A DNA stretch of 64,000 bases from Pseudothauera nasutitermitis (lineage in GTDB: Bacteria; Pseudomonadota; Gammaproteobacteria; Burkholderiales; Rhodocyclaceae): contig NZ_SSOC01000002.1 in the NCBI RefSeq assembly GCF_004801295.1, positions 62,001 through 126,000 on the forward strand. The letters are read 5' to 3'. The translations under genes and the position numbers were made by a program. The first letter of the stretch is position 1. Each line of letters starts with the position of its first letter. Below the pieces are notes generated by a model, which had not been told where the DNA came from, made no database searches, and worked only from the letters and a program-made list of their open reading frames with translations. Positions 1 to 64,000 of this stretch are shown piece by piece.

Positions 1-1
1 C

Positions 2-157
2 GACCAGTGGATGCTGTGCATGCGGCAGGCGCTGGAAGAGATCGTCAGCGATGCCGAGGCGCGCGACCACCTTCTGCGCGCCTTCACCGGCCTGGCCGAC
101 CACATGCGCAACCGCGTCGAAGCGCCAGTGCCGACGCGCGCCGATCAACCGTTATAA
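2..157 (+). CDS. C-terminal end of a truncated (group II type) haemoglobin, cut by the window edge
   Basis: An open frame runs in from the left edge and stops at TAA 155-157, leaving the last 51 residues. The fragment starts [14 protein letters not shown] and continues as one amphipathic helix followed by a short tail. This resembles the G/H-helix end of group II truncated globins, which bind haem and O2 or NO. The proximal-histidine region is outside the window, so the family call rests on the C-terminal helix alone. The frame ends 9 nt before yciB. Confidence 0.5.
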
Positions 158-166
158 TCCCACCGC

Positions 167-775
167 ATGAAATTCCTGTTCGATCTCCTGCCCGTCATCC
201 TCTTCTTCGGGGTTTACAAATTCGCCGGCGCCAATCAGGACGCCGCCTACCAATTGGCCGACCAGTGGCTGGGCGCGGGCATCACCCCGCAACAGGCGCC
301 CATCCTGCTCGCCACTGCGGTCACCATCCTCGCGACCTTCGCGCAGATCGGCTGGGTCTGGCTGCGCCACCGCAAGGTGGACACCATGCTGTGGGTCAGT
401 CTGGTGATCATCGTCGTGTTCGGCGGTGCCACGCTGCTCTTCCACAACCCCACCTTCATCAAGTGGAAGCCCACCGCGCTGTACTGGCTGTTCGGCGGCG
501 TGCTGGCGATTTCGGCGCTGCTGTTCCGCCGCAATCTGATCCGCCGAATGCTGGAAGCGCAGATCCGCCTGCCCGATGCGGTATGGGACAAGCTCAATCT
601 CGCCTGGGCCGGCTTCTTCCTGACCATGGGCGTGCTCAACCTCTATGTGGCCTACAGCTTCTCCGAGGAAGCCTGGGTCAACTTCAAGCTCTTCGGCGGC
701 ATGGGGCTGATGTTCGCCTTCGTGCTCGCCCAGGGCTTCTTCCTGTCCAAGTATCTCGAAGAGGATCCGCAATGA
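167..775 (+). CDS. yciB: Inner-membrane septation/intermembrane protein YciB (IspZ family)
   Basis: A 202-residue integral membrane protein of the usual family length. It begins [21 protein letters not shown], the hallmark N-terminus of YciB/septation protein A, and has about five to six hydrophobic segments. Family members affect cell-envelope synthesis and septation and interact with elongation and division proteins; the biochemical role is not settled. The stop overlaps the start of the YciI gene by four bases (ATGA), so the two are translationally coupled. The order yciB-yciI-bolA-parvulin is common in betaproteobacteria. Confidence 0.93.
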
Positions 776-1074
776 TGTTCTACGCCCTGATCGGCGAAGA
801 CGCGCCGGACTCGCTGGCCGCGCGCATGGCTGCCCGTCCCGCGCATCTGGCGCGCCTGGAGGCCCTGCGCGACGAAGGCCGCCTGCTGATCGCCGGCCCC
901 ATGCCGGCCATCGACTCGCCCGATCCCGGCCCGGCCGGCTTCGCCGGCAGCCTGGTGGTCGCAGAGTTTCCCTCGCTGGCGGAGGCCGAGCGCTGGCTGG
1001 CTGACGACCCCTACGTGCGGCAAGGCGTGTTCGCGCGCACCAGCGTGCGTCCGTTCAAGAAGGTGCTGCCTTGA
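772..1074 (+). CDS. YciI-like protein
   Basis: A 100-residue soluble protein starting [14 protein letters not shown]. It has the ferredoxin-like alpha/beta YciI fold: strand, helix with [18 protein letters not shown], then a VVAEF strand and a helix containing [16 protein letters not shown]. The conserved Asp and His positions of YciI are only partly recognisable. YciI proteins are putative small enzymes or binding proteins of unknown substrate. The ATG overlaps the yciB stop, and a second in-frame ATG three bases later could also be used. Its stop overlaps the next gene. Confidence 0.85.
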
Positions 1075-1367
1075 GCAGGGTGGAACGCATGGATGCGCTG
1101 CTGCGCGCCGCGTTTCAACCCGAGTACATCGCCATCCGCGACGACAGCGCCCTGCACGCCGGCCATGCCGGTGCGCGTTCGGGCGGCGGCCATTACCACC
1201 TGGAAATTGTTTCCGCTTCGTTCGAAGGCAAGAATTCGGTGTTGCGACACCGTATGATCCATCAAGCATTGGGCTCGATGATGCAGAGCGAAATCCACGC
1301 CCTGTCGATTCGCGCCCGGACGGCCGAGGAGGCCGCCAATCAACCCACCCCGAAGGAAATCAGATGA
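1071..1367 (+). CDS. BolA family protein
   Basis: A 98-residue BolA/IbaG-type protein containing [20 protein letters not shown] and [18 protein letters not shown], the conserved BolA core with its class II KH-like fold. BolA proteins act with monothiol glutaredoxins in iron-sulfur and iron homeostasis and influence envelope morphology. I chose TTG at 1071 because it overlaps the preceding stop and restores the usual N-terminal helix; ATG at 1089 is the alternative and has an AGGG sequence upstream. The last four bases overlap the parvulin start. Confidence 0.85.
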
Positions 1368-2149
1368 AAGCACTGCCCAGTCGTCTCGCTCTTTGCCTCG
1401 TGGCCGGCTTCGCCGCCCTGTCGGTCCAGGCGGCCGACACCACGGCCACCGTCAATGGCAAGGGCATTCCCGCCTCGCGCCTCGAGGTCATGCTGGGCGA
1501 ACAGCGTGCCCAGGGCGCGCCGGACAGCCCGCAGCTGCGTGACGCGGTGCGCGAGGAACTGATCCGTCGCGAAGTGCTCGCCCAGGAAGCCGCCAAGCTC
1601 GGCCTGGACAAGAAGGCCGACGTGCAGGCGCAGATGGATCTCGCCCGCCAGGCTATCCTGATCCGCGCCTACCTGCAGGACTGGGTGAAGAAGAACCCGG
1701 TGTCGGACGCCGACGTGAAGAAGCAGTACGACACCATCGTCGCCGAACTGGGCACCACCGAGTACCACCCGCGCCACATCCTGGTGGAAACCGAGGATGC
1801 CGCCAAGGAGATCATCGTCAAGCTGCAGGGCGGCGCCAAGTTCGACGAACTGGCCACCAGCAGTTCCATCGATCCGGGCTCCAAGGAGCGCGGCGGCGAT
1901 CTGGGCTGGGTGAGTCCGGCGCGCTTCATCAAGCCGTTCTCCGATGCCATGGTCAAGCTCAAGAAGGGCGAGTACACCGCCGCGCCGGTGCAGACCGACT
2001 TCGGCTACCACGTGATTCTGCTGGAGGACACCCGCACGGCGCAGCCGCCGGCCCTCGACGAAGTGAAGGGCGAACTGCAGCCGCGTCTGCAGCAGGACAA
2101 GGTCGAAAAGCACATCGTGGACCTGCGCAGCAAGGCCACCGTGCAGTAA
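1364..2149 (+). CDS. Periplasmic parvulin-type peptidyl-prolyl isomerase
   Basis: A 261-residue exported chaperone. Residues 1-23 form a signal peptide ending VQAAD. Next comes an N-terminal SurA/PrsA-like helical domain (about 30-125), then a rotamase domain (about 130-225) with PRHILVETEDAAKEI, GGDLGWVSP and TDFGYHVILLED. It probably assists folding of outer-membrane or secreted proteins by cis-trans isomerisation of prolyl bonds. It is shorter than SurA (one rotamase domain) and like the Cbf2/PpiC group. It is the last gene of the yciB-yciI-bolA run, linked by an ATGA overlap, and is followed by a hairpin. Confidence 0.9.
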   Translation: MKALPSRLALCLVAGFAALSVQAADTTATVNGKGIPASRLEVMLGEQRAQGAPDSPQLRDAVREELIRREVLAQEAAKLGLDKKADVQAQMDLARQAILIRAYLQDWVKKNPVSDADVKKQYDTIVAELGTTEYHPRHILVETEDAAKEIIVKLQGGAKFDELATSSSIDPGSKERGGDLGWVSPARFIKPFSDAMVKLKKGEYTAAPVQTDFGYHVILLEDTRTAQPPALDEVKGELQPRLQQDKVEKHIVDLRSKATVQ

Positions 2150-2193
2150 GAGCGCCGATGCGCGCCGGGGTGACCGGCGCGCGGAAAACAAGG

Positions 2194-2223
2194 AAGGCCG
2201 GCCCGCTTGCGCGGACCGGCCTT
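2194..2223. terminator. Bidirectional hairpin between convergent genes
   Basis: The inverted repeat has arms AAGGCCGG-C-CCGC and GCGG-A-CCGGCCTT around a TTGC loop, with one mismatch in 13 pairs. It lies between the stop of the parvulin gene and the stop of the acyl-CoA dehydrogenase. No long T-tract follows on either strand, so termination is inferred from position and stem strength. Confidence 0.6.
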
Positions 2224-2266
2224 CTCGCTTTCATGCCCGGGGCGGCCGTGGCCGCCCCGGCACTGC

Positions 2267-4060
2267 TCAGAACTGCTCGTCGCTCAGCGCCAGCGCGCCG
2301 GCGGCGCCATTCACCACCGCGTAGGACAGGCCGGAGGCCTGGGCCAGCACGTGGTCGGCGTAGAAGCGCGCGGTGACGATCTTGGCCTGGTAGAAGGCGG
2401 CATCGCCCTCGCCCTGCGCCAGCTTGCGCTCGGCGACCAGCGCGGCACGGGCCATCTGCCAGCCGCCGGCGACGATGCCGAGCAGCTTCAGGAAGGGCAC
2501 GGAGCCGACGTGCGCGGCCTTGATGTCAGCGTTGTAGGTGGCCAGGATGTAGGCCACCGCCTCTTCCACCGCCTGGATGCCGTTGCCCAGCGCGCGGCCG
2601 ATGGCGGTGAAGTCGCCGTCCTTGGCGGCCAGTTCAGCCTGCACCTTGCGCATCTCGGCCACCACGCCCTGGATGGTGGCGCCGGCCTCGCGGGCGATCT
2701 TGCGGCCGATCAGGTCGTTGGCCTGGATGGCGGTGGTGCCCTCGTAGATCGGCGTGATGCGCGCGTCGCGCAGATGCTGCGCGGCGCCGGTTTCCTCGAT
2801 GAAGCCCATGCCGCCGTGCACCTGTACGCCGGTGGAGGCGATATCCACCGAGTTCTCGGTGCACCAGCCCTTTACCACCGGAATCATCAGATCCACGAAA
2901 GCCTGGTTGCGCGCCCGCACGCCTTCGTCCGGGTGCAGGTGGGCCAGATCGGTGGCCGCGCCGACCACGTAGGCCAGCGCGCGCATGGCTTCGGTCTGGC
3001 TCTTCATGGACATCAGCATGCGGCGCACGTCGGGGTGCTGCAGGATGCTCACCTTGGGACCGCCGCGCACACCGAGTTCGGTACCCTGGATGCGGTCCCT
3101 GGCGTACTGCAGGGCGTGCTGGTAGGCGCGCTCGGACAGCGCCAGGCCTTCCATGCCGACCGCGAAACGGGCCTCGTTCATCATGATGAACATGTACTCC
3201 AGGCCGCGGTTCGGCTCGCCCACCAGCGTGCCGATGGCGCCACCGCTGTCGCCGAAGGCGAGTACCGCGGTCGGGCTGGCGTGAATGCCCAGCTTGTGCT
3301 CGATGGACACGCAGTGCACGTCGTTGCGCGCGCCCGGGCTGCCGTCCTCATTCACCAGGAACTTGGGCACGACGAACAGCGAGATGCCCTTCACGCCTTC
3401 CGGCGCATCCGGCAGACGGGCCAGCACCAGGTGGATGATGTTGTCGGTGAGGTCGTGCTCGCCGTAGGTGATGAAGATCTTCTGCCCGAAGATCTTGTAG
3501 GTGCCGTCGCCCTGCGGCTCGGCGCGGGTGCGCACGGCGGCGAGGTCGGAGCCGGCCTGCGGCTCGGTGAGATTCATCGTGCCGGTCCATTCGCCGCTCA
3601 CCATCTTCGGCAGATACATGTCCTTCTGCGCGTCGGTGCCGCGCAGCATCAGCGCCTCGATGGCGCCGTTGGTCAGCATCGGGCACAGCGAGAAGGCCAT
3701 GTTGGCGGACTTCCACATCTCCATCACGGCGGTGGAGATCAGCTTGGGCAGGCCCTGGCCGCCGTACTGCGGATCGCAGGCCAGCGCGGTCCAGCCGGCT
3801 TCGGCGAACTGCTCATAGGCGGCCTTCCAGCCCGGTACGGTGGTGACTTTGCCGTCCTGCCACTTGGCGCCGTGCTGGTCGCCGATCTTGTTCAGCGGGG
3901 CCAGCACGCCGCCGGCGAACTTGCCGGCCTCCTCCAGGATGGCGTCGACCAGGTCCGGGGAAACCTCCTCACACCCGGGCAGCGCGGCCACGGCGTCCAG
4001 GCCGGCCAGCTCGCGCATGACGAACTGCATGTCACGGATCGGTGCGGTGTATTGACTCAT
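2267..4060 (-). CDS. Acyl-CoA dehydrogenase with extra C-terminal domain
   Basis: A 597-residue FAD enzyme, longer than classical ~380-residue acyl-CoA dehydrogenases. It has an N-terminal helical domain, a flavin-contact motif TEPQAGSDL (about 164), the middle beta domain, a C-terminal helical domain with the putative catalytic glutamate in YEGTTAIQ (about 440), and an extra ~130-residue domain typical of the AidB/FadE5/DmdC-like branch. It oxidises an acyl-CoA to the 2-enoyl-CoA and passes electrons to ETF, whose genes follow nearby. The natural acyl chain cannot be read from sequence; relatives use long-chain acyl-CoAs or methylmercaptopropionyl-CoA. Confidence 0.9.
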   Translation of the reverse strand: MSQYTAPIRDMQFVMRELAGLDAVAALPGCEEVSPDLVDAILEEAGKFAGGVLAPLNKIGDQHGAKWQDGKVTTVPGWKAAYEQFAEAGWTALACDPQYGGQGLPKLISTAVMEMWKSANMAFSLCPMLTNGAIEALMLRGTDAQKDMYLPKMVSGEWTGTMNLTEPQAGSDLAAVRTRAEPQGDGTYKIFGQKIFITYGEHDLTDNIIHLVLARLPDAPEGVKGISLFVVPKFLVNEDGSPGARNDVHCVSIEHKLGIHASPTAVLAFGDSGGAIGTLVGEPNRGLEYMFIMMNEARFAVGMEGLALSERAYQHALQYARDRIQGTELGVRGGPKVSILQHPDVRRMLMSMKSQTEAMRALAYVVGAATDLAHLHPDEGVRARNQAFVDLMIPVVKGWCTENSVDIASTGVQVHGGMGFIEETGAAQHLRDARITPIYEGTTAIQANDLIGRKIAREAGATIQGVVAEMRKVQAELAAKDGDFTAIGRALGNGIQAVEEAVAYILATYNADIKAAHVGSVPFLKLLGIVAGGWQMARAALVAERKLAQGEGDAAFYQAKIVTARFYADHVLAQASGLSYAVVNGAAGALALSDEQF

Positions 4061-4139
4061 TTGACTGTTCGCTCCACATGGAATTGTTGTCGGTCTGCGG
4101 CCCTGCCCGCCTCTCCTGCGCCTGCCCGCGGGCAGGGTG

Positions 4140-4805
4140 CTACTTGCGGAACAGGTAGCGGCGGTCGTCGAAGGCCGCCACCCATTCCGGGCGATACACC
4201 ACCATCAAGGTGATCACCCCGCCGCTGATCCAGCCCTCGGAAAAACCGAGCAACAGGAAGTACGGCAAATAATCGCTGGCCAGAAAATCCGCGCTGTAGG
4301 CGCCGGCCGCCACCAGCACCGCGGAGGCCACCAGCCCCTGCAGCATCACGGTGAGCGCGGAACCGAAAAATCCGGCCACGAAGATGAAGACGAAGAAATG
4401 CGCCGGCAGCCAGCGTTCCACCAGCCGGTGGATACGGTAGGCGATCAATACCGGCACCACCACCATCAACAGGAAATTGATCGGCCAGGCCTGCCACCCG
4501 AAGGTACCGTTGAGCGCGATGCCGGTGAGCGCCAGGCCGAGCGCGACGATGGCCAGCTGCGGGCCCAGCGCCAGCGTGGCCGCCATGGCACCCATCATGT
4601 GCAGGGTGAGGCCGGGTTTGACGCCGGCCTTCAGGCTCCAGATCAGCGTCAGGCCCACGGCGAACCCCAGCAGCAGGTTCAACTGCGGGCCTGTCTTGAG
4701 CCGCTGCCACGGCGCGGTGCGCCAGGTCAGCCAGCCGATCAGCAACGACAGCGCCAGCGCGGCCAGATGCCAGCCCGTGGAAAACAGATCGGCCGACAGA
4801 TTCAT
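4140..4805 (-). CDS. CbiM-like energy-coupling-factor permease, without the CbiM metal-site N-terminus
   Basis: A 221-residue membrane protein with about six to seven hydrophobic helices, matching the energy-coupling-factor permease (CbiM/NikM) family. Seen: segments such as GLTLHMMGAMAATLALGPQ and FLVSEGWISGG-like loops. True CbiM/NikM starts Met-His-Ile and uses the N-terminal amine and His2 to bind Co/Ni; this protein starts MNLSADLF and lacks that histidine. No cbiN, cbiQ or cbiO lies nearby. It may transport something else or be a solitary S-component. It sits between the acyl-CoA dehydrogenase and etfA on the same strand, with 28 nt to etfA. Confidence 0.7.
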   Translation of the reverse strand: MNLSADLFSTGWHLAALALSLLIGWLTWRTAPWQRLKTGPQLNLLLGFAVGLTLIWSLKAGVKPGLTLHMMGAMAATLALGPQLAIVALGLALTGIALNGTFGWQAWPINFLLMVVVPVLIAYRIHRLVERWLPAHFFVFIFVAGFFGSALTVMLQGLVASAVLVAAGAYSADFLASDYLPYFLLLGFSEGWISGGVITLMVVYRPEWVAAFDDRRYLFRK

Positions 4806-4833
4806 CGTACGCCCCGCTGGCGCCCGGCGCCGC

Positions 4834-5763
4834 TTACAGCGCCTTGGTCAGTTCCGGCACCACCTCGAACAGGTCGCCCACCAGGCCGTAGTCCGCTACC
4901 TGGAAGATCGGCGCTTCCGGATCCTTGTTGATCGCCACGATCACCTTGGAGTCCTTCATACCGGCCAGATGCTGGATGGCTCCGGAGATGCCCACCGCGA
5001 TGTACAGCTGCGGCGCGACGATCTTGCCGGTCTGGCCGACCTGATAGTCGTTGGGCACGTAGCCGGCGTCCACCGCGGCGCGACTGGCGCCGAGCGCCGC
5101 GCCAAGCTTGTCGGCCAGCGGTTCGAGCACACTCTGGTAGTTCTCTCCGCTGCCCAGGCCGCGGCCGCCGGAAACGATGACCTTGGCGGCGCCCAGTTCC
5201 GGGCGTGCCGACTTGGTCAGTTCGCGGCCGACCAGCCTGGTCAGCCCCAGGTCGGCACCCGCCGGCACGCTTTCCACGCTGGCGGAGCCACCCTCGCCCG
5301 CCGCCTCGAAGGCGGTGGTGCGCACGGTGATGACTTTCACCGCGTCGGCGCTCTTCACCGTGGCCAGCGCATTGCCGGCATAGATCGGGCGCACGAAGGT
5401 GTCGGCGGACTGCACTGCGACGATGTCGGAAATCTGCGCGACGTCGAGCAGCGCGGCCACGCGCGGGGCGACGTTCTTGCCGAAGGAGGTGGCCGGCGCC
5501 AGGATGTGGGTGTAGCCGGCCGCCTTGGCGACCACCAGCGCGGCCAGGTTTTCGGCCAGTTGGGCCTCGTAGTGCGGCGCGGATACGCTCAGCACCTTGG
5601 CGACGCCCGCCAGTTTCGCGGCGGCCGCGGCGGCGGCCTCGTTGCCGTTGCCGGCGACCAGCACGTGGACTTCCCCGCCCAGCGCGGCGGCCGCGGTGAC
5701 GGTGTTGAGGGTGGCCGCCTTGAGGCTGGCGTTGTCGTGTTCAGCAATAACCAGGATCGTCAT
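4834..5763 (-). CDS. etfA: Electron transfer flavoprotein alpha subunit
   Basis: A 309-residue ETF alpha subunit of normal length. The N-terminal alpha/beta domain ([11 protein letters not shown]...) contacts the beta subunit. The C-terminal FAD domain carries [40 protein letters not shown] and [19 protein letters not shown] motifs that bind FAD. With EtfB it accepts electrons from acyl-CoA dehydrogenases and delivers them to ETF-quinone oxidoreductase. The etfB gene lies 90 nt upstream on the same strand, and the acyl-CoA dehydrogenase gene is two genes downstream, suggesting one beta-oxidation unit. Confidence 0.96.
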
Positions 5764-5853
5764 GGCATCCTCCGCAGGGCCGTCCCAAGGAGGATGTTCG
5801 CCCCCGCGGGGGGCAGTGCAGCGGCGCCAGCCGCAAACGTGGGGGTCGTCATT

Positions 5854-6603
5854 TCAGATCACCTTCGCTTCGTTCTTGAGCTTGTCCACCAGCTGGGCCA
5901 CGTCGGCCACGCGCACGCCCGCGCTGCGCTTGGGCGGCTCATCGACCCGCAGCGTGCTCAGGCGCGGGGCGACGTCCACGCCCAGTTCATCGGGCTTGAC
6001 GATTTCCAGCGGCTTCTTCTTGGCTTTCATGATGTTGGGCAGCGTGGCGTAGCGCGGCTCGTTGAGGCGCAGATCAGTGGTGATCACCGCCGGCAGCGAG
6101 AGTTCCAGCGTTTCCAGGCCGCCGTCGATTTCGCGGGTCACCGCCGCCTTGCCGTCGGCAATGGTGACCTTGGAAGCGAAGGTGGCCTGCGGCCAGCCGT
6201 TCAGCGCAGCGAGCATCTGGCCGGTCTGGTTGGCGTCGTCGTCGATGGCCTGCTTGCCGCAGATCACCACCTGCGGGGCTTCCTTGTCGGTCAGCGCCTT
6301 GAGCAGCTTGGCCACGGCCAGCGGCTGCAGATCGACATCGGTTTCCACCAGGATGCCGCGGTCGGCGCCGATGGCCATCGCCGCGCGCAGGGTTTCCTGG
6401 CAGGCCGCGATGCCGCAGCTCACCGCGACCACCTCGGCGGCCACGCCGGCTTCCTTGAGGCGCACGGCCTCTTCCACGGCGATCTCATCGAAGGGATTCA
6501 TCGACATCTTGACGCTGGCGATATCCACGCCGGTGCCGTCGGCCTTGACGCGCACCTTGACGTTGTAATCGACCACGCGTTTGACGGGAACCAGTATCTT
6601 CAA
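5854..6603 (-). CDS. etfB: Electron transfer flavoprotein beta subunit
   Basis: A 249-residue ETF beta subunit beginning [19 protein letters not shown] and containing [17 protein letters not shown] and the AMP-site stretch [14 protein letters not shown]. It binds AMP and forms the heterodimer with EtfA. It is the first gene of the leftward run etfB-etfA-CbiM-like-acyl-CoA dehydrogenase and is divergent from a TetR regulator 169 bp away, which is a plausible controller. Confidence 0.96.
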
Positions 6604-6707
6604 AGCTGCGCTCCTCTATTTTGGGTTGGGATTGGTCTTGTCCGGAATGCCATTATCTCACCGCACAAAAGCGTTTGACACCTGCGCCAGCCGCCGGGAG
6701 AATGATT

Positions 6708-6776
6708 CCATACGCTGCAGTATGGCGGCGTACGGTAGCGTATGGTCTACGATTCGTCAATAACTATTCCGTATGG
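6708..6776. promoter_or_regulatory. Cluster of GTATGG half-sites between etfB and the tetR-type gene
   Basis: CCATAC (6708-6713) and GTATGG (6720-6725) form a perfect inverted repeat with a 6-bp spacer. Two further GTATGG copies lie at 6740-6745 and 6771-6776, the last covering the regulator's start codon. Repeated half-sites in a divergent intergenic region beside a TetR-type gene are typical of an autoregulatory operator. That this protein binds here is an inference. Confidence 0.45.
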
Positions 6777-7384
6777 AAATCGCCCCAGCAAAACAACGCA
6801 TACAACTCGACCGCGACGCCTGGGTACAGGCCGCCGTCGAGGTGCTCGCCGAGGAAGGCGTCTCCGGCCTGCGCGTGGAGGTGCTGGCCAAGCGCCTGAA
6901 GGTCACCAAGGGGAGTTTCTACTGGCACTTCCAGGACCGCCGCGACCTGCAACTGGCCGTGCTGCACGACTGGAAGGAAGGCCGCATCCGCGACATCGTC
7001 AAGCAGACCCGCGCCCAGCCCGGCCAGGAGCTCGAGCAGATCTACCACGTCATCGACGTCTATTCGACGCGCCGCAGCCGGCGCGGCATGCTCATCGAAC
7101 TGGCGGTGCGCGACTGGGCGCGCCGCGACGCCGAGGCTGCGGCCATCGTCGCCGAGGTGGACGACATCCGCCTGCGCAGCGCGCGCGAGCTGTTCCTCGC
7201 CTGTGGCGTGCCGCTGGAGGAAGCCTCCAGCCGCTGTACGCTGCTCTACGCCTATGTGTTCGGCCTTTCACTGATGGTGTACGACCGTTTTGCCGAAGAC
7301 CCGGCCCGCCTCAAGCGGGACATCGCCGATCTGATCGCGCGTTCCGCAGCGATGAAGCAAGCGGCGCCCGGCCAGTCCGGCTGA
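6773..7384 (+). CDS. TetR/AcrR family transcriptional regulator
   Basis: A 203-residue regulator with an N-terminal TetR helix-turn-helix (about 12-60): [44 protein letters not shown]. The C-terminal all-helical domain would bind a ligand that cannot be inferred. It is divergent from etfB, so it may regulate the ETF/acyl-CoA dehydrogenase genes and itself, perhaps in response to an acyl-CoA, as FadR- or PsrA-type TetR proteins do. The ATG lies inside one of the GTATGG repeats. Confidence 0.88.
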
Positions 7385-7496
7385 GCGCCGGGAAGCGGCG
7401 CAAACTTCCGCCACAAGGAATCCGCCCCCGCGCGCGCCCACGCCGCTATCATCACGGCTTTGCCGCCCGGCGGGCGGAACCCCGCAGCGAACCACC

Positions 7497-9035
7497 ATGA
7501 ATCTGCTCCGCGCGCTGGCCACGGTCAGCGGCATGACCCTGCTGTCGCGCATCCTCGGCTTCGTGCGCGATTTCGTCATCGCCCGCGCCTTCGGCGCCGG
7601 CATGATGACCGACGCCTTCTTCGTCGCCTTCCGCCTGCCCAATCTGCTGCGTCGCATGTTCGCCGAAGGCGCCTTCTCGCAGGCCTTCGTGCCCATCCTG
7701 GCCGAGTACAAGAACCGCCAGGGCGAGGACGCCACCCGCACGCTGGTCAATCGCACCGCCACACTGTTGGCGCTGGTGGTCACCGCGGTGTCCATCCTCG
7801 GGGTTCTTGCCGCGCCGTGGATCATCTACCTCTCCGCGCCGGGCTTCGCCGTCGATGCGGAAAAGTTCGCCCTTACCGTCGAACTCACCCGCATCACCTT
7901 CCCCTACATCCTGTTCATGGCGCTGGTGGCGCTGGCCGGCGGCATCCTCAACACCTGGAGCCGCTTCGCCATTCCGGCGTTCACGCCGGTGCTGCTCAAC
8001 CTCAGCTTCATCGGCATGGCGCTGTTCGCCGCGCCCTGGTTCGATCCGCCGGTGCTCGCGCTGGCCTGGGCGGTATTCCTCGGCGGCGTGCTGCAACTGG
8101 CGCTGCAACTGCGCCCGCTGCACAGGATCGGCATGCTGCCGCGCTTCGACCTGAATCTGCGCGACCCCGGCGTGCGGCGCATCCTCCGGCTGATGGCGCC
8201 GGCGCTGCTGGGCGTGTCGGTGAGCCAGATCTCGCTGCTCATCAACACCATCTTCGCCTCCTTCCTGCAAAGCGGCAGCGTGTCGTGGCTGTACTACGCC
8301 GACCGCCTGATGGAATTCCCCGCCGGCCTGCTGGGCGTGGCCCTGGGCACCATCCTGCTGCCCAGCCTCGCCAAGCTGCACGCCGACGAGCGGCGCGAGG
8401 AGTTTTCCTCCCTGCTCGACTGGGGGCTGCGCCTCACCCTGCTGCTCACCCTGCCCGCCGCGCTGGCGCTGATGCTGCTGGCCGTGCCGCTGATCGCCAC
8501 CCTGTTCCACCACGGAGCGTTCTCCGCCGCGGACGTGCTGGCCACCCGGCAGGCGCTGGTGGCCTACAGCGTGGGGCTGACCGGGCTGATCCTGGTCAAG
8601 GTGCTCGCCCCGGCGTTCTACGCCCGGCAGGACATCAAGACCCCGGTGAAGATCGCCCTGCTCACCCTGGCCGCCACCCAGGTGATGAACCTCGCCTTCA
8701 TCATTCCGCTCAAGCACGCCGGGCTGGCGCTGTCCATCGGCCTGGCCTCGCTGCTCAATGCCGCCCTGCTCTATCGCGGCCTGCGCAGGCGCGGGGTGTA
8801 TCAACCGGAAGCCGGCTGGCTGAAATTCTTCGCCAAGCTGCTGCTCGCCCTGGCGGTCATGGGCGTGGTGCTGTGGTTTGCCGCGGGCGCGGAAACGCGC
8901 TGGCTGGAGGATTCCAGCCTGCTCCGCGTGCTGCGCCTGGGCGGCGTGGTGCTGGCCGGCGCGGCCGCCTACTTCGCCACGCTGGTCGCCCTGGGTTTCC
9001 GTCCGCGCGACTTCCGCCGCCGCGCGGCGGGCTAG
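7497..9035 (+). CDS. murJ: Lipid II flippase MurJ
   Basis: A 512-residue polytopic MOP-superfamily protein with about 14 transmembrane segments. It opens [35 protein letters not shown] and has the conserved [29 protein letters not shown] region and [18 protein letters not shown] loop. It flips lipid II across the inner membrane for peptidoglycan synthesis. Length is typical. It stands alone between the TetR gene and a YbhB-type gene, all on the plus strand. Confidence 0.96.
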
Positions 9036-9072
9036 AATCGGATTTCCATGCCATGAGAAAGGAGACCCTGCG

Positions 9073-9702
9073 ATGATCCTCACCACCCAGAGCTTCGCCG
9101 ATGGTGCCCGCATTCCGGGTGAATTCGCCTTCTGCATTCCCGCCGCCGAAGGCCACGTCTGCCTGGGCGCCAACCGCAATCCGCAACTGGCCTGGACCGA
9201 CGTGCCGGCCGATACCCGCTCCTTCGTGCTGATCTGCCACGACCCGGACGTGCCGAGCAAGGGCGACGACGTCAATCAGGAAGGGCGTACGGTGCCGGCC
9301 AGCCTGCCGCGCGTGGATTTCTTCCATTGGGTGCTGGTGGATCTGCCCGCCAACCTGCGCGGGATCGCCGCCGGCAGCTTCTCGTCCGACGTGACCCCCG
9401 GCGGCAAGACCGGCCCCGCCGCCGCCCACGGCACCCGCCAGGGCATCAACGACTACACTGCGTGGTTCGCCGGCGACGAAGCCATGCGCGGCGACTACCA
9501 CGGCTACGATGGCCCCTGCCCGCCGTGGAACGACGAATTGCTGCACCACTACGTATTCACGCTGTACGCGCTGGACATTCCACGTTGTCCGGTGGAAGGC
9601 AAGTTCGGGGGTGCCGACGTGCGCAAGGCCATCGAGGGGCATGTGCTGGCGTCGGCGTCGATCACCGGAACCTACACGCTGAACCCGACACTCGGCGATT
9701 AA
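9073..9702 (+). CDS. YbhB/YbcL family PEBP-like (Raf kinase inhibitor-like) protein
   Basis: A 209-residue phosphatidylethanolamine-binding-protein fold with NPQLAWTDVPADTRSFVLICHDPDVP near residue 35-65 and HHYVFTLYALDIP, the two signature regions of bacterial YbhB/YbcL. The anion-binding His and Asp residues are present. No signal peptide is seen, so it is probably cytoplasmic. The bacterial function is poorly known. The ATG at 9073 has GGAGA upstream; an upstream extension would run into murJ in another frame. A strong hairpin follows the stop. Confidence 0.88.
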   Translation: MILTTQSFADGARIPGEFAFCIPAAEGHVCLGANRNPQLAWTDVPADTRSFVLICHDPDVPSKGDDVNQEGRTVPASLPRVDFFHWVLVDLPANLRGIAAGSFSSDVTPGGKTGPAAAHGTRQGINDYTAWFAGDEAMRGDYHGYDGPCPPWNDELLHHYVFTLYALDIPRCPVEGKFGGADVRKAIEGHVLASASITGTYTLNPTLGD

Positions 9703-9707
9703 AGCCA

Positions 9708-9740
9708 CAGGGGCGAGCGCGCTCAGGGCGCCCGCCCCTG
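9708..9740. terminator. Hairpin between convergent ybhB-type and pfk genes
   Basis: CAGGGGCG (9708-9715) pairs perfectly with CGCCCCTG (9733-9740), with additional GCGC pairing inside. It lies between two convergent stops and could terminate both transcripts. No T-tract is present. Confidence 0.5.
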
Positions 9741-9743
9741 CCG

Positions 9744-11003
9744 CTACGACACTTGCGCCGGGAGTCTGCGCCGCAGCGAGCGGAGATTCACGGCCGAGTA
9801 GTCCGGCAAGCCATCTCGATACGGGCGCACGACCTCCCCTTCCACCAGCGGACGCAGATAGCGCAGCGCAGCGTCGGTCACGTGCAACCCATCCTCGCGG
9901 ATGAAATGTGCCGGCACCAGCCGTTCCAAGTTGGCAATGGCGCGGGTATCCACCGCTCCGATGCGCCAGCGGTAGGGTTCGTCCGCTTCGCGGATGATGG
10001 CGGGCATGGCGGCCTTGCGGCCGGCGACGGCATACTCGACGGCGGCGGTACCGACGGCGCGGGCCTGGGCGTGGTCGGTGGCGGAGACCAGATGGCCGGC
10101 CGCGCGTTGCAGGTAGTCCGGGATGGCCCAGTGGTGCTTGTAGCCCAGGCGGGTGCTGACCAGCCGTGCGATGCACTGGCCGGCGCCGCCGAGCTGGACG
10201 TGGCCCTTGTTGTCGTGGCCCTGCTCCATGACCAGGCTGCCGTCGGCGCGACGGACGCCCTCGGAAACGGTGACGGTGCAGTAGCCCAGGCGCTCGACCA
10301 CTTCGCGCACCTTGGCAAGGAAGGTCTCATCGTCGAACGCCACTTCCGGCAGCAGGATGATGTGCGGCGGGGCGTCCACCCTGTCCCGCGCGGCCAGCGC
10401 GGTGGCCGCGGCCAGCCAGCCGGCGTTGCGGCCCATGACTTCCATGACGAACACCCTGCCCTTGCTGCCGGACATGGCGGCGAGGTCCAGGCCGGCCTCC
10501 AGCATCGAGGTGGCGACGTATTTGGCTGCGGAGCCGAAACCGGGGGAGCAGTCGCTGCCTTCCAGGTCGTTGTCCACGGTCTTGGGCACGCCGATGGCGG
10601 TGATCGGGAAGCCGCGCGCCTGGGCGGCGGCGGTGATCTTGGCGACGGTGTCCATCGAGCCATTGCCGCCGTTGTAGAGGAAATAGCCGATGTCGTGGGC
10701 GGCGAACACGTCGAACAGGCGATCGTATTGCGCGGGGTTTTGGTCCGGCGGATCGAGGTCGAAGCGGCAGGAGCCGAAGGCGCCGCCGGGAGTGAGCGCG
10801 AGCGCGGCCAACGCGGCATCGTCGAGTGCAGCGGTGTCCACCAGGTTTTCCGCGAGCGCACCGAGAATGCCGTTGCGCGCGGCGTAGATGGCGCCGATGG
10901 CCTCGGGGTGGCGGCGGGCGGTTTCGATGATGGCGGCGGCGGTGGCATTGATCACCGCGGTCACGCCGCCGGATTGTGCGTAGAGCAGATTGCGCCGGGT
11001 CAT
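9744..11003 (-). CDS. 6-phosphofructokinase, phosphoryl donor (ATP or pyrophosphate) uncertain
   Basis: A 419-residue PfkA-superfamily enzyme that phosphorylates fructose-6-phosphate to the 1,6-bisphosphate. Seen: N-terminal AQSGGVTAVINAT, donor-site NGGNGSMDT (about 113), GVPKTVDNDL with the catalytic Asp, MEVMGRNAGWLAAA, and PEVAFDDE. At the two donor-discriminating positions it has Gly (in GGNGS, as in ATP enzymes) and Lys (in PKTVDND, as in PPi enzymes). It also has Asn where ATP-PFKs carry a magnesium-ligand Asp. The length fits the longer PPi-type or 'group II' enzymes common in betaproteobacteria. The gene precedes adk on the same strand. Confidence 0.85.
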   Translation of the reverse strand: MTRRNLLYAQSGGVTAVINATAAAIIETARRHPEAIGAIYAARNGILGALAENLVDTAALDDAALAALALTPGGAFGSCRFDLDPPDQNPAQYDRLFDVFAAHDIGYFLYNGGNGSMDTVAKITAAAQARGFPITAIGVPKTVDNDLEGSDCSPGFGSAAKYVATSMLEAGLDLAAMSGSKGRVFVMEVMGRNAGWLAAATALAARDRVDAPPHIILLPEVAFDDETFLAKVREVVERLGYCTVTVSEGVRRADGSLVMEQGHDNKGHVQLGGAGQCIARLVSTRLGYKHHWAIPDYLQRAAGHLVSATDHAQARAVGTAAVEYAVAGRKAAMPAIIREADEPYRWRIGAVDTRAIANLERLVPAHFIREDGLHVTDAALRYLRPLVEGEVVRPYRDGLPDYSAVNLRSLRRRLPAQVS

Positions 11004-11102
11004 GGACTGGTCCGGTATCGGGGATGGAAAGATGCGTGGACGTGAAAACGGCCGGCCCGGGCACTGCCCGCCGCCGGCCGCGTTGCTGGCGCGTGGCGCG
11101 TC

Positions 11103-11798
<696 letters not shown>

Positions 11799-11815
11799 CT
11801 ATGAAAGAAATAAAC

Positions 11816-12592
11816 TTACTCGACTGGCTTCGACCGGTCAAACGCGCGGCGCACGCGTTCGAGGTCTTCCGGCGTATCGACGCCGGCGGCCGGGGCCTCA
11901 TCCACCCGCAATACCTGGATGCGGTGGCCATGCCACATGGCGCGCAGTTGTTCGAGCGCTTCCCACTGCTCCAGCGGCGACGCTTCCAGTCCGGCGTAAC
12001 GCCGCAGGAAGGCCGCGCGGTAGGCGTACAGGCCGATGTGGCGCAGCACCGGCAGGCCGGCGGGCAACTGCCCGCGGTTTTCGGCGAAGGCATCGCGCGC
12101 CCACGGAATCGGTGCGCGCGAGAAGTACATGGCTTGGCCGGCGGCATTGCACACCACCTTGACCACGTTGGGGTTGAAGAACTCGGCCGGATCGGCGATG
12201 GGATGCGCGGCGGTGGCGATGGATGCGTCCGGGTCGGCGGCCAGCGCGCGGGCCACCGCGCCGATCAGCGCGGGGTCGATCAGCGGTTCGTCGCCCTGCA
12301 CGTTGACCACGATGTCCTCGTCGGCCCAGCCCAGGCGTTCGACCACTTCGGCGAGGCGGTCGGTGCCGCTGGGGTGGTCGGCGCGGGTCATCAGCGCCTG
12401 GCCGCCGGTCTGCCGCACGGCGTCGAACACGCCGGCGTGGTCGGTGGCCACCCAGACTTCGCTGGCACCGGCCTCGCGGGCGCGTTCGGCCACGCGCAGC
12501 ACCATGGGCTTGCCGCCGATGTCGGCGAGCGGTTTGCCCGGCAGGCGGGTGGAACTGAAACGGGCGGGAATGACGACGCGGAAGGAGGTCAT
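11816..12592 (-). CDS. kdsB: 3-deoxy-manno-octulosonate cytidylyltransferase
   Basis: A 258-residue CMP-KDO synthetase that activates KDO for lipopolysaccharide core synthesis. It has [21 protein letters not shown]-type nucleotide-binding N-terminus, [18 protein letters not shown] and the C-terminal [12 protein letters not shown] motif. Length is normal. It lies downstream of lpxK and the Trm112-like gene, so the cluster makes lipid A/KDO precursors. Confidence 0.97.
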
Positions 12593-12635
12593 GCGCGAGG
12601 ACTCGGAACGCGGTGCGGGAAGGCCGGTGCGCGGC

Positions 12636-12824
12636 TCAACGCAACGCGTCGACTTCCTCGGCGGGCAACTGGGCGGCTTCGTCCTCCAGCATCACCGGAA
12701 TGCCGTCGCGGATCGGGAAGGCCAGGCGGTCCGCCTTGCAGACCAGATCCTGCTTGTCGCGGCGGTAGTCGAGCGGCCCCTTGCAGAGCGGGCAGACGAG
12801 AAGATCAAGCAGTCTGGCGTCCAT
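12636..12824 (-). CDS. Trm112-family zinc-ribbon-like protein (YcaR type)
   Basis: A 62-residue small protein, [20 protein letters not shown]..., with one CPLC pair and the typical ending [16 protein letters not shown]. The YcaR/Trm112-like family is routinely encoded between lpxK and kdsB; eukaryotic Trm112 activates methyltransferases, and the bacterial role is unclear. The second zinc cysteine pair is absent apart from a single VCKAD cysteine. Its start overlaps the end of lpxK by 20 nt, suggesting coupled translation. Confidence 0.88.
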
Positions 12825-13818
12825 GCGGCAGTTTCTCCAGGATTCGTTGCGCCGCGTCCGGCGGGATTTCCGCCACCACCGGCAGTTCCCAGCAGTTCGC
12901 GGGCGCGAAAGCCGCGCATTTTACCGCATCCTTGCTGGTCATGACCCGTGGGCGGCCGTCGTCCGGCGCCAGATCGGCGGGAAGGAAGTGGTGATGATCG
13001 GGGAAAGCCTGGCCGTCCACTTCCAGCCCGAGCGCGCGCAGGTGCTCGAAGAAGCGTTGCGGGCGGCCGATGCCGGCGAGCGCATGGACGCGCTGGCCGT
13101 GGAAGTGCTCCGCGCCGACTTCGCGGCCCGAGCCGTCCAGCGCGCGGAAGCGTGCCCCGCCAAGGCGCAGCGGATAGACCGCGCAGCCTTCCAGGCGTGC
13201 CTGGAGCGCGGGGGAAAGCGCGCCATGGGCGAACACCGCATCCACCTCGCGCAGGCGCTCCAGCCCCTCGCGCAGCGGCCCGGACGGCAGGCGCCAGCGG
13301 TTGCCCAGGGTGGCTTCGTCGACCACCGCCAGTTCCACGTCGCGCGCCAGGCGGTAGTGCTGCAGGCCGTCGTCGCAGACGATCACGTCGCACTCGGGAT
13401 GCGCGGCCAGCAGTGCGCGTGCGGCGGCCGGGCGGTCCGCGCCGACGGCCACCGGGCAGCCGGTCAGGCGGGCGAGCAGCACGGGTTCGTCGCCATACAG
13501 ACCGGGGTCGCCGTCGGCGGGCACCAGCGCGCAGCCTTCGACGCGGCCGCCGTAGCCCCGGCTGACGATGCCGGGGCGGCGGCCCGCCGCGCGCAGTTGC
13601 CCGGCCAGCCAGTGCGCCACCGGCGTCTTGCCGCTGCCGCCCACGGCGATGTTGCCGACCACGATGACCGGTACCGGCAGGCGTTCGGCCTTGAGCAGGC
13701 CGCTGCGGTACAGCCGGCGGCGCAGCCCGGCCAGCACGCCGAACAACGCGGCGAGCGGCAGCAGCGCCGCGCTGCGCGCGTTGCGGGTGGCCCAGAAGCT
13801 TGGCGCCTGACGCGGCAT
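12805..13818 (-). CDS. lpxK: Tetraacyldisaccharide 4'-kinase
   Basis: A 337-residue membrane-associated lipid A kinase that phosphorylates the 4' position of the tetraacyldisaccharide precursor. It has an N-terminal hydrophobic helix, the P-loop [18 protein letters not shown] (about 52-70), and [12 protein letters not shown] in the Walker-B/catalytic region. Length is typical. It is downstream of exbD by 87 nt and overlaps the Trm112-like gene. Confidence 0.96.
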
Positions 13819-13905
13819 GTCAGGATATCCGCCTGAAGGGGGGGAGATGCCGGCTGGCCGCTGCCCTGCCCGCCGGGACCGGCCGGGAGCGGAGCGCCCG
13901 GGCCA

Positions 13906-14328
13906 TCAGTTGCCGGCCGACTGGATCGCGAAGGTGATGTGCGCCAGCCCGGCGCGCTGGGCGGCCTGCATCACGTCGATCACCCGTTGATGGGCGGCCT
14001 TGGCGTCGGCGTTGATGACCACCACCGGGGCTCGGCCATCGCCGGGCGCGGCCTGGGCGAGCGCCGCGGAGATCGCCTCGATCTCGCGCCCGCCCACGGG
14101 GCGGCGGTTCACCAGCACTTCGCCCGCGGCGGTGACCGCGACGATGATCTCGTTGGGGGTGCTTTCGGCCGCCGGCGCGTCGGCGGTGGGCAGGTTGATC
14201 TCCAGGCCGGCAACCTTGGAAAAGGTGGTGGTCAGCATCAGGAAGATGATGATCACCAGCACCACGTCGATGAGCGGAATCAGATTGATGTCCGGCTCCA
14301 GGTGGCGGTTGTTGCGGCGGAAGTCCAT
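13906..14328 (-). CDS. exbD: ExbD/TolR family proton-channel protein
   Basis: A 140-residue protein with a short cytoplasmic N-terminus, one transmembrane helix (about 18-38: LIPLIDVVLVIIIFLMLTT, with the proton-path Asp) and a periplasmic domain. With ExbB it uses the proton motive force to energise TonB or a related system. It lies 6 nt after exbB. No tonB lies in this cluster; the TonB receptors at 51-58 kb would need such an energiser. Confidence 0.9.
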   Translation of the reverse strand: MDFRRNNRHLEPDINLIPLIDVVLVIIIFLMLTTTFSKVAGLEINLPTADAPAAESTPNEIIVAVTAAGEVLVNRRPVGGREIEAISAALAQAAPGDGRAPVVVINADAKAAHQRVIDVMQAAQRAGLAHITFAIQSAGN

Positions 14329-14334
14329 CGCGGC

Positions 14335-14943
14335 TCAGCCCTGCCGCTCGCCGTGCACCACTTCCACCAGTTCGATGGCTTGTTGCTCCATGTCGATCAC
14401 GAAGCTGTCGACCAGGCCGCGGAAGTGGCGCCAGAAGATGGTCGCGGGAATCGCGATGATCAGCCCCAGGCCGGTGGTGTACAGCGCGATCGCGATGCCC
14501 TGGGAGAGCTGCTGGGGGTTGGCGCCCGTCACGCCCTGCGAGGCGAAGATCTCGATCATGCCGACGATGGTGCCGAACAGGCCGAGCAGCGGGCTGATGG
14601 TGGCGATGGTGCCCAGCGTGGTGAGGAAGCGCTCCAGCTCGTGCAGCACGGCACGCCCGCTGTCCTCGATGGATTCCTTCATGACCTCGCGCGAACTGTT
14701 CACGTTGCGCAGTCCGGCTGCCAGCACGCGGCCGAACGGCGAATGCTTGGTGAGCCGTTCGATCATCTGTGGCGAAGCGCCGTGCAGGCGCAGGTCGGTG
14801 AGCACCATGCCGAGCAGATCCGCCGGCACCACCTTGGAGCGGCGCAGCGCGAAGGATCGTTCGACGATCAGCGCCAGCGCGATGACTGAAGCCAGCAACA
14901 GCGGCCAGATCGGCCAGCCCACGGCTTGGATGATCGCCAACAC
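14335..14943 (-). CDS. exbB: ExbB/TolQ/MotA-family proton channel protein
   Basis: A 202-residue protein with three transmembrane segments (about 5-25, 110-135 and 155-175) and the family motif LFGTIVGMIEIF. It forms the pentameric proton channel with ExbD. It is the first gene of the leftward envelope operon and follows a 381-bp intergenic region that also serves divergent xseA. Confidence 0.9.
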   Translation of the reverse strand: MLAIIQAVGWPIWPLLLASVIALALIVERSFALRRSKVVPADLLGMVLTDLRLHGASPQMIERLTKHSPFGRVLAAGLRNVNSSREVMKESIEDSGRAVLHELERFLTTLGTIATISPLLGLFGTIVGMIEIFASQGVTGANPQQLSQGIAIALYTTGLGLIIAIPATIFWRHFRGLVDSFVIDMEQQAIELVEVVHGERQG

Positions 14944-15109
14944 GCCTCGGTACTCCGTATGGGAAAGGCGAAACTCTAGCGTCCGGCGCTCTTCAGAGCA
15001 AGCCGCGGGGCAAGAGTCTGAATGCTGAAGGCATCGATTTCGCGATACCTGAGAGGGTGCCTGGAAGTGCGGAGGGATAAAACCATTGTGCTACAAGGGT
15101 TTTGCGCAG

Positions 15110-15307
15110 CAATCCACAGAATCTGTGGATAACTTTGTGGACTACTTTGGGGAAGTGCGTGGAAGCGGCGCCGTTGCAGGATTTGCCTTGCTTCGATTAA
15201 AAAATAGGCAATCAAAAAATATATAAAAAACAAAGCATTGCATTGCATGTAAAAAAACCGAAGGATTGGCGCGAAAATTGTTGACAAGGCGTCCGGGCTG
15301 TGGATTT
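15110..15307. promoter_or_regulatory. DnaA-box cluster next to an AT-rich stretch, in the 381-bp exbB-xseA intergenic region
   Basis: On the minus strand TTATCCACA, the consensus DnaA box, lies at 15124-15132. Related boxes lie at 15110-15118 (CAATCCACA, plus strand), 15136-15144 (TAGTCCACA, minus) and 15299-15307 (AAATCCACA, minus). The first two form a perfect palindrome (8-bp arms 15112-15119 and 15123-15130). Between the boxes, 15195-15260 is strongly AT-rich in an otherwise GC-rich region. The pattern is that of a DnaA-binding site; whether it affects replication or transcription is unknown. Confidence 0.5.
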
Positions 15308-15324
15308 TCGCTACAATGCGCGCC

Positions 15325-16686
15325 ATGTCAGCCCCCTTCCCCGCCCGCGATCTGCCCGGCGACGCACCGCTGCCGGTATCCGCCCTCAACCGCCTGGCGC
15401 GGGAGATCCTCGAACGCAGCTTCCCCCTGCTGTGGGTGAGCGGCGAAATCTCCAACCTCACCCGGGCCGCTTCCGGACATCTCTACTTCACGCTGAAGGA
15501 CGAGCAGGCCCAGATACGTTGCACCATGTGGCGGAACCGTGCCCAGTTGCTGCCTTTCCGCCCGGAAAACGGCATGCGTGTGGAGGCGCGCGCACTGGTC
15601 ACGCTGTACGAGCCGCGCGGCGATTATCAGCTCGGCGTGGAGACCCTGCGCAGCGCCGGGCAAGGCAATCTGTTCGAGGCATTCACCCGCCTGAAGGCGC
15701 GGCTCGGCGCCGAGGGCCTGTTCGACCCCGCCCTGAAGCGCGCCCTGCCCCGTTTCCCGCGCGCGGTCGGCGTGGTGACCTCGCCGGCCGCCGCCGCGCT
15801 GCGCGATGTGCTGGCCGCCCTGCGCCGCCGCGCCCCGCATCTGCCGGTGGTCCTCTACCCCGCCCCGGTGCAGGGTGCCGATGCCGGCGCCGCGCTCACC
15901 CAGGCGCTGGTGACCGCCAGCGCGCGCGCGCAGCAGGACGGCATCGACGCCATCCTGTTCGTGCGTGGCGGCGGCGGCATCGAAGATCTGTGGGCCTTCA
16001 ACGACGAGGCCCTGGCGCGGGCCATCCGTGCGTGTCCGCTGCCAGTGGTGAGCGGCGTGGGGCACGAGACGGATTTCACCATCGCCGACTTCGCCGCCGA
16101 CCTGCGTGCGGCCACCCCGACGATGGCTGCGGAGCTGGTCAGCGCGGGCTTTCACGCCGCGCCCGGAGAGCTGGCCGCGCTGGCCCGGCATCTGCGCGAT
16201 GCGCTGACGCGCCGTCTGGGCACGCTGACCCAGCGCGTGGACCGTGCCGCGCTGCGCCTGCTGCACCCCCGTGAGCGCCTGCGCCGTGCCGCGCAGGATG
16301 GCGAGCGTCTGCGCGCGCGCCTGGATAGCGCGCTGGCCCGCCGGCTGGAACGCGAGCAGGCGCGCCTGGGGGCCTTGCAGGCCCGCCTGCGTGCCACCCG
16401 GCCCGATCTGCAGCGCGCCGGCGAGCGCGTGTCGCGCGCCGGACATGGACTGGAGCAAGCGCTGGAGGTCTTGCTGGCGCGCCGGCGCGAACGCCTGGAA
16501 ACACTCGCCAGCCATCTTCAGCACCTCGATCCGCAGGCCGTGCTGGCGCGCGGCTACGGCATCGCGCGTGATGCGCGCGGCAACATCCTGCGCGGCGGCG
16601 ACGGACTCGCGGCCGGCGATGCGGTCAGCGTGCAACTCGCGGATGCTTGGCTGGATACCCGTCTGGAGGAAATCCGCAAACGCTGA
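15325..16686 (+). CDS. xseA: Exodeoxyribonuclease VII large subunit
   Basis: A 453-residue XseA that, with XseB, degrades single-stranded DNA. It has an N-terminal OB fold (WVSGEISNLTRAASGHLYFTLKD, about 35-60), the catalytic domain with GVVTSPAAAALRDV, FVRGGGGIEDLWAFNDE and SGVGHETDFTIADF, a long coiled-coil region and the C-terminal ARGYGIARD segment. ATG at 15325 is preferred over ATG at 15316 because a TACAAT box at 15312-15317 overlaps the earlier codon. If TACAAT is the -10 element, the transcript would start almost at the ATG. Confidence 0.95.
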   Translation: MSAPFPARDLPGDAPLPVSALNRLAREILERSFPLLWVSGEISNLTRAASGHLYFTLKDEQAQIRCTMWRNRAQLLPFRPENGMRVEARALVTLYEPRGDYQLGVETLRSAGQGNLFEAFTRLKARLGAEGLFDPALKRALPRFPRAVGVVTSPAAAALRDVLAALRRRAPHLPVVLYPAPVQGADAGAALTQALVTASARAQQDGIDAILFVRGGGGIEDLWAFNDEALARAIRACPLPVVSGVGHETDFTIADFAADLRAATPTMAAELVSAGFHAAPGELAALARHLRDALTRRLGTLTQRVDRAALRLLHPRERLRRAAQDGERLRARLDSALARRLEREQARLGALQARLRATRPDLQRAGERVSRAGHGLEQALEVLLARRRERLETLASHLQHLDPQAVLARGYGIARDARGNILRGGDGLAAGDAVSVQLADAWLDTRLEEIRKR

Positions 16687-16763
16687 ACACGCCGCATCGC
16701 GGACATTTCGCCCCGGAACACGGACCGCCCGGATGCGCCCAACATTTGCGCGGGCCGTGCAAT

Positions 16764-16782
16764 CCCGACTAGAATAGTCGGG
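16764..16782. promoter_or_regulatory. IscR type-1-like operator overlapping the sodB promoter
   Basis: A perfect 8-bp inverted repeat, CCCGACTAGAATAGTCGGG, with a GAA centre. It agrees with the core of the E. coli IscR type 1 site (GACTRwwwYAGTC flanked by YY and RR) at all but one central position. A TAGAAT -10-like hexamer (16770-16775) lies inside it, so binding would block transcription. The binding protein is inferred. Confidence 0.6.
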
Positions 16783-16844
16783 CTTACACCATAACTAGCC
16801 GGCTACCGGCACCCACCACTTCTGACTCGCTACAGGAGAGACAT

Positions 16845-17429
16845 ATGGAACACGTTCTGCCCCCCCTGCCCTATGCCAAGGATGCCCTGGCTCCGCACAT
16901 TTCTGCGGAAACCCTGGAATTCCACTACGGCAAGCACCACCAGGCCTACGTCACCAACCTGAACAACCTGATCAAGGGCACCGAGTACGAGAACCTCGAT
17001 CTCGAGGCCATCGTCAAGAAGGCGCCGGCCGGCGGCATCTACAACAACGCCGCGCAGATCTGGAACCACACCTTCTTCTGGAGCAGCCTGTCGCCTACCG
17101 GTGGCGGTGAGCCGAGCGGCGCGCTGGCCGAGGCCATCAAGGCCAAGTGGGGCTCCTTCGAGGACTTCCGCAAAGCCTTCCAGGCTTCCGCCGTGGGCAA
17201 TTTCGGTTCGGGCTGGAGCTGGCTGGTGAAGAAGGCCGACGGCAGCGTCGACATCGTCAACATGGGCGCCGCCGGTACCCCGTTGACCACCGGCGACAAG
17301 GCCCTGCTCTGTATTGACGTGTGGGAACACGCCTACTACATCGACTACCGCAACCGTCGTCCCGACTTCGTCGCCACCTTCCTCGACAAGCTGGCCAACT
17401 GGGATTTCGCCGCGAAGAACTTCGCCTGA
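16845..17429 (+). CDS. sodB: Superoxide dismutase, iron type
   Basis: A 194-residue cytoplasmic Fe-SOD converting superoxide to H2O2 and O2. Metal ligands are visible as the His of [12 protein letters not shown] (about 27), NHTFFW (about 74) and Asp/His of DVWEHAYY (about 157/161). [14 protein letters not shown] and the length are typical of the Fe-specific group. An AGGAGAG ribosome site precedes the ATG. A palindrome resembling an IscR operator overlaps its promoter, and a strong terminator follows, so it is monocistronic. Confidence 0.96.
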
Positions 17430-17464
17430 CGGCAAGCCCGTCATGCGGGCAGCCGGCTGCATGG

Positions 17465-17496
17465 AAGGCGCCACGGCAACGTGGCGCCTTTTTCTT
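17465..17496 (+). terminator. Rho-independent terminator of sodB
   Basis: AAGGCGCCACG (17465-17475) pairs perfectly with CGTGGCGCCTT (17480-17490) around GCAA, followed by a T-rich run to 17496. Confidence 0.9.
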
Positions 17497-17542
17497 GTTT
17501 CTCCCTTAAAGATGCGCACGCTCTGCGTGCGCCGGAGCCTAC

Positions 17543-18031
17543 ATGGAACTGCCCAGCCATCAAACGACCATGACCGTGCTGATGACGCCGGACATGGCCA
17601 ATTTCTCCGGCAAGGTCCACGGCGGCGCGATCCTGCGCCTGCTCGACCAGGTCGCCTACGCCTGTGCCAGCCGGTACGCCGGCGAATACGTGGTCACCCT
17701 GTCGGTGGATCAGGTGATGTTCCGCGAACCGATCAATGTCGGTGAACTGGTCACCTTTCTTGCCTCGGTGAACTACACGGGCAAGACGTCGATGGAGATC
17801 GGCATCAAGGTGGTGGCCGAGAACATCCGCGCCAAGCGGGTGCGCCACGCCAACAGCTGCTTCTTCACCATGGTCGCGGTGGATGAGAACGGCCGCGCCA
17901 CCAGCGTGCCGTCTTTCGTGCCGGGTACGCCGGAAGAAGCGCGGCGCAACCGCGAAGCCAGACTGCGCCGCGAACTGCGCCAGGAGTTCGAGCAGCGTCA
18001 GCAGGCCCTCAAACCGGGCGACGGCACGTAG
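17543..18031 (+). CDS. Hotdog-fold acyl-CoA thioesterase
   Basis: A 162-residue thioesterase with one hotdog domain: TPDMANFSGKVHGGAILRLLDQVAYACASRYA (about 15-46) holds the HGG turn and the catalytic Asp on the central helix. It is of the YciA/ACOT group and hydrolyses acyl-CoA to free acid and CoA. The charged C-terminal tail (EEARRNREARLRRELRQEFEQRQQ) is probably helical. It has its own position after the sodB terminator. Confidence 0.9.
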   Translation: MELPSHQTTMTVLMTPDMANFSGKVHGGAILRLLDQVAYACASRYAGEYVVTLSVDQVMFREPINVGELVTFLASVNYTGKTSMEIGIKVVAENIRAKRVRHANSCFFTMVAVDENGRATSVPSFVPGTPEEARRNREARLRRELRQEFEQRQQALKPGDGT

Positions 18032-18064
18032 GCAAGCGCGGTTCACCGGGGGCACACTGGCCCG

Positions 18065-18101
18065 CGTACGGCGCGCTTTCCGCCTTCGCTCCCGCCGTAC
18101 G
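18065..18101. repeat. Inverted repeat in the thioesterase-chemoreceptor intergenic region
   Basis: CGTACGGCG (18065-18073) and CGCCGTACG (18093-18101) are perfect inverted copies 19 nt apart. The 295-bp gap (18032-18326) holds no plausible gene. The repeat might be a weak terminator or an operator; no T-run follows. Confidence 0.35.
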
Positions 18102-18326
18102 GCAGTGGCTTGCGTTGACCACTGGCGGGCGTGCCCTGGCACTACCCATTTCGGGCAGCGATGCCGGCCCCCGCGCCGGCTTTCGCCCTCCTTTTTCCGT
18201 GTGCGGAATGCTCTAATGCCATCAAGTTCACTGCCCGGTGGCCGATATCCGGCGTGTACGGCCCCGCAGCCGATGGACGCGTCCCCTGGCGGGACAAGAT
18301 AACAATCACAGGGTGGGAGCGAGGAA

Positions 18327-19955
18327 ATGGGGATCTTCAACAACCTGAGCATGCGTGCCAAGCTGTTCTGCTTTGCCACACTGACCGGAGGGGTGCTGCT
18401 CATCGCGGTGGGTTTCATCCTGAGCGAGTTGCGGGCGATCAACAACGAGGCGCGGGTGGTCGCCAACGAAGCCCTGCCCGGCGTGGAAGGCGCCGGCGCG
18501 CTGAGCCAGCTGCGCCTGCGCTACCGGGTGCGCAGCCTCGAATACCTGCTTTCCGACGATCCCGCGGCGGCCGCGCAGATGGAGAAATCGCTCGCGTCGC
18601 TCAACACCGAACTGGTGCAGGCCATCAATACCCAGCGCGCAAACTCCCGCACGCCGCGCGAGCGCGAGTTGTTCAATCGCGTCGAGCAGCTTGCCGGTGC
18701 CTATCACCAGGCGGTCGTGCAGGCCAGCGAGCATGCGCGTGCGGGCGACATGGAGAGCGCCCAGCAACTGCGCCGCACGGTCTGGGTGGAGCGTGCCAAC
18801 GCCTTGCGCGACGCGATCGACGAACTGGTGGCGCTGAACAAGGAAGAGGCCCAGGCGGCCATCCTCCAGGCCGAGGAATACGCCCGGCTGGCCCTGTGGG
18901 GCGGCAGCATCGCCGCCGCGCTTGCCGGGCTGCTGACCCTGGTGCTGACCTTCGTGTTCGCCGCCAACATCAGCCGCCGGCTGGGCGATGCCGTCGACGC
19001 GGTGCGCCAGATCGCCGCCGGTAATCTGCGCGTGCGCCTGCCGGCGGCCACCCGCGACGAGATCGGTCTGCTGGTGGATGCCGTGGGCGGCATGCAGCGC
19101 GAACTGCGCGACACCATCACGCTGACCGGCGACAGCGCCGAGCAGGTGGCTGCGGCGGCCACCCAGCTCAAGCAGAGTGCTTCCCAGGTGGGCCACAGCA
19201 CGGCCGCGCAGAGCGGCGCGGCGGCGGCCATCGCGGCCAGCGTGGAAGAGCTCACCGTATCGATTTCCCACGTTTCCGAACGCACTGCGGATGCCAGCCA
19301 GGTCGCCGCGGATTCCGACCGCCAGGCGCGCAGCGGCCGCGAGGCCGTCGACCGCCTGATCGCCAACATGACCCAGGTGGGCAAGGTGGTGGGCGACGCG
19401 GCGACCCAGATCGCCGGTCTGGAGGCGCAGTCGGAAAACATTTCGAAGATCGTCGCGGTGATCCGCGACATCGCCGAGCAGACCAACCTGCTCGCGCTCA
19501 ACGCAGCCATCGAGGCGGCGCGCGCAGGGGATTCCGGGCGCGGCTTCGCCGTGGTGGCCGACGAGGTGCGCAAGCTTTCCGAGCGCACCGCCAAGGCCAC
19601 CGAGGAGATCGGCGGCGTGGTGGAAAACGTGCAGGCGTCGACGCGCGATGCCGTGGTCGGCATCGAGAAAGGCGTGACTGCGGTGCATCGCAGCGATGGC
19701 GAGGCACACGAGGCCGGCGAGGTGATCCGCAATCTGCAGGAAATGTCGCAGCAGGTCGCGGTGATCGTTTCCGAACTGGATTCCGCCTTGCGCGAACAGT
19801 CGATGGCTTCTTCCGAGGTGGCCCGGCGCATCGAGGAAATCGCTCAGCAGGCCGAGGAAACCACCAGCGCCACGAACCAGTCGGTGGCGTCCGCCGAATC
19901 GCTCGACCATCTCGCCGGCCAGATGCTCGGCGCGGTGCGCCGCTTCCAGGTCTGA
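18327..19955 (+). CDS. Methyl-accepting chemotaxis protein
   Basis: A 542-residue chemoreceptor. It has a transmembrane helix at about 12-34, a ~155-residue periplasmic four-helix-bundle-like sensor, a second helix at about 190-213, a HAMP domain ending [16 protein letters not shown], and the cytoplasmic signalling domain whose tip contains [39 protein letters not shown]. It signals ligand occupancy to CheA/CheW; the ligand is unknown. No CheW-binding pentapeptide tether for CheR is seen at the C-terminus (ends RRFQV). No other chemotaxis genes are in the window. Confidence 0.94.
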
Positions 19956-19974
19956 CGCGGCGTGTGCCGCGCGC

Positions 19975-20742
19975 TCAGTCCGCCAGGGCGGGCAGCGCGG
20001 CGTGCGCGTTGGCGGCGGTGGCGCGCACGACGGTGTCGACGTCGATGCCACGCAGGTCGGCCAGTACCTGGGCATAGCGCGCCAGGTTGGCCGGCTCGTT
20101 GCGCTGTCGCGCCCCCCAGGCCGGCGCCATGTCGGGCGCGTCGGTTTCCAGCACGATGGATTCGAGCGGCAGCGTGGCCGCCAGCTCGCGGATGCGCCGC
20201 GAGCCATCGTAGGTCATCGCCCCGCCGAAACCCAGCTTGAAGCCCAGGCCGATGAAGGCTTCGGCCTGCTGCCGGCTGCCATTGAAGGCGTGGGCGATGC
20301 CGCCGCGCACGCGGATGCGGCGCAGTTGCTTGAGCACCGCGTCCTGCGCGCGGCGGATGTGCAGGATCACTGGCAGGTCGAAGCGCCTGGCAAGCTTCAG
20401 TTGCTCGATGAAGTAATGCGCCTGGCGCTGCGGATCGGCAGCCGGCACATAGCCGTCCAGGCCGATTTCGCCGACCGCCAGGGCGTCACCACGATCGAGG
20501 CGCGCGGCGAGCAGGTCCAGATCGGCGGGTTGCGCGCCATCGACGTACAGCGGGTGGATGCCATAGGCGACGTGCACGTCGGCATGCGCGGCGGCCAGTG
20601 CGGCGACGTCATCGAAATGGGCCGCCTGCACGGCCGGCACCACGAAGGCGCGCACGCCGGCCGTGCGCGCGGCCGCCAGCACCTGTGCGCGGTCGGCGTC
20701 GAATTCGGGCGCGTCGAGGTGGCAGTGCGTGTCGATCAGCAC
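19975..20742 (-). CDS. TatD-family metal-dependent DNase/hydrolase
   Basis: A 255-residue TIM-barrel hydrolase. It has the metal-binding IDTHCHLDAPEF at the N-terminus, GIHP, the EIGLDGY motif, HIRRA, a GGIAHAFNGS strand, and LETDAPDM near the C-terminus. TatD proteins act as 3'-5' exonucleases. I chose GTG at 20742 because GGAGGAG lies just upstream and the longer reading to 20805 would overlap the neighbouring gene and add a non-family extension. It follows the crotonase-fold gene by 19 nt. Confidence 0.88.
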   Translation of the reverse strand: MLIDTHCHLDAPEFDADRAQVLAAARTAGVRAFVVPAVQAAHFDDVAALAAAHADVHVAYGIHPLYVDGAQPADLDLLAARLDRGDALAVGEIGLDGYVPAADPQRQAHYFIEQLKLARRFDLPVILHIRRAQDAVLKQLRRIRVRGGIAHAFNGSRQQAEAFIGLGFKLGFGGAMTYDGSRRIRELAATLPLESIVLETDAPDMAPAWGARQRNEPANLARYAQVLADLRGIDVDTVVRATAANAHAALPALAD

Positions 20743-20761
20743 CGCCGCGCCCTCCTCCGCC

Positions 20762-21565
20762 TTACTTGCCGCGCCACTCCGGCTTGCGCTTGGCGATGAA
20801 GGCATCGATGCCCTCGGCGGCGTCCTCGGTCATCATGTTGCACGCCATGCTCTCTGCGGCCATCTGGTAGGCGGCCTCCAGGCCCATTTCCAATTGGCGG
20901 TAGAACATCTGCTTGCCCGAGCGGATGGCCAGCGGGGCCTTGGCGGCGATGGTGGCAGCCAGCGCGTTGACCTCGTCGTCGAGGCGTTCGAGCGGCACCA
21001 CGCGGTTGACCAGGCCGCGGCGCTGCGCCTCGAGGGCGTCGATGAACTCGCCGGTGACCAGCATCTCGAAGGCCTGCTTGCGGCCCATGTTGCGCGCCAG
21101 GCCCACGGCGGGGGTTGCGCAGAACAGCCCGACGTTGATGCCGGAGACGGCGAAGCGCGCCACGTCGGCGGCCACCGCCAGATCGCACATGGACACCAAC
21201 TGGCAGCCGGCGGCGGTGGCGATGCCATGCACGCGGGCGATCACCGGCTGGGGCAGTTCGGTGAGCTTCACCATGAACTTGCCGCACAGGCGGAACAGGT
21301 CCTGCTGGAATTCCAGGTTGTGGTTGCCGCGCATTTCCTTGAGGTCGTGCCCGGCACAGAAGGCCTTGCCCTCGCCGGACAGCACCACGACGCGCACGGA
21401 CGGATCGGCGGCGATGGCGTCGACAGCGGTGATCAGCTCTCCCAGCACCGCCCTGGAAAGCGAGTTGAACTGGCCCGGACGGTTCAGGGTGAGCCAGGCG
21501 ACGCCGTCCTGGTCACGGCGCAGGATCGACGGCTGTTCGGCGGCAGGGGTGGGTACGGCGCTCAT
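20762..21565 (-). CDS. Enoyl-CoA hydratase/isomerase-family protein (ECHDC3-like), catalytic glutamates not conserved
   Basis: A 267-residue crotonase-fold protein. The oxyanion-hole motifs are AGHDLKEMR (about 70) and GIATAAGCQLVSMCDLAVA (about 110-128). At the positions of the two crotonase catalytic glutamates it has SGINVGLFCATPAVGLAR, as in the ECHDC3 group, so hydratase activity on ordinary enoyl-CoA is doubtful. It lies between tatD and an acyl-CoA ligase on the same strand, consistent with an acyl-CoA role. Confidence 0.85.
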   Translation of the reverse strand: MSAVPTPAAEQPSILRRDQDGVAWLTLNRPGQFNSLSRAVLGELITAVDAIAADPSVRVVVLSGEGKAFCAGHDLKEMRGNHNLEFQQDLFRLCGKFMVKLTELPQPVIARVHGIATAAGCQLVSMCDLAVAADVARFAVSGINVGLFCATPAVGLARNMGRKQAFEMLVTGEFIDALEAQRRGLVNRVVPLERLDDEVNALAATIAAKAPLAIRSGKQMFYRQLEMGLEAAYQMAAESMACNMMTEDAAEGIDAFIAKRKPEWRGK

Positions 21566-21647
21566 CGCGGCTCCTTCCTGGAAGAGAAGGCGTCGACGTT
21601 GGCGCCGTCCGGCAAGGCTGTCAAGCCCGCCGGACGGGTTGCACCGC

Positions 21648-23297
21648 TTACTCGATGGCGGCGGCGGAACGCGCGCGTTCGCGCAGCACGAACTTCTGGA
21701 TCTTGCCGGTGGAGGTCTTCGGCAGTTCGGTGAACACGATCTGCTTGGGCACCTTGAAGCCGGCCAGATGTTCGCGGCAGTGCGCGATGACCTCTTCCGG
21801 CGTGGCGCTGGCGCCGTCCTTCAGCTCGATGAAGGCGCACGGCACCTCGCCCCACTTGGCGTCGGGCGCAGCGACCACGGCGGCGGCCATCACCGCCGGA
21901 TGCTTGTACAGCGCATCCTCGACCTCGATGGAGGAGATGTTCTCGCCGCCGGAGATGATCACGTCCTTGGAGCGGTCCTTGATCTTGACGTAGCCGTCGG
22001 GCTGCATCACCGCGAGGTCGCCGGTGTGGTACCAGCCGCCGGCGAACGCCTCGGCGCTGGCCTTCTCGTTCTTCAGGTAGCCCTTCATCACCAGGTTGCC
22101 GCGGAACATGATCTCGCCCATGGTCTCGCCGTCCCAGGGCACCGGCTCCATGGTCTGCGGGTCGAGCACGCTGATGGCTTCCTGGGCGTGGTAGCGCACG
22201 CCCTGGCGGCCGTTCAGCGAGACCTGGTCGGCCAGTGGCTTGTCCGCCCAGTCGTCGTGCTTGGCGCATACCGAGGCCGGGCCGTAGGTTTCGGTGAGGC
22301 CGTACACGTGGGTGATGTCGAAGCCGATCTTGGCCATGCCCTCGATGACCGCGGCCGGCGGCGGCGCGGCGGCGATCAGGCCGGAAACCTTGTGGTTGAT
22401 GCCCCGGCGCCATTCCTCCGGCGCGTTGGCCAGCATGGAGTGCACGATGGGCGCACCGCAGTAGTGGGTGACGCCGTGCTCGCGGATGGCGTTGAAGATC
22501 AGGCGCGGATCGACGCGGCGCAGGCACACATTGATGCCGGCGTTGGCGGCCATGGTCCACGCGAAGCACCAGCCGTTGCAGTGGAACATCGGCAGGGTCC
22601 ACAGATACACCGAGTGCGGCGGCATGCCCCACGAGACGATGTTGCTCATCGCGTTGAGGTAGGCGCCGCGGTGGTGATAGACCACGCCCTTGGGGTTGCC
22701 GGTGGTGCCGGAGGTGTAGTTGAGCGAGATGGCGTCCCACTCGTCGCGCGGCAGCACGAAGGCGAAGTCCTCGTTGCCCTGCTCCAGCAGCGCTTCGTAG
22801 TCCATGCGCCCGAGGCGTTCGCCGGGGCCGGTGTATTCGGGGTCATCCACGTCGATGACGATGATGTCCTTGCGTTCGGTGAGCTCCAGCGCGCGCGACA
22901 CCGCGCGGGTGTACTCGCGGTCGGTGATCAGCACCTTGGCTTCGCCGTGGTCCAGCGTGAAGGCGATGGTCTCGGCGTCCAGGCGGGTGTTGATGGTGTT
23001 GAGCACCGCGCCGCAGCCCGGTACGCCGAAGTGGCACTCGAACATTTCCGGGGTGTTGTTGAGCACCACGGCCACGGTGTCGCCACGTTCGACGCCCAGC
23101 TGGGTCAGCGCGGAAGCCAGCCGGCGCGCGCGCGCCGCGCTCTGCCGCCAGGTGTAGCGCCGCGCGCCGTGGATGACGGCGACGCGCTCCGGATAGATGT
23201 AGGCGCTGCGCTCGAGGAAGGTGATCGGCGTCAGCGGCACGTAGTTGGCCGCGTTGCGTTCCAGCCCCTGGCTATAGGGGGACCGACTTTCAGTCAT
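21648..23297 (-). CDS. AMP-forming acyl-CoA synthetase (medium-chain/DmdB-like)
   Basis: A 549-residue adenylating ligase that makes acyl-CoA from an acid, ATP and CoA. It has the P-loop NYTSGTTGNPKGV (about 195), VYGLTETYG (about 340), GWYHTGDLAV, KDRSKDVIISGGENISS and the C-terminal catalytic Lys in KTSTGKIQK. The family includes medium-chain fatty acyl and methylmercaptopropionate ligases; the substrate cannot be fixed. It precedes the crotonase-fold gene by 82 nt on the same strand. Confidence 0.92.
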   Translation of the reverse strand: MTESRSPYSQGLERNAANYVPLTPITFLERSAYIYPERVAVIHGARRYTWRQSAARARRLASALTQLGVERGDTVAVVLNNTPEMFECHFGVPGCGAVLNTINTRLDAETIAFTLDHGEAKVLITDREYTRAVSRALELTERKDIIVIDVDDPEYTGPGERLGRMDYEALLEQGNEDFAFVLPRDEWDAISLNYTSGTTGNPKGVVYHHRGAYLNAMSNIVSWGMPPHSVYLWTLPMFHCNGWCFAWTMAANAGINVCLRRVDPRLIFNAIREHGVTHYCGAPIVHSMLANAPEEWRRGINHKVSGLIAAAPPPAAVIEGMAKIGFDITHVYGLTETYGPASVCAKHDDWADKPLADQVSLNGRQGVRYHAQEAISVLDPQTMEPVPWDGETMGEIMFRGNLVMKGYLKNEKASAEAFAGGWYHTGDLAVMQPDGYVKIKDRSKDVIISGGENISSIEVEDALYKHPAVMAAAVVAAPDAKWGEVPCAFIELKDGASATPEEVIAHCREHLAGFKVPKQIVFTELPKTSTGKIQKFVLRERARSAAAIE

Positions 23298-23342
23298 GAT
23301 TTCTCCGCTCCGTTTTTCAAGATGTTCCAGCTCGTTATTGTT

Positions 23343-23975
23343 TTATGGCCGGCAGGCCATCCCGCCATTCAAACGACCTATGGCTTTCGGGTCAAGACCC
23401 TCCAGCCAGTTGCCGAGCTCGGCGGTCAGCCGGCCGACCGCCGCGCGCGCGGCCAGTGCTCCGCCCCGCGCGTCGGCGCTGTCGGCCGGAACGCGTAGCT
23501 GCAGGTCGCGTCCGGCCAACGGGGTTTCGCCACGCTGCGGCAGCAGCATGGCGCGTGCGGCGAGCAGCTGGTGGCTGCTTGCCGGACTTTCGAATACCTG
23601 GATGAATTCATCCAGCTCCACACGCAGCCGGCAGTGGCCCTGCGTCTCGCCGGCCGGCTGCAGGGCCTGCTCCAGCGCGCGGGTGAGCATTTCCGCGGGC
23701 GGTGCGGCCCAGCGGGTTTCGGTATAGGCCTGGCGCTGCAGCGCGTCGGCGTATGTCAGGCGGTACTGCTGTGCGCTGGTGGTCAGCCAGGACGGCGCAC
23801 GCACTTCCACGCCGGTGGGGCGCGCGGCGGCGGAGATCGAGACCGGCTCCTGCAGACCGAGGTCCAGGCGTGCCAGATCGCGCGGAGGGGCGCCGAAGCC
23901 GGCGCAGCCGGCGAGTACGGCGGCCAGGGCCAGGGGGGCGAGCCGGGTGAGAGGGGCGGAAAGGCGGCGGATCAT
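23343..23975 (-). CDS. ABC-type transport auxiliary lipoprotein (PqiC/ABC_trans_aux family)
   Basis: A 210-residue lipoprotein with a signal peptide and lipobox LAGC (Cys at about 23). The body carries the YRLTYADALQRQAYTETRWAAPPAEML segment typical of the auxiliary lipoprotein of MCE transporters. It probably sits in the outer membrane and completes the lipid path with the MlaD-type protein encoded 10 nt upstream. It is the last gene of the four-gene run. Confidence 0.85.
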   Translation of the reverse strand: MIRRLSAPLTRLAPLALAAVLAGCAGFGAPPRDLARLDLGLQEPVSISAAARPTGVEVRAPSWLTTSAQQYRLTYADALQRQAYTETRWAAPPAEMLTRALEQALQPAGETQGHCRLRVELDEFIQVFESPASSHQLLAARAMLLPQRGETPLAGRDLQLRVPADSADARGGALAARAAVGRLTAELGNWLEGLDPKAIGRLNGGMACRP

Positions 23976-23985
23976 CCGGGTCTCC

Positions 23986-24936
23986 TTATTGTGCGGCGCG
24001 CGGCGGCGCGAAGCCGGCTTCGCCCGGGCCGGGGATGCGTTTGCCGCGGCCGGTCAGCAGCATCTGCGGCGAGCTTTCCACTTCTTCGATCAGGCGGCTG
24101 AGCCGGCGCGAGGTGGTCACCAGCCCGCCCAGCAGTTCGTTGAGCTGCGGCAGGGTGTCGTCGAGCACGCCGTCGGTGGCGGCGGTGGCGGCCTGATCGA
24201 GCCGGGCGGCCATGCCGTCCAGGCGGGCCATCAGTTCGCGTGCCTCATTGACCGTGGGCGCAGCGTCGGCGCTGGCGCGCTCCAGGTTTTCCAGCGTGGC
24301 GGACAGGCGCTGCAGGTTTTCCTGGTTGAGCGCGTCGCGCACCGCCGCGAAGGCTTCGGGGGCGACGCGGAAGGTGCGGTCCACGCCGTCCGAGGCGGAT
24401 TCCAGGCGTTCCAGCACGCGCCCGAAGCGTTCCAGGTTGGCGTCGTCGAAGAACGCTGCGGTGCGGTCGGACATCTCGCGCAGACGCCCCATGGCGTGCA
24501 GCGCGGCATCGGCCACCTGGTCCATCAGCCCCGGCTCCAGCTGGATGCGCGGCGGGCCGCCGTCGCCGGAGACCAGCGGCGTGGGGTCGGTGCCGCGGTC
24601 GTCGAGTTCGACGAAGGCCAGTCCGGTGACGCCCTGATAGCCCAGCGTGGCGCGCGTGCCGCGGGTCACCGGCAGTTCCTCGCGGATGCGGATGCTCACC
24701 AGGATGTGGCGCGGATCGAGCGGGTCGACCACCACCGCGGTGACCTTGCCGGCGGCGATGCCGCGATAGCGCACCTGGGCCTGTACGTTCAGTCCGGTGA
24801 CCTTGCCGTTGGAGACCAGCACGTAGTCGCGCATGGGGTCGCGGTCCTCGGAGAACCACCACAGCGCGGCCGCCAACGCGGCGCCCATCAGCAGTGCGAA
24901 AAAACCCGCCGCCAGGGCGTGGGCACGGTTTTCCAT
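23986..24936 (-). CDS. MCE/MlaD-domain protein of a lipid ABC transporter
   Basis: A 316-residue periplasmic protein anchored by one N-terminal helix (about 8-28). The MCE domain (about 38-118) includes VSNGKVTGLNVQAQVRYRGIAAGKV and YQGVTGLAFVELDD. A long helical region follows (130-290) that likely forms the hydrophobic channel. It is the substrate-binding part of an Mla/Yrb-like phospholipid or hydrophobic-compound transporter. The gene is one nucleotide from the ATPase gene. Confidence 0.9.
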   Translation of the reverse strand: MENRAHALAAGFFALLMGAALAAALWWFSEDRDPMRDYVLVSNGKVTGLNVQAQVRYRGIAAGKVTAVVVDPLDPRHILVSIRIREELPVTRGTRATLGYQGVTGLAFVELDDRGTDPTPLVSGDGGPPRIQLEPGLMDQVADAALHAMGRLREMSDRTAAFFDDANLERFGRVLERLESASDGVDRTFRVAPEAFAAVRDALNQENLQRLSATLENLERASADAAPTVNEARELMARLDGMAARLDQAATAATDGVLDDTLPQLNELLGGLVTTSRRLSRLIEEVESSPQMLLTGRGKRIPGPGEAGFAPPRAAQ

Positions 24937-24937
24937 G

Positions 24938-25729
24938 TCAATTGCCTCCCTGCACGCGGGCCAATGCCCGGCGTCCGTGTTCGCCGTGGAAAAAGCGGTG
25001 GATGAAGGGATGATCCACCTTCAGGGTGTCTTCCAGCGAGGCGTAGCTGAGAATGCGCCGCTCGCCCAGTACCGCCACCTTGGTGGCCAGCGCGGCGAGC
25101 GTGTCGATGTCGTGGGTGACCAGCACCACGGTGAGCCCGAGGCGGCGCTGCAGGTCGCGGATCAGCGCGACGAAGGCCGTGCTGCGGTCCGGGTCGAGAC
25201 CGGCGGTGGGTTCGTCGAGCAGCAGCAGTTCCGGTTCCAGCGCCAGTGCGCGCGCCAGCGCGACGCGCTTGACCATGCCGCCGGACAGTTCGGCGGGTTT
25301 GAGCAGCGCGTGCGCGGGTTCGAGTTCCACCATGGCCAGCTTGAGGGCCACCAGATCGCGGATTTCCGCGTCCGTGGCCACGCGCGCCTCGCGCAGCGGG
25401 AAGGCGATGTTCTCGCCCACGGTGAACGCGGAGAACAGCGCCCCCTGCTGGAACAGTACGCCGAAGCGGCGCTGCAGCGCGCGGATGTGTTCGGCCCTGC
25501 CGTCGAGCAGCGATTCGCCGAACAGGCGCAGTTCGCCGGCGGCCGGCCGAGTCAGGCCGATGACGTGGCGCAGCAGCGTGGTCTTGCCGCTGCCCGAGCC
25601 GCCCACCAGGGCCACCACCTCGCCCGCGTCCACGCGCAGGTCCACGCCGTCATGCACCAGGTTGTCGCCGAAGCGGGTGACCACGCCACGCATTTCGATG
25701 ACCGGATGGCAGTTTGCCGGCGGATTCAT
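24938..25729 (-). CDS. MlaF-like ATP-binding protein of the MCE transporter
   Basis: A 263-residue ABC ATPase with Walker A GGSGSGKTTLLRH (about 42-54), Q-loop FQQGALFSAFTV, signature LSGGMVKRVALARAL, Walker B LLLLDEPTAGLDP and the switch THD. The 'SGGM.KR' signature and the QQGALF loop are typical of Mla/MCE ATPases. The ATG at 25729 overlaps the permease stop (TGATG). A longer frame extends upstream only inside the permease gene and was rejected. Confidence 0.93.
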   Translation of the reverse strand: MNPPANCHPVIEMRGVVTRFGDNLVHDGVDLRVDAGEVVALVGGSGSGKTTLLRHVIGLTRPAAGELRLFGESLLDGRAEHIRALQRRFGVLFQQGALFSAFTVGENIAFPLREARVATDAEIRDLVALKLAMVELEPAHALLKPAELSGGMVKRVALARALALEPELLLLDEPTAGLDPDRSTAFVALIRDLQRRLGLTVVLVTHDIDTLAALATKVAVLGERRILSYASLEDTLKVDHPFIHRFFHGEHGRRALARVQGGN

Positions 25730-26838
25730 CAGGGCACCCCGATGGAACGCGTGGCGATGGCGAACACCGCGTCGACCAGGATCACCAGGGTGATCGCGCT
25801 GACCACCGAGGCCGTGGTGTTGGCCGACAGGCTCTCGGTGTTGGGCGCCACGCGCAGGCCGAAGTGGCAGGCCACCAGGGCGATCAGCAGGCCGAACACG
25901 GCGCCCTTGGCGAGACCGATGTAGAGGTTGGCGATGGGCACCACTGCGGGCAGCGTGTCGAGGAAGAAGCCGAAGGAGAGATCGAGCTGCAGCCAGGCCG
26001 ACACCATGCCGCCGAACAGCGCCATGCCCGAGGTCCACAGCACCAGCAGCGGCATGGCCAGCGTGAGCGCGGCCACCTTGGGCAGCACCAGGCGGATGGT
26101 GCGCGAGATGCCCATGGCCGCCAGCGCGTCGCTTTCCTCGGTGACCCGCATGACGCCGAGCTGGGCGGTCATCGCCGAGCCGGAGCGCCCGGCCACCAGT
26201 ACCGAGACCAGCACCGGGCCGAGTTCGCGGATGATGCCCAGGCCGAGGATGTTGACGATGAAGATGTCGGCGCCGAAGGCGCGCAGCTGCAGGGCGGACA
26301 GATAGGACAGCACCACGCCGATGAGAAAGCCCACCAGCGCGGTCACCGGCATCGCGCGCACGCCGACCTTGTGCAGGTTGGCGGAGATTTCCAGCAGCGG
26401 CCATTCGTGCGGATGGCGGAGCAGCCGGCCGAGGTCGAGCAGCAACTGGCCGAGCAGGCGGAGAAAGTCGGCGAGGTGGGCGCCGAAGCTCAGCAGCGCC
26501 GTGCCCAGTGCGGCCACTGCGTCGAGCACGGTGAAGCGTGGGGCCACCGGCAGTGGCGAGGACGCGGCGGCGGCCACTTCGCCGAACAGCGCGCGCTGTT
26601 CGTCGGAAACCTCCACCCGCTCCGGCCAGCGCTGGCCCCAGGCGCGCCACAGCAGGGTGGCGCCGAAGCTGTCCAGGCGTTCGACGCCGGCCAGCGTCCA
26701 GTGTGCATCGGCGGGCAGCGCGCCGAGCCGCGCGCGCAGTTCGCGCAGGACCGGTTGCAGCGCACGCAGGGTCCAGTCCCCCGTGGCGCTGGCTACGCCT
26801 TGCTGCCGGTCGAAGTGGAGCGGCGCCGGCGCGCTCAT
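25729..26838 (-). CDS. MlaE-like permease with an N-terminal STAS-like domain
   Basis: A 369-residue protein. Residues 1-100 resemble a STAS-like (MlaB-type) domain (WTLAGVERLDSFGATLLWRAWG). Residues 110-369 are the MlaE permease with LVGFLIGVVLSYLSALQLRAFG, LVAGRSGSAMTAQLGVMRVTEE and five or so membrane helices. The fusion supplies the MlaB-like partner in cis. It is the first gene of the transporter run and lies 1 nt after ppx, so the run may be co-transcribed with ppx. Confidence 0.92.
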   Translation of the reverse strand: MSAPAPLHFDRQQGVASATGDWTLRALQPVLRELRARLGALPADAHWTLAGVERLDSFGATLLWRAWGQRWPERVEVSDEQRALFGEVAAAASSPLPVAPRFTVLDAVAALGTALLSFGAHLADFLRLLGQLLLDLGRLLRHPHEWPLLEISANLHKVGVRAMPVTALVGFLIGVVLSYLSALQLRAFGADIFIVNILGLGIIRELGPVLVSVLVAGRSGSAMTAQLGVMRVTEESDALAAMGISRTIRLVLPKVAALTLAMPLLVLWTSGMALFGGMVSAWLQLDLSFGFFLDTLPAVVPIANLYIGLAKGAVFGLLIALVACHFGLRVAPNTESLSANTTASVVSAITLVILVDAVFAIATRSIGVP

Positions 26839-26839
26839 C

Positions 26840-28342
26840 TCAGGCAGCGAGCGGCCCCGTGGCGGTAGCGCGCACCGCCAGCCCGCGTCCGACCGAGAGC
26901 CACTGGCGTTGCTCCTCTTCCAGCGCGGCCGCAGTGAGCGGCAGTTGCTTGAGCCAGTCCTGCGGCGCGGCCACGGCGAAGGCGCGCCCTTCCCTGCTCA
27001 CCTGGATGGGCGGAATGCCGCGCCCGTCGCGCGCGCGATGCACCACCACGGCCAGGCGCAGGCAGGCGATCAGCAGCCAGTCCGGGCTGCCGGGGTCCAG
27101 CCCGGCCACGCGCTCGAGCTTGCCGCGGTGGGCGAGCACGATGCGCGCCAGACGCCCCTGATCCATGCGCGAGAAGCCCGGCATGTCGGCGTTGGCGAGG
27201 ATGTAGGCGCTGTGCTTGTGGTAGCTGGAATGTGCCACCGAGATGCCGATCTCGTGCAGCATCGCCGCCCAGCGCAGGAAGCGGCGGTCCAGCTGGTCGG
27301 GATCGGCGGCGGCCGGCTCGACCTGTTCGAGCAGATGGCAGGCGGTGTCGGCCACTTCGTTGGCCTGCGCGCGATCCACGCCGTAGCGCGTCATGAAGGC
27401 ATCCACCGTTGCATCGCGCAGATCGTGGTGGTGGTAGCGGCCGAGCAGGTCGTAGAGCACGCCGAGGCGCAGCGCGCCCTCGGAGAACACCATGTGTTCG
27501 AGGTCGAATTCCTTGAACACCGCGCTCATGATCGAAAAGCCGCCGAGCAGCACCGGCAGGCGGTCGCTGCGCAGGCCGGCCAGTTCCAGGCGGTCCAGGC
27601 TGCCCGCGCGCAGCAGCGCGGTGCGCAGGCGCTCCAGGCCGTCGCGGGTGATGCCGCCGTCGGAGAAACCGTTCTGGGTGAGGATTTCCACCAGCGCCTT
27701 GGCCGATCCGCTGGAGCCCACCACCTCTTCCCAGCCGGCCTCGCGGTACGGGTGGGCGATGGCCTGCAGCTCGCGCCGCGCGGCCAGTTCGGCTTCCTTC
27801 ATGCCGCGCTTGTCGATCTGCCCGCCGGGGAAATACTGCAGACTGAAGCTCACGCAGCCCATGTACAGCGATTCGAGCAGGATGGGCTGGAAACTCTTGC
27901 CGACGATGAACTCCGTCGAGCCGCCGCCGATGTCCACGACCAGTTGCTGGCGGTGCGGATCCGGCAGGGTGTGGGCGACACCGACGTAGATCAGCCGGGC
28001 TTCCTCGCGCCCGGCGATGACTTCGATGGGGAAGCCCAGGGCGTCCTCGGCCTGGCGCAGGAAGGCGTCGGCATTCTTGGCCACGCGCAGGGTGTTGGTG
28101 GCCACCGCGCGTACCGAATCCGGCGAGAAGCCGCCCAGCCGCTCGTTGAAGCGGCGCAGCGCATTGAGGCCGCGCAACTGCGCGCTTTCGTCGAGCAGCT
28201 TGTCGCCACCGAGGCCCGCTGCCAGACGGACCGATTCCTTGAGGCCATCCAGCGGGTAGATCTGGTCATTCACGATGCGTCCGACCTGCAGGCGGAAGCT
28301 GTTGGAGCCGAGGTCGATCGCGGCGATCAGTTCTTGCATCAT
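26840..28342 (-). CDS. ppx: Exopolyphosphatase
   Basis: A 500-residue Ppx/GppA phosphatase that releases phosphate from polyphosphate ends. The actin-like ATPase fold has DLGSNSFRLQVGR near residue 10 and DIGGGSTEFIVGK at about 145. The C-terminal HD-like helical domain (about 310-480) is present, so it is the long Ppx form. A second ATG three bases after the first is an equal start choice. It is divergent from ppk1, 153 bp apart, and the MCE genes follow it on the same strand. Confidence 0.95.
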   Translation of the reverse strand: MMQELIAAIDLGSNSFRLQVGRIVNDQIYPLDGLKESVRLAAGLGGDKLLDESAQLRGLNALRRFNERLGGFSPDSVRAVATNTLRVAKNADAFLRQAEDALGFPIEVIAGREEARLIYVGVAHTLPDPHRQQLVVDIGGGSTEFIVGKSFQPILLESLYMGCVSFSLQYFPGGQIDKRGMKEAELAARRELQAIAHPYREAGWEEVVGSSGSAKALVEILTQNGFSDGGITRDGLERLRTALLRAGSLDRLELAGLRSDRLPVLLGGFSIMSAVFKEFDLEHMVFSEGALRLGVLYDLLGRYHHHDLRDATVDAFMTRYGVDRAQANEVADTACHLLEQVEPAAADPDQLDRRFLRWAAMLHEIGISVAHSSYHKHSAYILANADMPGFSRMDQGRLARIVLAHRGKLERVAGLDPGSPDWLLIACLRLAVVVHRARDGRGIPPIQVSREGRAFAVAAPQDWLKQLPLTAAALEEEQRQWLSVGRGLAVRATATGPLAA

Positions 28343-28432
28343 GAAGTGGGATCGGCCTGGGGCCGGTGGTCCGGGTGTGGCGGATTCTACCCTACCACTC
28401 GGCCTCCTCGCAGGAACCTGAGCGGGTTTCCG

Positions 28433-28466
28433 CCGTCATCCTTTGGCAACATCTTTGTCACATAAT
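28433..28466 (+). promoter_or_regulatory. Candidate Pho box and -10 element of ppk1
   Basis: Seven-mers with an 11-bp period: CCGTCAT (28433-28439), TGGCAAC (28444-28450) and TTGTCAC (28455-28461). The first and third match 6 of 7 bases of the PhoB half-site CTGTCAT/C, the middle one is weak. A CATAAT -10-like hexamer at 28461-28466 starts 10 bp after the second repeat, the spacing of E. coli Pho promoters. Confidence 0.4.
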
Positions 28467-28495
28467 GGGGCATTCGCCGCCGTACACGAACCATC

Positions 28496-30574
28496 ATGCA
28501 TACGCCCACGCACAATAGAAGCTACCCGACAGACCATTTCCTCAACCGCGAATTGTCCCTGCTGCAGTTCCAGCGCCGTGTGCTGGCCCAGGCCGCCGAT
28601 CCGGAGGTGCCCTTGCTCGAACGCCTGCGCTTCCTGTGCATCGTGTCGAGCAATCTCGACGAGTTCTTCGAGATCCGCGTGTCCGGCATCAAGGAGCAGA
28701 TTCGCCTGGGCAGCCGGGCCTCCGGCAACGACGGGCTGGCGCCCGGCGAACTGCTGACGCGGGTGAGCCAGGAGGTGCATGAACTGATCGCCGAGCAGTA
28801 CGCGCTGCTCAACGACGACATCCTGCCCGCGCTCGAATCCGAAGGCGTGGTGTTCCTGCGCCGCACGCTGTGGAACGATTTCCAGCGCGAATGGATCCGC
28901 GAATACTTCCTCCGCGAGGTGATGCCGGTGCTCACCCCGATCGGCCTGGACCCCGCCCACCCCTTCCCGCGCGTGCTCAACAAGAGCCTCAACTTCGCCA
29001 TCGAACTGCGCGGGCGCGATGCCTTCGGGCGCGATTCGGGCGCGGCCATCGTGCAGGCGCCGCGCGTGCTGCCGCGGGTGATCCGCCTGCCGCGCGAAAT
29101 CTGCGATCAGGAATACACCTTCGTCTTCCTTTCCTCCATCCTGCACGCCCACGTGGAGGAACTGTTCTCCGGCATGAATGTGCTGGGCTGCTACCAGTTC
29201 CGTGTGACGCGCAACTCCGACCTGTTCGTCGACGAGGAAGAAGTGAAGGACCTGCGCGCCTCGCTGAAGGGCGAACTGCAGCAGCGCCACTTCGGCGATG
29301 CGGTGCGCCTGGAGGTGGCCGACAACTGCTCCGACGAGATGGCCGACTTCCTGCTCCAGCATTTCCGCCTGGGGCGCGACGATCTGTACCGCACGCCGGG
29401 CATCGTCAATCTGGTGCGCCTGATGCAGGTGCCGGACTGGGTGGACCGTCCGGAGCTGCAGTACCGCCCCTTCCTGCCCGGCGTGCCGAAGGCGCTCGAC
29501 AAACGCCGCGACATCTTCGCGGCGATCCGCAACGGCGACATCCTGCTGCACCACCCGTTCCAGAGCTTCAGCCCGGTGATCGACCTGCTGCGCGCGGGCA
29601 CCGACGACCCGCAGGTGGTGGCGATCAAGATGACGGTGTACCGCACCGGCACCGATTCCGTGCTGATGGAGCACCTCGCGCGCGCCGCGCAGAAGGGCAA
29701 GGAAGTCACCGTGGTGCTCGAACTGATGGCGCGCTTCGACGAGGAAGCCAACATCAGTTGGGCCAACCGCCTGGAAGAGGTCGGTGTGCACGTGGTGTAC
29801 GGCGTGTTCGGCTACAAGACCCACGCCAAGCTGCTGATGCTGGTGCGCCGCGAGGAACACGGCCTGCGCCGCTACGTGCACATGGGCACCGGCAACTACC
29901 ACCCGCGCACGACGCGTTTCTATACCGATTTCGGCCTGCTGACCTGCAACGAGGAAATCGGCGAGGACGTCGCCGACGTGTTCAAGCAGCTCACCGGCCT
30001 GGGCAAGGCCAGTTCACTGAAGCATCTGTGGCAGGCACCCTTCGCCCTGCAGCCCAACGTGGTGGCGGCGATCAATGCCGAGGCCGAGATCGCCCGCCAG
30101 GGCGGCAAGGGCCGCATCATCGCCAAGATGAACGCCTTGCTGGAGCCGGAAACCATCGAGGCGCTGTACGCGGCCTCGCAGGCCGGCGTGGAGATCGACC
30201 TGATCGTGCGCGGGCCCTGCGCACTGAAGCCGCGCGTGCCGGGGCTGTCGGACAACATCCGGGTGCGCTCGGTGATCGGCCGTTTCCTGGAGCACCACCG
30301 CATCTTCTATTTCCACGCCGACGGCAAGGAGCGCATCTACCTGTCCAGCGCCGACTGGATGGACCGCAACTTCTTCCGCCGCATCGAGATCGCCTTCCCG
30401 GTGCTCGACATGCGCCTCAAGCGCCGCGTCATGAAGGAGGGCCTGCGCGCCTATCTGCTGGACAACTGCCAGGCCTGGGAAATGCAGCCGGACGGCAGCT
30501 ACCGCCGCAAGAATCCGCGCAGCGCGCGGCGCTCTGCGCAGATGGTGCTGCTGGGCGAACTGGCCGGGGGCTGA
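28496..30574 (+). CDS. ppk: Polyphosphate kinase 1
   Basis: A 692-residue PPK1 that makes polyphosphate from ATP reversibly. It has the N-terminal domain FLNRELSLLQFQRRVL, the head domain (about 110-320), and the PLD-like C-terminal domains with THAKLLMLVRREE (autophosphorylated His) and HADGKERIYLSSADWMDRNFFRRIEIAFPV. The length is standard. It is divergent from ppx, so synthesis and breakdown share one control region with a Pho-box-like sequence. Confidence 0.97.
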   Translation: MHTPTHNRSYPTDHFLNRELSLLQFQRRVLAQAADPEVPLLERLRFLCIVSSNLDEFFEIRVSGIKEQIRLGSRASGNDGLAPGELLTRVSQEVHELIAEQYALLNDDILPALESEGVVFLRRTLWNDFQREWIREYFLREVMPVLTPIGLDPAHPFPRVLNKSLNFAIELRGRDAFGRDSGAAIVQAPRVLPRVIRLPREICDQEYTFVFLSSILHAHVEELFSGMNVLGCYQFRVTRNSDLFVDEEEVKDLRASLKGELQQRHFGDAVRLEVADNCSDEMADFLLQHFRLGRDDLYRTPGIVNLVRLMQVPDWVDRPELQYRPFLPGVPKALDKRRDIFAAIRNGDILLHHPFQSFSPVIDLLRAGTDDPQVVAIKMTVYRTGTDSVLMEHLARAAQKGKEVTVVLELMARFDEEANISWANRLEEVGVHVVYGVFGYKTHAKLLMLVRREEHGLRRYVHMGTGNYHPRTTRFYTDFGLLTCNEEIGEDVADVFKQLTGLGKASSLKHLWQAPFALQPNVVAAINAEAEIARQGGKGRIIAKMNALLEPETIEALYAASQAGVEIDLIVRGPCALKPRVPGLSDNIRVRSVIGRFLEHHRIFYFHADGKERIYLSSADWMDRNFFRRIEIAFPVLDMRLKRRVMKEGLRAYLLDNCQAWEMQPDGSYRRKNPRSARRSAQMVLLGELAGG

Positions 30575-30591
30575 ACGGCCGCGCAAAAGAG

Positions 30592-30621
30592 AAAGGGCGC
30601 ACCCTTTGCGGTGCGCCCTTT
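30592..30621. terminator. Bidirectional terminator between ppk1 and the PEP-CTERM gene
   Basis: AAAGGGCGCACC (30592-30603) and GGTGCGCCCTTT (30610-30621) form a perfect 12-bp stem with a CTTTGC loop. The A/T-rich arm ends help termination in both directions between these convergent genes. Confidence 0.85.
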
Positions 30622-30640
30622 GCGCTGGCGGAAGGGCTGT

Positions 30641-31225
30641 TCAGCCTGCCTTGCGGCGGCGCATCGCCAGCCCGCCCAGCGCGCCCACAGCCAGCAGCGC
30701 CAGCACGGACGGCTCCGGCACGGTGTTGCCCGGCACGCTGGCCACATCCACGCCATCCAGCCAGACGCTCCACACATTGCCCTTGCCGGTGCCGTTGGCC
30801 GGCTGGTTCCATTCGCCGATCGGAATCGGTGTCTGGTTGTCGAAAGTGAAGCCGTCGCTCAGCAGCGTGCCGAGCGCCCAGTTGTTGTAGGCGGCGATGG
30901 TGAAGAGGTAGCTGCCGGCAGCCAGGAAAGGCAGGGAGAAGCCGGAATCGTAGATCGTCTGGGTGGCCGGGTCGATGCTGGCGTTGTCGTCGTTCTCGCC
31001 GAGCCGGGTGCCATCGGCCCTCCACAGGGCGGTGATCGGGTCGAAGTTCAGACCGCTCTTGAACGAATCGGTCCATACGCGGACATCGGTGGCGTCGGCA
31101 TAGGTCGTGAATGAGACCTGGACGACGTCGGAGTGGTTGGTGATCGTTCCGGTGAAGTTGAAAAGCGCGGCCTGACTGGGGGCGGACAGGGCCATCATGG
31201 CAGCGGCAACCAGCGGTAGTTTCAT
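30641..31225 (-). CDS. PEP-CTERM sorted extracellular protein (DVUA0089-like)
   Basis: A 194-residue exported protein. Residues 1-19 are a signal peptide ending PSQAA. The body contains FTGTITNHSDVVQVSFT, VRVWTDSFKSGLNFDPITALW and AGSYLFTIAAYNN, a conserved beta-rich family fold. The C-terminus is a full exosortase signal: VPEP, a hydrophobic helix LALLAVGALGGLAM, and RRRKAG. Such proteins are processed by EpsH/exosortase and tied to exopolysaccharide or floc matrix. No exosortase gene is in the window. Confidence 0.88.
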   Translation of the reverse strand: MKLPLVAAAMMALSAPSQAALFNFTGTITNHSDVVQVSFTTYADATDVRVWTDSFKSGLNFDPITALWRADGTRLGENDDNASIDPATQTIYDSGFSLPFLAAGSYLFTIAAYNNWALGTLLSDGFTFDNQTPIPIGEWNQPANGTGKGNVWSVWLDGVDVASVPGNTVPEPSVLALLAVGALGGLAMRRRKAG

Positions 31226-31361
31226 GGGTATGTTCCCGTTTGGCGTTGAAATGGATACACCAAAGCAGAAACAATGCCAATGATCTAACTGATTGATGAC
31301 ATTGGGGATCGCCCGTATCGGCCAAAGGTCAGTGTAAAGAATGCCGACACCCGCGGCCGCA

Positions 31362-33563
31362 TTACTTGCGCTGTGCGTCGATCACCCCCGACACTTCGCG
31401 GATCAGCGTGATGGCGCGCTGCAGCTGGGTGACGCCGCCCACTTCCATGGTGAAACGCATGAAGGCGGTGCCCTTCTTGGTCAGGGTATTCACCGCGATC
31501 ACGTTGAGCTTCTCGCGCGACAGCACTTCGGAGATGTCGCGCAGCAGGCCCTGGCGGTCGACGGCCTGCACGGCGATATCCACGGGAAACACCGCCTGGC
31601 GGTTGTTGTAGGCCTGGTCGCCCCACTCCGCCTCGATCACCCGTTCCGGATGGCGCTTGGCGAGTTGCTGGAAGTCGTGGCAATCCACGCGGTGGATGGA
31701 GATGCCGCGCCCGCGCGTGACGAAGCCCTCGATGGCGTCCGGCGGCGCCGGACGGCAGCAGCGCGACAGCGAGGTGAGCAGCTTGCCGACGCCGACGATC
31801 AGCACCTTGTCGCTGGTGTCGCCCGAACGGCTGCGGCCGACGACGATTTCCGGTTCGGCCGGCGCCTCGGTGGCGGCCTCGGTCTCGCGCAGCGCCACCT
31901 GCACGGAACGCGGGCCGACCTCGCCCCGCCCGGCGGCCAGATAGAGCGCCTCGGCGTTCTTGAAGCCGAGCTTGCCGGCGAGTCCCTCGATGTTGGCCTG
32001 GCCGTGGCCGTCGCGCTGGATTTCGCGGGTGACGAAGCTGCGCCCGCGCGACAGCAGTTCTTCCTCTTCCTGCTGGCTGAAATACTGCTTGATCTTGTTG
32101 CGCGCGCGCGGCGTGGCCACGTAGCTCTGGCGCGCGTCCAGCCAGTCGCGCGAGGGGCCGCCCTCCTTGGCCGCGGTGATTTCCACGGTCTGGCCGTTTT
32201 CCAGCGGGGTGTTGAGCGGCACCAGATGGCCGTCCACCTTGGCGCCCCGGCAGCGGTGGCCCAGGTCGGTATGCACGCGATAGGCGAAATCCACCGGCGT
32301 GGCGCCACGCGGCAGGTCCACCACCCTGCCCTGCGGGGTCAGCACGTACAGGGTGTCATCCAGCGAGGCGCGCTTGAAGCGCTGCACCCAGTCGGCCGAA
32401 TCGGTGACTTCGTCGCGCCACGAAAGCAGGCTGCGCAGCAGGGCGATCTTTTCATCGTAGTCGCCGCCGTGGCCGCTGCCTTCCTTGTAGCGCCAGTGCG
32501 CGGCCACGCCCAGTTCGGCGTGACGGTGCATTTCGTGGGTGCGGATCTGCACCTCCAGCGCACGCCCGTCGCCGGCCAGCACGGCGGTGTGCAGCGACTG
32601 GTAGTTGTTGCCCTTGGGCTTGGTGATGTAGTCGTCGTATTCCTTGCTGATGGGCTGCCACATCTGGTGCACGATGCCCAGCACGGTGTAGCAGTCGCGC
32701 ACTTCATCGACCAGCACACGCAAAGCGCGGATGTCGTAAACCTGAGAAAAATCAATATCTTTCTTCCGCATCTTATTGTAGATGCTGAAGATGTGCTTGG
32801 GCCGCCCGTAGATCTCCGCCCGAATGCCCACGGCGGCGATCTCCTGGCGCAGGCGCTCCATCGATTCGAGGATGAACTGCTCGCGCTCCACCCGGCGCTC
32901 GTCGAGCATCTTGGCGATGCGCTTGTAGGTGTCCGGCTCCAGGAAGCGGAAGGACAGGTCCTCCAGTTCCCACTTGAGCTGCCATACGCCCAGGCGGTTG
33001 GCCAGTGGCGCGTAGATGTCCAGGCTCTCGCGCGCCACCTCGACGCGCGCCTCGCCGGCGTGCTCGGTGAAATAGCGCAGGGTCTGCGTGCGCGAGGCCA
33101 GGCGCAGCAGCACCACGCGGATGTCTTCCACCATGGCGAGCAGCATCTTGCGCAGCACCTCGGCCTGCGTGCGGATCTCCGGCGCGCTGGCGGTGGCGGT
33201 CATGCGGGTGATCAGGCGCAGGCCGTTGAGCTTGCGCAGGCCGTCGACCAGATGGGCCGCCGGACGGCCGAAGCGCGCGGCGATCTTCTCCTCGCCGTCC
33301 TCCAGATAATCGCAGGCGGCGAACAGCAGCGCGGCGATGCGCGTTTCCGCATCCAGGCGCAGCGAGGCGCAGATCAGCGCGGTGCCCAGCGCGTGCGGCC
33401 ATACCGCCTCGCCGGTACCGAGAATGTGGTCGCCGTAGAGTTCGGTGGCGAGATCGACCGCGGCCTCGATCAGGGCGCGATCATTGGCGCACAGGCCGTC
33501 GGCGAGCAGCTCGATGGGCGGCGGTGCGTCTTCCTTGGGGAGGGCGTGGGTCACGGATACCAT
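31362..33563 (-). CDS. relA: RelA-type (p)ppGpp synthetase, hydrolase domain degenerate
   Basis: A 733-residue RSH protein. The N-terminal HD region reads ALLFAACDYLED where bifunctional enzymes have the catalytic HD, so hydrolase activity is probably lost. The synthetase domain (about 230-380) has YGRPKHIFSIYNKM, EYDDYITKPKGNNYQSLHT and EVQIRTHEMH; the EYDD (ExDD) motif marks RelA rather than SpoT/Rel. TGS (LYVLTPQGRVVDLPRGATPVDFAY), the conserved SRCCRP zinc-finger region and a C-terminal ACT domain follow, needed for ribosome-linked regulation. It makes (p)ppGpp on uncharged-tRNA stalling. Confidence 0.94.
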   Translation of the reverse strand: MVSVTHALPKEDAPPPIELLADGLCANDRALIEAAVDLATELYGDHILGTGEAVWPHALGTALICASLRLDAETRIAALLFAACDYLEDGEEKIAARFGRPAAHLVDGLRKLNGLRLITRMTATASAPEIRTQAEVLRKMLLAMVEDIRVVLLRLASRTQTLRYFTEHAGEARVEVARESLDIYAPLANRLGVWQLKWELEDLSFRFLEPDTYKRIAKMLDERRVEREQFILESMERLRQEIAAVGIRAEIYGRPKHIFSIYNKMRKKDIDFSQVYDIRALRVLVDEVRDCYTVLGIVHQMWQPISKEYDDYITKPKGNNYQSLHTAVLAGDGRALEVQIRTHEMHRHAELGVAAHWRYKEGSGHGGDYDEKIALLRSLLSWRDEVTDSADWVQRFKRASLDDTLYVLTPQGRVVDLPRGATPVDFAYRVHTDLGHRCRGAKVDGHLVPLNTPLENGQTVEITAAKEGGPSRDWLDARQSYVATPRARNKIKQYFSQQEEEELLSRGRSFVTREIQRDGHGQANIEGLAGKLGFKNAEALYLAAGRGEVGPRSVQVALRETEAATEAPAEPEIVVGRSRSGDTSDKVLIVGVGKLLTSLSRCCRPAPPDAIEGFVTRGRGISIHRVDCHDFQQLAKRHPERVIEAEWGDQAYNNRQAVFPVDIAVQAVDRQGLLRDISEVLSREKLNVIAVNTLTKKGTAFMRFTMEVGGVTQLQRAITLIREVSGVIDAQRK

Positions 33564-33681
33564 GATGGCGCGGATTATCCCATATCACCCGTCCGTCCAG
33601 CGTTTCCACTCGTGTCCGGGAGATGCCCCAAGCGCGCCGCGCTGTGCCATCATCGCCCCTCCCCGACGAAGCCCCAGCGCG

Positions 33682-34575
33682 ATGAAGCGTCCAGCCGCCA
33701 ACCCCTATCTGCTGCTCACCCTGACCGCGCTGTTCTGGTCCGGCAACATGGTGGCCGGACGCGCGCTGCGCGATGCCGTGCCGCCGCTCTCGCTGGCCTT
33801 CTGGCGCTGGGTGATCGCCCTGCTGCTGATGCTGCCCTTCGTGCTGCCCCACCTGAGGGCGCAGTGGCCCGTCGTGCGCCGGCACTGGCGTACCGTGGTG
33901 GTTCTCGGCCTGCTCGGCGTGGGCGGTTTCAACACGCTGGCCTACGTGGCACTGCAGACCACCACGGCCACCAATGCACTGCTGCTCAATTCCTTCATTC
34001 CCATCGCCACCATCGCGCTGGCCTTCGTGCTGCTCGGCAGGCGGCTGCGCGGCCTCGAAACGGCAGGCGTGCTGGTCTCGCTGATCGGCGTGCTGACGAT
34101 CGTCAGCCGCGGCGACCCCGCCGTGCTGCTCGGCCTCAGCCTGAACGGCGGCGACCTGTGGATGCTCGGCGCGGTGCTGGTGTGGGGCTTGTACACGGTG
34201 GGCCTGCAATGGCGCCCGCAGGGCCTGGATCCGATGGTGATGCTGTTCGCGTTCACGGTGGTCGGCCTCGCCGCGCTGACGCCACTGTATGCCTGGGAAC
34301 TGTCCGCCGGGCGGTACATCGAGATGAACCGGGGCACCCTGCTGGGCATCCTGTACATCGCCATCTTCCCCGGCTTTCTCGGCTACGTGTTCTACAACGC
34401 CGGCGTGGCGGCGGTGGGGCCGGCGCGCAGTTCGCTGTTCATCCACCTGATGCCGGTGTTCGGCACCCTGCTGGCGGCCGTTTTCCTCGATGAACGCCCG
34501 CAGCCTTACCACCTGGCCGGCATCGCGCTGGTGTTCGCCGGCATTTTCCTGACCATGCGGCGGGGCTCCGCCTGA
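33682..34575 (+). CDS. EamA/DMT-family exporter
   Basis: A 297-residue membrane protein with two EamA repeats and about ten transmembrane helices. Seen: LTLTALFWSGNMVAGRALRDAVPPLSLAFWRW and, in the second half, YVFYNAGVAAVGPARSSLFIHLMPVFGTLLA. It belongs to the drug/metabolite transporter superfamily; substrate unknown. Translation from ATG 33682 is supported by the family N-terminus. Its last base overlaps the start of the MtfA gene. Confidence 0.88.
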   Translation: MKRPAANPYLLLTLTALFWSGNMVAGRALRDAVPPLSLAFWRWVIALLLMLPFVLPHLRAQWPVVRRHWRTVVVLGLLGVGGFNTLAYVALQTTTATNALLLNSFIPIATIALAFVLLGRRLRGLETAGVLVSLIGVLTIVSRGDPAVLLGLSLNGGDLWMLGAVLVWGLYTVGLQWRPQGLDPMVMLFAFTVVGLAALTPLYAWELSAGRYIEMNRGTLLGILYIAIFPGFLGYVFYNAGVAAVGPARSSLFIHLMPVFGTLLAAVFLDERPQPYHLAGIALVFAGIFLTMRRGSA

Positions 34576-35345
34576 TGGCCGGCTGGCTGCGCCGCCTGTT
34601 CGGCAGGGAGCCCCCGCGCCGTGAAGTGGATGCGGCGACCTGGGCGCGCGTCGAAGCCGCCCTGCCCTTTCTCGGCTTCCTGTCCGCCGGCGAGCGCGAG
34701 CGCCTGCGCGCGATGGCGCTGGAGTTTCTCGCCGGCAAGCAGTTCCACGGCGCGCACGGCTTCAGGCTGACCGACGAGATTCTGCTCGGTATCGCCCTGC
34801 AGGCCTGTCTGCCGGTGCTCAATATCGGCCTGCAGGCCTATCGCGGCTGGGTCGGCGTGGTGGTGTATCCGGGCGATTTCGTCATTCCCCGCCAGGTGCT
34901 GGACGAGGATGGGGTGATGCACGAATACGACGACGAAGTGCTCGGCGAGGCCTGGGAAGGCGGGCCGGTGCTGGTGTCCTGGTTCGGCGAGGGCGAGTCG
35001 CCCGAGGGCGTGAACGTGGTGATCCACGAATTCGCCCACAAGCTGGACATGGAGAACGGCGGCGTGGATGGCTTCCCGCCGCTGCCGGCCGAGATGTCGC
35101 GCAGGGCCTGGGCGGACGCCTTCGGCGAGGCCTACGAACGGTTCTGCGCGCAGGTGGATGCCGGCGAGGACACCGTGATCGACCCCTACGGTGCCGAGCA
35201 TCCGGGCGAATTCTTCGCGGTCGCGGCGGAAACCTTCTTTCTCGATCCGCACGGGCTGCTGGAAGCCTATCCGCGCGTGTATGAGCAACTGGCGGCCTAC
35301 TTCCGCCTCGACCCGGCCGCCGCCGGCGCGCGGGAGCCGCAGTGA
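34575..35345 (+). CDS. MtfA-family zinc-dependent peptidase (M90)
   Basis: A 256-residue cytoplasmic peptidase. The zinc motif is HEFAHKLD (HExxH) at about 155, with the third ligand Glu in EFFAVAAETFF at about 213. The N-terminal part has VYPGDFVIPR. In E. coli MtfA binds the Mlc repressor and cleaves peptides. The gene overlaps EamA by one base and the flavodoxin gene by four, so the three are coupled. Confidence 0.88.
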   Translation: MAGWLRRLFGREPPRREVDAATWARVEAALPFLGFLSAGERERLRAMALEFLAGKQFHGAHGFRLTDEILLGIALQACLPVLNIGLQAYRGWVGVVVYPGDFVIPRQVLDEDGVMHEYDDEVLGEAWEGGPVLVSWFGEGESPEGVNVVIHEFAHKLDMENGGVDGFPPLPAEMSRRAWADAFGEAYERFCAQVDAGEDTVIDPYGAEHPGEFFAVAAETFFLDPHGLLEAYPRVYEQLAAYFRLDPAAAGAREPQ

Positions 35346-35806
35346 GCGAGCGCCGGCGCCTGCTGCTGGTCTATCACACCCAGTCCGGCAACACCGGACG
35401 GCTGGCCAAGGGGGTGGCCGAAGGCGCGCGCAGGGTGGCCGAGGTCGATACCGCGGTGCTGCGTGCCTTCGATGCCGGGGTGGACGACCTGCTGGCCTGC
35501 GACGGCCTGCTGCTCGGCACGCCGGAGAATTTCGGCTACATGTCCGGTGCGCTGAAGGATTTCTTCGACCGTACCTACTACCCCTGCGAGAACCGCCTGA
35601 CCGGCCTGCCCTATGCGCTGTTCGTCAGCGCCGGCAACGACGGGCGCGGCGCGGTGCGCGAGGTCGGCCGCATCGCCACCGGCTACGGCTGGAAGGCCGC
35701 GGCCGAGCCGCTGATCGTGCGCGGACAGCCTGCCGAAGACGATCTGCGCCGCTGCCGCGAACTGGGCGAGGCGATGGCCACCGGGCTTGCACTCGGGATA
35801 TTCTGA
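35342..35806 (+). CDS. Flavodoxin-fold NAD(P)H-dependent oxidoreductase-like protein
   Basis: A 154-residue short flavodoxin. The FMN phosphate loop is YHTQSGNTGRLA (about 11-22), then GTPENFGYMSGALKDFFDRTYYPC, the flavin-ring loop. A GTG start at 35342 overlaps the MtfA stop (GTGA). Role: small FMN electron carrier or quinone/azo-type reductase; the partner is not known. Confidence 0.85.
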   Translation: MSERRRLLLVYHTQSGNTGRLAKGVAEGARRVAEVDTAVLRAFDAGVDDLLACDGLLLGTPENFGYMSGALKDFFDRTYYPCENRLTGLPYALFVSAGNDGRGAVREVGRIATGYGWKAAAEPLIVRGQPAEDDLRRCRELGEAMATGLALGIF

Positions 35807-35863
35807 AAATATTCCGGGCAAGGCAATCCAGCCCCCGCGCGGGTTTCCACGGACGTGTGCAAT

Positions 35864-35886
35864 GCTGTTTCGGCAAGTGAAACAGC
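35864..35886. terminator. Hairpin after the flavodoxin gene
   Basis: GCTGTTTC (35864-35871) and GAAACAGC (35879-35886) pair perfectly with a 7-nt loop. No T-tract follows; it may end the EamA-MtfA-flavodoxin transcript or lie in the 5' leader of the next gene. Confidence 0.45.
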
Positions 35887-35980
35887 ACGTGCTTGGCAGC
35901 CTGGAAATCCCCTGACTAAGCTGGAAAGGCATCCCCCCCGCAGGCCCTGTCCTGCATCGTCGATTCGCAGAGGAGTTCCC

Positions 35981-36421
35981 ATGGCCATTACCTGGATTCT
36001 GGTTGCCAACGCCAGCCTGTGCCGTCTGTACGAGAACCTCGGTCCCAACAAGGGCATGAAACTGGTGAAGGAGCTGATCCACCCGGAAAGCAGGCAGAAA
36101 AACGCGCAACTGGTCACCGACCGCCCGGGCAGCATGGCGGTCAACGGTTCGGGCGGCGGCGCCAAGCAGCCGCAGACCCTGCCCAAGCAGCACGAGGCGC
36201 GCGTCTTTGCCCATGAAATTGCGCAGGAGCTGTATCGCGGACGGGCGCGCAACGCGTTCCGCCGCGCCATCCTGGTCGCCCCGCCCGGCTTCATGGGCAT
36301 GCTGAATTCGGTCATGGATGGACCGACTGCCCAACTGGTCTCCGACCGCTTCGAGAAGGACTACACCAAGACCCCCGAGCCGGTGCTCGCGCAGCGCCTG
36401 GGGGGCTGCATCTACCTCTGA
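35981..36421 (+). CDS. Host attachment protein family (PF10116-like)
   Basis: A 146-residue protein, MAITWILVANASLCRLYENLGPNKG..., with RNAFRRAILVAPPGFMGMLNSVMD and EKDYTKTPEPVL, matching the family called 'protein required for attachment to host cells'. The name derives from a plant-associated member; in free-living bacteria the job is unknown and may concern eRF1-like baeRF proteins. The start is set by AGGAG upstream of ATG 35981. A strong terminator follows. Confidence 0.8.
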   Translation: MAITWILVANASLCRLYENLGPNKGMKLVKELIHPESRQKNAQLVTDRPGSMAVNGSGGGAKQPQTLPKQHEARVFAHEIAQELYRGRARNAFRRAILVAPPGFMGMLNSVMDGPTAQLVSDRFEKDYTKTPEPVLAQRLGGCIYL

Positions 36422-36481
36422 TTGTCCGTGCGTCTCCCTCGGGGAGACAATGGGTTCGCCTTTCCGGCGGCCCGAAGCAAC

Positions 36482-36509
36482 GCGGGGCGCTTGGCGCCCC
36501 GCTCCTTTT
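36482..36509 (+). terminator. Rho-independent terminator after the host attachment gene
   Basis: GCGGGGCGC (36482-36490) pairs with GCGCCCCGC (36494-36502) around TTG, followed by TCCTTTT. It lies between convergent genes. Confidence 0.8.
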
Positions 36510-36524
36510 CCGCCCGCCGGAACT

Positions 36525-37190
36525 TCAAGGCGCCGTGCGCACCATGCGCACGTATTCCTGATCGGTCTTGTTGCCGACGCCGGTCACTGCGGTGCTGAAG
36601 GCCACTCCCCAGGCGGAGAAATTCTGATGTCCGGCCGTGGAGGTCCAGAACTTGGCCGCCGGCGTGGCCGGGAAGACTTCGTGCAGGATGGTCGGCCGGC
36701 GGAAGTCGCCCACGCAGGAGCCGCCCGCGCCGTCGGCGTCGGTGGCATGGCGCCGGCCGCTGCTGCACCAGGTCAGGGTCAGCAGTTCCTCGCGGGTGGG
36801 CAGACGCCAGTCGCCGTGGCCGCCCGCGTTCACCGTGCCCTGGGTGGACAGCGCGCGTGCCCAGGCGAAGCGTTCGGCCTCGCCGGCGCAGGTTTCGCCG
36901 TTCCACTGCTGGCCGAGCGCGCAGCGCATCCACATCAGCCCGGTGGCGGTATCGGTCACCGTGCCGTCCTCGCCGATGCTGAAGCGTTCCACCGCCGCGC
37001 GCTCGCGTGCTTCCAGATCGCGCTGCTGTGCGGCAAGGCGCTCTTCTTCCGCCGGGGTCAGGCTGCGCAGCCCGCCGTCGATGCGGCTCTCCGCGGTGCC
37101 GGGCGCCTCGCGCTGCTCCGCGCAGGCGGCGAGCAGAACGGCGGCGAGCAGGATGAAGGAACGGGTCGTGCGGGCGTGGCAAACAGGCAT
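36525..37190 (-). CDS. DUF1566 (Lcl-like) domain lipoprotein
   Basis: A 221-residue lipoprotein with signal peptide and lipobox LAAC (Cys at about 23). A short charged helix (EEERLAAQQRDLEARERAAVERF) is followed by the DUF1566 domain: TGLMWMRCALGQQW, DWRLPTREELLTL and FWTSTAGHQN. Such domains occur in surface and collagen-like proteins, function unclear. Start at 37190 is chosen for its GGAGA site and clean signal peptide; the longer reading from 37226 adds residues without it. Confidence 0.82.
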   Translation of the reverse strand: MPVCHARTTRSFILLAAVLLAACAEQREAPGTAESRIDGGLRSLTPAEEERLAAQQRDLEARERAAVERFSIGEDGTVTDTATGLMWMRCALGQQWNGETCAGEAERFAWARALSTQGTVNAGGHGDWRLPTREELLTLTWCSSGRRHATDADGAGGSCVGDFRRPTILHEVFPATPAAKFWTSTAGHQNFSAWGVAFSTAVTGVGNKTDQEYVRMVRTAP

Positions 37191-37273
37191 CGGGCTCTCC
37201 GGCGGATGGTGTGGGTCAGGCCTCATTGTGGCGGCGGTGGCGGCTGGCGCCGAATCCGCCGCCGGGCATGTGC

Positions 37274-37759
37274 TCAGACATGCGCCAGCAGCGCGACCAC
37301 CTGGGCGGCGATGCCTTCGCCGCGCCCGGTGAAGCCGAGTTTCTCGGTGGTCTTGCCCTTGATGTTGATGGCGTCGGCGGCGATGCTCAGGTCGGCAGCG
37401 ATGTGGGCGGCCATGGCCGGCGCGTGCGGCAGGATCTTCGGCGCGCGGCAGATCACCGTGGCGTCGATGTTGACCACCTGCCAGCCGGCCGCGCGCACGC
37501 GCGCCCAGGCCTCGCGCAGCAGCACGCGGCTGTCGGCGCCGGCGTGCGCCGGGTCGGTGTCGGGGAACAGCCGGCCGATGTCACCCAGGCCGGCGGCACC
37601 CAGCAGCGCGTCGGTGATCGCGTGCAGCAGCACATCGGCGTCGGAGTGGCCGAGCAGGCCGCGCTCATAGGGAATGGTGACGCCGCCGACGATCAACGGG
37701 CGGCCGGGCACCAGGGCATGTACGTCGAACCCCTGGCCGATGCGGAATGGAACGCTCAT
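37274..37759 (-). CDS. ispF: 2-C-methyl-D-erythritol 2,4-cyclodiphosphate synthase
   Basis: A 161-residue MEP-pathway enzyme. The metal ligands are in GQGFDVHAL (Asp and His) and [26 protein letters not shown]. It closes CDP-methylerythritol 2-phosphate to the cyclodiphosphate for isoprenoid synthesis. It lies 12 nt after ispD. Confidence 0.97.
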
Positions 37760-37771
37760 CGCACGCCTCCT

Positions 37772-38473
37772 TCAGCGCTCGCGGTTCTGCAGGATCCACT
37801 CGGCCAGATGCAGGTCGAGCGGAAAGGTGACCTTGAGGTTGGTGGCGTCCCCCTCGATCAGTCGCGGATGCAGGCCGGCCGCCTCGATCGCGCTGGCCTC
37901 GTCGGTGACCCCGTGGGCGGATTCCAGCGCGCGGCGCAGCATCACGTAGCGGAACATCTGCGGGGTCTGCGCCTGCCACAGGCGGTCGCGCGGCACGGTG
38001 GCGGCTACGCGGCGGTGGCCGTCGGCCTGCTTGAGCGTGTCGGCCACCGGCACGGCCAGCAGGCCGCCGACCTCGTCGTGGGCCAGTTCGCGCACCAGTT
38101 TGTCGATGTGCCAGGGTGCCAGGCAGGGGCGCGCGGCGTCATGCACCAGCACCCAGTCGGACTGCGCGGCCTCGCCGGAAATCGCCCGCAGGCCGGCCAG
38201 CACGCTGTCGGCCCGGCTGGGGCCGCCGCAGAACAGCGGCACCAGCTTGGGGCCGAGCGCCGACCAGTCGTGGCGCATCCACTCCGCGTCGCCCACCGAG
38301 AGCACCACGTACACCCGGTCGATGTCCGGCGCCGCGCACAAGGTGGCGAGCGCGTGATGGATCAGCGGGCGGCCGAGCAGCGGCAGGTACTGCTTGGGCT
38401 TGTCGGCGCCCATGCGGGTACCGCTGCCGGCTGCCGGGACGATGGCGAAATGGCGTGGATGGAAGTTCTGCAT
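37772..38473 (-). CDS. ispD: 2-C-methyl-D-erythritol 4-phosphate cytidylyltransferase
   Basis: A 233-residue enzyme transferring CMP to methylerythritol phosphate. The nucleotide-binding loop is IVPAAGSGTRMGADKPKQYLPLLG near the N-terminus; VHDAARPCL, the TVPRDRLWQAQTPQMFR segment and DEASAIEAAGLHPRLIEGD follow. Start at 38473 fits the family; the frame to 38557 adds 28 residues not typical of IspD. Confidence 0.96.
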   Translation of the reverse strand: MQNFHPRHFAIVPAAGSGTRMGADKPKQYLPLLGRPLIHHALATLCAAPDIDRVYVVLSVGDAEWMRHDWSALGPKLVPLFCGGPSRADSVLAGLRAISGEAAQSDWVLVHDAARPCLAPWHIDKLVRELAHDEVGGLLAVPVADTLKQADGHRRVAATVPRDRLWQAQTPQMFRYVMLRRALESAHGVTDEASAIEAAGLHPRLIEGDATNLKVTFPLDLHLAEWILQNRER

Positions 38474-38571
38474 GGGGCCGGATTCTAGGCGAGACGCCGG
38501 TTTGGCGCCATCGACGGGCTTGGCGCGATGTTCTAAAGTGACGGGCCCGCGACCCACCCGCCGATCCGCCC

Positions 38572-39846
38572 ATGCCCTTCTCGATGCCCTTCGACATGGA
38601 ACAAGCCCAGGCCTTTCTGATCGCCGTGGGCATCGGCCTGCTGATCGGCCTGGAACGCGAGCGGGTGCCCTCGGCGCGCGCCGGCCTGCGCACCTTCGGG
38701 CTGGTGGCCATGTTCGGCGCGCTGGCCGCGCTGCTCGGCGAGCATCTGCACAGCATCGCGCCGCTGGCCGTGGGCATGGCGGCGATCGGCGCGATGATCA
38801 TCGCCGCCTACCTGCGCCATCCGGACCCTTCCGACCCCGGCACCACCTCGGTGGCCGCGCTGCTGGTGTGCTTCTGCCTGGGCGCGGCGGTATGGTACGG
38901 CTATGCCACGCTGGCGGTGATGCTGGCGGTGGGCACCACCATCCTGCTGTACTTCAAGGCGCAGCTGCGCGGCATCGCCACCCGCCTGCGCCCGCGCGAC
39001 TGGATCTCCATCCTGCAGTTCAGCGTGCTGTCGGTGGTGATCCTGCCCATTCTGCCCGACCAGGAATTCGGCCCCTACGGCGCGCTGAATCCCTACCAGG
39101 TTTGGTGGATGGTGGTGCTGATCTCCGGCGTCAGCCTGGCCGGCTACGCAGCGCTGCAACTGGTGGGCGCGCGCTACGGCGCGGCCTTCGTCGGCGTGTT
39201 CGGCGGGCTGGCGTCGAGCACCGCGACCACGCTGGTGTATGCGCGCAACGCGCGCGCCGAGCCGGGCATGGCCTCGATGGCGGCGCTGGTGATCGTGCTC
39301 GCCAACCTGCTGATGGTGGTGCGCGTCACGGTGATCGCCCTGGTGGTCGCCCCCGGCGTGATCGGCCAGTTGCTCACCGTGGTGCTGCCCGCCCTGCTGC
39401 TCGGCGTGATCGCCCTGCTGTGGAACTGGCGGCGGCTGAGCAATGGCGGCGAGGTGGTGCTGCCGCAGACTGGCAACCCCACCGAACTGCGCACCGCGCT
39501 GGGTTTCGGCGCGCTGTACGCGCTGGTGCTGTTCATCGCCGCGTGGATGGCGGAGATCGCCGGCAACAGCGGACTGTACGTGCTGGCGGTGGTCTCCGGG
39601 CTGACCGATATCGACGCCATCGCGCTGTCCAGCCTGCGCCTGTTCGCCCTGGACAAGCTCGACCTGGCGCCCACGGTGATCGTCATCGGCCTGGGCATGG
39701 TCGCCAACCTGGCCTTCAAGACCGGGCTGGCGGTGGTGATCGGTGGGCGCGCGCTGGGCAGGAAGGTGCTGGGCGGCATGGGCGCGGTGGCGATCGGCCT
39801 GGCCCTGGGCATCGCGTGGAGCGCAATCGGCGCGCCAGGCCTATAA
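38572..39846 (+). CDS. MgtC/DUF4010 membrane protein
   Basis: A 424-residue polytopic protein. The N-terminal half is MgtC/SapB-like (LIAVGIGLLIGLERER, RAGLRTFGLVAMFGALAALLG, about 15-150), the C-terminal half DUF4010 (GVFGGLASSTATTLVYARNAR, SGLTDIDAIALSSLRL). About 12 transmembrane helices. MgtC proteins bind and inhibit ATP synthase or affect magnesium handling; for the fused form no function is proven. It is divergent from ispD. Confidence 0.85.
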   Translation: MPFSMPFDMEQAQAFLIAVGIGLLIGLERERVPSARAGLRTFGLVAMFGALAALLGEHLHSIAPLAVGMAAIGAMIIAAYLRHPDPSDPGTTSVAALLVCFCLGAAVWYGYATLAVMLAVGTTILLYFKAQLRGIATRLRPRDWISILQFSVLSVVILPILPDQEFGPYGALNPYQVWWMVVLISGVSLAGYAALQLVGARYGAAFVGVFGGLASSTATTLVYARNARAEPGMASMAALVIVLANLLMVVRVTVIALVVAPGVIGQLLTVVLPALLLGVIALLWNWRRLSNGGEVVLPQTGNPTELRTALGFGALYALVLFIAAWMAEIAGNSGLYVLAVVSGLTDIDAIALSSLRLFALDKLDLAPTVIVIGLGMVANLAFKTGLAVVIGGRALGRKVLGGMGAVAIGLALGIAWSAIGAPGL

Positions 39847-39886
39847 TCCCGCCCTGTTCCGCGGTTTTCGGCATTTTCAGCCCGCC

Positions 39887-40714
39887 ATGGCCAACGCTTC
39901 GATCCGTCCCGCCACGGCCGCCGGCCACTACTATCCCGGCGATCCCCTGGTGCTCCACGCCCAGTTGAGCGAACTGCTGTCCACCGCCGTCGCGCTGGAA
40001 ACCGTGCTGGCGCCCAAGGCGCTCATCGTGCCCCATGGCGCCTATCTGTATTCCGGTCCGGTGGCCGCCACGGCCTACGCCGCGCTGGCACCGATGCGCG
40101 AGCAGGTGCGCCGCGTGGTGCTGCTGGGCCCCGCCCATCACAGCCAGTTCGAAGGCTTCGCCCTGCCCGCCGCGCAGGCCTTCGCCACCCCGCTCGGCGC
40201 GGTGGCGCTCAGCCGTTCCCACTGGCTCGCCCTGCAGAAGCGTGCCGACTGCGTAGTGGACGACCACGCGCATGCGCTGGAACACACCCTGGAAGTGCAA
40301 CTGCCGTTCCTGCAGACCGTGCTCGGCGGTTTCGAGCTGGTGCCGGTGCTGGTCGGCGCCGCCGGCCCGGAGGCGGTGGCCGGCCTGCTCGACGAGCTGT
40401 GGGGCGGACCCGACACCGTGGTGGTGGTGAGTTCCGACCTGTCGCACGATCTGAGCTACGAACAGGCGCGCCATTGCGACCGCGCCACCATCCGCCAGAT
40501 CGTCGATCTGGGCGCCAGCCTGACCACCGAGCAGGCCTGCGGCGCCGCGCCGGTGAATGGCCTGCTGCGGGCCGCCACGCGCCACGGCCTGGATGCCCAT
40601 CTGCTCGATCTGCGCAACTCCGGCGATACCGTCGGCGGGCGCGAGCGCGTCGTCGGCTACGCCAGCGTGGCCTTCTGCGAATCGCCGCAGTATGCCTGCC
40701 GTGCCTGCCACTGA
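39887..40714 (+). CDS. MEMO1-family protein (AmmeMemoRadiSam system protein B)
   Basis: A 275-residue MEMO fold protein related to class III extradiol dioxygenases. It has IRPATAAGHYYPGDP, LIVPHGAYLYSGPVAATAYA, LLGPAHHSQFEGFALP and SSDLSHDLSYEQARHCD. In bacteria it occurs with an AMMECR1 protein and a radical SAM enzyme; the modification they carry out is unknown. The AMMECR1 gene follows with a 23-nt overlap, but no radical SAM gene is in the window. Confidence 0.88.
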   Translation: MANASIRPATAAGHYYPGDPLVLHAQLSELLSTAVALETVLAPKALIVPHGAYLYSGPVAATAYAALAPMREQVRRVVLLGPAHHSQFEGFALPAAQAFATPLGAVALSRSHWLALQKRADCVVDDHAHALEHTLEVQLPFLQTVLGGFELVPVLVGAAGPEAVAGLLDELWGGPDTVVVVSSDLSHDLSYEQARHCDRATIRQIVDLGASLTTEQACGAAPVNGLLRAATRHGLDAHLLDLRNSGDTVGGRERVVGYASVAFCESPQYACRACH

Positions 40715-41303
40715 GCGCGACGAATCTCTCGGTGCGCTGCTGCTGGCACGTGCCCGCGCGGCCATCGGCCGGGCGCTCGGGCGTGCCGTCGAACTGCCCG
40801 ACGACCCCGCGCTCGCCGTACGCGGCGCGACCCTCGTTGCGCTCAGCGTGGATGGCAAGCTTCGCGGCCGCGCGGGCGGCGCGCGTCCCGTGCGTGCGCT
40901 GCGTGACGACGTGGCCGCCAACGCGGTGGCCGCTGCGCTGCATGCGCCGGATTCCGTGCCGCTGGCCGCAGCCGAGCTGGATGCACTGCGCATCGAGGTC
41001 GCGCTGCTCAGTGAAATCGAGTTTCTCGATTTTGCCGACGATGCGGCCCTGCTCGCCCAACTGACGCCTTTCGAACACGGCCTGATGCTGTTCGGCGGTT
41101 GCCGGGGGGCGAGCTTTCTTCCCGGCGACTGGCGGCACTTCCCGGACCCCGGGCGCTTTCTCGCCGCGCTCAAGGCCAGGGCCGGTGTGGCGGCCGAACG
41201 CCCGGCCGGCGCGCTGATGGCCGCGCGCTATCGCGTGCGGACGTGGTCGGAGTCAATGCATGTCCAACCAAGGGAATATGCCGGCGCTGATCCACGGGCG
41301 TGA
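40692..41303 (+). CDS. AMMECR1-family protein (AmmeMemoRadiSam system protein A)
   Basis: A 203-residue AMMECR1 domain protein with KLRGRAGGARPVRALRDDVAANAVAAA (about 47-73), LRIEVALLSEIEFLDF and GLMLFGGCRGASFLPGDW. The family hallmark LRGCIG reads LRGRAG here, so the surface cysteine is missing. ATG at 40692 or GTG at 40701 both lie within the end of the MEMO gene, implying coupled translation. Confidence 0.82.
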   Translation: MPAVPATERDESLGALLLARARAAIGRALGRAVELPDDPALAVRGATLVALSVDGKLRGRAGGARPVRALRDDVAANAVAAALHAPDSVPLAAAELDALRIEVALLSEIEFLDFADDAALLAQLTPFEHGLMLFGGCRGASFLPGDWRHFPDPGRFLAALKARAGVAAERPAGALMAARYRVRTWSESMHVQPREYAGADPRA

Positions 41304-41372
41304 TCTTTGCGCCTTGCCGGCCCCGCCGCCGCGTGCCATGCTCGAAGCGTTCTCCTTCCCCGCCGCGCGACC

Positions 41373-42047
41373 GTGAAACTACGCCATTCGTTGATCAGCA
41401 TCCCCACCGCGCAGACCTGGCTGGTGGCCCTGCTCTGCCACGCGCCGGACGTGCGTGCGCTGGCCGTGATCCTGCGTCCGTTTTCGGTGCCCGAGGAGCA
41501 GGAGCGCGAGGACGAAACCAGCTGCGCGCTGCAGGCCAGCGGGCACGCCACGCTGACGCTGGATCTGCTGACTCCGCATGAGGAAAGCCGCGACCCGGAC
41601 ATGCGCTTCGCCGTCTCCCAGCTCGCCTTGCGCGCCGAGGGCGTACGCGAGTGGATCGCCCATCAGCCGGGTCTGGGCAAGCTGCCGGTGGGCCTGGTGG
41701 CTTCCGGCACCGCGAGTGCCGCGGCGATCCGCGCGGCGGCCCGTGCGTCCGAGGACTATCAGGCGCTCGCCTGTCAGGGCGGGCGCCCGGATCTGGCCGG
41801 AGTCAAGCCGCTCGGCATGCTGCGTGTGCCCACGCTGATCGTCGCCGGCGGGCAGGACCCGGGGCTGCCGATGCTGCGCCAGTCCTACGAGCACATCGGC
41901 TGCGAGCGCGACTGGCAGGAACTGGCGGATTGCGACGACAGCTTCGCCTCCCCCGCTGCGCAGACCGCCTTCGCCCGTCTTGCCGACGATTGGCTGACCA
42001 GCCATTACGAAGCCGAAGCGCTTCCCGCCGCCTCCGACGCGCCCTAG
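41373..42047 (+). CDS. Alpha/beta-hydrolase-like protein with degenerate catalytic residues
   Basis: A 224-residue protein resembling the dienelactone-hydrolase-like group often encoded near or fused to phosphoribosyltransferases: LTLDLLTPHEESRDPDMRF, GLVASGTASAAAI, QGGRPDLAGVKPLGMLRVPTLIVAGGQD. The usual nucleophile elbow G-A-S-T-G reads A-S-G-T-A, with Gly at the serine position. The usual catalytic His region reads DCDDSF. It probably lacks hydrolase activity. GTG 41373 is the likeliest start; TTG 41307 is possible. Its stop overlaps the convergent binding-protein gene. Confidence 0.65.
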   Translation: MKLRHSLISIPTAQTWLVALLCHAPDVRALAVILRPFSVPEEQEREDETSCALQASGHATLTLDLLTPHEESRDPDMRFAVSQLALRAEGVREWIAHQPGLGKLPVGLVASGTASAAAIRAAARASEDYQALACQGGRPDLAGVKPLGMLRVPTLIVAGGQDPGLPMLRQSYEHIGCERDWQELADCDDSFASPAAQTAFARLADDWLTSHYEAEALPAASDAP

Positions 42048-42934
42048 GGCGCGTTCAGCGCCTCCGCGACCGATTCGACCGCGTTGCGCAGTTCTTCCAG
42101 CGGATCGTTGCCTTCCGCCGGAATGAGCACCGGCACCGCGCCCGCCGCGCGCACCGCCGCATCCAGGGCTGGTGTCAGCGCGCGATGGTGGAGCACCACG
42201 CCGATGCCTTCCGCGCGCAGGCGCTCGCCCAGTTGCGCGGCGGCCTCGTCCGTCCACGCTTCGTCCTCGCGTACGTCGCGGCCGGCCAGTTCCAGGTTGA
42301 AACCGGTGACGAAGTAGTCCAGGCGCTCCGACAGGGTGAATACGACCGGGTTGTCGGCCTGGGCGAAACGCCGGCCGGCGCCGGCGGCCAGCTCCACCAC
42401 TGCGCGCTTGAACGTGGCCAGGCGCCCGGCGATGCCTTCGGCGTCGGCCGGCGACAGGCGGCCCAGGTCGCGTGCGACGACGTCCGCCATGCGGCCGAGG
42501 TTGGTCGGGTCCAGCCAGGCGTACAGGCCGTCGGCCTCGCCGCTGCGCAGCGCCACGCCGGGCAGCGCGCCATCTACCGGACGCGCCGCGTCCACCTCGA
42601 CGACGCGCACGTTGGCGCGCCGCGCGTGCGGATAGAGCACGTCGTCCGCCCACACCGAACGCAGCCCGACCACCGCGTCGGCCTGGCGTGCGGCGGCCTC
42701 GAAGGCCCCTGCCCCACGCCCGCCGAGGAAGGAAGCATGGCGCGTGGGCGGCAGCGTGGCCGGCACCACGCGGGTGATTTCGATGGCGCCGCCTTCCGCG
42801 AGACGGGCGGTGATCGCATGGGCCACCGGATGCGCGGTGAGCACGCGGACGGCCGGCGTGCCGGCAGCGGCGGCCGAGGCGGATGCGCCGGCCAGCAGCC
42901 CGAGCGCGACGAACAGGATGTTCACGGTTTTCAT
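42044..42934 (-). CDS. Divergent ZnuA-like substrate-binding protein, canonical metal ligands absent
   Basis: A 296-residue exported protein (signal peptide 1-23, ASAAAA). It has the cluster-9 metal-binding-protein layout, including GLYAWLDPTNLGRMADVVARDL and a C-terminal helix. One His in PTRHASFLGG could match the first ligand, but the second ligand site reads LYAWLDP instead of HxWLxP and the third reads LSERLDYFV without His. It is the last gene of the eight-gene run and overlaps the permease gene by 4 nt. It may bind another ligand or aid transfer to the transporter. Confidence 0.78.
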   Translation of the reverse strand: MKTVNILFVALGLLAGASASAAAAGTPAVRVLTAHPVAHAITARLAEGGAIEITRVVPATLPPTRHASFLGGRGAGAFEAAARQADAVVGLRSVWADDVLYPHARRANVRVVEVDAARPVDGALPGVALRSGEADGLYAWLDPTNLGRMADVVARDLGRLSPADAEGIAGRLATFKRAVVELAAGAGRRFAQADNPVVFTLSERLDYFVTGFNLELAGRDVREDEAWTDEAAAQLGERLRAEGIGVVLHHRALTPALDAAVRAAGAVPVLIPAEGNDPLEELRNAVESVAEALNAP

Positions 42935-43830
42935 GAGACTTGCCCCTTGAGCGCCGGCACGGTGCCGCGCGCGATGGCCGCGAGCGCGAACAGCGTTCCG
43001 GCGAACAGGATGATGGCCGCGCCCGAGGGCACCGGCAGTGCGAGTTCGATCGGCAGCAGGATGCCGGCCAGCGTGCTGAGCGTGGCGAAGGCCACCGACA
43101 GCCAGAAGAAGCCGCGCAGGGAGCGGCTCAGCAGCCGTGCCGAGGCAGCCGGGATGACCAGCAGCGCACCGACCAGGATGGCGCCGATGACCTTCACCGA
43201 GGCCACCGTGACCACGGTGACCAGCGCGACGAACAGGTAGTCCAGCAGCTTCACGCGCACGCCGCGCACGGTGGCCAGCTGCGCATTGAAGCTGGCCAGC
43301 ATCATGCGGTTGTAGAGTGGCAGCGCCAGCACGGCGACCAGCGCGGCGACCACGGCGAGCACGACCAGATCCTGCCCGTTGACGGTGAGCACCGAGCCGA
43401 ACAGCACGTTTTCCAGGATATGGATGTTGACCCGCCCGGAGAGCAGCAACAGCAGGCTGCCGCCCAGCGCCAGGGATACCGAGAGGAACACGCCGATCAG
43501 CGTGTCCGGGGTGAGCCCGGTGCGGTTGCGCAGGAAATTGAGCAGGATGCCGAACAGCAGGCAGTAGCCGAACAGGCTGCCGTAGGGGCCGGTGTACGGC
43601 TCGCCGAGCAGGATGCCGATGGCCACGCCGGTGAGCGCGGCATGGCCGACCGCCTCGGAAAAGAAGGCGAAGCGCTTGACCACCACCAGTGTGCCCAGGC
43701 CGCCCAGCACCGGGCCGATGATCAGCCCGGCGAGCAGCGCGCTGACCACGAAGCCGTAGGCCATCGACGGCGGCAGCCAGCCGGCCTCCGCCAGACCCTG
43801 CACGAAGACGCGGAAGTTCTCGTAGCTCAC
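42931..43830 (-). CDS. Metal ABC transporter permease (ZnuB/ABC-3 family)
   Basis: A 299-residue membrane protein with eight or so helices: FVVSALLAGLIIGPVLGGLGTLVVVKRFAFFSEAVGHAALTGVAIG, a PDTLIGVFLSVSLALG loop, and KVIGAILVGALLVIPAASARLL. This is the ABC-3 permease for Zn or Mn. GTG at 43830 with AGGAGGG upstream overlaps the ATPase stop by four bases; the long frame to 44109 runs through the ATPase gene and is a shadow. Confidence 0.92.
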   Translation of the reverse strand: MSYENFRVFVQGLAEAGWLPPSMAYGFVVSALLAGLIIGPVLGGLGTLVVVKRFAFFSEAVGHAALTGVAIGILLGEPYTGPYGSLFGYCLLFGILLNFLRNRTGLTPDTLIGVFLSVSLALGGSLLLLLSGRVNIHILENVLFGSVLTVNGQDLVVLAVVAALVAVLALPLYNRMMLASFNAQLATVRGVRVKLLDYLFVALVTVVTVASVKVIGAILVGALLVIPAASARLLSRSLRGFFWLSVAFATLSTLAGILLPIELALPVPSGAAIILFAGTLFALAAIARGTVPALKGQVS

Positions 43831-44675
43831 TGGACTACCCTCCTGTCGCTGCGCGACATCCTCCCCAAGGGCGGGTGAGCGCCCCCGTCGGGCGGCCGGG
43901 CGGGGGCGCTCACTGCCGCCTCCAGCGCCGCAGCGTCCGCTGGTTCGCGGTTCTCCTGCGCCGCCGTGCGCGGGCGCGCGGAGAACAGCGCGAGCAGGCG
44001 TTCCGGCGCCAGCACTTCGCGCGGCGCGCCGTCGAACAGCACGCTGCGGTTCAGCCCGCTGACGCGGTCGGCCAAGCGGCCGACGGCTTCCAGGTCGTGT
44101 TCCACCCACAGCACGGTCACGCCGTCGCGGCGCCAGTCGCGCAGCAGGTGTTCGAACACCGCGAAACCGGCCTCGTCCAGCGCCGCCATCGGTTCGTCGA
44201 GCACCAGCAGGGCGGGATTCGGAATCAGGCTCTGAGCGAGCAGCACGCGCTGGCGTTCGCCGCCGGACAGCGCGCCCATGCGGCGCAGGCGCTTGTCCGC
44301 CATGCCCACGCGGTCGAGCGCGGCGTCGATGTCCGCCATGCCCTCGCGCGGACGGCGCAGGAAGGCCGGACGGCGCTGCGTGGTGGCGCGCATGAAGTCT
44401 TCCACGCTCATCGGCAGGCCGCGGTCGAATTCCAGCGACTGCGGCACGTAGCCCACCGTGCCGGGCGCGCCCGGCCAGTCGATGGCCAGCCGGCCGCGAT
44501 GCGGCATCTGGCCCAGCAGGGCCTTCACCAGCGAACTCTTGCCGCCGCCGTTGGGGCCGACCAGCGCGTGCACGCTGCCGGCCTCCACGCTCAGGCGCAC
44601 GTCGCGCAGGATTTCGGTGCGCCCCAGGGTGAGGCCGACGCCGTCGAAGCGGATGCGCGGGCCGCCCGCCGTCAT
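43827..44675 (-). CDS. Metal ABC transporter ATP-binding protein (ZnuC-like)
   Basis: A 282-residue ABC ATPase. Walker A GPNGGGKSSLVKALL (about 39-53), Q-loop YVPQSLEFD, signature LSGGERQRVLLAQSL, Walker B LLVLDEPMAALDE, switch WVEHD. The C-terminal ~45 residues (AAQENREPADAAALEAAVSAPARPPDGG) form a low-complexity tail beyond the domain. It overlaps both neighbours by four bases. Confidence 0.92.
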   Translation of the reverse strand: MTAGGPRIRFDGVGLTLGRTEILRDVRLSVEAGSVHALVGPNGGGKSSLVKALLGQMPHRGRLAIDWPGAPGTVGYVPQSLEFDRGLPMSVEDFMRATTQRRPAFLRRPREGMADIDAALDRVGMADKRLRRMGALSGGERQRVLLAQSLIPNPALLVLDEPMAALDEAGFAVFEHLLRDWRRDGVTVLWVEHDLEAVGRLADRVSGLNRSVLFDGAPREVLAPERLLALFSARPRTAAQENREPADAAALEAAVSAPARPPDGGAHPPLGRMSRSDRRVVQ

Positions 44676-45613
44676 TGCGCGGCCTCGCGGATGGCGCGTA
44701 CCACGGTGGCCAGGTTGCGCGCGGTTTCGCGTTCGAACTTGTCGATTTCGTATTCGCCGTAGGAGATGTGGGTGAGCGGATAGAGCTGCACGCCGGCCTC
44801 GCGGCGGATGGTGTCCACGTAGGCCGAGGGGAAATCCATCTCCGAGAAGATCACCTTGACGTCCAGGCCGCGCAGGCGGTCGATGGTGCCCTTGAGCTGC
44901 GCCGGGCTGGGTTCGATGCCGTGGGAGGGTTCGACCACGGCGGTGACTTCGATGCCGAATTCGCGCAGCAGGTAGTCGTAGGCGCCGTGGATGGTCGCCA
45001 CGCGGAACTCCGCGTTCGGCACGCCGGCCAGTTCGGCCAGCGCATCGGCGCGCAGTTGGCGCAGGCGGCGTGCGAAAGCGCGTGCGTTGGCCTGGTAGGC
45101 GGCCGCGTTGGCCGGGTCGAAGCGCCCGAGTTCGCGCGCGATGGTGTTCACCTGGGCGATCGACGCGGTCACCGACAGGAAGGTGTGCGGATTGACCACG
45201 GTGCCGGAACCCGCGCGCCCGGCCAGCCCGGTGGCGGCCAGCAGCGGCACGTCGGCGTTGGATTCGATGACCGGCAGGTTCGGTTTCTCGCTGGCAGCAA
45301 TCATGCGTTCGGCGAAATCGTCGTGGCCCACGCCGTTGACCACCATCACGTCCAGCGTGCCGATGCGCTTGATGTCTTCGGCGCGCGGTTCGTAGGCGTG
45401 CGGGTTGAAGCCGGCGGGGATCACCGGCACCACCTCGGCCAGATCGCCGACGATGTTCGCCACGTAGCTGTAGTACGGATGCAGCGTCACGCCGATGCGC
45501 AGCGGCTTGTCGCGTTTCGGCACGGCGGCGAACACGCGGGCCGGCAGCGCGCAGGCCAGGGCCAGCCCGGCCAGCATGCGGCGGCGCGGGAAGGAAGGGA
45601 GAGCGTCGGGCAT
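44672..45613 (-). CDS. Zn/Mn-type ABC transporter substrate-binding protein
   Basis: A 313-residue periplasmic protein with a signal peptide that includes RRRMLAGLALACALPARVFA, possibly Tat-dependent. The cluster-9 metal ligands are visible: PHAYEPR, VVNPHTFLS, TIHGAYDYLL and SEMDFPS. It lacks the His-rich loop of E. coli ZnuA. It delivers metal to the permease encoded next. Start ATG 45613 has GGAG upstream; it is 67 nt after the preceding membrane-protein gene. Confidence 0.9.
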   Translation of the reverse strand: MPDALPSFPRRRMLAGLALACALPARVFAAVPKRDKPLRIGVTLHPYYSYVANIVGDLAEVVPVIPAGFNPHAYEPRAEDIKRIGTLDVMVVNGVGHDDFAERMIAASEKPNLPVIESNADVPLLAATGLAGRAGSGTVVNPHTFLSVTASIAQVNTIARELGRFDPANAAAYQANARAFARRLRQLRADALAELAGVPNAEFRVATIHGAYDYLLREFGIEVTAVVEPSHGIEPSPAQLKGTIDRLRGLDVKVIFSEMDFPSAYVDTIRREAGVQLYPLTHISYGEYEIDKFERETARNLATVVRAIREAAQ

Positions 45614-45680
45614 GGAGACTCCACGTTGAGGCGTCCGCGCGCGGCCGCCGGGTTGGACGGGAAACGGGCCGGCGGCCCGC

Positions 45681-46247
45681 TCAGTGGCGGTGGCGTGTTG
45701 CGCCGGCGTCGAAATGGGTGACCACCTGCTGCCAGCCGCCGTGGACGAGGTATTCGGTATCCAGGCGCGCGGGCGGGGATGCCGAGGGGGAACGGTTGAG
45801 CCAGATGTCGGCTTCGCCGGCATCCGCCGGTCCGGACAGCCGCAGCAGCATCGAGCCGGCGACCTCGGGGGCGGCACTGAGGCCCAGGTAGGCGCTGGCC
45901 GCACCGTGCTCGATCAGCGTCCAGGCATGGTCCCCGCGCCAGGCGGTGCCCACGTCGGCGACGAAGGGCGGCAGCAAGGCCTCGGCGAGTTCCGTCACCG
46001 CAGGCGGCCGATCGCCGAAATCGGCGAGTTCTCCGGGCACCAGGCGCAGGTCGGCGTACAGGCCCTGCTCCGCGGCGAGCAGATCGTCGCGGGCATCCAG
46101 CTGGTGCGCGGCGACCTCGATGCGCTGCGCCGGCGTCTGGCGTGCGCCGATCACCGCTGCGGCCAGCGCCACGATGACGGCGCAGGCCAGCGCGACGAAC
46201 AGTGCTTCATGCCCCGCGCCGGCGGGGCGGACGACTTGTTCCGCCAT
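45681..46247 (-). CDS. Single-pass membrane protein of the metal-uptake operon (DUF6162-like)
   Basis: A 188-residue protein with one N-terminal membrane helix (about 14-36: LFVALACAVIVALAAAVIGA) and a periplasmic region rich in alpha and beta. It contains IWLNRSPSAS and a C-terminus GATRHRH with three basic/His residues that might bind metal. I think it belongs to a family (DUF6162) found beside zinc ABC genes, but that is from memory. ATG 46247 overlaps the previous stop (TGATG). Confidence 0.7.
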   Translation of the reverse strand: MAEQVVRPAGAGHEALFVALACAVIVALAAAVIGARQTPAQRIEVAAHQLDARDDLLAAEQGLYADLRLVPGELADFGDRPPAVTELAEALLPPFVADVGTAWRGDHAWTLIEHGAASAYLGLSAAPEVAGSMLLRLSGPADAGEADIWLNRSPSASPPARLDTEYLVHGGWQQVVTHFDAGATRHRH

Positions 46248-46585
46248 CACTCGATCTCGGCGTGGTCGATTTCCACCACGTGGCCGGGGCCGGCATCGAA
46301 AAGAATGTAGAACTCGCCCTTCGGGCGGTTGAACACCAGCGTGGAGTCGGCGCCCAGCTTGCCGTTGATCAGGATGGTCTCGTCGTAGGCGATGACGTCC
46401 AGGGTGACCCCCGGTGCCTTGCTGCCGTCGGAAAAGCCGCCGGTGCAGCGGATGCGCTGCGCGTCCACCGACTCGCAGGTACACACCGGGTTGTGCGCGG
46501 CGGCGGCGCCCGCCAGCGCGCACAGCAGGCCACCGGCCAGGGCGCGTGCGAGCGTGGCGGATGTGCGGCGGAGGGTGGGGGTCAT
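46247..46585 (-). CDS. Small exported protein, unknown function
   Basis: A 112-residue protein with a signal peptide (to AAAAH, about 29). The mature part starts HNPVCTCESVD and has a further Cys in RIRCTGG, then a beta-rich segment (TLDVIAYDETILINGKLGADST and EFYILFDAGPGHVVEIDHAEIE). The N-terminal His plus CxC could bind a metal such as zinc or copper. Its position inside a metal-uptake operon supports such a role, which is an inference. Confidence 0.75.
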   Translation of the reverse strand: MTPTLRRTSATLARALAGGLLCALAGAAAAHNPVCTCESVDAQRIRCTGGFSDGSKAPGVTLDVIAYDETILINGKLGADSTLVFNRPKGEFYILFDAGPGHVVEIDHAEIE

Positions 46586-47124
46586 GTCGGGTTTCCTCGT
46601 TTGCTGAGCCATTCGATGGTGATCGGCGACGCTTCCGCGAGCGGCAGCGCGGCCTGATGCACGGAGCCGTCCCAACCCTCCAGGGTGATCCACAGTTCCG
46701 CGTCCGCCGTCACGCGCTCGGGAATCGGCAGCGCGACGGACTGGCGATACGGCGAGCCGAAGAAGATGGAACCGGCCGCGCGCAGGTTGCGCGGCTTGCC
46801 GACGCGCAGATAGGCGGCCTTGACCTGTTTGGCGCAGGTGTCGCACAGCGCCAGGGTGAAGCTCTTCGCATAGCCGGCCTCGCCGTTGCGGAACGGCTGC
46901 TCCACCCGCCATTCGGCGAAACGCACCGACCACGGGCCCACGGCGATCTCGCCCAGTTCGCGTTCGCCCAGGCCCTTGGTGCCGCGGTTGAGTTCCTGGC
47001 TGTGGAAGTAGGCGGGCAGATAGAACAGCGGCAGGACGACGAAGACCGCTGACACGCGGAACAACCAGCGCTTCCAGGCCGGTACGCCGGCGCGGCGGGT
47101 GGATGGGGATCTGGCTGTGCTCAC
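46582..47124 (-). CDS. Membrane-anchored periplasmic protein, unknown function
   Basis: A 180-residue protein with one helix at about 18-38 (LFRVSAVFVVLPLFYLPAYF) and a periplasmic domain. LALCDTCAKQVKAAYLRVG contains a CxxC pair; GSIFFGSPYRQSVALPIP and WITLEGWDGSVHQAALPLAE follow. GTG at 47124 overlaps the PepSY stop (GTGA). Not recognised as a named family. Confidence 0.72.
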   Translation of the reverse strand: MSTARSPSTRRAGVPAWKRWLFRVSAVFVVLPLFYLPAYFHSQELNRGTKGLGERELGEIAVGPWSVRFAEWRVEQPFRNGEAGYAKSFTLALCDTCAKQVKAAYLRVGKPRNLRAAGSIFFGSPYRQSVALPIPERVTADAELWITLEGWDGSVHQAALPLAEASPITIEWLSKRGNPT

Positions 47125-48341
47125 CGCGCGCCCTCCGTTTCCAGTTCCGCCACCGAGCCGTCGGGCTCTTCCTCGCGGCGGCGCAGCATGGCGGCGGTGG
47201 CGTGCGCGGTGCGCTTGGTCCAGATCAGCAGGCCGCTCAGCACCATCATGGTGAGCAGCAGGCCGAAGAAGAAATACACCAGCTTCAGCCACAGCCCGGC
47301 GAAATCGCCGGTGTGCAGCGGGCGCATCGACTCGGTGAACAGCTCCAGCGCGGAGCGGTCCGCCACGCGGCGCACGTATTCCACCTTGCCGTTGTACGGA
47401 TTCACGTGCAGGCGCTCGAACAGCAGCGGATAGGCGCCGCGCCCGGCCACCACGATGTGGTCGTAGGCGTTGCCCGGCAGGCTGACGAACATCGGCTGCA
47501 GGCCCGGCAGGTATTCGCTGGCATGCGCGGCGGCCTCGTCCAGGCTGACGATGCGCGGCGGCAGGCCGTCCGGCGTGTAGGGCGCATCCTCGCGCGCCAC
47601 AATGGGCGGAGCACCCTCGGAGGAGATGGAGATCGACAGATCGCCGAGCACCGCCTGCACGGTGAACCACAGCCCGGTGATCGCGATGATCAGGATGAAG
47701 GGAATCGACCAGATGCCCGCGAGGCGATGGAAATCCCCCCAGAACACCCGCGCGCCGTGGCCGAAGCGCAGCCGGGGGCGCAGAAAGCCCCGCCAGAACT
47801 TCTTGTACACCACCAGCCCGGTGATCAGCGAGACCAGCATCGGCAGGCCGAGCAGCGACACCGCGTACCAGCCCAGGTTGAAGCCGTTGGTGAACGGCAT
47901 CAGCAGCCAGCCGTGCAGCGCGCGCACGAATCCGCGGAAGTTGAAGGACGGGTCGGTGCCCTGGATTTCCCCGGTGTAGGGGTTCACGTAGATCGACTGG
48001 CTGGTGCCGTCCGGATTGCCCACCCGCACGCTCAGTGCGAACTGCGACTTCACCGGGCGGGAAATGGACTGCACCACGGATTCCGGGCTGGCGCGGTTCA
48101 CCGCCGCCAGCACCTCGTCGTAGCCCAGCAGCCGCGCGTCGGCGGACGGCGCGCGGGCGCGCACGGCCGGGTCGGCCAGCCAGACGATCTCCTGGCTCAC
48201 CGTGGCGATGGTGCCGGTCAGACAGACGAAGAACATGAAGATCCACAGCGGCAGCGCGGCCCAACTGTGCACCAGGAACCACAGGCGGGCACGCCCCGCC
48301 TTGGGGGCCGCGGGCCTGGCGGCCGGCACGGCGGCGCTCAC
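47121..48341 (-). CDS. PepSY-associated transmembrane protein
   Basis: A 406-residue membrane protein of the PepSY/PiuB type. It has about four transmembrane helices (PLWIFMFFVCLTGTIATVSQEI near 30; SLLGLPMLVSLITGLVVYKKFWRGFL; GIWSIPFILIIAITGLWFTV; LVYFFFGLLLTMMVLSGLLIW) with periplasmic PepSY domains between. Conserved His residues in RALHGWLL and FHRLAG may bind haem. Such proteins accompany metal- or siderophore-uptake systems, possibly as reductases. GTG 48341 has GGAGG upstream; it is the first structural gene of the operon. Confidence 0.85.
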   Translation of the reverse strand: MSAAVPAARPAAPKAGRARLWFLVHSWAALPLWIFMFFVCLTGTIATVSQEIVWLADPAVRARAPSADARLLGYDEVLAAVNRASPESVVQSISRPVKSQFALSVRVGNPDGTSQSIYVNPYTGEIQGTDPSFNFRGFVRALHGWLLMPFTNGFNLGWYAVSLLGLPMLVSLITGLVVYKKFWRGFLRPRLRFGHGARVFWGDFHRLAGIWSIPFILIIAITGLWFTVQAVLGDLSISISSEGAPPIVAREDAPYTPDGLPPRIVSLDEAAAHASEYLPGLQPMFVSLPGNAYDHIVVAGRGAYPLLFERLHVNPYNGKVEYVRRVADRSALELFTESMRPLHTGDFAGLWLKLVYFFFGLLLTMMVLSGLLIWTKRTAHATAAMLRRREEEPDGSVAELETEGAR

Positions 48342-48385
48342 CGCATGCCTCCGGCGCGACAGGTGGATGAAAACGGACCTGGCAT
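48338..48385 (-). CDS. 15-codon leader ORF coupled to the PepSY gene
   Basis: ATG at 48385 with a strong AGGAG upstream opens a 15-residue ORF (MPGPFSSTCRAGGMR) whose TGA overlaps the PepSY GTG start (GTGA). It could serve translational coupling or sensing. No homolog is known to me; it may be chance. Confidence 0.4.
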   Translation of the reverse strand: MPGPFSSTCRAGGMR

Positions 48386-48444
48386 GAAGACTCCTAGGGG
48401 GATTGTGCGTCGGAGCCGGCGGGCAGTCCGGATCCATGTACGGA

Positions 48445-48479
48445 TTTCCCGTGGACGCGCGGCACGCGTCCACGGGAAA
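48445..48479. repeat. Perfect 15-bp inverted repeat in the operon leader
   Basis: TTTCCCGTGGACGCG (48445-48459) and CGCGTCCACGGGAAA (48465-48479) are perfect inverted copies around a 5-nt loop. It would form a very stable RNA hairpin in the leader of the metal operon (minus strand). No U-run follows on the minus strand. Confidence 0.85.
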
Positions 48480-48481
48480 GC

Positions 48482-48497
48482 GGCCGAAAACTCGGCC
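48482..48497. repeat. Short hairpin in the same leader
   Basis: GGCCGA (48482-48487) and TCGGCC (48492-48497) pair around AAAC. It abuts the 15-bp repeat on one side and the 26-bp palindrome on the other, giving three stems in tandem. Confidence 0.6.
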
Positions 48498-48547
48498 CTC
48501 AAAAGACATGTCGTTTGAGGGCGCAAAAACGCGCACTTTGTTACATA
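48496..48547 (-). promoter_or_regulatory. Shared leader/promoter element, copy A (metal-uptake operon)
   Basis: On the plus strand: a 26-bp near-palindrome (48496-48521) centred on GACATGTC with arms CCCTCAAA and TTTGAGGG; then GCAAAAACGCGCACTT; then CTTTGTTACATA. The same three blocks occur in the same order upstream of the Fur-family gene. Read on the minus strand, TATGTAAC could be the -10 region and the palindrome would lie in the early transcript, 155 nt upstream of the PepSY start. Confidence 0.6.
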
Positions 48548-48718
48548 GACTTACAAATGGCGGGCCTTGTGGGAATCCCGGCGGGGATCGCTCTCGATGC
48601 GGCACCCCATGCCTTTCAGCAGTGCTGTGGCAGCGGGTCACAATCGGCCGAGCCGGCAGCGGACAAGGTATCCGGAGGTCGGCAGGCGCCGCCTGTGCTG
48701 GCCCGGTGCTTGGAGCCC

Positions 48719-49276
48719 CTACTCCGCGTCCGGGCCGCGTGCCTCGGCGGCATGCGCGCAACCGTTCGCGCAGACGCCGCGCACCAGCACTTCGTAATCG
48801 CCCAGCGCGAAGCCCTGGCCGCCGACCAGGCGGCTCAGCAGTACATCCAGCGAATCGTTATGGAAGGTGCGTTCCGTGCCGCAGGCCTCGCACACCACGC
48901 GCACGGTCGCCTGCGGCAGGGCGCCGGCACGCGCATACACCCGCCGCCCTTCCTCGAAGCGGCTGGACAGCAGCTTGGCGGCGTCGAGCTGACGGAGCGC
49001 CGAATACACGCTCGACAGGGAGATGTCGTTGCCTTGGTCGAGCAGCGCGCGCATCACCTGATCGGCCGACAGGACCGTCTGCCCGGCTTCCAGGAACGCC
49101 GCCAGCACCTGCAGGCGCGGCTGCGTGACCCGCAGGCCGGCGCGCAGCAGGGTTTCCCGCGCGGTGGCGAGGCGCGAGGATGGCCGTCCCGACGCCCCCC
49201 GCTCGTCGATGGCCGTTGCGCGCGGGCGGATGCGCCCTCCCCGCATGGTTGAAATTCCGGCCGGCAATACGCTCAT
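48719..49276 (-). CDS. Fur-family metal-dependent repressor, probably Zur-type
   Basis: A 185-residue Fur superfamily protein. After a ~50-residue N-terminal extension come the winged helix (GLRVTQPRLQVLAAFLE, SADQVMRALLDQGNDISLSSVYSALRQL, about 58-110) and the dimerisation domain with VVCEACG and VCANGC cysteine sites for structural zinc. The HHDH metal-sensing motif of iron Fur is not evident. It lies upstream of and on the same strand as the metal-uptake operon, which it probably controls. ATG 49276 has GAGG upstream; starts further inside the extension are possible. Confidence 0.8.
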   Translation of the reverse strand: MSVLPAGISTMRGGRIRPRATAIDERGASGRPSSRLATARETLLRAGLRVTQPRLQVLAAFLEAGQTVLSADQVMRALLDQGNDISLSSVYSALRQLDAAKLLSSRFEEGRRVYARAGALPQATVRVVCEACGTERTFHNDSLDVLLSRLVGGQGFALGDYEVLVRGVCANGCAHAAEARGPDAE

Positions 49277-49323
49277 GGAGACCTCGATGGTGCGTTGGAC
49301 AGCGAAGCCGCGAAATCTGCAGC

Positions 49324-49384
49324 TCTCGTAGACATGTCGTTCGAGACCGGCAAAACGCGCACTTGAAACACACTTTATTACATA
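49324..49384 (-). promoter_or_regulatory. Shared leader/promoter element, copy B (Fur-family gene)
   Basis: Plus-strand order: TCTCG (49324-49328), GACATGTC (49331-49338), CGAGA (49342-49346), then GCAAAACGCGCACTT (49350-49364) and CTTTATTACATA (49373-49384). Sixteen bases around GACATGTC differ from copy A at one position, yet the flanking pairing arms differ. An 11-bp insertion with a second CACTT separates the last two blocks compared with copy A. It lies 48 nt upstream of the start codon. Confidence 0.6.
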
Positions 49385-49526
49385 TCTCCTTAGCATTTCA
49401 TGACTTTTCATTAAAAAACATGCCTTTTGCTTCAGCACGAATGGCCTGCCGATCGGCCGTTTCCTGGCGTGTGGCAGAACAGGTTCGCCGAGAGCGGACG
49501 CGGTGCGCCCAACTGACGAGCGCCAG

Positions 49527-49554
49527 CGTGGCCGGCTCTTGCGAGCCGGCCACG
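49527..49554. repeat. Perfect 12-bp stem hairpin between divergent genes
   Basis: CGTGGCCGGCTC (49527-49538) pairs with GAGCCGGCCACG (49543-49554) around TTGC. It lies in the 450-bp gap 49277-49726 between the divergent Fur-family gene and fecI-like gene 1, a region otherwise without a supported gene, so it is not an obvious terminator of either. No T-tract follows. Confidence 0.7.
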
Positions 49555-49676
49555 GGGAATAGGCAGGAATGCGCGTTTCTGAGCGCGGGGTGGCGGCCAT
49601 GGGCAGACGCCGCGTGCCCACCGGATCGCCGGGCAGACGGCCCGACGATCCTTTTGGCTTGCCGCCTGGTATGAGT

Positions 49677-49695
49677 GTGAATGATAATCCTTCCC
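49677..49695 (+). promoter_or_regulatory. Fur-box-like site upstream of fecI-like gene 1
   Basis: GTGAATGATAATCCTTCCC matches 14 of 19 bases of the E. coli Fur consensus, with the central AATGATAATC intact. It lies 32 nt upstream of the sigma factor start, so iron repression is likely. Confidence 0.6.
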
Positions 49696-49726
49696 ATATG
49701 GATTGATCTGGTCACCGCGCCTTGCC

Positions 49727-50263
49727 ATGCCGCCCACCGCGCCCACTCCCCGGCACACCCTGCACACCCTGTATTCCGAGCACCACAGCTGGCTGCAAGG
49801 CTGGCTGCGCAAGAAGCTGAGCTGCTCGCAGCAGGCCGCCGATCTCGCCCAGGACACCTTCCTGCGCCTGCTGATTTCCGGCCGGCTGCCGGAGCCGGAA
49901 CGCTCGCGGGCCTACCTCACGCAGATCGCCAAGGGGTTGCTGGTGGATCAGTACCGCCGCCGGCAGCTTGAGCAGGCCTACCTGGAGGCGCTGGCCCGCG
50001 TACCGGAATGCCATGCGCCCTCGCCGGAAACCCGCGCGCTGGTGATCGAGACCCTGGTGTGCATCGACGCCCACCTGGGCCGGCTGCCGCAGATCGTGCG
50101 GGAAACCTTTCTGCTGTCGCAGTTCGACGGCCTGAAATACTCCGAAATTGCCGAACGCCTGGGCATCGCCACGGCCACCGTGCGCAAGTACATGCTCAAG
50201 GCGAGTCTGGCCTGCTACGCGGCGCTGGAGGAATCCCCCGCCTCCGGCACGCCTGCGCGCTGA
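49727..50263 (+). CDS. FecI-type ECF sigma factor 1
   Basis: A 178-residue ECF sigma factor. Region 2: [32 protein letters not shown]; region 4: LPQIVRETFLLSQFDGLKYSEIAERLGIATATVRKYM. It is the iron-starvation (FecI) type, activated from the cell surface through the FecR protein encoded 6 nt downstream. ATG 49727 gives normal length. Confidence 0.92.
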   Translation: MPPTAPTPRHTLHTLYSEHHSWLQGWLRKKLSCSQQAADLAQDTFLRLLISGRLPEPERSRAYLTQIAKGLLVDQYRRRQLEQAYLEALARVPECHAPSPETRALVIETLVCIDAHLGRLPQIVRETFLLSQFDGLKYSEIAERLGIATATVRKYMLKASLACYAALEESPASGTPAR

Positions 50264-50269
50264 ACCGCC

Positions 50270-51232
50270 ATGTCTTCCGCCCACGTTGCCGCCGCCAGCG
50301 CAGATGCCCTCTTCCACCAGGCGCTGGCATGGCAGGTCACGCTGTGGTCGGGCGAGGTCAGCGATGCCGAACGCGCCGAATTCGAACGCTGGCTGCATGC
50401 CGATCCCGCCCACCAGGCGGCCTGGGGAAAGGCGCAGAGCCTGCACGCCCGCCTTGCCGACCTGCCCGCCGGCCTCGGCGCGCAGGTACTGCGCGCGCCA
50501 CCGCCACGGCTTGGCCGCCGCCGCGCGCTCGGCATGCTGGGCTGGCTGGTAGGCGGTGCCCTGGCGCTGCAGGGCGCGCGGCAGACGCCGCAATGGCAGC
50601 TCGCCACGGCGGACCACGCCACGCGGCGCGGCGAACGGCGCCAACTGGTGCTGGAGGACGGCACCCGCATCGATCTGAACAGCGCAAGCGCCGTCGACAT
50701 CCACTACGACGATGAGGTACGGCGCATCACCCTGCGGCACGGCGAGATCTTCATCGCCACCGCCAAGGACCCGGCCCGGCGTCCCTTCACGGTGCGCACC
50801 GGGCATGGCGAGATCCAGGCGCTGGGCACCCGTTTCCAGGTCCATCAGGAATCCGCCCATGTGCACGTCGCCGTCTTCGACGGCGCGGTGGCCGTGCGTC
50901 CCGCCCAGGGGCCGGAGCGGCGGCTGGATGCGGGCCGGCAGGCCTACTTCGATGCCAGCGGCGTGCAGGTCGAAACGGCGGCGGAGCCCGCCGCCATCGC
51001 CTGGACGCGCGGGCAGCTGGTCGCCGAGCGTCTGCGCCTGGACGAGTTCATCGCCCAGCTGGCGCGGCACCGCCCGGGTTTCCTGCGCTGCGATCCGGCC
51101 GTCGCCGAACTGACCATCTCCGGCGTCTTTCCGCTCGACGACACCGACCGCGTCCTGCGCGCGCTGACCGAGGCCCTGCCGGTCCGGCTGAGCCAGGTGA
51201 CCCCATACTGGGTTACCGTAACGCCCCGTTGA
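50270..51232 (+). CDS. FecR-type sigma regulator 1
   Basis: A 320-residue FecR protein. N-terminal DUF4880 (ALAWQVTLWSGEVSDAERAEFERWLHADPAHQAAW), a transmembrane helix at about 85-102 (RRRALGMLGWLVGGALALQG), and the periplasmic FecR domain (RQLVLEDGTRIDLNSASAVDI; LGTRFQVHQESAHVHVAVFDGAVAV). It receives the signal from the STN domain of the TonB receptor and controls the sigma factor. Confidence 0.92.
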   Translation: MSSAHVAAASADALFHQALAWQVTLWSGEVSDAERAEFERWLHADPAHQAAWGKAQSLHARLADLPAGLGAQVLRAPPPRLGRRRALGMLGWLVGGALALQGARQTPQWQLATADHATRRGERRQLVLEDGTRIDLNSASAVDIHYDDEVRRITLRHGEIFIATAKDPARRPFTVRTGHGEIQALGTRFQVHQESAHVHVAVFDGAVAVRPAQGPERRLDAGRQAYFDASGVQVETAAEPAAIAWTRGQLVAERLRLDEFIAQLARHRPGFLRCDPAVAELTISGVFPLDDTDRVLRALTEALPVRLSQVTPYWVTVTPR

Positions 51233-51257
51233 CCCCTTTCCCCGCAAGGACGCAATC

Positions 51258-51650
51258 ATGTTCCGTTTCTGGATGACGCTGACCGGGCTGCTCGGCGCGC
51301 TCGGCGTTGCCGTGGCCGCCTGGAGTTCGCATGGCCTGCCCCAGTTCGTTGCGCCGGACCAGCTCGAACTGGCGGTGGAGCGGGCGCGTGCCGCCACCCT
51401 GCACCACATGCTGCACACCCTGGCGCTGTTCGGCGTCGCCCTGTGGTCGCGCACGCAGGCCACGCGCTGGCTGGACGCCGCCGGCACTCTGTTCGTGCTC
51501 GGCATCGCCGGCTTCTCCGGCGGCATCTACCTGATCCGCCTGATCGCCGGCATCCACGAAGGGCCGATCCTCTACATCGTCCCGCTGGGCGGCATCTGCC
51601 TGATCCTGGGCTGGCTGGCGCTCGCGGCCGCGGCCTGGCGCAGGGGCTGA
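51258..51650 (+). CDS. DUF423 small membrane protein
   Basis: A 130-residue protein with four hydrophobic helices, typical of DUF423/YgdD: MTLTGLLGALGVAVAAWSSHGLP, ATLHHMLHTLALFGVALW and GGICLILGWLALAAAAW. Function unknown. It lies between FecR1 and its receptor, 25 nt after FecR1, which is an unusual place. Confidence 0.82.
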   Translation: MFRFWMTLTGLLGALGVAVAAWSSHGLPQFVAPDQLELAVERARAATLHHMLHTLALFGVALWSRTQATRWLDAAGTLFVLGIAGFSGGIYLIRLIAGIHEGPILYIVPLGGICLILGWLALAAAAWRRG

Positions 51651-51687
51651 CCCCGCTCCCAAAAAAAACACGGCGGCGGCGTAGCAC

Positions 51688-51734
51688 TTTTTCCGTTTCG
51701 TTCGGAAAGGAAGGTATCCCCCCATCGCGGGGGG
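51688..51734 (+). promoter_or_regulatory. Conserved receptor leader 1: T-tract/CGTT element plus hairpin
   Basis: TTTTTCCGTTTCGTTCGG at 51688-51705, followed by a C6-ATCGC-G6 hairpin (51718-51734), lies 75 nt upstream of the receptor start. Receptor 2 has the same arrangement. This may be the FecI-dependent promoter and a leader stem. The identity of the -35/-10 parts is inferred. Confidence 0.45.
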
Positions 51735-51762
51735 TGTATCGAACCCCACGAAAGGAACGCCG

Positions 51763-54229
51763 ATGATGCCCCACCCCACCGCCGCCCGCCCCGCGCGCCG
51801 CGCGCTCCATCCCGCCCCGGTCGCCCTGGCCGTGCTGCTCGCCTGCACCGCCCTCGCCGGCCAGCCGCGCCCGGCGCATGCGCAGGCCACCCAGACCGCG
51901 CAGCGCTACGACATTCCCGCCGGCCCGCTCGACCAGGCACTGAACCGCTTTGCCGCCGAGGCCGGGATTCTGCTGACCATCGATGGACGCCTCACCGCCG
52001 GCAAGCGCAGCCCGGGGCTGCGTGGTGAAGCCGGCATCGCGCAGGCCCTGCAGCGCTTGTTGGAGGGTACCGGGCTGGAGGCGTACGAAGGCGACAGCGG
52101 CTATCAGTTGCGGCGCACGCCTTCGGTTTCCGGCGGCGAGACGGTGCTCGGCACCGTGCAGGTCAAGGCGGCTTCCCTGGGTTCCGCCACCGAAGGCAGC
52201 GGCAGCTACACCACGCGCGCCACCAGCACCGCCACCCGCCTGCCGCTGTCGCTGCGCGAGACGCCGCAATCGGTCAGCGTGGTCACGCGCCAGCAGATGG
52301 ACGATCAAGGGCTGGAACACATTGCCGACGTACTTCAGCAAACCCCCGGCATCACCGTCAACCGCGACAACACCGAAGGCTACAGCTTCTATGCGCGGGG
52401 CTTCCAGGTCGAGAACTTCCAGTTCGACGGCGTGGCCAGTCTGGCCACCGCAGGCGGAAACGTGCGCGACAACTACAGCATCGCCGATTCGGCCATCTAC
52501 GACCGGGTGGAGGTGCTCAAGGGCGCGACCGGGCTGGTCAACGGCGCGGGGCTGCCTTCCGGCGTGATCAACATGGTGCGCAAGCGCCCCACCGCGGACT
52601 TCCAGGGGCATGCCTCGGTCGGCGTCGGCTCCTGGGACCACTACCGGGCGGAAGTCGATCTTTCCAGCCCGCTGGCCGAAAGCGGCGCGATCCGGGGCCG
52701 CGTGGTCGGCGCGGCCCAGCACAACCGCAGTTTCATCGAACACCTGAAGAATCGGCAGGAATTGTTCTACGGCATCGTCGAGGCCGATCTCGCCCCCGCC
52801 ACCATCCTGTCGGTGGGCTTCGACGTGCAGCGCAACCGCAACGACGCCAGCAGCAACAGTCACCTGCCCGCCTTCTTCTCCGACGGCTCTCCCGCGAAAT
52901 TCTCGCGTTCCACCAATGCGGCCGATGTGTGGGCCGAGCGCAACCACGATACCCAGCGCATGTTCGCCACGCTGGATCACAGCTTCGGCAGCGGCTGGAA
53001 CCTGAAGGCGACCCTGAATCAACGCAAGTACCAGTCGCGCGAGATCATCGCCGGGATGACCATGGCCACCATCGACCCGGTCACGCACAGCGTGGCGCAC
53101 GGCTTCTATGCCGGTGGCGCGGCCCGCTTCCATACCGACACCAAGGAAAAGGGCCTGGACCTCCAGCTGTCCGGAAGCTATTCCCTGTTCGGCCGGGAAC
53201 ACCAGATCGTGCTGGGTTACGCCAACGCGCGCACCAATGCGGTCTCCAGGCGCTGGGATGGCGATACGGACGCCCTGATTCCCGACGCCTTCAACTGGGA
53301 CAACCGCGCCACCGAGCCGGCTTTCTATGACTGGTGGTCGACCTTCGACGTGAAGGCGCGCCAGAAGATCGGCTATGCCGCCACGGTGTTCGAGGCGACG
53401 GAGCGTCTGTCGCTGATCCTCGGCGCCCGCAACACCGATTACTCGTGGAGTCTGGACAGCGTCAACGCCAACGGCGTATCCAGCCGCACGGCCACCAAGG
53501 TTTCCGGCGAAGTCACGCCCTATGCCGGCCTCACCTTCGACGTCGATGCCTGGCACACGGTTTACCGACATCTTCAAGCCCCAGGCCTACAGCTACGACG
53601 CCAACGACCGGCAGCTGGATCCGCTGACCGGCGAGAGCTACGAGATCGGTGCCAAGGGCAGCTATTACGGCGGCCGGCTGAACGCCAGCGCAGCGCTCTT
53701 CCGGCTCGAACAGGACAACTACGCCATCAGGGACCCGAGCGGCGCGGCGCGGCCCGGCGGCGGCGTTGCCTACGTGGCCATACAAGGGGTGACGACCAAG
53801 GGCCTGGAACTGGAGGTGAGCGGCGAGCCGCTTCCCGGCTGGCAGCTGAACGCGGGCTTTACCTACATCCAGCCGCGCGATGCGGACGGCCAGCGCGTCA
53901 GTACCACGCAGCCGGAGCGCACCTTCAAGCTGGCCACCATGTACCGCCTGCCCGGCGCCTGGAAGCACATCCGCCTCGGCGGCAACCTGCAGTGGCAGAG
54001 TTCGACTCATTTCACCCAGACCATCGCCGGCACGCCGCGGCGCTTCGAACAGCCCGCCTATCTGCTGGCCGGGCTGGTCGCCAGCGCCGATCTGGCCGGC
54101 AATCTCAAGGCCACGGTAAGCATCAACAACCTCTTCGACAAGAAGTACTACTCCGGCATCGGCAACTACAACGCCGTGTACTGGGGTACGCCGCGCAACG
54201 TCATGGCCAACCTGCGCTACGAGTTCTGA
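51763..54229 (+). pseudogene. TonB-dependent siderophore receptor (FecA-like transducer), frameshifted
   Basis: The frame opening at 51763 encodes a signal peptide, an STN signalling domain (about 45-120), a plug and most of the barrel, up to FDVDAWHTVY. At about 53563-53566 the reading moves to another frame, which continues TDIFKPQAYSYDANDRQLDPLTGESYEIGAKG... to a normal C-terminus (NLRYEF) at 54229. Comparison with receptor 2 (VYGSYTSIFKPQ) implies loss of about 11 nt. Either a real inactivating deletion or a sequencing/assembly error. Unbroken, it would be about 820 residues. Confidence 0.85.
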
Positions 54230-54242
54230 GGCCTGCCCTTCC

Positions 54243-54268
54243 GCCCGGCCGGCCATGAACGGCCGGGC
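54243..54268 (+). terminator. Hairpin after TonB receptor 1
   Basis: CCCGGCCG (54244-54251) and CGGCCGGG (54260-54267), with G54243-C54268 closing the stem, form a 9-bp stem with an 8-nt loop. No T-tract. Confidence 0.5.
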
Positions 54269-54385
54269 CTGCCTTGCCGGGTCCACAGACTGCCCGCAGT
54301 TGCCGCCATGCCGGTGGTCGGCTGCCAGGATGCTCATGGCGGCGGGCGATCGTTGCGGATATTTGACGCTGCCGCACAAATTACG

Positions 54386-54404
54386 GAGAATGAGAACAAT
54401 TCCT
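54386..54404 (+). promoter_or_regulatory. Fur-box-like site upstream of fecI-like gene 2
   Basis: GAGAATGAGAACAATTCCT matches 12 of 19 positions of the Fur consensus and sits in an AT-rich patch 63 nt upstream of the sigma factor start. Confidence 0.45.
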
Positions 54405-54466
54405 AATTAAGAATAGCCAGCCACCCCTTCCGGGCCAGCCAGCGCTCTTGTTCTCCGGAGGTTCTC

Positions 54467-54970
54467 TTGAGCACCGCTGCGCCGCCCGACGGCTTCTCCA
54501 CCCTGTACCGCGACCACCATCGCTGGCTGCACGGCTGGCTTCGCCGCAAGCTCAATTGCACCGAGCAGGCCGCCGATCTGGCGCAGGACACCTTCGTCCG
54601 CCTGCTTTCCAGGCCCGAGCCGGAAGGCTTGCGCGAACCGCGCGCCTACCTCGCCACCATCGCCCACGGACTCGTCGTCAACCACTGGCGGCGCAAGGCG
54701 CTGGAACAGGCCTATCTGGAAGAACTGGCCAGCCGTCCGGAAGTGCTGGCGCCCTCGCCGGAAGAGCGCCGCCTGGTGGTCGAGGCGCTGGAGGAAATCG
54801 CCCGCCTGCTCGACGGGCTGCCCGCGCGGGTGCGCGAGATCTTCCTGCTCTCGCAACTCGACGGGCTGACCTATGCGGCCATCGGCGAACGCCTGGGCGT
54901 CAGCATCAACGTGGTACAGAAGGCCATGGTGCGCGCCACCGCGCATTGCTACAGGGCGCTGTACCGGTGA
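54467..54970 (+). CDS. FecI-type ECF sigma factor 2
   Basis: A 167-residue FecI-like sigma factor: [34 protein letters not shown] and LPARVREIFLLSQLDGLTYAAIGERLGVSINVVQKAM. TTG at 54467 is chosen because GGAGG lies 5-6 nt upstream. It is followed by its FecR (43 nt) and receptor. Confidence 0.92.
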   Translation: MSTAAPPDGFSTLYRDHHRWLHGWLRRKLNCTEQAADLAQDTFVRLLSRPEPEGLREPRAYLATIAHGLVVNHWRRKALEQAYLEELASRPEVLAPSPEERRLVVEALEEIARLLDGLPARVREIFLLSQLDGLTYAAIGERLGVSINVVQKAMVRATAHCYRALYR

Positions 54971-55013
54971 GCCGCCTGCGTTTCCGCGTACATTCCGCGC
55001 CCTGCCGCCCGCG

Positions 55014-56030
55014 ATGAGCCCGCCCGCCGCCTCCCTGCGCCAGCCGCTGCCCGCCATGCAGCAGGACGATGGCCGCCCGCTGGCCGACGGGATCATCGAT
55101 CAGGCCATCCACTGGTACGTGCTGCGCGCTTCCGGGGAGATGTCGCCGGATGACGAGACGGCGCTGCAAAGCTGGTGCGCGGCCCATCCCGATCACGCAC
55201 TGGCCTGGGCGCGTCTGCATCACATGGGCGAGCATCTGCGCCGTGGCCCGGACCTGCCGTCCGACCTCGCGCGCGGCACGCTGGCGCGCCTGGGACGCAC
55301 AGGCCGCAGGCGCGCGCTGGGGCATCTGCTGTGGATCGGCGCCGCTGGTTCGCTGCTGTGGCTGGGGCGCGATCCACTGCGCGATGCCGTGCTGCCCGCG
55401 CAGTTTCATACCGCCGTCGGAGAGCGCCGTGTGGTCACGCTGGCCGATGGCACCCTGCTGCGCCTCAACACCGCGACTTCGGTCGATGTGCGCTACGACC
55501 AGGACGCCCGCCGCATCCTGCTGCGCGAGGGGGAGATCGAAGTCACCACGGCCGCCGATCCGGCCGGACGCCCGCTCTGGGTCGAGGCGCGCGATGCGCG
55601 GCTGATGCCCGTGGGCACGCGTTTCAGCGTGCTGCAGGCGCCTGCGCACACGCATCTCGCGGTGCGCGAGGGCGCCGTGGATGTCCGCATGCGCGACGAT
55701 GCCGTGGAACGCATCGCCGCCGGGCAGCAGGCCCGTTTCACCCAAGCCGGCGAGATCACCACGGCGGCGCTCGACGACAGCCGCCAGGCCTGGGTGGACG
55801 GCATGCTGGTGGCGGTCAATCGTCGCCTCGACCGCCTGCTGATCGACCTGTCGCGGCACCGTCCGGGGCATCTGCGCTGGAGTCCGGAAGTGGCCGCCTT
55901 GCGTGTGACCGGCACCTGGCCGCTGGACGGAGACCGGCCGACCGACGCGGTGCTGGAATCGCTCGAACGCCGGCTGCCGATCCGCGTGCGCTACCTGACC
56001 CGTTACTGGGTTTCCGTGGAAGCCCGCTGA
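55014..56030 (+). CDS. FecR-type sigma regulator 2
   Basis: A 338-residue FecR: DUF4880 (IHWYVLRASGEMSPDDETALQSWCAAHPDHALAW), membrane helix near 100-115 (ALGHLLWIGAAGSLLWLG), periplasmic FecR domain (RVVTLADGTLLRLNTATSVDVRY; PVGTRFSVLQAPAHTHLAVREGAVDV). Partner of sigma factor 2 and receptor 2. Confidence 0.9.
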   Translation: MSPPAASLRQPLPAMQQDDGRPLADGIIDQAIHWYVLRASGEMSPDDETALQSWCAAHPDHALAWARLHHMGEHLRRGPDLPSDLARGTLARLGRTGRRRALGHLLWIGAAGSLLWLGRDPLRDAVLPAQFHTAVGERRVVTLADGTLLRLNTATSVDVRYDQDARRILLREGEIEVTTAADPAGRPLWVEARDARLMPVGTRFSVLQAPAHTHLAVREGAVDVRMRDDAVERIAAGQQARFTQAGEITTAALDDSRQAWVDGMLVAVNRRLDRLLIDLSRHRPGHLRWSPEVAALRVTGTWPLDGDRPTDAVLESLERRLPIRVRYLTRYWVSVEAR

Positions 56031-56064
56031 GCCTGGCGGGGATTTTCAAAAAAAAAACGGCAGG

Positions 56065-56114
56065 TTTTTCGTTTTCGTTGGGCATAGGGATCGGAAGCCG
56101 CGCGCAACGCGCGG
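56065..56114 (+). promoter_or_regulatory. Conserved receptor leader 2: T-tract/CGTT element plus hairpin
   Basis: TTTTTCGTTTTCGTTGGG (56065-56082), then a CCGCGCG-CAA-CGCGCGG hairpin (56098-56114), 81 nt upstream of the receptor. It corresponds to the receptor 1 leader in both sequence and layout, and both end with AGGAACGCC before the start. Hence a likely FecI-type promoter with a leader stem. Confidence 0.5.
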
Positions 56115-56145
56115 ACATGCTCTGCAACCGACCACTAGGAACGCC

Positions 56146-58584
56146 ATGAAATCGACCGTACGCTCCCGTCCGCCGCGCCCGCGCGCGGCGGCCCCGCTTT
56201 CCCGCGCATTGCTGCTCGCCTTCCTCGGCAGTGCGGCCGTGCTGGCCATGCCGCCCGCCCAGGCGCAGGCCGCCGATGAAGTCGCGGTCCGCCAGTTCGA
56301 CATCGCCGGCAGCGATCTCGATACCGCGCTGGGGCGTTTCGGCCGCCAGAGCGGCACGCAGATCGCCGTGAATGCGGAGGTCACCGCTGGTTTGAGCAGC
56401 CCCGGCGTGCGCGGCACCTTCACCGTGGCCGAGGGCCTGCGCCGGCTGCTTGCCGGCACCGGGCTGGAAGCCGTGCGCGACGCCAGCGGGGAATACACTC
56501 TGCGCAAGGCGCCGCCCGCTGCCGGCAGTACGCCGAAAACGCTGAGTGCCGTGCAGGTCACCGCCAACCAGCTCGGCGAGATTTCCGAGCACACCGGCAG
56601 CTACACCCCCGGTGCCATCGCCACCGCCACCCGGCTGGTGCTCACCCCGCGCGAGACGCCGCAGTCGATCAGTGTGGTGACCCGCCAGGAGATGGATGAC
56701 TTCAACCTCACCACCATCGACAAGGTCATGGCGCACACGCCGGGGGTGAGCATCATCACCTACGACAGCGAGCGCACCGAATTCCACGTACGCGGCTTCG
56801 GCGTGCAGAACTTCCAGTACGACGGCATCCCGATGGAGCGCGATTCGTCCTACTCCGCGGGCAACACGCTCAGCGACATGGCGATCTACGACCGCGTGGA
56901 AGTGCTCAAGGGCGCCACCGGCCTGCTCACCGGCAGCGGCGAGCCCGGCGCGACGATCAACCTGATCCGCAAGAAGCCCACGCGCGACTTCCAGGGCCAC
57001 GCGACGCTGGGTGCGGGCTCGTGGAACAACTACCGCGGCGAACTCGATTTCAGCGGCGCGCTGAACGAGGCCGGCAGCCTGCGCGGCCGGGTGGTGGTGG
57101 CCCAGCAGGACAAGCATTCCCACCTGGACGGCTACCAGCGCCGGACCTCGGTGTTCTACGGCGTCCTGGAAGCCGACCTGACGCCCGGCACCCTGCTGAC
57201 CGTGGGCGTGGACTACCAGGACAACGACCCCAAGGGCTCGACCTGGGGCGGCATCCCGATCTACGACAGCAACGGCAATTTCAACAAGCGTTCGCGTTCC
57301 TTCAACAGCGGCACCAGATGGAGCAGCTGGGCGCAATACACCCGCACGGCATTCGCCACGCTGGAACACTACTTCGACAACGACTGGGTGGCCAAGCTGC
57401 AGCTCAACCACCAGATCAACGGTTACGATGCTCCGCTCGGCTCAGCCGGTGGCGGGAATCCGGACCCGGCGGACGGCAGCGGCACCTCGCTGTGGCTCGG
57501 CCAATACAAGGGCAAGACGCGCGCCAACGCGGCGGACTTCTATGCCAGCGGTCCGTTCGAACTGCTCGGCCGCAAGCACGAGCTGGTGCTCGGCGGCAGC
57601 ATCAGCGAACGCACCTGGACCAACAAGAGCGACGGTCCGAACGTGGGATATCCGACCAGCATTGCGGACTACTACGGCTGGAACGGCCGCATTCCGGAAC
57701 CGGACTGGAACGACCCCGCCGCGTGGCACGGTGAAAACCGCGAAACCACACGGGAAAACGGCCTCTACACCACCGCCCGCTGGAACCTGCGCGACAACCT
57801 CAAACTCATCACCGGCGCGCGCCTGTCCAACTACAAGCGCGAATCCATGCGCGAATCCGGCGTGCTCGTGCCGTACCTCGGCGCGGTGTACGACATCAAC
57901 GACACCTATTCCGTGTACGGCAGCTACACCAGCATCTTCAAGCCGCAGTCCGCGCGCGACGAGTCCGGCAGCACGCTCGATCCGCAGGAAGGCAACAACT
58001 ACGAACTGGGTGTGAAAGGCGCCTTCTTCGGCGGCCGCCTGAACGCCAGCGCCGCCGTGTTCCGCCTCGAGCAGGACAACTACGCCGAGGAAACCGGCAA
58101 CCTGACCCCCGATGGCGGCACCGCCTACCGCGCCATCAACGGCGTGCGCACCAAGGGCTACGAGCTGGAAATGTCCGGGCAGTTGAACGAGTTCTGGAGC
58201 CTCCACGCCGGCTTCACCCACAAGGTGGCCCGGCAACAGGGCGAGAAGGTCTCCACGCTCACCCCGGAAAACCAGTTTTCCCTGTTCACCACCTACAAGC
58301 CGGGCGGCCGCAACGGCCGGCTCACGCTCGGCGGCGGCGCGCGCTGGCAGGACAAGACCTGGGGCGACGTGTACAACCCGGCCGTCGGCACGGTCAAGCA
58401 TACGGTGGATGACTACTGGCTGGTCGACGCCATGGCCAACTGGCGCTTCAGCGACAAGCTCAGCGCGTCGCTCAACATCAGCAATCTGTTCGACAAGAAG
58501 TACTACACCATCTTCAACTGGTACAGCACCTACACTTGGGGCGAGCCGCGCAGCGTCAACCTGTCGGTCAAATACACCTTCTGA
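56146..58584 (+). CDS. TonB-dependent siderophore receptor (FecA-like transducer), intact
   Basis: An 812-residue outer-membrane receptor. Signal peptide (about 1-42), STN signalling domain (about 48-125: FDIAGSDLDTALGRFGRQSGTQIAVNAEV), plug (about 150-260: RETPQSISVVTRQEMDDFN; VEVLKGATGLLTGSGEPGATINLIRKKP), 22-strand barrel ending SVNLSVKYTF. The STN domain would signal to FecR2. The ligand cannot be told; the FhuE/FpvA-like layout suggests a hydroxamate or related siderophore. Confidence 0.93.
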   Translation: MKSTVRSRPPRPRAAAPLSRALLLAFLGSAAVLAMPPAQAQAADEVAVRQFDIAGSDLDTALGRFGRQSGTQIAVNAEVTAGLSSPGVRGTFTVAEGLRRLLAGTGLEAVRDASGEYTLRKAPPAAGSTPKTLSAVQVTANQLGEISEHTGSYTPGAIATATRLVLTPRETPQSISVVTRQEMDDFNLTTIDKVMAHTPGVSIITYDSERTEFHVRGFGVQNFQYDGIPMERDSSYSAGNTLSDMAIYDRVEVLKGATGLLTGSGEPGATINLIRKKPTRDFQGHATLGAGSWNNYRGELDFSGALNEAGSLRGRVVVAQQDKHSHLDGYQRRTSVFYGVLEADLTPGTLLTVGVDYQDNDPKGSTWGGIPIYDSNGNFNKRSRSFNSGTRWSSWAQYTRTAFATLEHYFDNDWVAKLQLNHQINGYDAPLGSAGGGNPDPADGSGTSLWLGQYKGKTRANAADFYASGPFELLGRKHELVLGGSISERTWTNKSDGPNVGYPTSIADYYGWNGRIPEPDWNDPAAWHGENRETTRENGLYTTARWNLRDNLKLITGARLSNYKRESMRESGVLVPYLGAVYDINDTYSVYGSYTSIFKPQSARDESGSTLDPQEGNNYELGVKGAFFGGRLNASAAVFRLEQDNYAEETGNLTPDGGTAYRAINGVRTKGYELEMSGQLNEFWSLHAGFTHKVARQQGEKVSTLTPENQFSLFTTYKPGGRNGRLTLGGGARWQDKTWGDVYNPAVGTVKHTVDDYWLVDAMANWRFSDKLSASLNISNLFDKKYYTIFNWYSTYTWGEPRSVNLSVKYTF

Positions 58585-58637
58585 GGACATGCCGGCGGCG
58601 GCCAGGGGCGGCTGCCGGTATTTCACCCGATGGACAT

Positions 58638-58665
58638 GGAAAAGCGCCCTTGCAGGCGCTTTTCC
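58638..58665. terminator. Bidirectional terminator between receptor 2 and the GGDEF gene
   Basis: GGAAAAGCGCC (58638-58648) pairs with GGCGCTTTTCC (58655-58665) around CTTGCA; the T/A-rich outer pairs help termination in both directions. Confidence 0.8.
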
Positions 58666-58682
58666 CCATCTGCCCGGCGTGT

Positions 58683-60359
58683 TCAGTTGAGCGAGGCGAT
58701 GCTGCACTTGCCCCGCTTCTTCACCGCATACATGGCCAGATCGGCCTGATGCAGCACGGCTTCCGCGCTCAGGCCGCAGCCCGCCCGGTAGAACGCCATG
58801 CCGATGCTGGCGCGCACGGTGACGGTATGCCCTTCCAGATCCATCGGCTCGCACAGCGCGGCCAGCGTCTTCTCGGCCACCTGGCGGGCTTCCGCGTCGG
58901 CATGCAGGCCTTCCAGCACCATGACGAATTCGTCGCCGGCCAGACGCACCACCAGATCGGAACGGCGCGATACCGACAGCAGGCGCTGCGCCACTTCCTT
59001 GAGCAGTTCGTCGCCGATGTCGTGGCCCAGATCGTCGTTGATCTTCTTGAAACCGTCCAGATCGATGAACAGCAGGCCGATCAGGCCGCCTGTGCGGTCC
59101 GCGCGCGCCATCGCGCGCGGCAGCGAAGCCGACAGCCGGCGGCGGTTGGGCAGGTCGGTAAGCGCGTCGTGGGTGGCCTCGCGTTCCAGCAACTGCTCGA
59201 TGCGCTTCTGCTCGGAGATGTCGGTGATGAAGCCGACGAACATCACCAGATCGTCCAGGCGCAGTTCCCCCACCGCCAGGCGGATCGGGAAGATGGAACC
59301 GTCCTTGCGCATTGCGGTGGTCTCGCGTCCTATGCCGATCACCCGCTTCGGCCCGCCGGAAAGATAGTTGGCCAGGTACTGGTCGTGTGCGGAGCGCTGC
59401 GGATCGGGCATCAGCATCTTGATGTTGCGGCCGATCAGTTCGCTCTGCTCCCAGCCGAACAGGCGTTCCACCGACGGGTTCACCGAGACGATGATGCCGC
59501 GGCGGTCGATGGTGATGATGCCGTCCACCGCGGTATCGAACACCGCCTTCTGGCGCGCCTCGCTCAGATGCAACTGCTTGTAGAGCATGCGGAAGCGCAG
59601 GGACAGGTTGACGGCCAGCACGATGCCGCCGAGCACCACGGTGACGATGGTGATGCCGATGATCAGATCGGTGTCGAGGCTGTGTTCGTGGCCGGCCACC
59701 TCTTCGCCGATGAAACGCGCCGCGTTCATCGCCACGTAGTGCATGGAGGCCACCGCCACCCCCATCGCGGTACCGCTGAGCGCGATGGTGCCGCCGTTGC
59801 CCAGGTAGCGGCTCTGATGCAGGCCGAAGCGCAGCCACAGGGCCAGCCAGGCCAGCACCACCGAAACGACGATGGAGATGGCGAACCAGAGCGGATCGAA
59901 ACGCAGCATGGGCGCCATCTGCATCGCCCCCATGCCGCTGTAGTGCATGGCGCCGATGCCGGCGCCCATCAGCACGCCGCCGACCATCAGCTGATTGGGG
60001 CTCACGCTGTCCTTGGCGAGCATTTCCAGCGCGATCCACGAGGCCAGGATCGCCGGCACCACCGACAGGGCGGTCAGGAAGGGGTCGTAACTCACCGGCG
60101 TGCACAGCTTGAAAGCCAGCATGCCGATGAAGTGCATCGACCAGATGCCCGCACCCAGCGCCAGCGAACCGGTGGCGATCGCCATCTGGCGGAACAGCGC
60201 GGTGTGGCTGTCGCGCGCGATGCCGGCGATCTGCATGGCGATGCAGGAAACGAGGATGGCGATGAGCACCGACAGGGCCACCAGGCCGTAGTGGTACTCC
60301 CCCATCATCAACAGCGCGGGATCGCCATTCGCCCAGAAAAAACGTTCCAGCTCCAGCAT
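58683..60359 (-). CDS. MHYT-PAS-GGDEF diguanylate cyclase-like membrane protein
   Basis: A 558-residue protein. The MHYT sensor has MHFIGM, MHYSGM and MHYVAM repeats among seven helices (about 1-240), thought to bind copper or gas. A PAS domain (about 265-380: VFDTAVDGIITIDRRGIIVSVNPSVERLFGW) and a GGDEF domain (about 400-558) follow; the active loop reads AGDEF (LAGDEFVMVLEG) rather than GGDEF, which many active enzymes also have. It would make c-di-GMP. ATG 60359 has GAAGGGG upstream; the track start at 60389 adds 10 residues. Confidence 0.88.
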   Translation of the reverse strand: MLELERFFWANGDPALLMMGEYHYGLVALSVLIAILVSCIAMQIAGIARDSHTALFRQMAIATGSLALGAGIWSMHFIGMLAFKLCTPVSYDPFLTALSVVPAILASWIALEMLAKDSVSPNQLMVGGVLMGAGIGAMHYSGMGAMQMAPMLRFDPLWFAISIVVSVVLAWLALWLRFGLHQSRYLGNGGTIALSGTAMGVAVASMHYVAMNAARFIGEEVAGHEHSLDTDLIIGITIVTVVLGGIVLAVNLSLRFRMLYKQLHLSEARQKAVFDTAVDGIITIDRRGIIVSVNPSVERLFGWEQSELIGRNIKMLMPDPQRSAHDQYLANYLSGGPKRVIGIGRETTAMRKDGSIFPIRLAVGELRLDDLVMFVGFITDISEQKRIEQLLEREATHDALTDLPNRRRLSASLPRAMARADRTGGLIGLLFIDLDGFKKINDDLGHDIGDELLKEVAQRLLSVSRRSDLVVRLAGDEFVMVLEGLHADAEARQVAEKTLAALCEPMDLEGHTVTVRASIGMAFYRAGCGLSAEAVLHQADLAMYAVKKRGKCSIASLN

Positions 60360-60389
60360 CGGCAACCCCTTCCATGGTGGACTTGTCAT

Positions 60390-60732
60390 GCATGGCAGTG
60401 CTGAAAAAACGTGTTTTCCTGCGATGCGCGATCGATATTATAGGAACGCCTCAGGGCATGTCATCGGCCTTTGACAGGCGGGAATTTCCTTGTTTGATGG
60501 GAGTTCCCGGCCGGCCTATCACCGAAGACATAGGTCTCGCCACGTGCCGGAATCCGTCGGGAGGGAGGTATGCGAGAGCATTCGTGGTGGAAGGACTCGC
60601 GGGCCGGAATCGAGTAATCTGCCCTGGCCCGACAGGCCCGGAGAGCGCAGCATCGAGCATCATTCCGTCCTTGGCCCGCGCATCCGCGCGTGCGGACAAG
60701 GTCCTTTTGCCGTATCGACAAGGAGGTACTCC
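60390..60732. other. Intergenic region upstream of the FMN reductase
   Basis: About 340 bp with no long gene. A 15-codon ORF (60570-60617, MREHSWWKDSRAGIE) has a strong GGGAGGGAGG upstream of its ATG; this may be a small peptide or chance. No known riboswitch pattern was recognised. Confidence 0.35.
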
Positions 60733-61287
60733 ATGGCTTCGATTCAGCTACTCGGCATTGCCGGCAGCCTGCGCCGCGCATCCACCAACCGCGGGCTGCT
60801 GCGTGCCGCCCAGGCCGGCCTGCCCGAAGGCGCCAGCCTGCAGATCGCCGAACTGGGCGACATCCCGTTCTACAACCAGGACATCGCCGAGAAGCCCGAG
60901 GCAGTCCGCCGCGTACTCGCGCAGATCGGCGCGGCCGACGCACTGGTGCTGGCCGCCACCGAGTACAACTACTCGCTGGCGCCGGCACTGAAGAACATCC
61001 TGGACTGGGCCTCGCGCGAGCCGGACAACGCGCTGCTCGCCGGCAAGCCGGTCGCCATTCTGGGCGCCGGCGGGGGCATGGGCAGTTCGCGCGCGCAGTA
61101 TCACCTGCGCCAGGTCTGCGTGTTCCTGGACCTGCGGCCGCTGAACAAGCCGGAGGTTTTCGCCAATGCCTTCAGCGGCAGTTTCGACGGCGAAGGCAAT
61201 CTGACCGACGAGCGGCTCATCAAGCTGATCGGCGAACAGATGAGTGCCCTGGTGGGCAAGGTCCGTCAGCCCGGCAACGCGGGCTGA
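60733..61287 (+). CDS. NADPH-dependent FMN reductase-family protein
   Basis: A 184-residue flavodoxin-fold reductase: LLGIAGSLRRASTNRGLLRA (FMN phosphate loop, about 6-25), ATEYNYSLAPALKNILDWASR (about 75-95) and GGGMGSSRAQYHLRQ. Similar to chromate/quinone and azo-reductase-like NADPH:FMN reductases. AAGGAGG upstream of ATG 60733 fixes the start. Confidence 0.88.
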   Translation: MASIQLLGIAGSLRRASTNRGLLRAAQAGLPEGASLQIAELGDIPFYNQDIAEKPEAVRRVLAQIGAADALVLAATEYNYSLAPALKNILDWASREPDNALLAGKPVAILGAGGGMGSSRAQYHLRQVCVFLDLRPLNKPEVFANAFSGSFDGEGNLTDERLIKLIGEQMSALVGKVRQPGNAG

Positions 61288-61294
61288 AGCAACA

Positions 61295-61322
61295 CGGCCC
61301 GGCGCCATTCAGCACCGGGCCG
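61295..61322. terminator. Hairpin between the FMN reductase and azurin genes
   Basis: CGGCCCGG (61295-61302) pairs with CCGGGCCG (61315-61322) in the convergent gap. No T-tract. Confidence 0.5.
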
Positions 61323-61383
61323 CGCATGCTCGCTCATCCCCGCGCACCGTCGAGCGGCCACGCGGGGATGCCTGGCGAATGCC

Positions 61384-61827
61384 TCAGAACTTCAGCGTGC
61401 CCTTCATCACGCCCCAGTGGCCGGGGAAGGAGCAGAAGAAGGTGTAGTCCGTGCCGGCGGTGAGCTTGGCGACGTCGAAGGTCACGGAATCGGATTCACC
61501 GGCGCCGATCACCTTGGTGTGGGCGATCACGCGGGTGTCGCCCGCCTTCACATAGTCCTGCGCCGCGCCGGCGGCCATCCCCTCGGTCGCCGCGTCCTTG
61601 AGGTCGGCGGTCTTCACCAGCACCCAGTTGTGGCCCATGACGTTCTTGCCCAGCTTGCCGACGTGCTTCAGGTGCACGGTGAACTGCTTGCAGCTCTTGT
61701 CGACGGTGATTTCCTTGACGTTGAACTGCATCGCATCGTTGCCCTCCACGGTGACTTCGCAGGTGGCCGCCCAGACCGGCGCAGCGCAGAAGAACAGAGC
61801 GGCGGCCAGGATTCCTTTCATTTTCAT
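61384..61827 (-). CDS. Azurin
   Basis: A 147-residue periplasmic blue copper protein. Signal peptide 1-19 (ending PVWA), mature part starting [14 protein letters not shown]. Copper ligands: His in MGHNWV (His46), and Cys, His and Met in [12 protein letters not shown] (Cys112, His117, Met121). Cys3-Cys26 disulfide is present. It carries electrons for respiration or denitrification. ATG 61827 follows a GGAAAGAAG site. Confidence 0.96.
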
Positions 61828-61956
61828 TGCTTCTTTCCTTGTCAGGATGATGGACAGGAATATTCTAGAACCTGTGTGGCCCGGCATGCCAGACGCCGTT
61901 GCGCGCCGGAGGGCGGGTGGCCGCTGTAGCCATTCATTCGAACTCCGCACTACAAT

Positions 61957-61975
61957 AGGAACGATTATCAATCCT
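61957..61975. promoter_or_regulatory. Fur-box-like site upstream of fecI-like gene 3
   Basis: AGGAACGATTATCAATCCT; on the minus strand its core TGATAATC is intact and 11 of 19 positions match the Fur consensus. It lies between the divergent azurin and sigma factor 3 genes, 29 nt upstream of the latter. Confidence 0.45.
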
Positions 61976-62003
61976 ATCAAATTCCGGCGTATTCGTCCCG
62001 CAC

Positions 62004-62501
62004 ATGTCCGCCCACGACACCTTTCCTGACGTGCAGGCCCTCTACCGTGAGCACCACGGCTGGTTGCACGGCTGGCTGCGCCGCAGGCTGGGCGACTCCT
62101 GCACCGCCGCCGATCTGGCCCAGGACACTTTCCTGCGCCTGCTCGCCGGACGGCGGGAACGCCGCATCGAAGAGCCGCGCGCCCTGCTCACCCACATCGC
62201 CAAATGCCTGGTGGTCGACCACTGGCGGCGCCAGGAAGTGGAGCGCGCGTATCTGGAAATCCTGGCCCGCCGGCCCGAACCGCAGGCGCCTTCGCCCGAG
62301 ACGCGCATGCTGGTGATCGAGGCCATCGTGCGCGTCGATGCCATGCTTGCCGGGCTGCCCGCGCGCAGCCGCGAGATCTTCCTGCTGGCACAGCTGGAGG
62401 GGCTGACGCTGCAGCAGATCGCCGAGCGCACCGGCGTCCCCGTGATCACCGTGCGCCGGCACATCCAGAAAGCGCTGCTGGCCTGCATGGCCGTACTGTA
62501 G
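62004..62501 (+). CDS. FecI-type ECF sigma factor 3
   Basis: A 165-residue FecI-like sigma factor: [69 protein letters not shown]. It is followed by FecR3 but by no TonB receptor inside the window. Confidence 0.92.
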
Positions 62502-62512
62502 GCAGACCTGCG

Positions 62513-63475
62513 ATGAGCCCTCCGCCGCAACCGGATTTCGCGCTGCTCAAGGAAGCGGCCGACTGGGCCACCACGCTGCATTTCGGCACCCCCTCGAGTG
62601 CGGAGCACGACGCCTTCGAGCGCTGGCGCGGGCAAAGTCCCCAGCACGAGGCTGCCTGGGCGCGCGCGCAGAGCGTGCTCTCCGCCTTCGGACAACTCGA
62701 CGGCGACACGGGCAAAGGCACGCTGCACGCCCTGGAGCGCATGCGCGGCCGCCGGCGCAGCCTGCGCGTGCTGGGGGCGCTGCTGCTCGCGGCACCGGCC
62801 GGGTGGCTGGCCTGGAACCAGGCGCCGTGGCGGGAATGGAGTGCCGACCTCGCCACCGTGACCGGCGAACGCAGAACCTGGATGCTGCCGGACGATTCGC
62901 GCCTGGTGCTGAATACCGCCAGCGCGGTCAACATCGCCTATGGCGAGGCCGAGCGGCGCATCGTCCTGGTCGAAGGCGAAATCCTCGTCACCACGCACGC
63001 CGACCCGTCCCCGGTGTTCCGCCCGTTCATCGTGGAGACCGCGCAAGGCCAGATCCGCGCGCTGGGCACGCGCTTCGGCGTGCGCCGCGTGGACGACGAC
63101 AGGACGCGCGTCAGCGTCTTCGAGCACGCCGTGGAAATACAGCCGCTGGACGGCCCGCCGCGCATCCTGCAAGCCGGCGAACAGGCCGACTTCGACGCTT
63201 TCGGCGTGCGGGCCGGCAAGCCGGTCGATGCCGGCGCCGCGCTCTGGGAGCACGGTATGCTGGTGGCACGCAACATGCGTCTGGCGGAGGTGGTCGCCGA
63301 ACTGGGCCGCCACCGCCGCGGCATCCTGCGCTGCGACCCGGCCGTGGCCGATCTGCGCGTGTCCGGTTCCATCTCCCTGGGCGACAGCGATGCCGCCCTG
63401 GCGCTGCTGGCGCAGACCATGCCGCTGCGCGTGGCGCGCATCACCCCGTACTGGATCACCGTCGCGCCGCGCTGA
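62513..63475 (+). CDS. FecR-type sigma regulator 3
   Basis: A 320-residue FecR: DUF4880 (DWATTLHFGTPSSAEHDAFERWRGQSPQHEAAWARAQ), membrane helix near 82-100 (RSLRVLGALLLAAPAGWLAW), periplasmic FecR domain (TWMLPDDSRLVLNTASAVNIAY; ALGTRFGVRRVDDDRTRVSVFEHAVEI). The next gene, MerR-type, is convergent, so its receptor must lie elsewhere or have been lost. Confidence 0.9.
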   Translation: MSPPPQPDFALLKEAADWATTLHFGTPSSAEHDAFERWRGQSPQHEAAWARAQSVLSAFGQLDGDTGKGTLHALERMRGRRRSLRVLGALLLAAPAGWLAWNQAPWREWSADLATVTGERRTWMLPDDSRLVLNTASAVNIAYGEAERRIVLVEGEILVTTHADPSPVFRPFIVETAQGQIRALGTRFGVRRVDDDRTRVSVFEHAVEIQPLDGPPRILQAGEQADFDAFGVRAGKPVDAGAALWEHGMLVARNMRLAEVVAELGRHRRGILRCDPAVADLRVSGSISLGDSDAALALLAQTMPLRVARITPYWITVAPR

Positions 63476-63520
63476 GCGCACGGACACGCCAGCTTCCCGC
63501 TGGCCAAAAAGGGCCCGGTG

Positions 63521-63934
63521 TCACCCCACTTCTTTACCCAGCACGCGCGACAGTACCCGGCGTGCATTGGCGGCGCAGTCCATGTCTCCGGGCTTGGCCT
63601 CAATGTCCTGGATGAGTGCGACCAGTTGCGCCCTGCTCTGGGCAAGCTTCGCTTCGAGCGCCTCGATATCGCCCACTTTTCGGCGCAGCGCCTCAAGCAA
63701 GGCGTCGTGCTCCCAGTGTTCCAGGTCCGGCGGGAGCAACGTGCGGATTTCATCCAGGCTGAAACCAGCCTTTTGTGCGGTCGTGATCAGTTCGAGCGCC
63801 AGTACCGCCTCGGGCGGGTAGGTCCGGTACCCATTCGGCCGTCGATCCACCGTCCTCAATAGGCCGGCACGCTCGTAGAAGCGAATACGCGAATTGGTCA
63901 GCCCGGTGCGCTTCGCCAACTCCCCGATGTTCAA
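63521..63934 (-). CDS. MerR-family transcriptional regulator
   Basis: A 137-residue MerR regulator: the winged helix begins LNIGELAKRTGLTNSRIRFYERAGLL, followed by RRPNGYRTYPPEAVLALELI, a dimerisation coiled coil (LLEALRRKVGDIEALEAKLAQSRAQ) and a short C-terminal part. Only one Cys (GDMDCAANAR) is seen, so it is not an obvious metal sensor. TTG 63934 with GAGGAG upstream is preferred; ATG 63997 would add 21 residues and lie over the operator. Confidence 0.82.
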   Translation of the reverse strand: MNIGELAKRTGLTNSRIRFYERAGLLRTVDRRPNGYRTYPPEAVLALELITTAQKAGFSLDEIRTLLPPDLEHWEHDALLEALRRKVGDIEALEAKLAQSRAQLVALIQDIEAKPGDMDCAANARRVLSRVLGKEVG

Positions 63935-63959
63935 GTTGGAACTCCTCGAAAAAACCCAC

Positions 63960-63990
63960 TTGACCTTTAACTTAACTTCAAGGTTATGGT
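63960..63990 (+). promoter_or_regulatory. MerR-type promoter with 19-bp spacer, facing out of the window
   Basis: TTGACC (63960-63965) and TATGGT (63985-63990) are separated by 19 bp. Inverted ACCTT (63963-63967) and AAGGT (63980-63984) lie in and next to the spacer. The long spacer is the mark of MerR-activated promoters. It drives a gene starting beyond 64000. Confidence 0.7.
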
Positions 63991-64000
63991 GCGTCAAATT

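Follow-up and report, generated by a model that had tools for sequence, protein, structure and literature searches.

What kind of signal is shared by a gene for a Fur-family protein and a neighboring eight-gene transport operon? In the window, the whole 64,000-nucleotide stretch of the Pseudothauera nasutitermitis genome analyzed here, each of the two is preceded by a copy of the same short element. A sequence-only reading had suggested an RNA hairpin or a binding site for the Fur-family protein, in the service of metal uptake. We favor another answer, with a probability of about 0.7: judging from sequence comparisons, the element would represent a new subclass of FecI-type (iron-starvation ECF sigma) promoter, with a conserved initially transcribed region. 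We read it as not chiefly an RNA hairpin, nor a Fur or Zur operator. The promoter class itself is ordinary; the degree of conservation after the start is unusual.

Twin copies in the window

Copies A (48498..48555) and B (49324..49382) lie 826 bp apart, both leftward on the minus strand, and share 86% identity across 35 nt with no gaps (48504-48538 versus 49330-49364). They score 56.7 and 50.1 bits, respectively, with R2, a model built from 17 copies of the element, the Escherichia coli fecA promoter not being in training. Read leftward, copy A is TGTAAG-TCTA-TGTAAC-AAAGTGCGCG-TTTTT-GCGCC-CTCAAACGACATGT, with TGTAAG (48550-48555) at the -35 place, TGTAAC (48540-48545) as a second repeat unit, the T-run (48525-48529) at the -10 place and a downstream block, CTCAAACGACAT...TGAG, at 48498-48519. 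Copy B is TGTAAT-AAAGTGTGTTTCAAGTGCGCG-TTTT-GCCGGT-CTCGAACGACATGT, with TGTAAT (49377-49382) and the T-run (49352-49355) at the -35 and -10 places and the downstream block, CTCGAACGACATGTCTACGAGA, at 49324-49345. The blocks that the sequence-only reading had described as common to the two copies lie where it placed them and in the same order; one of them, CTTTRTTACATA, is indeed shared but in a different register, being part of a TGTAA repeat of which it is the second unit in A and the first in B. Arms that pair within each copy and differ between copies are likewise present: an inverted repeat in copy A (48495-48522) is 93% complementary, and the arms in copy B are TCTCG/CGAGA.

The CTC of copy B lies 69 nt upstream of the ATG of the Fur-family gene, and that of copy A lies 178 nt upstream of the first GTG of the operon, a start read by eye. 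By itself, CGACATGTC is unremarkable (2 found, 0.68 expected); the two-block pattern occurs at two sites only, A and B, in the 4.7-Mb genome, with a reversed control giving 0. Local duplication fails as the sole explanation, with a third copy, C, recovered by a mismatch search and six strong copies listed by R2 in this genome.

Layout and distribution of the element

The common layout comprises TGTAAC at the -35 place, TGTAA again 10 bp further on, GxCCTTTTT at the -10 place, and CTCRAACGACAT-N6-TGAG. In 22 of 25 copies, a TG[TCA]AA starts 36-37 nt upstream of CTC; most copies have another GTAA 10 bp further on, and the T-run ends about 5 nt upstream of CTC. CTCRAACGACAT is nearly invariant, the following 6 nt are variable, and TGAG then closes the element. 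With near-fixed spacing, conserved bases thus reach back about 37 nt from CTC, and this conservation at fixed spacing makes the element promoter-like.

Of 199 family genomes, 9 gave matches at E 0.05 to R1, a sequence-only model made from copies A, B and C, part of these matches being chance. With R2, 14 of 395 family genomes gave matches at E 0.01; 11 of them held a total of 23 copies with E no higher than 1.5e-5, although the scores of many of the 23 are flattered because those copies were training members (L135-L140 lay outside the training set). The source genome carries six strong copies, G924 eight, and the nine other carriers one each. In the remaining three matching genomes, the matches fall within coding sequences. 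Weak matches at L071, L141, L142 and L119 (genome G021), all within coding sequences, were set aside as chance, as was a match of 24 nt only at L072; genome G024 has a single weak, partial match (E 0.015, 16 bits).

A scan for the exact pattern over 84,980 species, a collection that may not include the source genome, returned 10 stretches, from Azoarcus, Thauera, Azonexus, Dechloromonas, Rhodocyclus and one Rhodocyclaceae metagenome-assembled genome, all Rhodocyclales. The exact two-block pattern, which is too strict for this purpose, was found in the source genome alone among 399 genomes of the order (0 matches in the 398 others). The claim of a regulatory element common to the regulator gene and the operon held up, with recurrence by R2 and by the exact pattern at homologous and other Rhodocyclales loci. 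No report of this element was found in the open-licence literature, subscription papers being outside the scope of the search.

Eight of the 25 copies have no co-directional gene downstream. In six of these, another GC-rich hairpin, approximately ACCGCCGGG...CCCGGCGGT, lies just after the element (L062:8015-8060, L082:4155-4216, L088, L092, L137 and L138; four were folded), and by eye there are paired changes in it between C and U138. No terminator was found when copy C was scanned for one. That these copies give rise to a short RNA is a guess.

An fpv-like operon follows copy A

Behind copy A lies a minus-strand operon of eight genes (42044..48341), previously read as a metal, possibly zinc, uptake operon. 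Pfam assigns PepSY_TM, DUF6162, ZnuA, ABC ATPase, ABC-3 and ZnuA along it, and two small genes separate PepSY_TM from DUF6162. The eight genes are of the same kinds and in the same order as fpvGHJKCDEF in the gene lists excerpted from PMC6954188 and PMC8768829, the two small genes being matched to fpvH and fpvJ by position only. In Pseudomonas aeruginosa, according to excerpts of three papers, fpvGHJK-fpvCDEF serves periplasmic iron release from pyoverdine (PMC6954188, PMC8768829, PMC10866019).

Compared with ZnuA (2osv), the first of the ZnuA-fold proteins scores 38 bits; with PDB entries 6ru4 and 6r3z ("Probable adhesion protein"), its score is 478 bits. We take 6r3z to be FpvC. By sequence comparison, the binding protein is FpvC-like rather than ZnuA-like, and the predicted role of the operon is in ferri-siderophore iron, not zinc. 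As the operon matches fpv, we abandoned the zinc/Zur reading. Annotation places the same set of eight on Azospirillum plasmids, and an extended version on a Cereibacter plasmid; R2 gave no match in the upstream regions of these operons (L035, L036, L037 and L039, with L040 left out).

Similarity to the fecA promoter

In E. coli, mutations downstream of the fecA start strongly lower transcription, according to the excerpted text of PMC9249621. When R2 was run unfiltered on the 12-kb fec region of E. coli, the fecA promoter sequence, GGAAAATAATTCTTATTTCGATTGTCCTTTTTACCCTTCTCGTTCGACTCATAG, came first among 10 matches (E 0.07, a rough E-value), on the correct strand and ungapped; a run over 329 kb under default filtering did not list it. 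Such a match is persuasive at a place predicted beforehand, while genome-wide significance is absent. In fecA, GAAAAT lies 37 nt upstream of CTC.

We then scored regions upstream of TonB-receptor genes with a 26-nt matrix spanning the -10 place through CGACAT. Thirty such regions, fecA included, gave a combined p of 7e-8, which became 1e-6 without E. coli and 0.24 on the reverse strand. With two near-duplicates dropped, the 28 remaining regions gave 3.3e-7, with 25% of them at p <=0.05, versus 0.11 and 5% for 110 control upstream regions. When the matrix was split on the 28 regions, the -10 part gave p 1.6e-4 and the downstream 12 nt p 0.063. Single regions nearer than average to the element are TGTCCTTTTTGAAATCTCGTTCGAC (L217), TTCTCGAACGAC (L214) and TTCTCGTGCGAC (L086), and CTCGCTCGACATAGC from W84 forms a close pair with CTCGTTCGACTCATAGC from fecA. 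In the window, a possible FecI-type promoter, CACTTTTTCCGTTTCGTTCGG (51680..51712, plus strand), lies upstream of the TonB-receptor gene and is weak alone (p 0.067).

At the -35 place, TGTAAC stands at the right distance but differs in sequence from the GGAAAAT or A-tract of known FecI promoters, and we therefore propose a subclass rather than a standard member. The published motif of the P. aeruginosa sigma HxuI showed no fit in 32 regions against single-base shuffles (lowest p 0.026).

FecI-type sigmas accompany the element

Divergent from copy B lies a fecI-like ECF sigma gene (49733..50263, plus strand), above the cut-off of PRK12528 and below that of the FecI equivalog. A fecR-like gene follows (50270..51232, plus strand; 250 bits with the FecR equivalog, whose cut-off is 385), and a TonB-receptor gene is next on this side, divergent from the operon. 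With the FecI of the window as query, FecI-clade sigmas occurred in 11 of 11 genomes with the element, versus 5 of 20 without a strong element (Fisher p 7e-5, kinship ignored); the 20 family genomes for comparison comprised 15 without a match in the R2 scan and five checked separately. Genomes with the element reach a best E of 3e-46 or better and hold from 4 to at least 40 FecI matches each at E 0.001. Numbers of sigmas and elements differ: the source genome has at least 40 FecI-like matches versus 6 elements, and G001 has 18 versus none. The sigma gene adjoining copy I70 (L087) is of a different clade, and copy G68 has no sigma gene within the stretch examined.

The fec-type loci show further features. 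From 49733 to the end of the window and beyond (G000:C2:111733-151800), eight fecI-like genes stand in a row at a spacing of 4 to 8 kb, most accompanied by a TonB-receptor gene. At 51763-54258, the TonB-receptor frame is apparently broken near 53.5-53.6 kb, the C-terminal part lying in another frame, and the receptor at L062 is likewise split over two ORFs. An apparent FecI-FecR fusion of about 430-470 aa was observed at L062:10646-11944, L088:2278-3696, L092:2587-3876 and L138:2184-3482, in the order fusion, TonB-receptor gene, element; the Pfam check covered L062. At L137:5290-5945, L207 and L217, fec clusters or the element are adjoined by small genes that resemble, by eye, toxin-antitoxin parts. 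Lastly, upstream of fecI in the window (49676-49695), AATGATAATC at 49680 resembles part of a Fur box, judged against what we take to be the consensus.

Alternative readings

The element could instead be an RNA leader: its hairpin, CTCR...YGAG, would expose AACGACAU as a loop for recognition by a protein, a small RNA or a metal, and the sequence upstream would be no more than its promoter. CTCR and YGAG pair in 88% of cells, versus 40-56% for slid partners, two-sided changes occur (G-C for A-U in copies B and Q74), and the N6 preceding TGAG varies freely. Yet of 500 shuffles, between 66 and 95 equalled the covariation measures, RNAalifold predicted 0 pairs on 17 copies, the mean folding z was -0.88, no Rfam family matched over its gathering score within the window, and conserved bases lie far ahead of any start. 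The expectation of further copies with a conserved core was confirmed by the R2 scan, whereas that of arms covarying beyond shuffles was not, and we consider the hairpin reading unlikely, although a short inverted repeat acting in DNA or RNA is possible. Somewhat less likely still is an activator or repressor bound to the TGTAAC-N4-TGTAA repeat, with an unrelated sigma reading the promoter and the likeness to fecA coincidental. Many copies do carry, at the -35 place, a direct repeat of 10 bp, which the TonB upstream regions lack; however, regions upstream of TonB genes, unlike the controls, are enriched in the -10 and downstream part, and the element co-occurs with FecI.

We consider it very unlikely that the element is an operator through which the neighboring Fur-like protein controls its own gene and the operon. 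The gene behind copy B (48719..49276, minus strand) encodes 185 aa that match Pfam FUR and fall under every NCBIfam cut-off. The element is common to regulator and operon, contains a near-palindrome of 22 bp, and in copies E66, F67 and G68 also precedes operons with Fur-like genes. Against this, the left half is far better conserved than the right, conserved bases run well past the palindrome, and close relatives of the protein (266-333 bits) occur in 3 of the 11 genomes with the element, other best scores being at most 105 bits. Because of this distribution, we dropped the protein as the general reader of the element, and with it the earlier suggestion of a Fur-family operator. The protein itself (48722-49276) appears by eye to lack the histidine-rich motif that we presume to be usual in Fur, and carries SLSSVY at the place of the recognition helix, as in Azoarcus proteins. 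Least likely of all is a mobile or recently duplicated repeat with no regulatory role: behind 17 of the 25 copies, in several genera, stand co-directional genes, almost all with an iron or TonB link, and most carriers have a single copy.

A proposed mechanism and its relation to known systems

In the FecI-type promoter that we propose, TGTAAC would serve as the -35 element and GxCCTTTTT as the -10 element, with transcription predicted to begin at CTCRAACGACAT or a short way upstream of it. When iron is scarce and a ferri-siderophore occupies a receptor, a FecI-type sigma would recruit RNA polymerase to the element. The transcript from copy B would lead into the Fur-like gene and that from copy A into the fpv-like operon, such that the machinery for ferri-siderophore reduction and iron import may be made together with the local Fur-like protein. 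The downstream block would be the counterpart of the post-start region of E. coli fecA that FecI requires. That the sigma is of the FecI type, and that the second TGTAA and the short inverted repeat have roles, is likewise a prediction.

Why FecI needs the region after the start at fecA is an open matter in the excerpts of PMC9249621, where open-complex formation is put forward as an example of the step involved. Promoters that have kept their post-start region better than any other part form a natural set in which this question could be tested by comparison and with a few reporters. Beyond this, the operon is reassigned from zinc to ferri-siderophore iron, and the proposal points to a common promoter class in genomes that carry very many FecI paralogues.

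Among known systems, P. aeruginosa offers a parallel in targets. There, the FecI-type sigma HxuI raises fpvG-K, fpvC-F and the Fur homologue fur2, and the iron-starvation sigmas HxuI and PvdS control like kinds of target genes (both from excerpts of PMC8768829); the published HxuI motif has no match in the element. Upstream regions of fecA-type TonB genes in the same genomes share with the element a T-run followed by a TCG-containing block, with an enriched match, but have an A-tract at -35 and a far less conserved downstream block. The E. coli fecA promoter differs in having GGAAAAT where the element has TTGTAAC, in lacking the TGTAA repeat and CTC/GAG arms at the element's spacing, and in overlapping a Fur box. 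It nevertheless shares the -35 distance and, in register, CCTTTTTnCCnTCTCR followed by CGAC; it is the best R2 match in 12 kb; and its downstream region, according to excerpts of PMC9249621, is needed.
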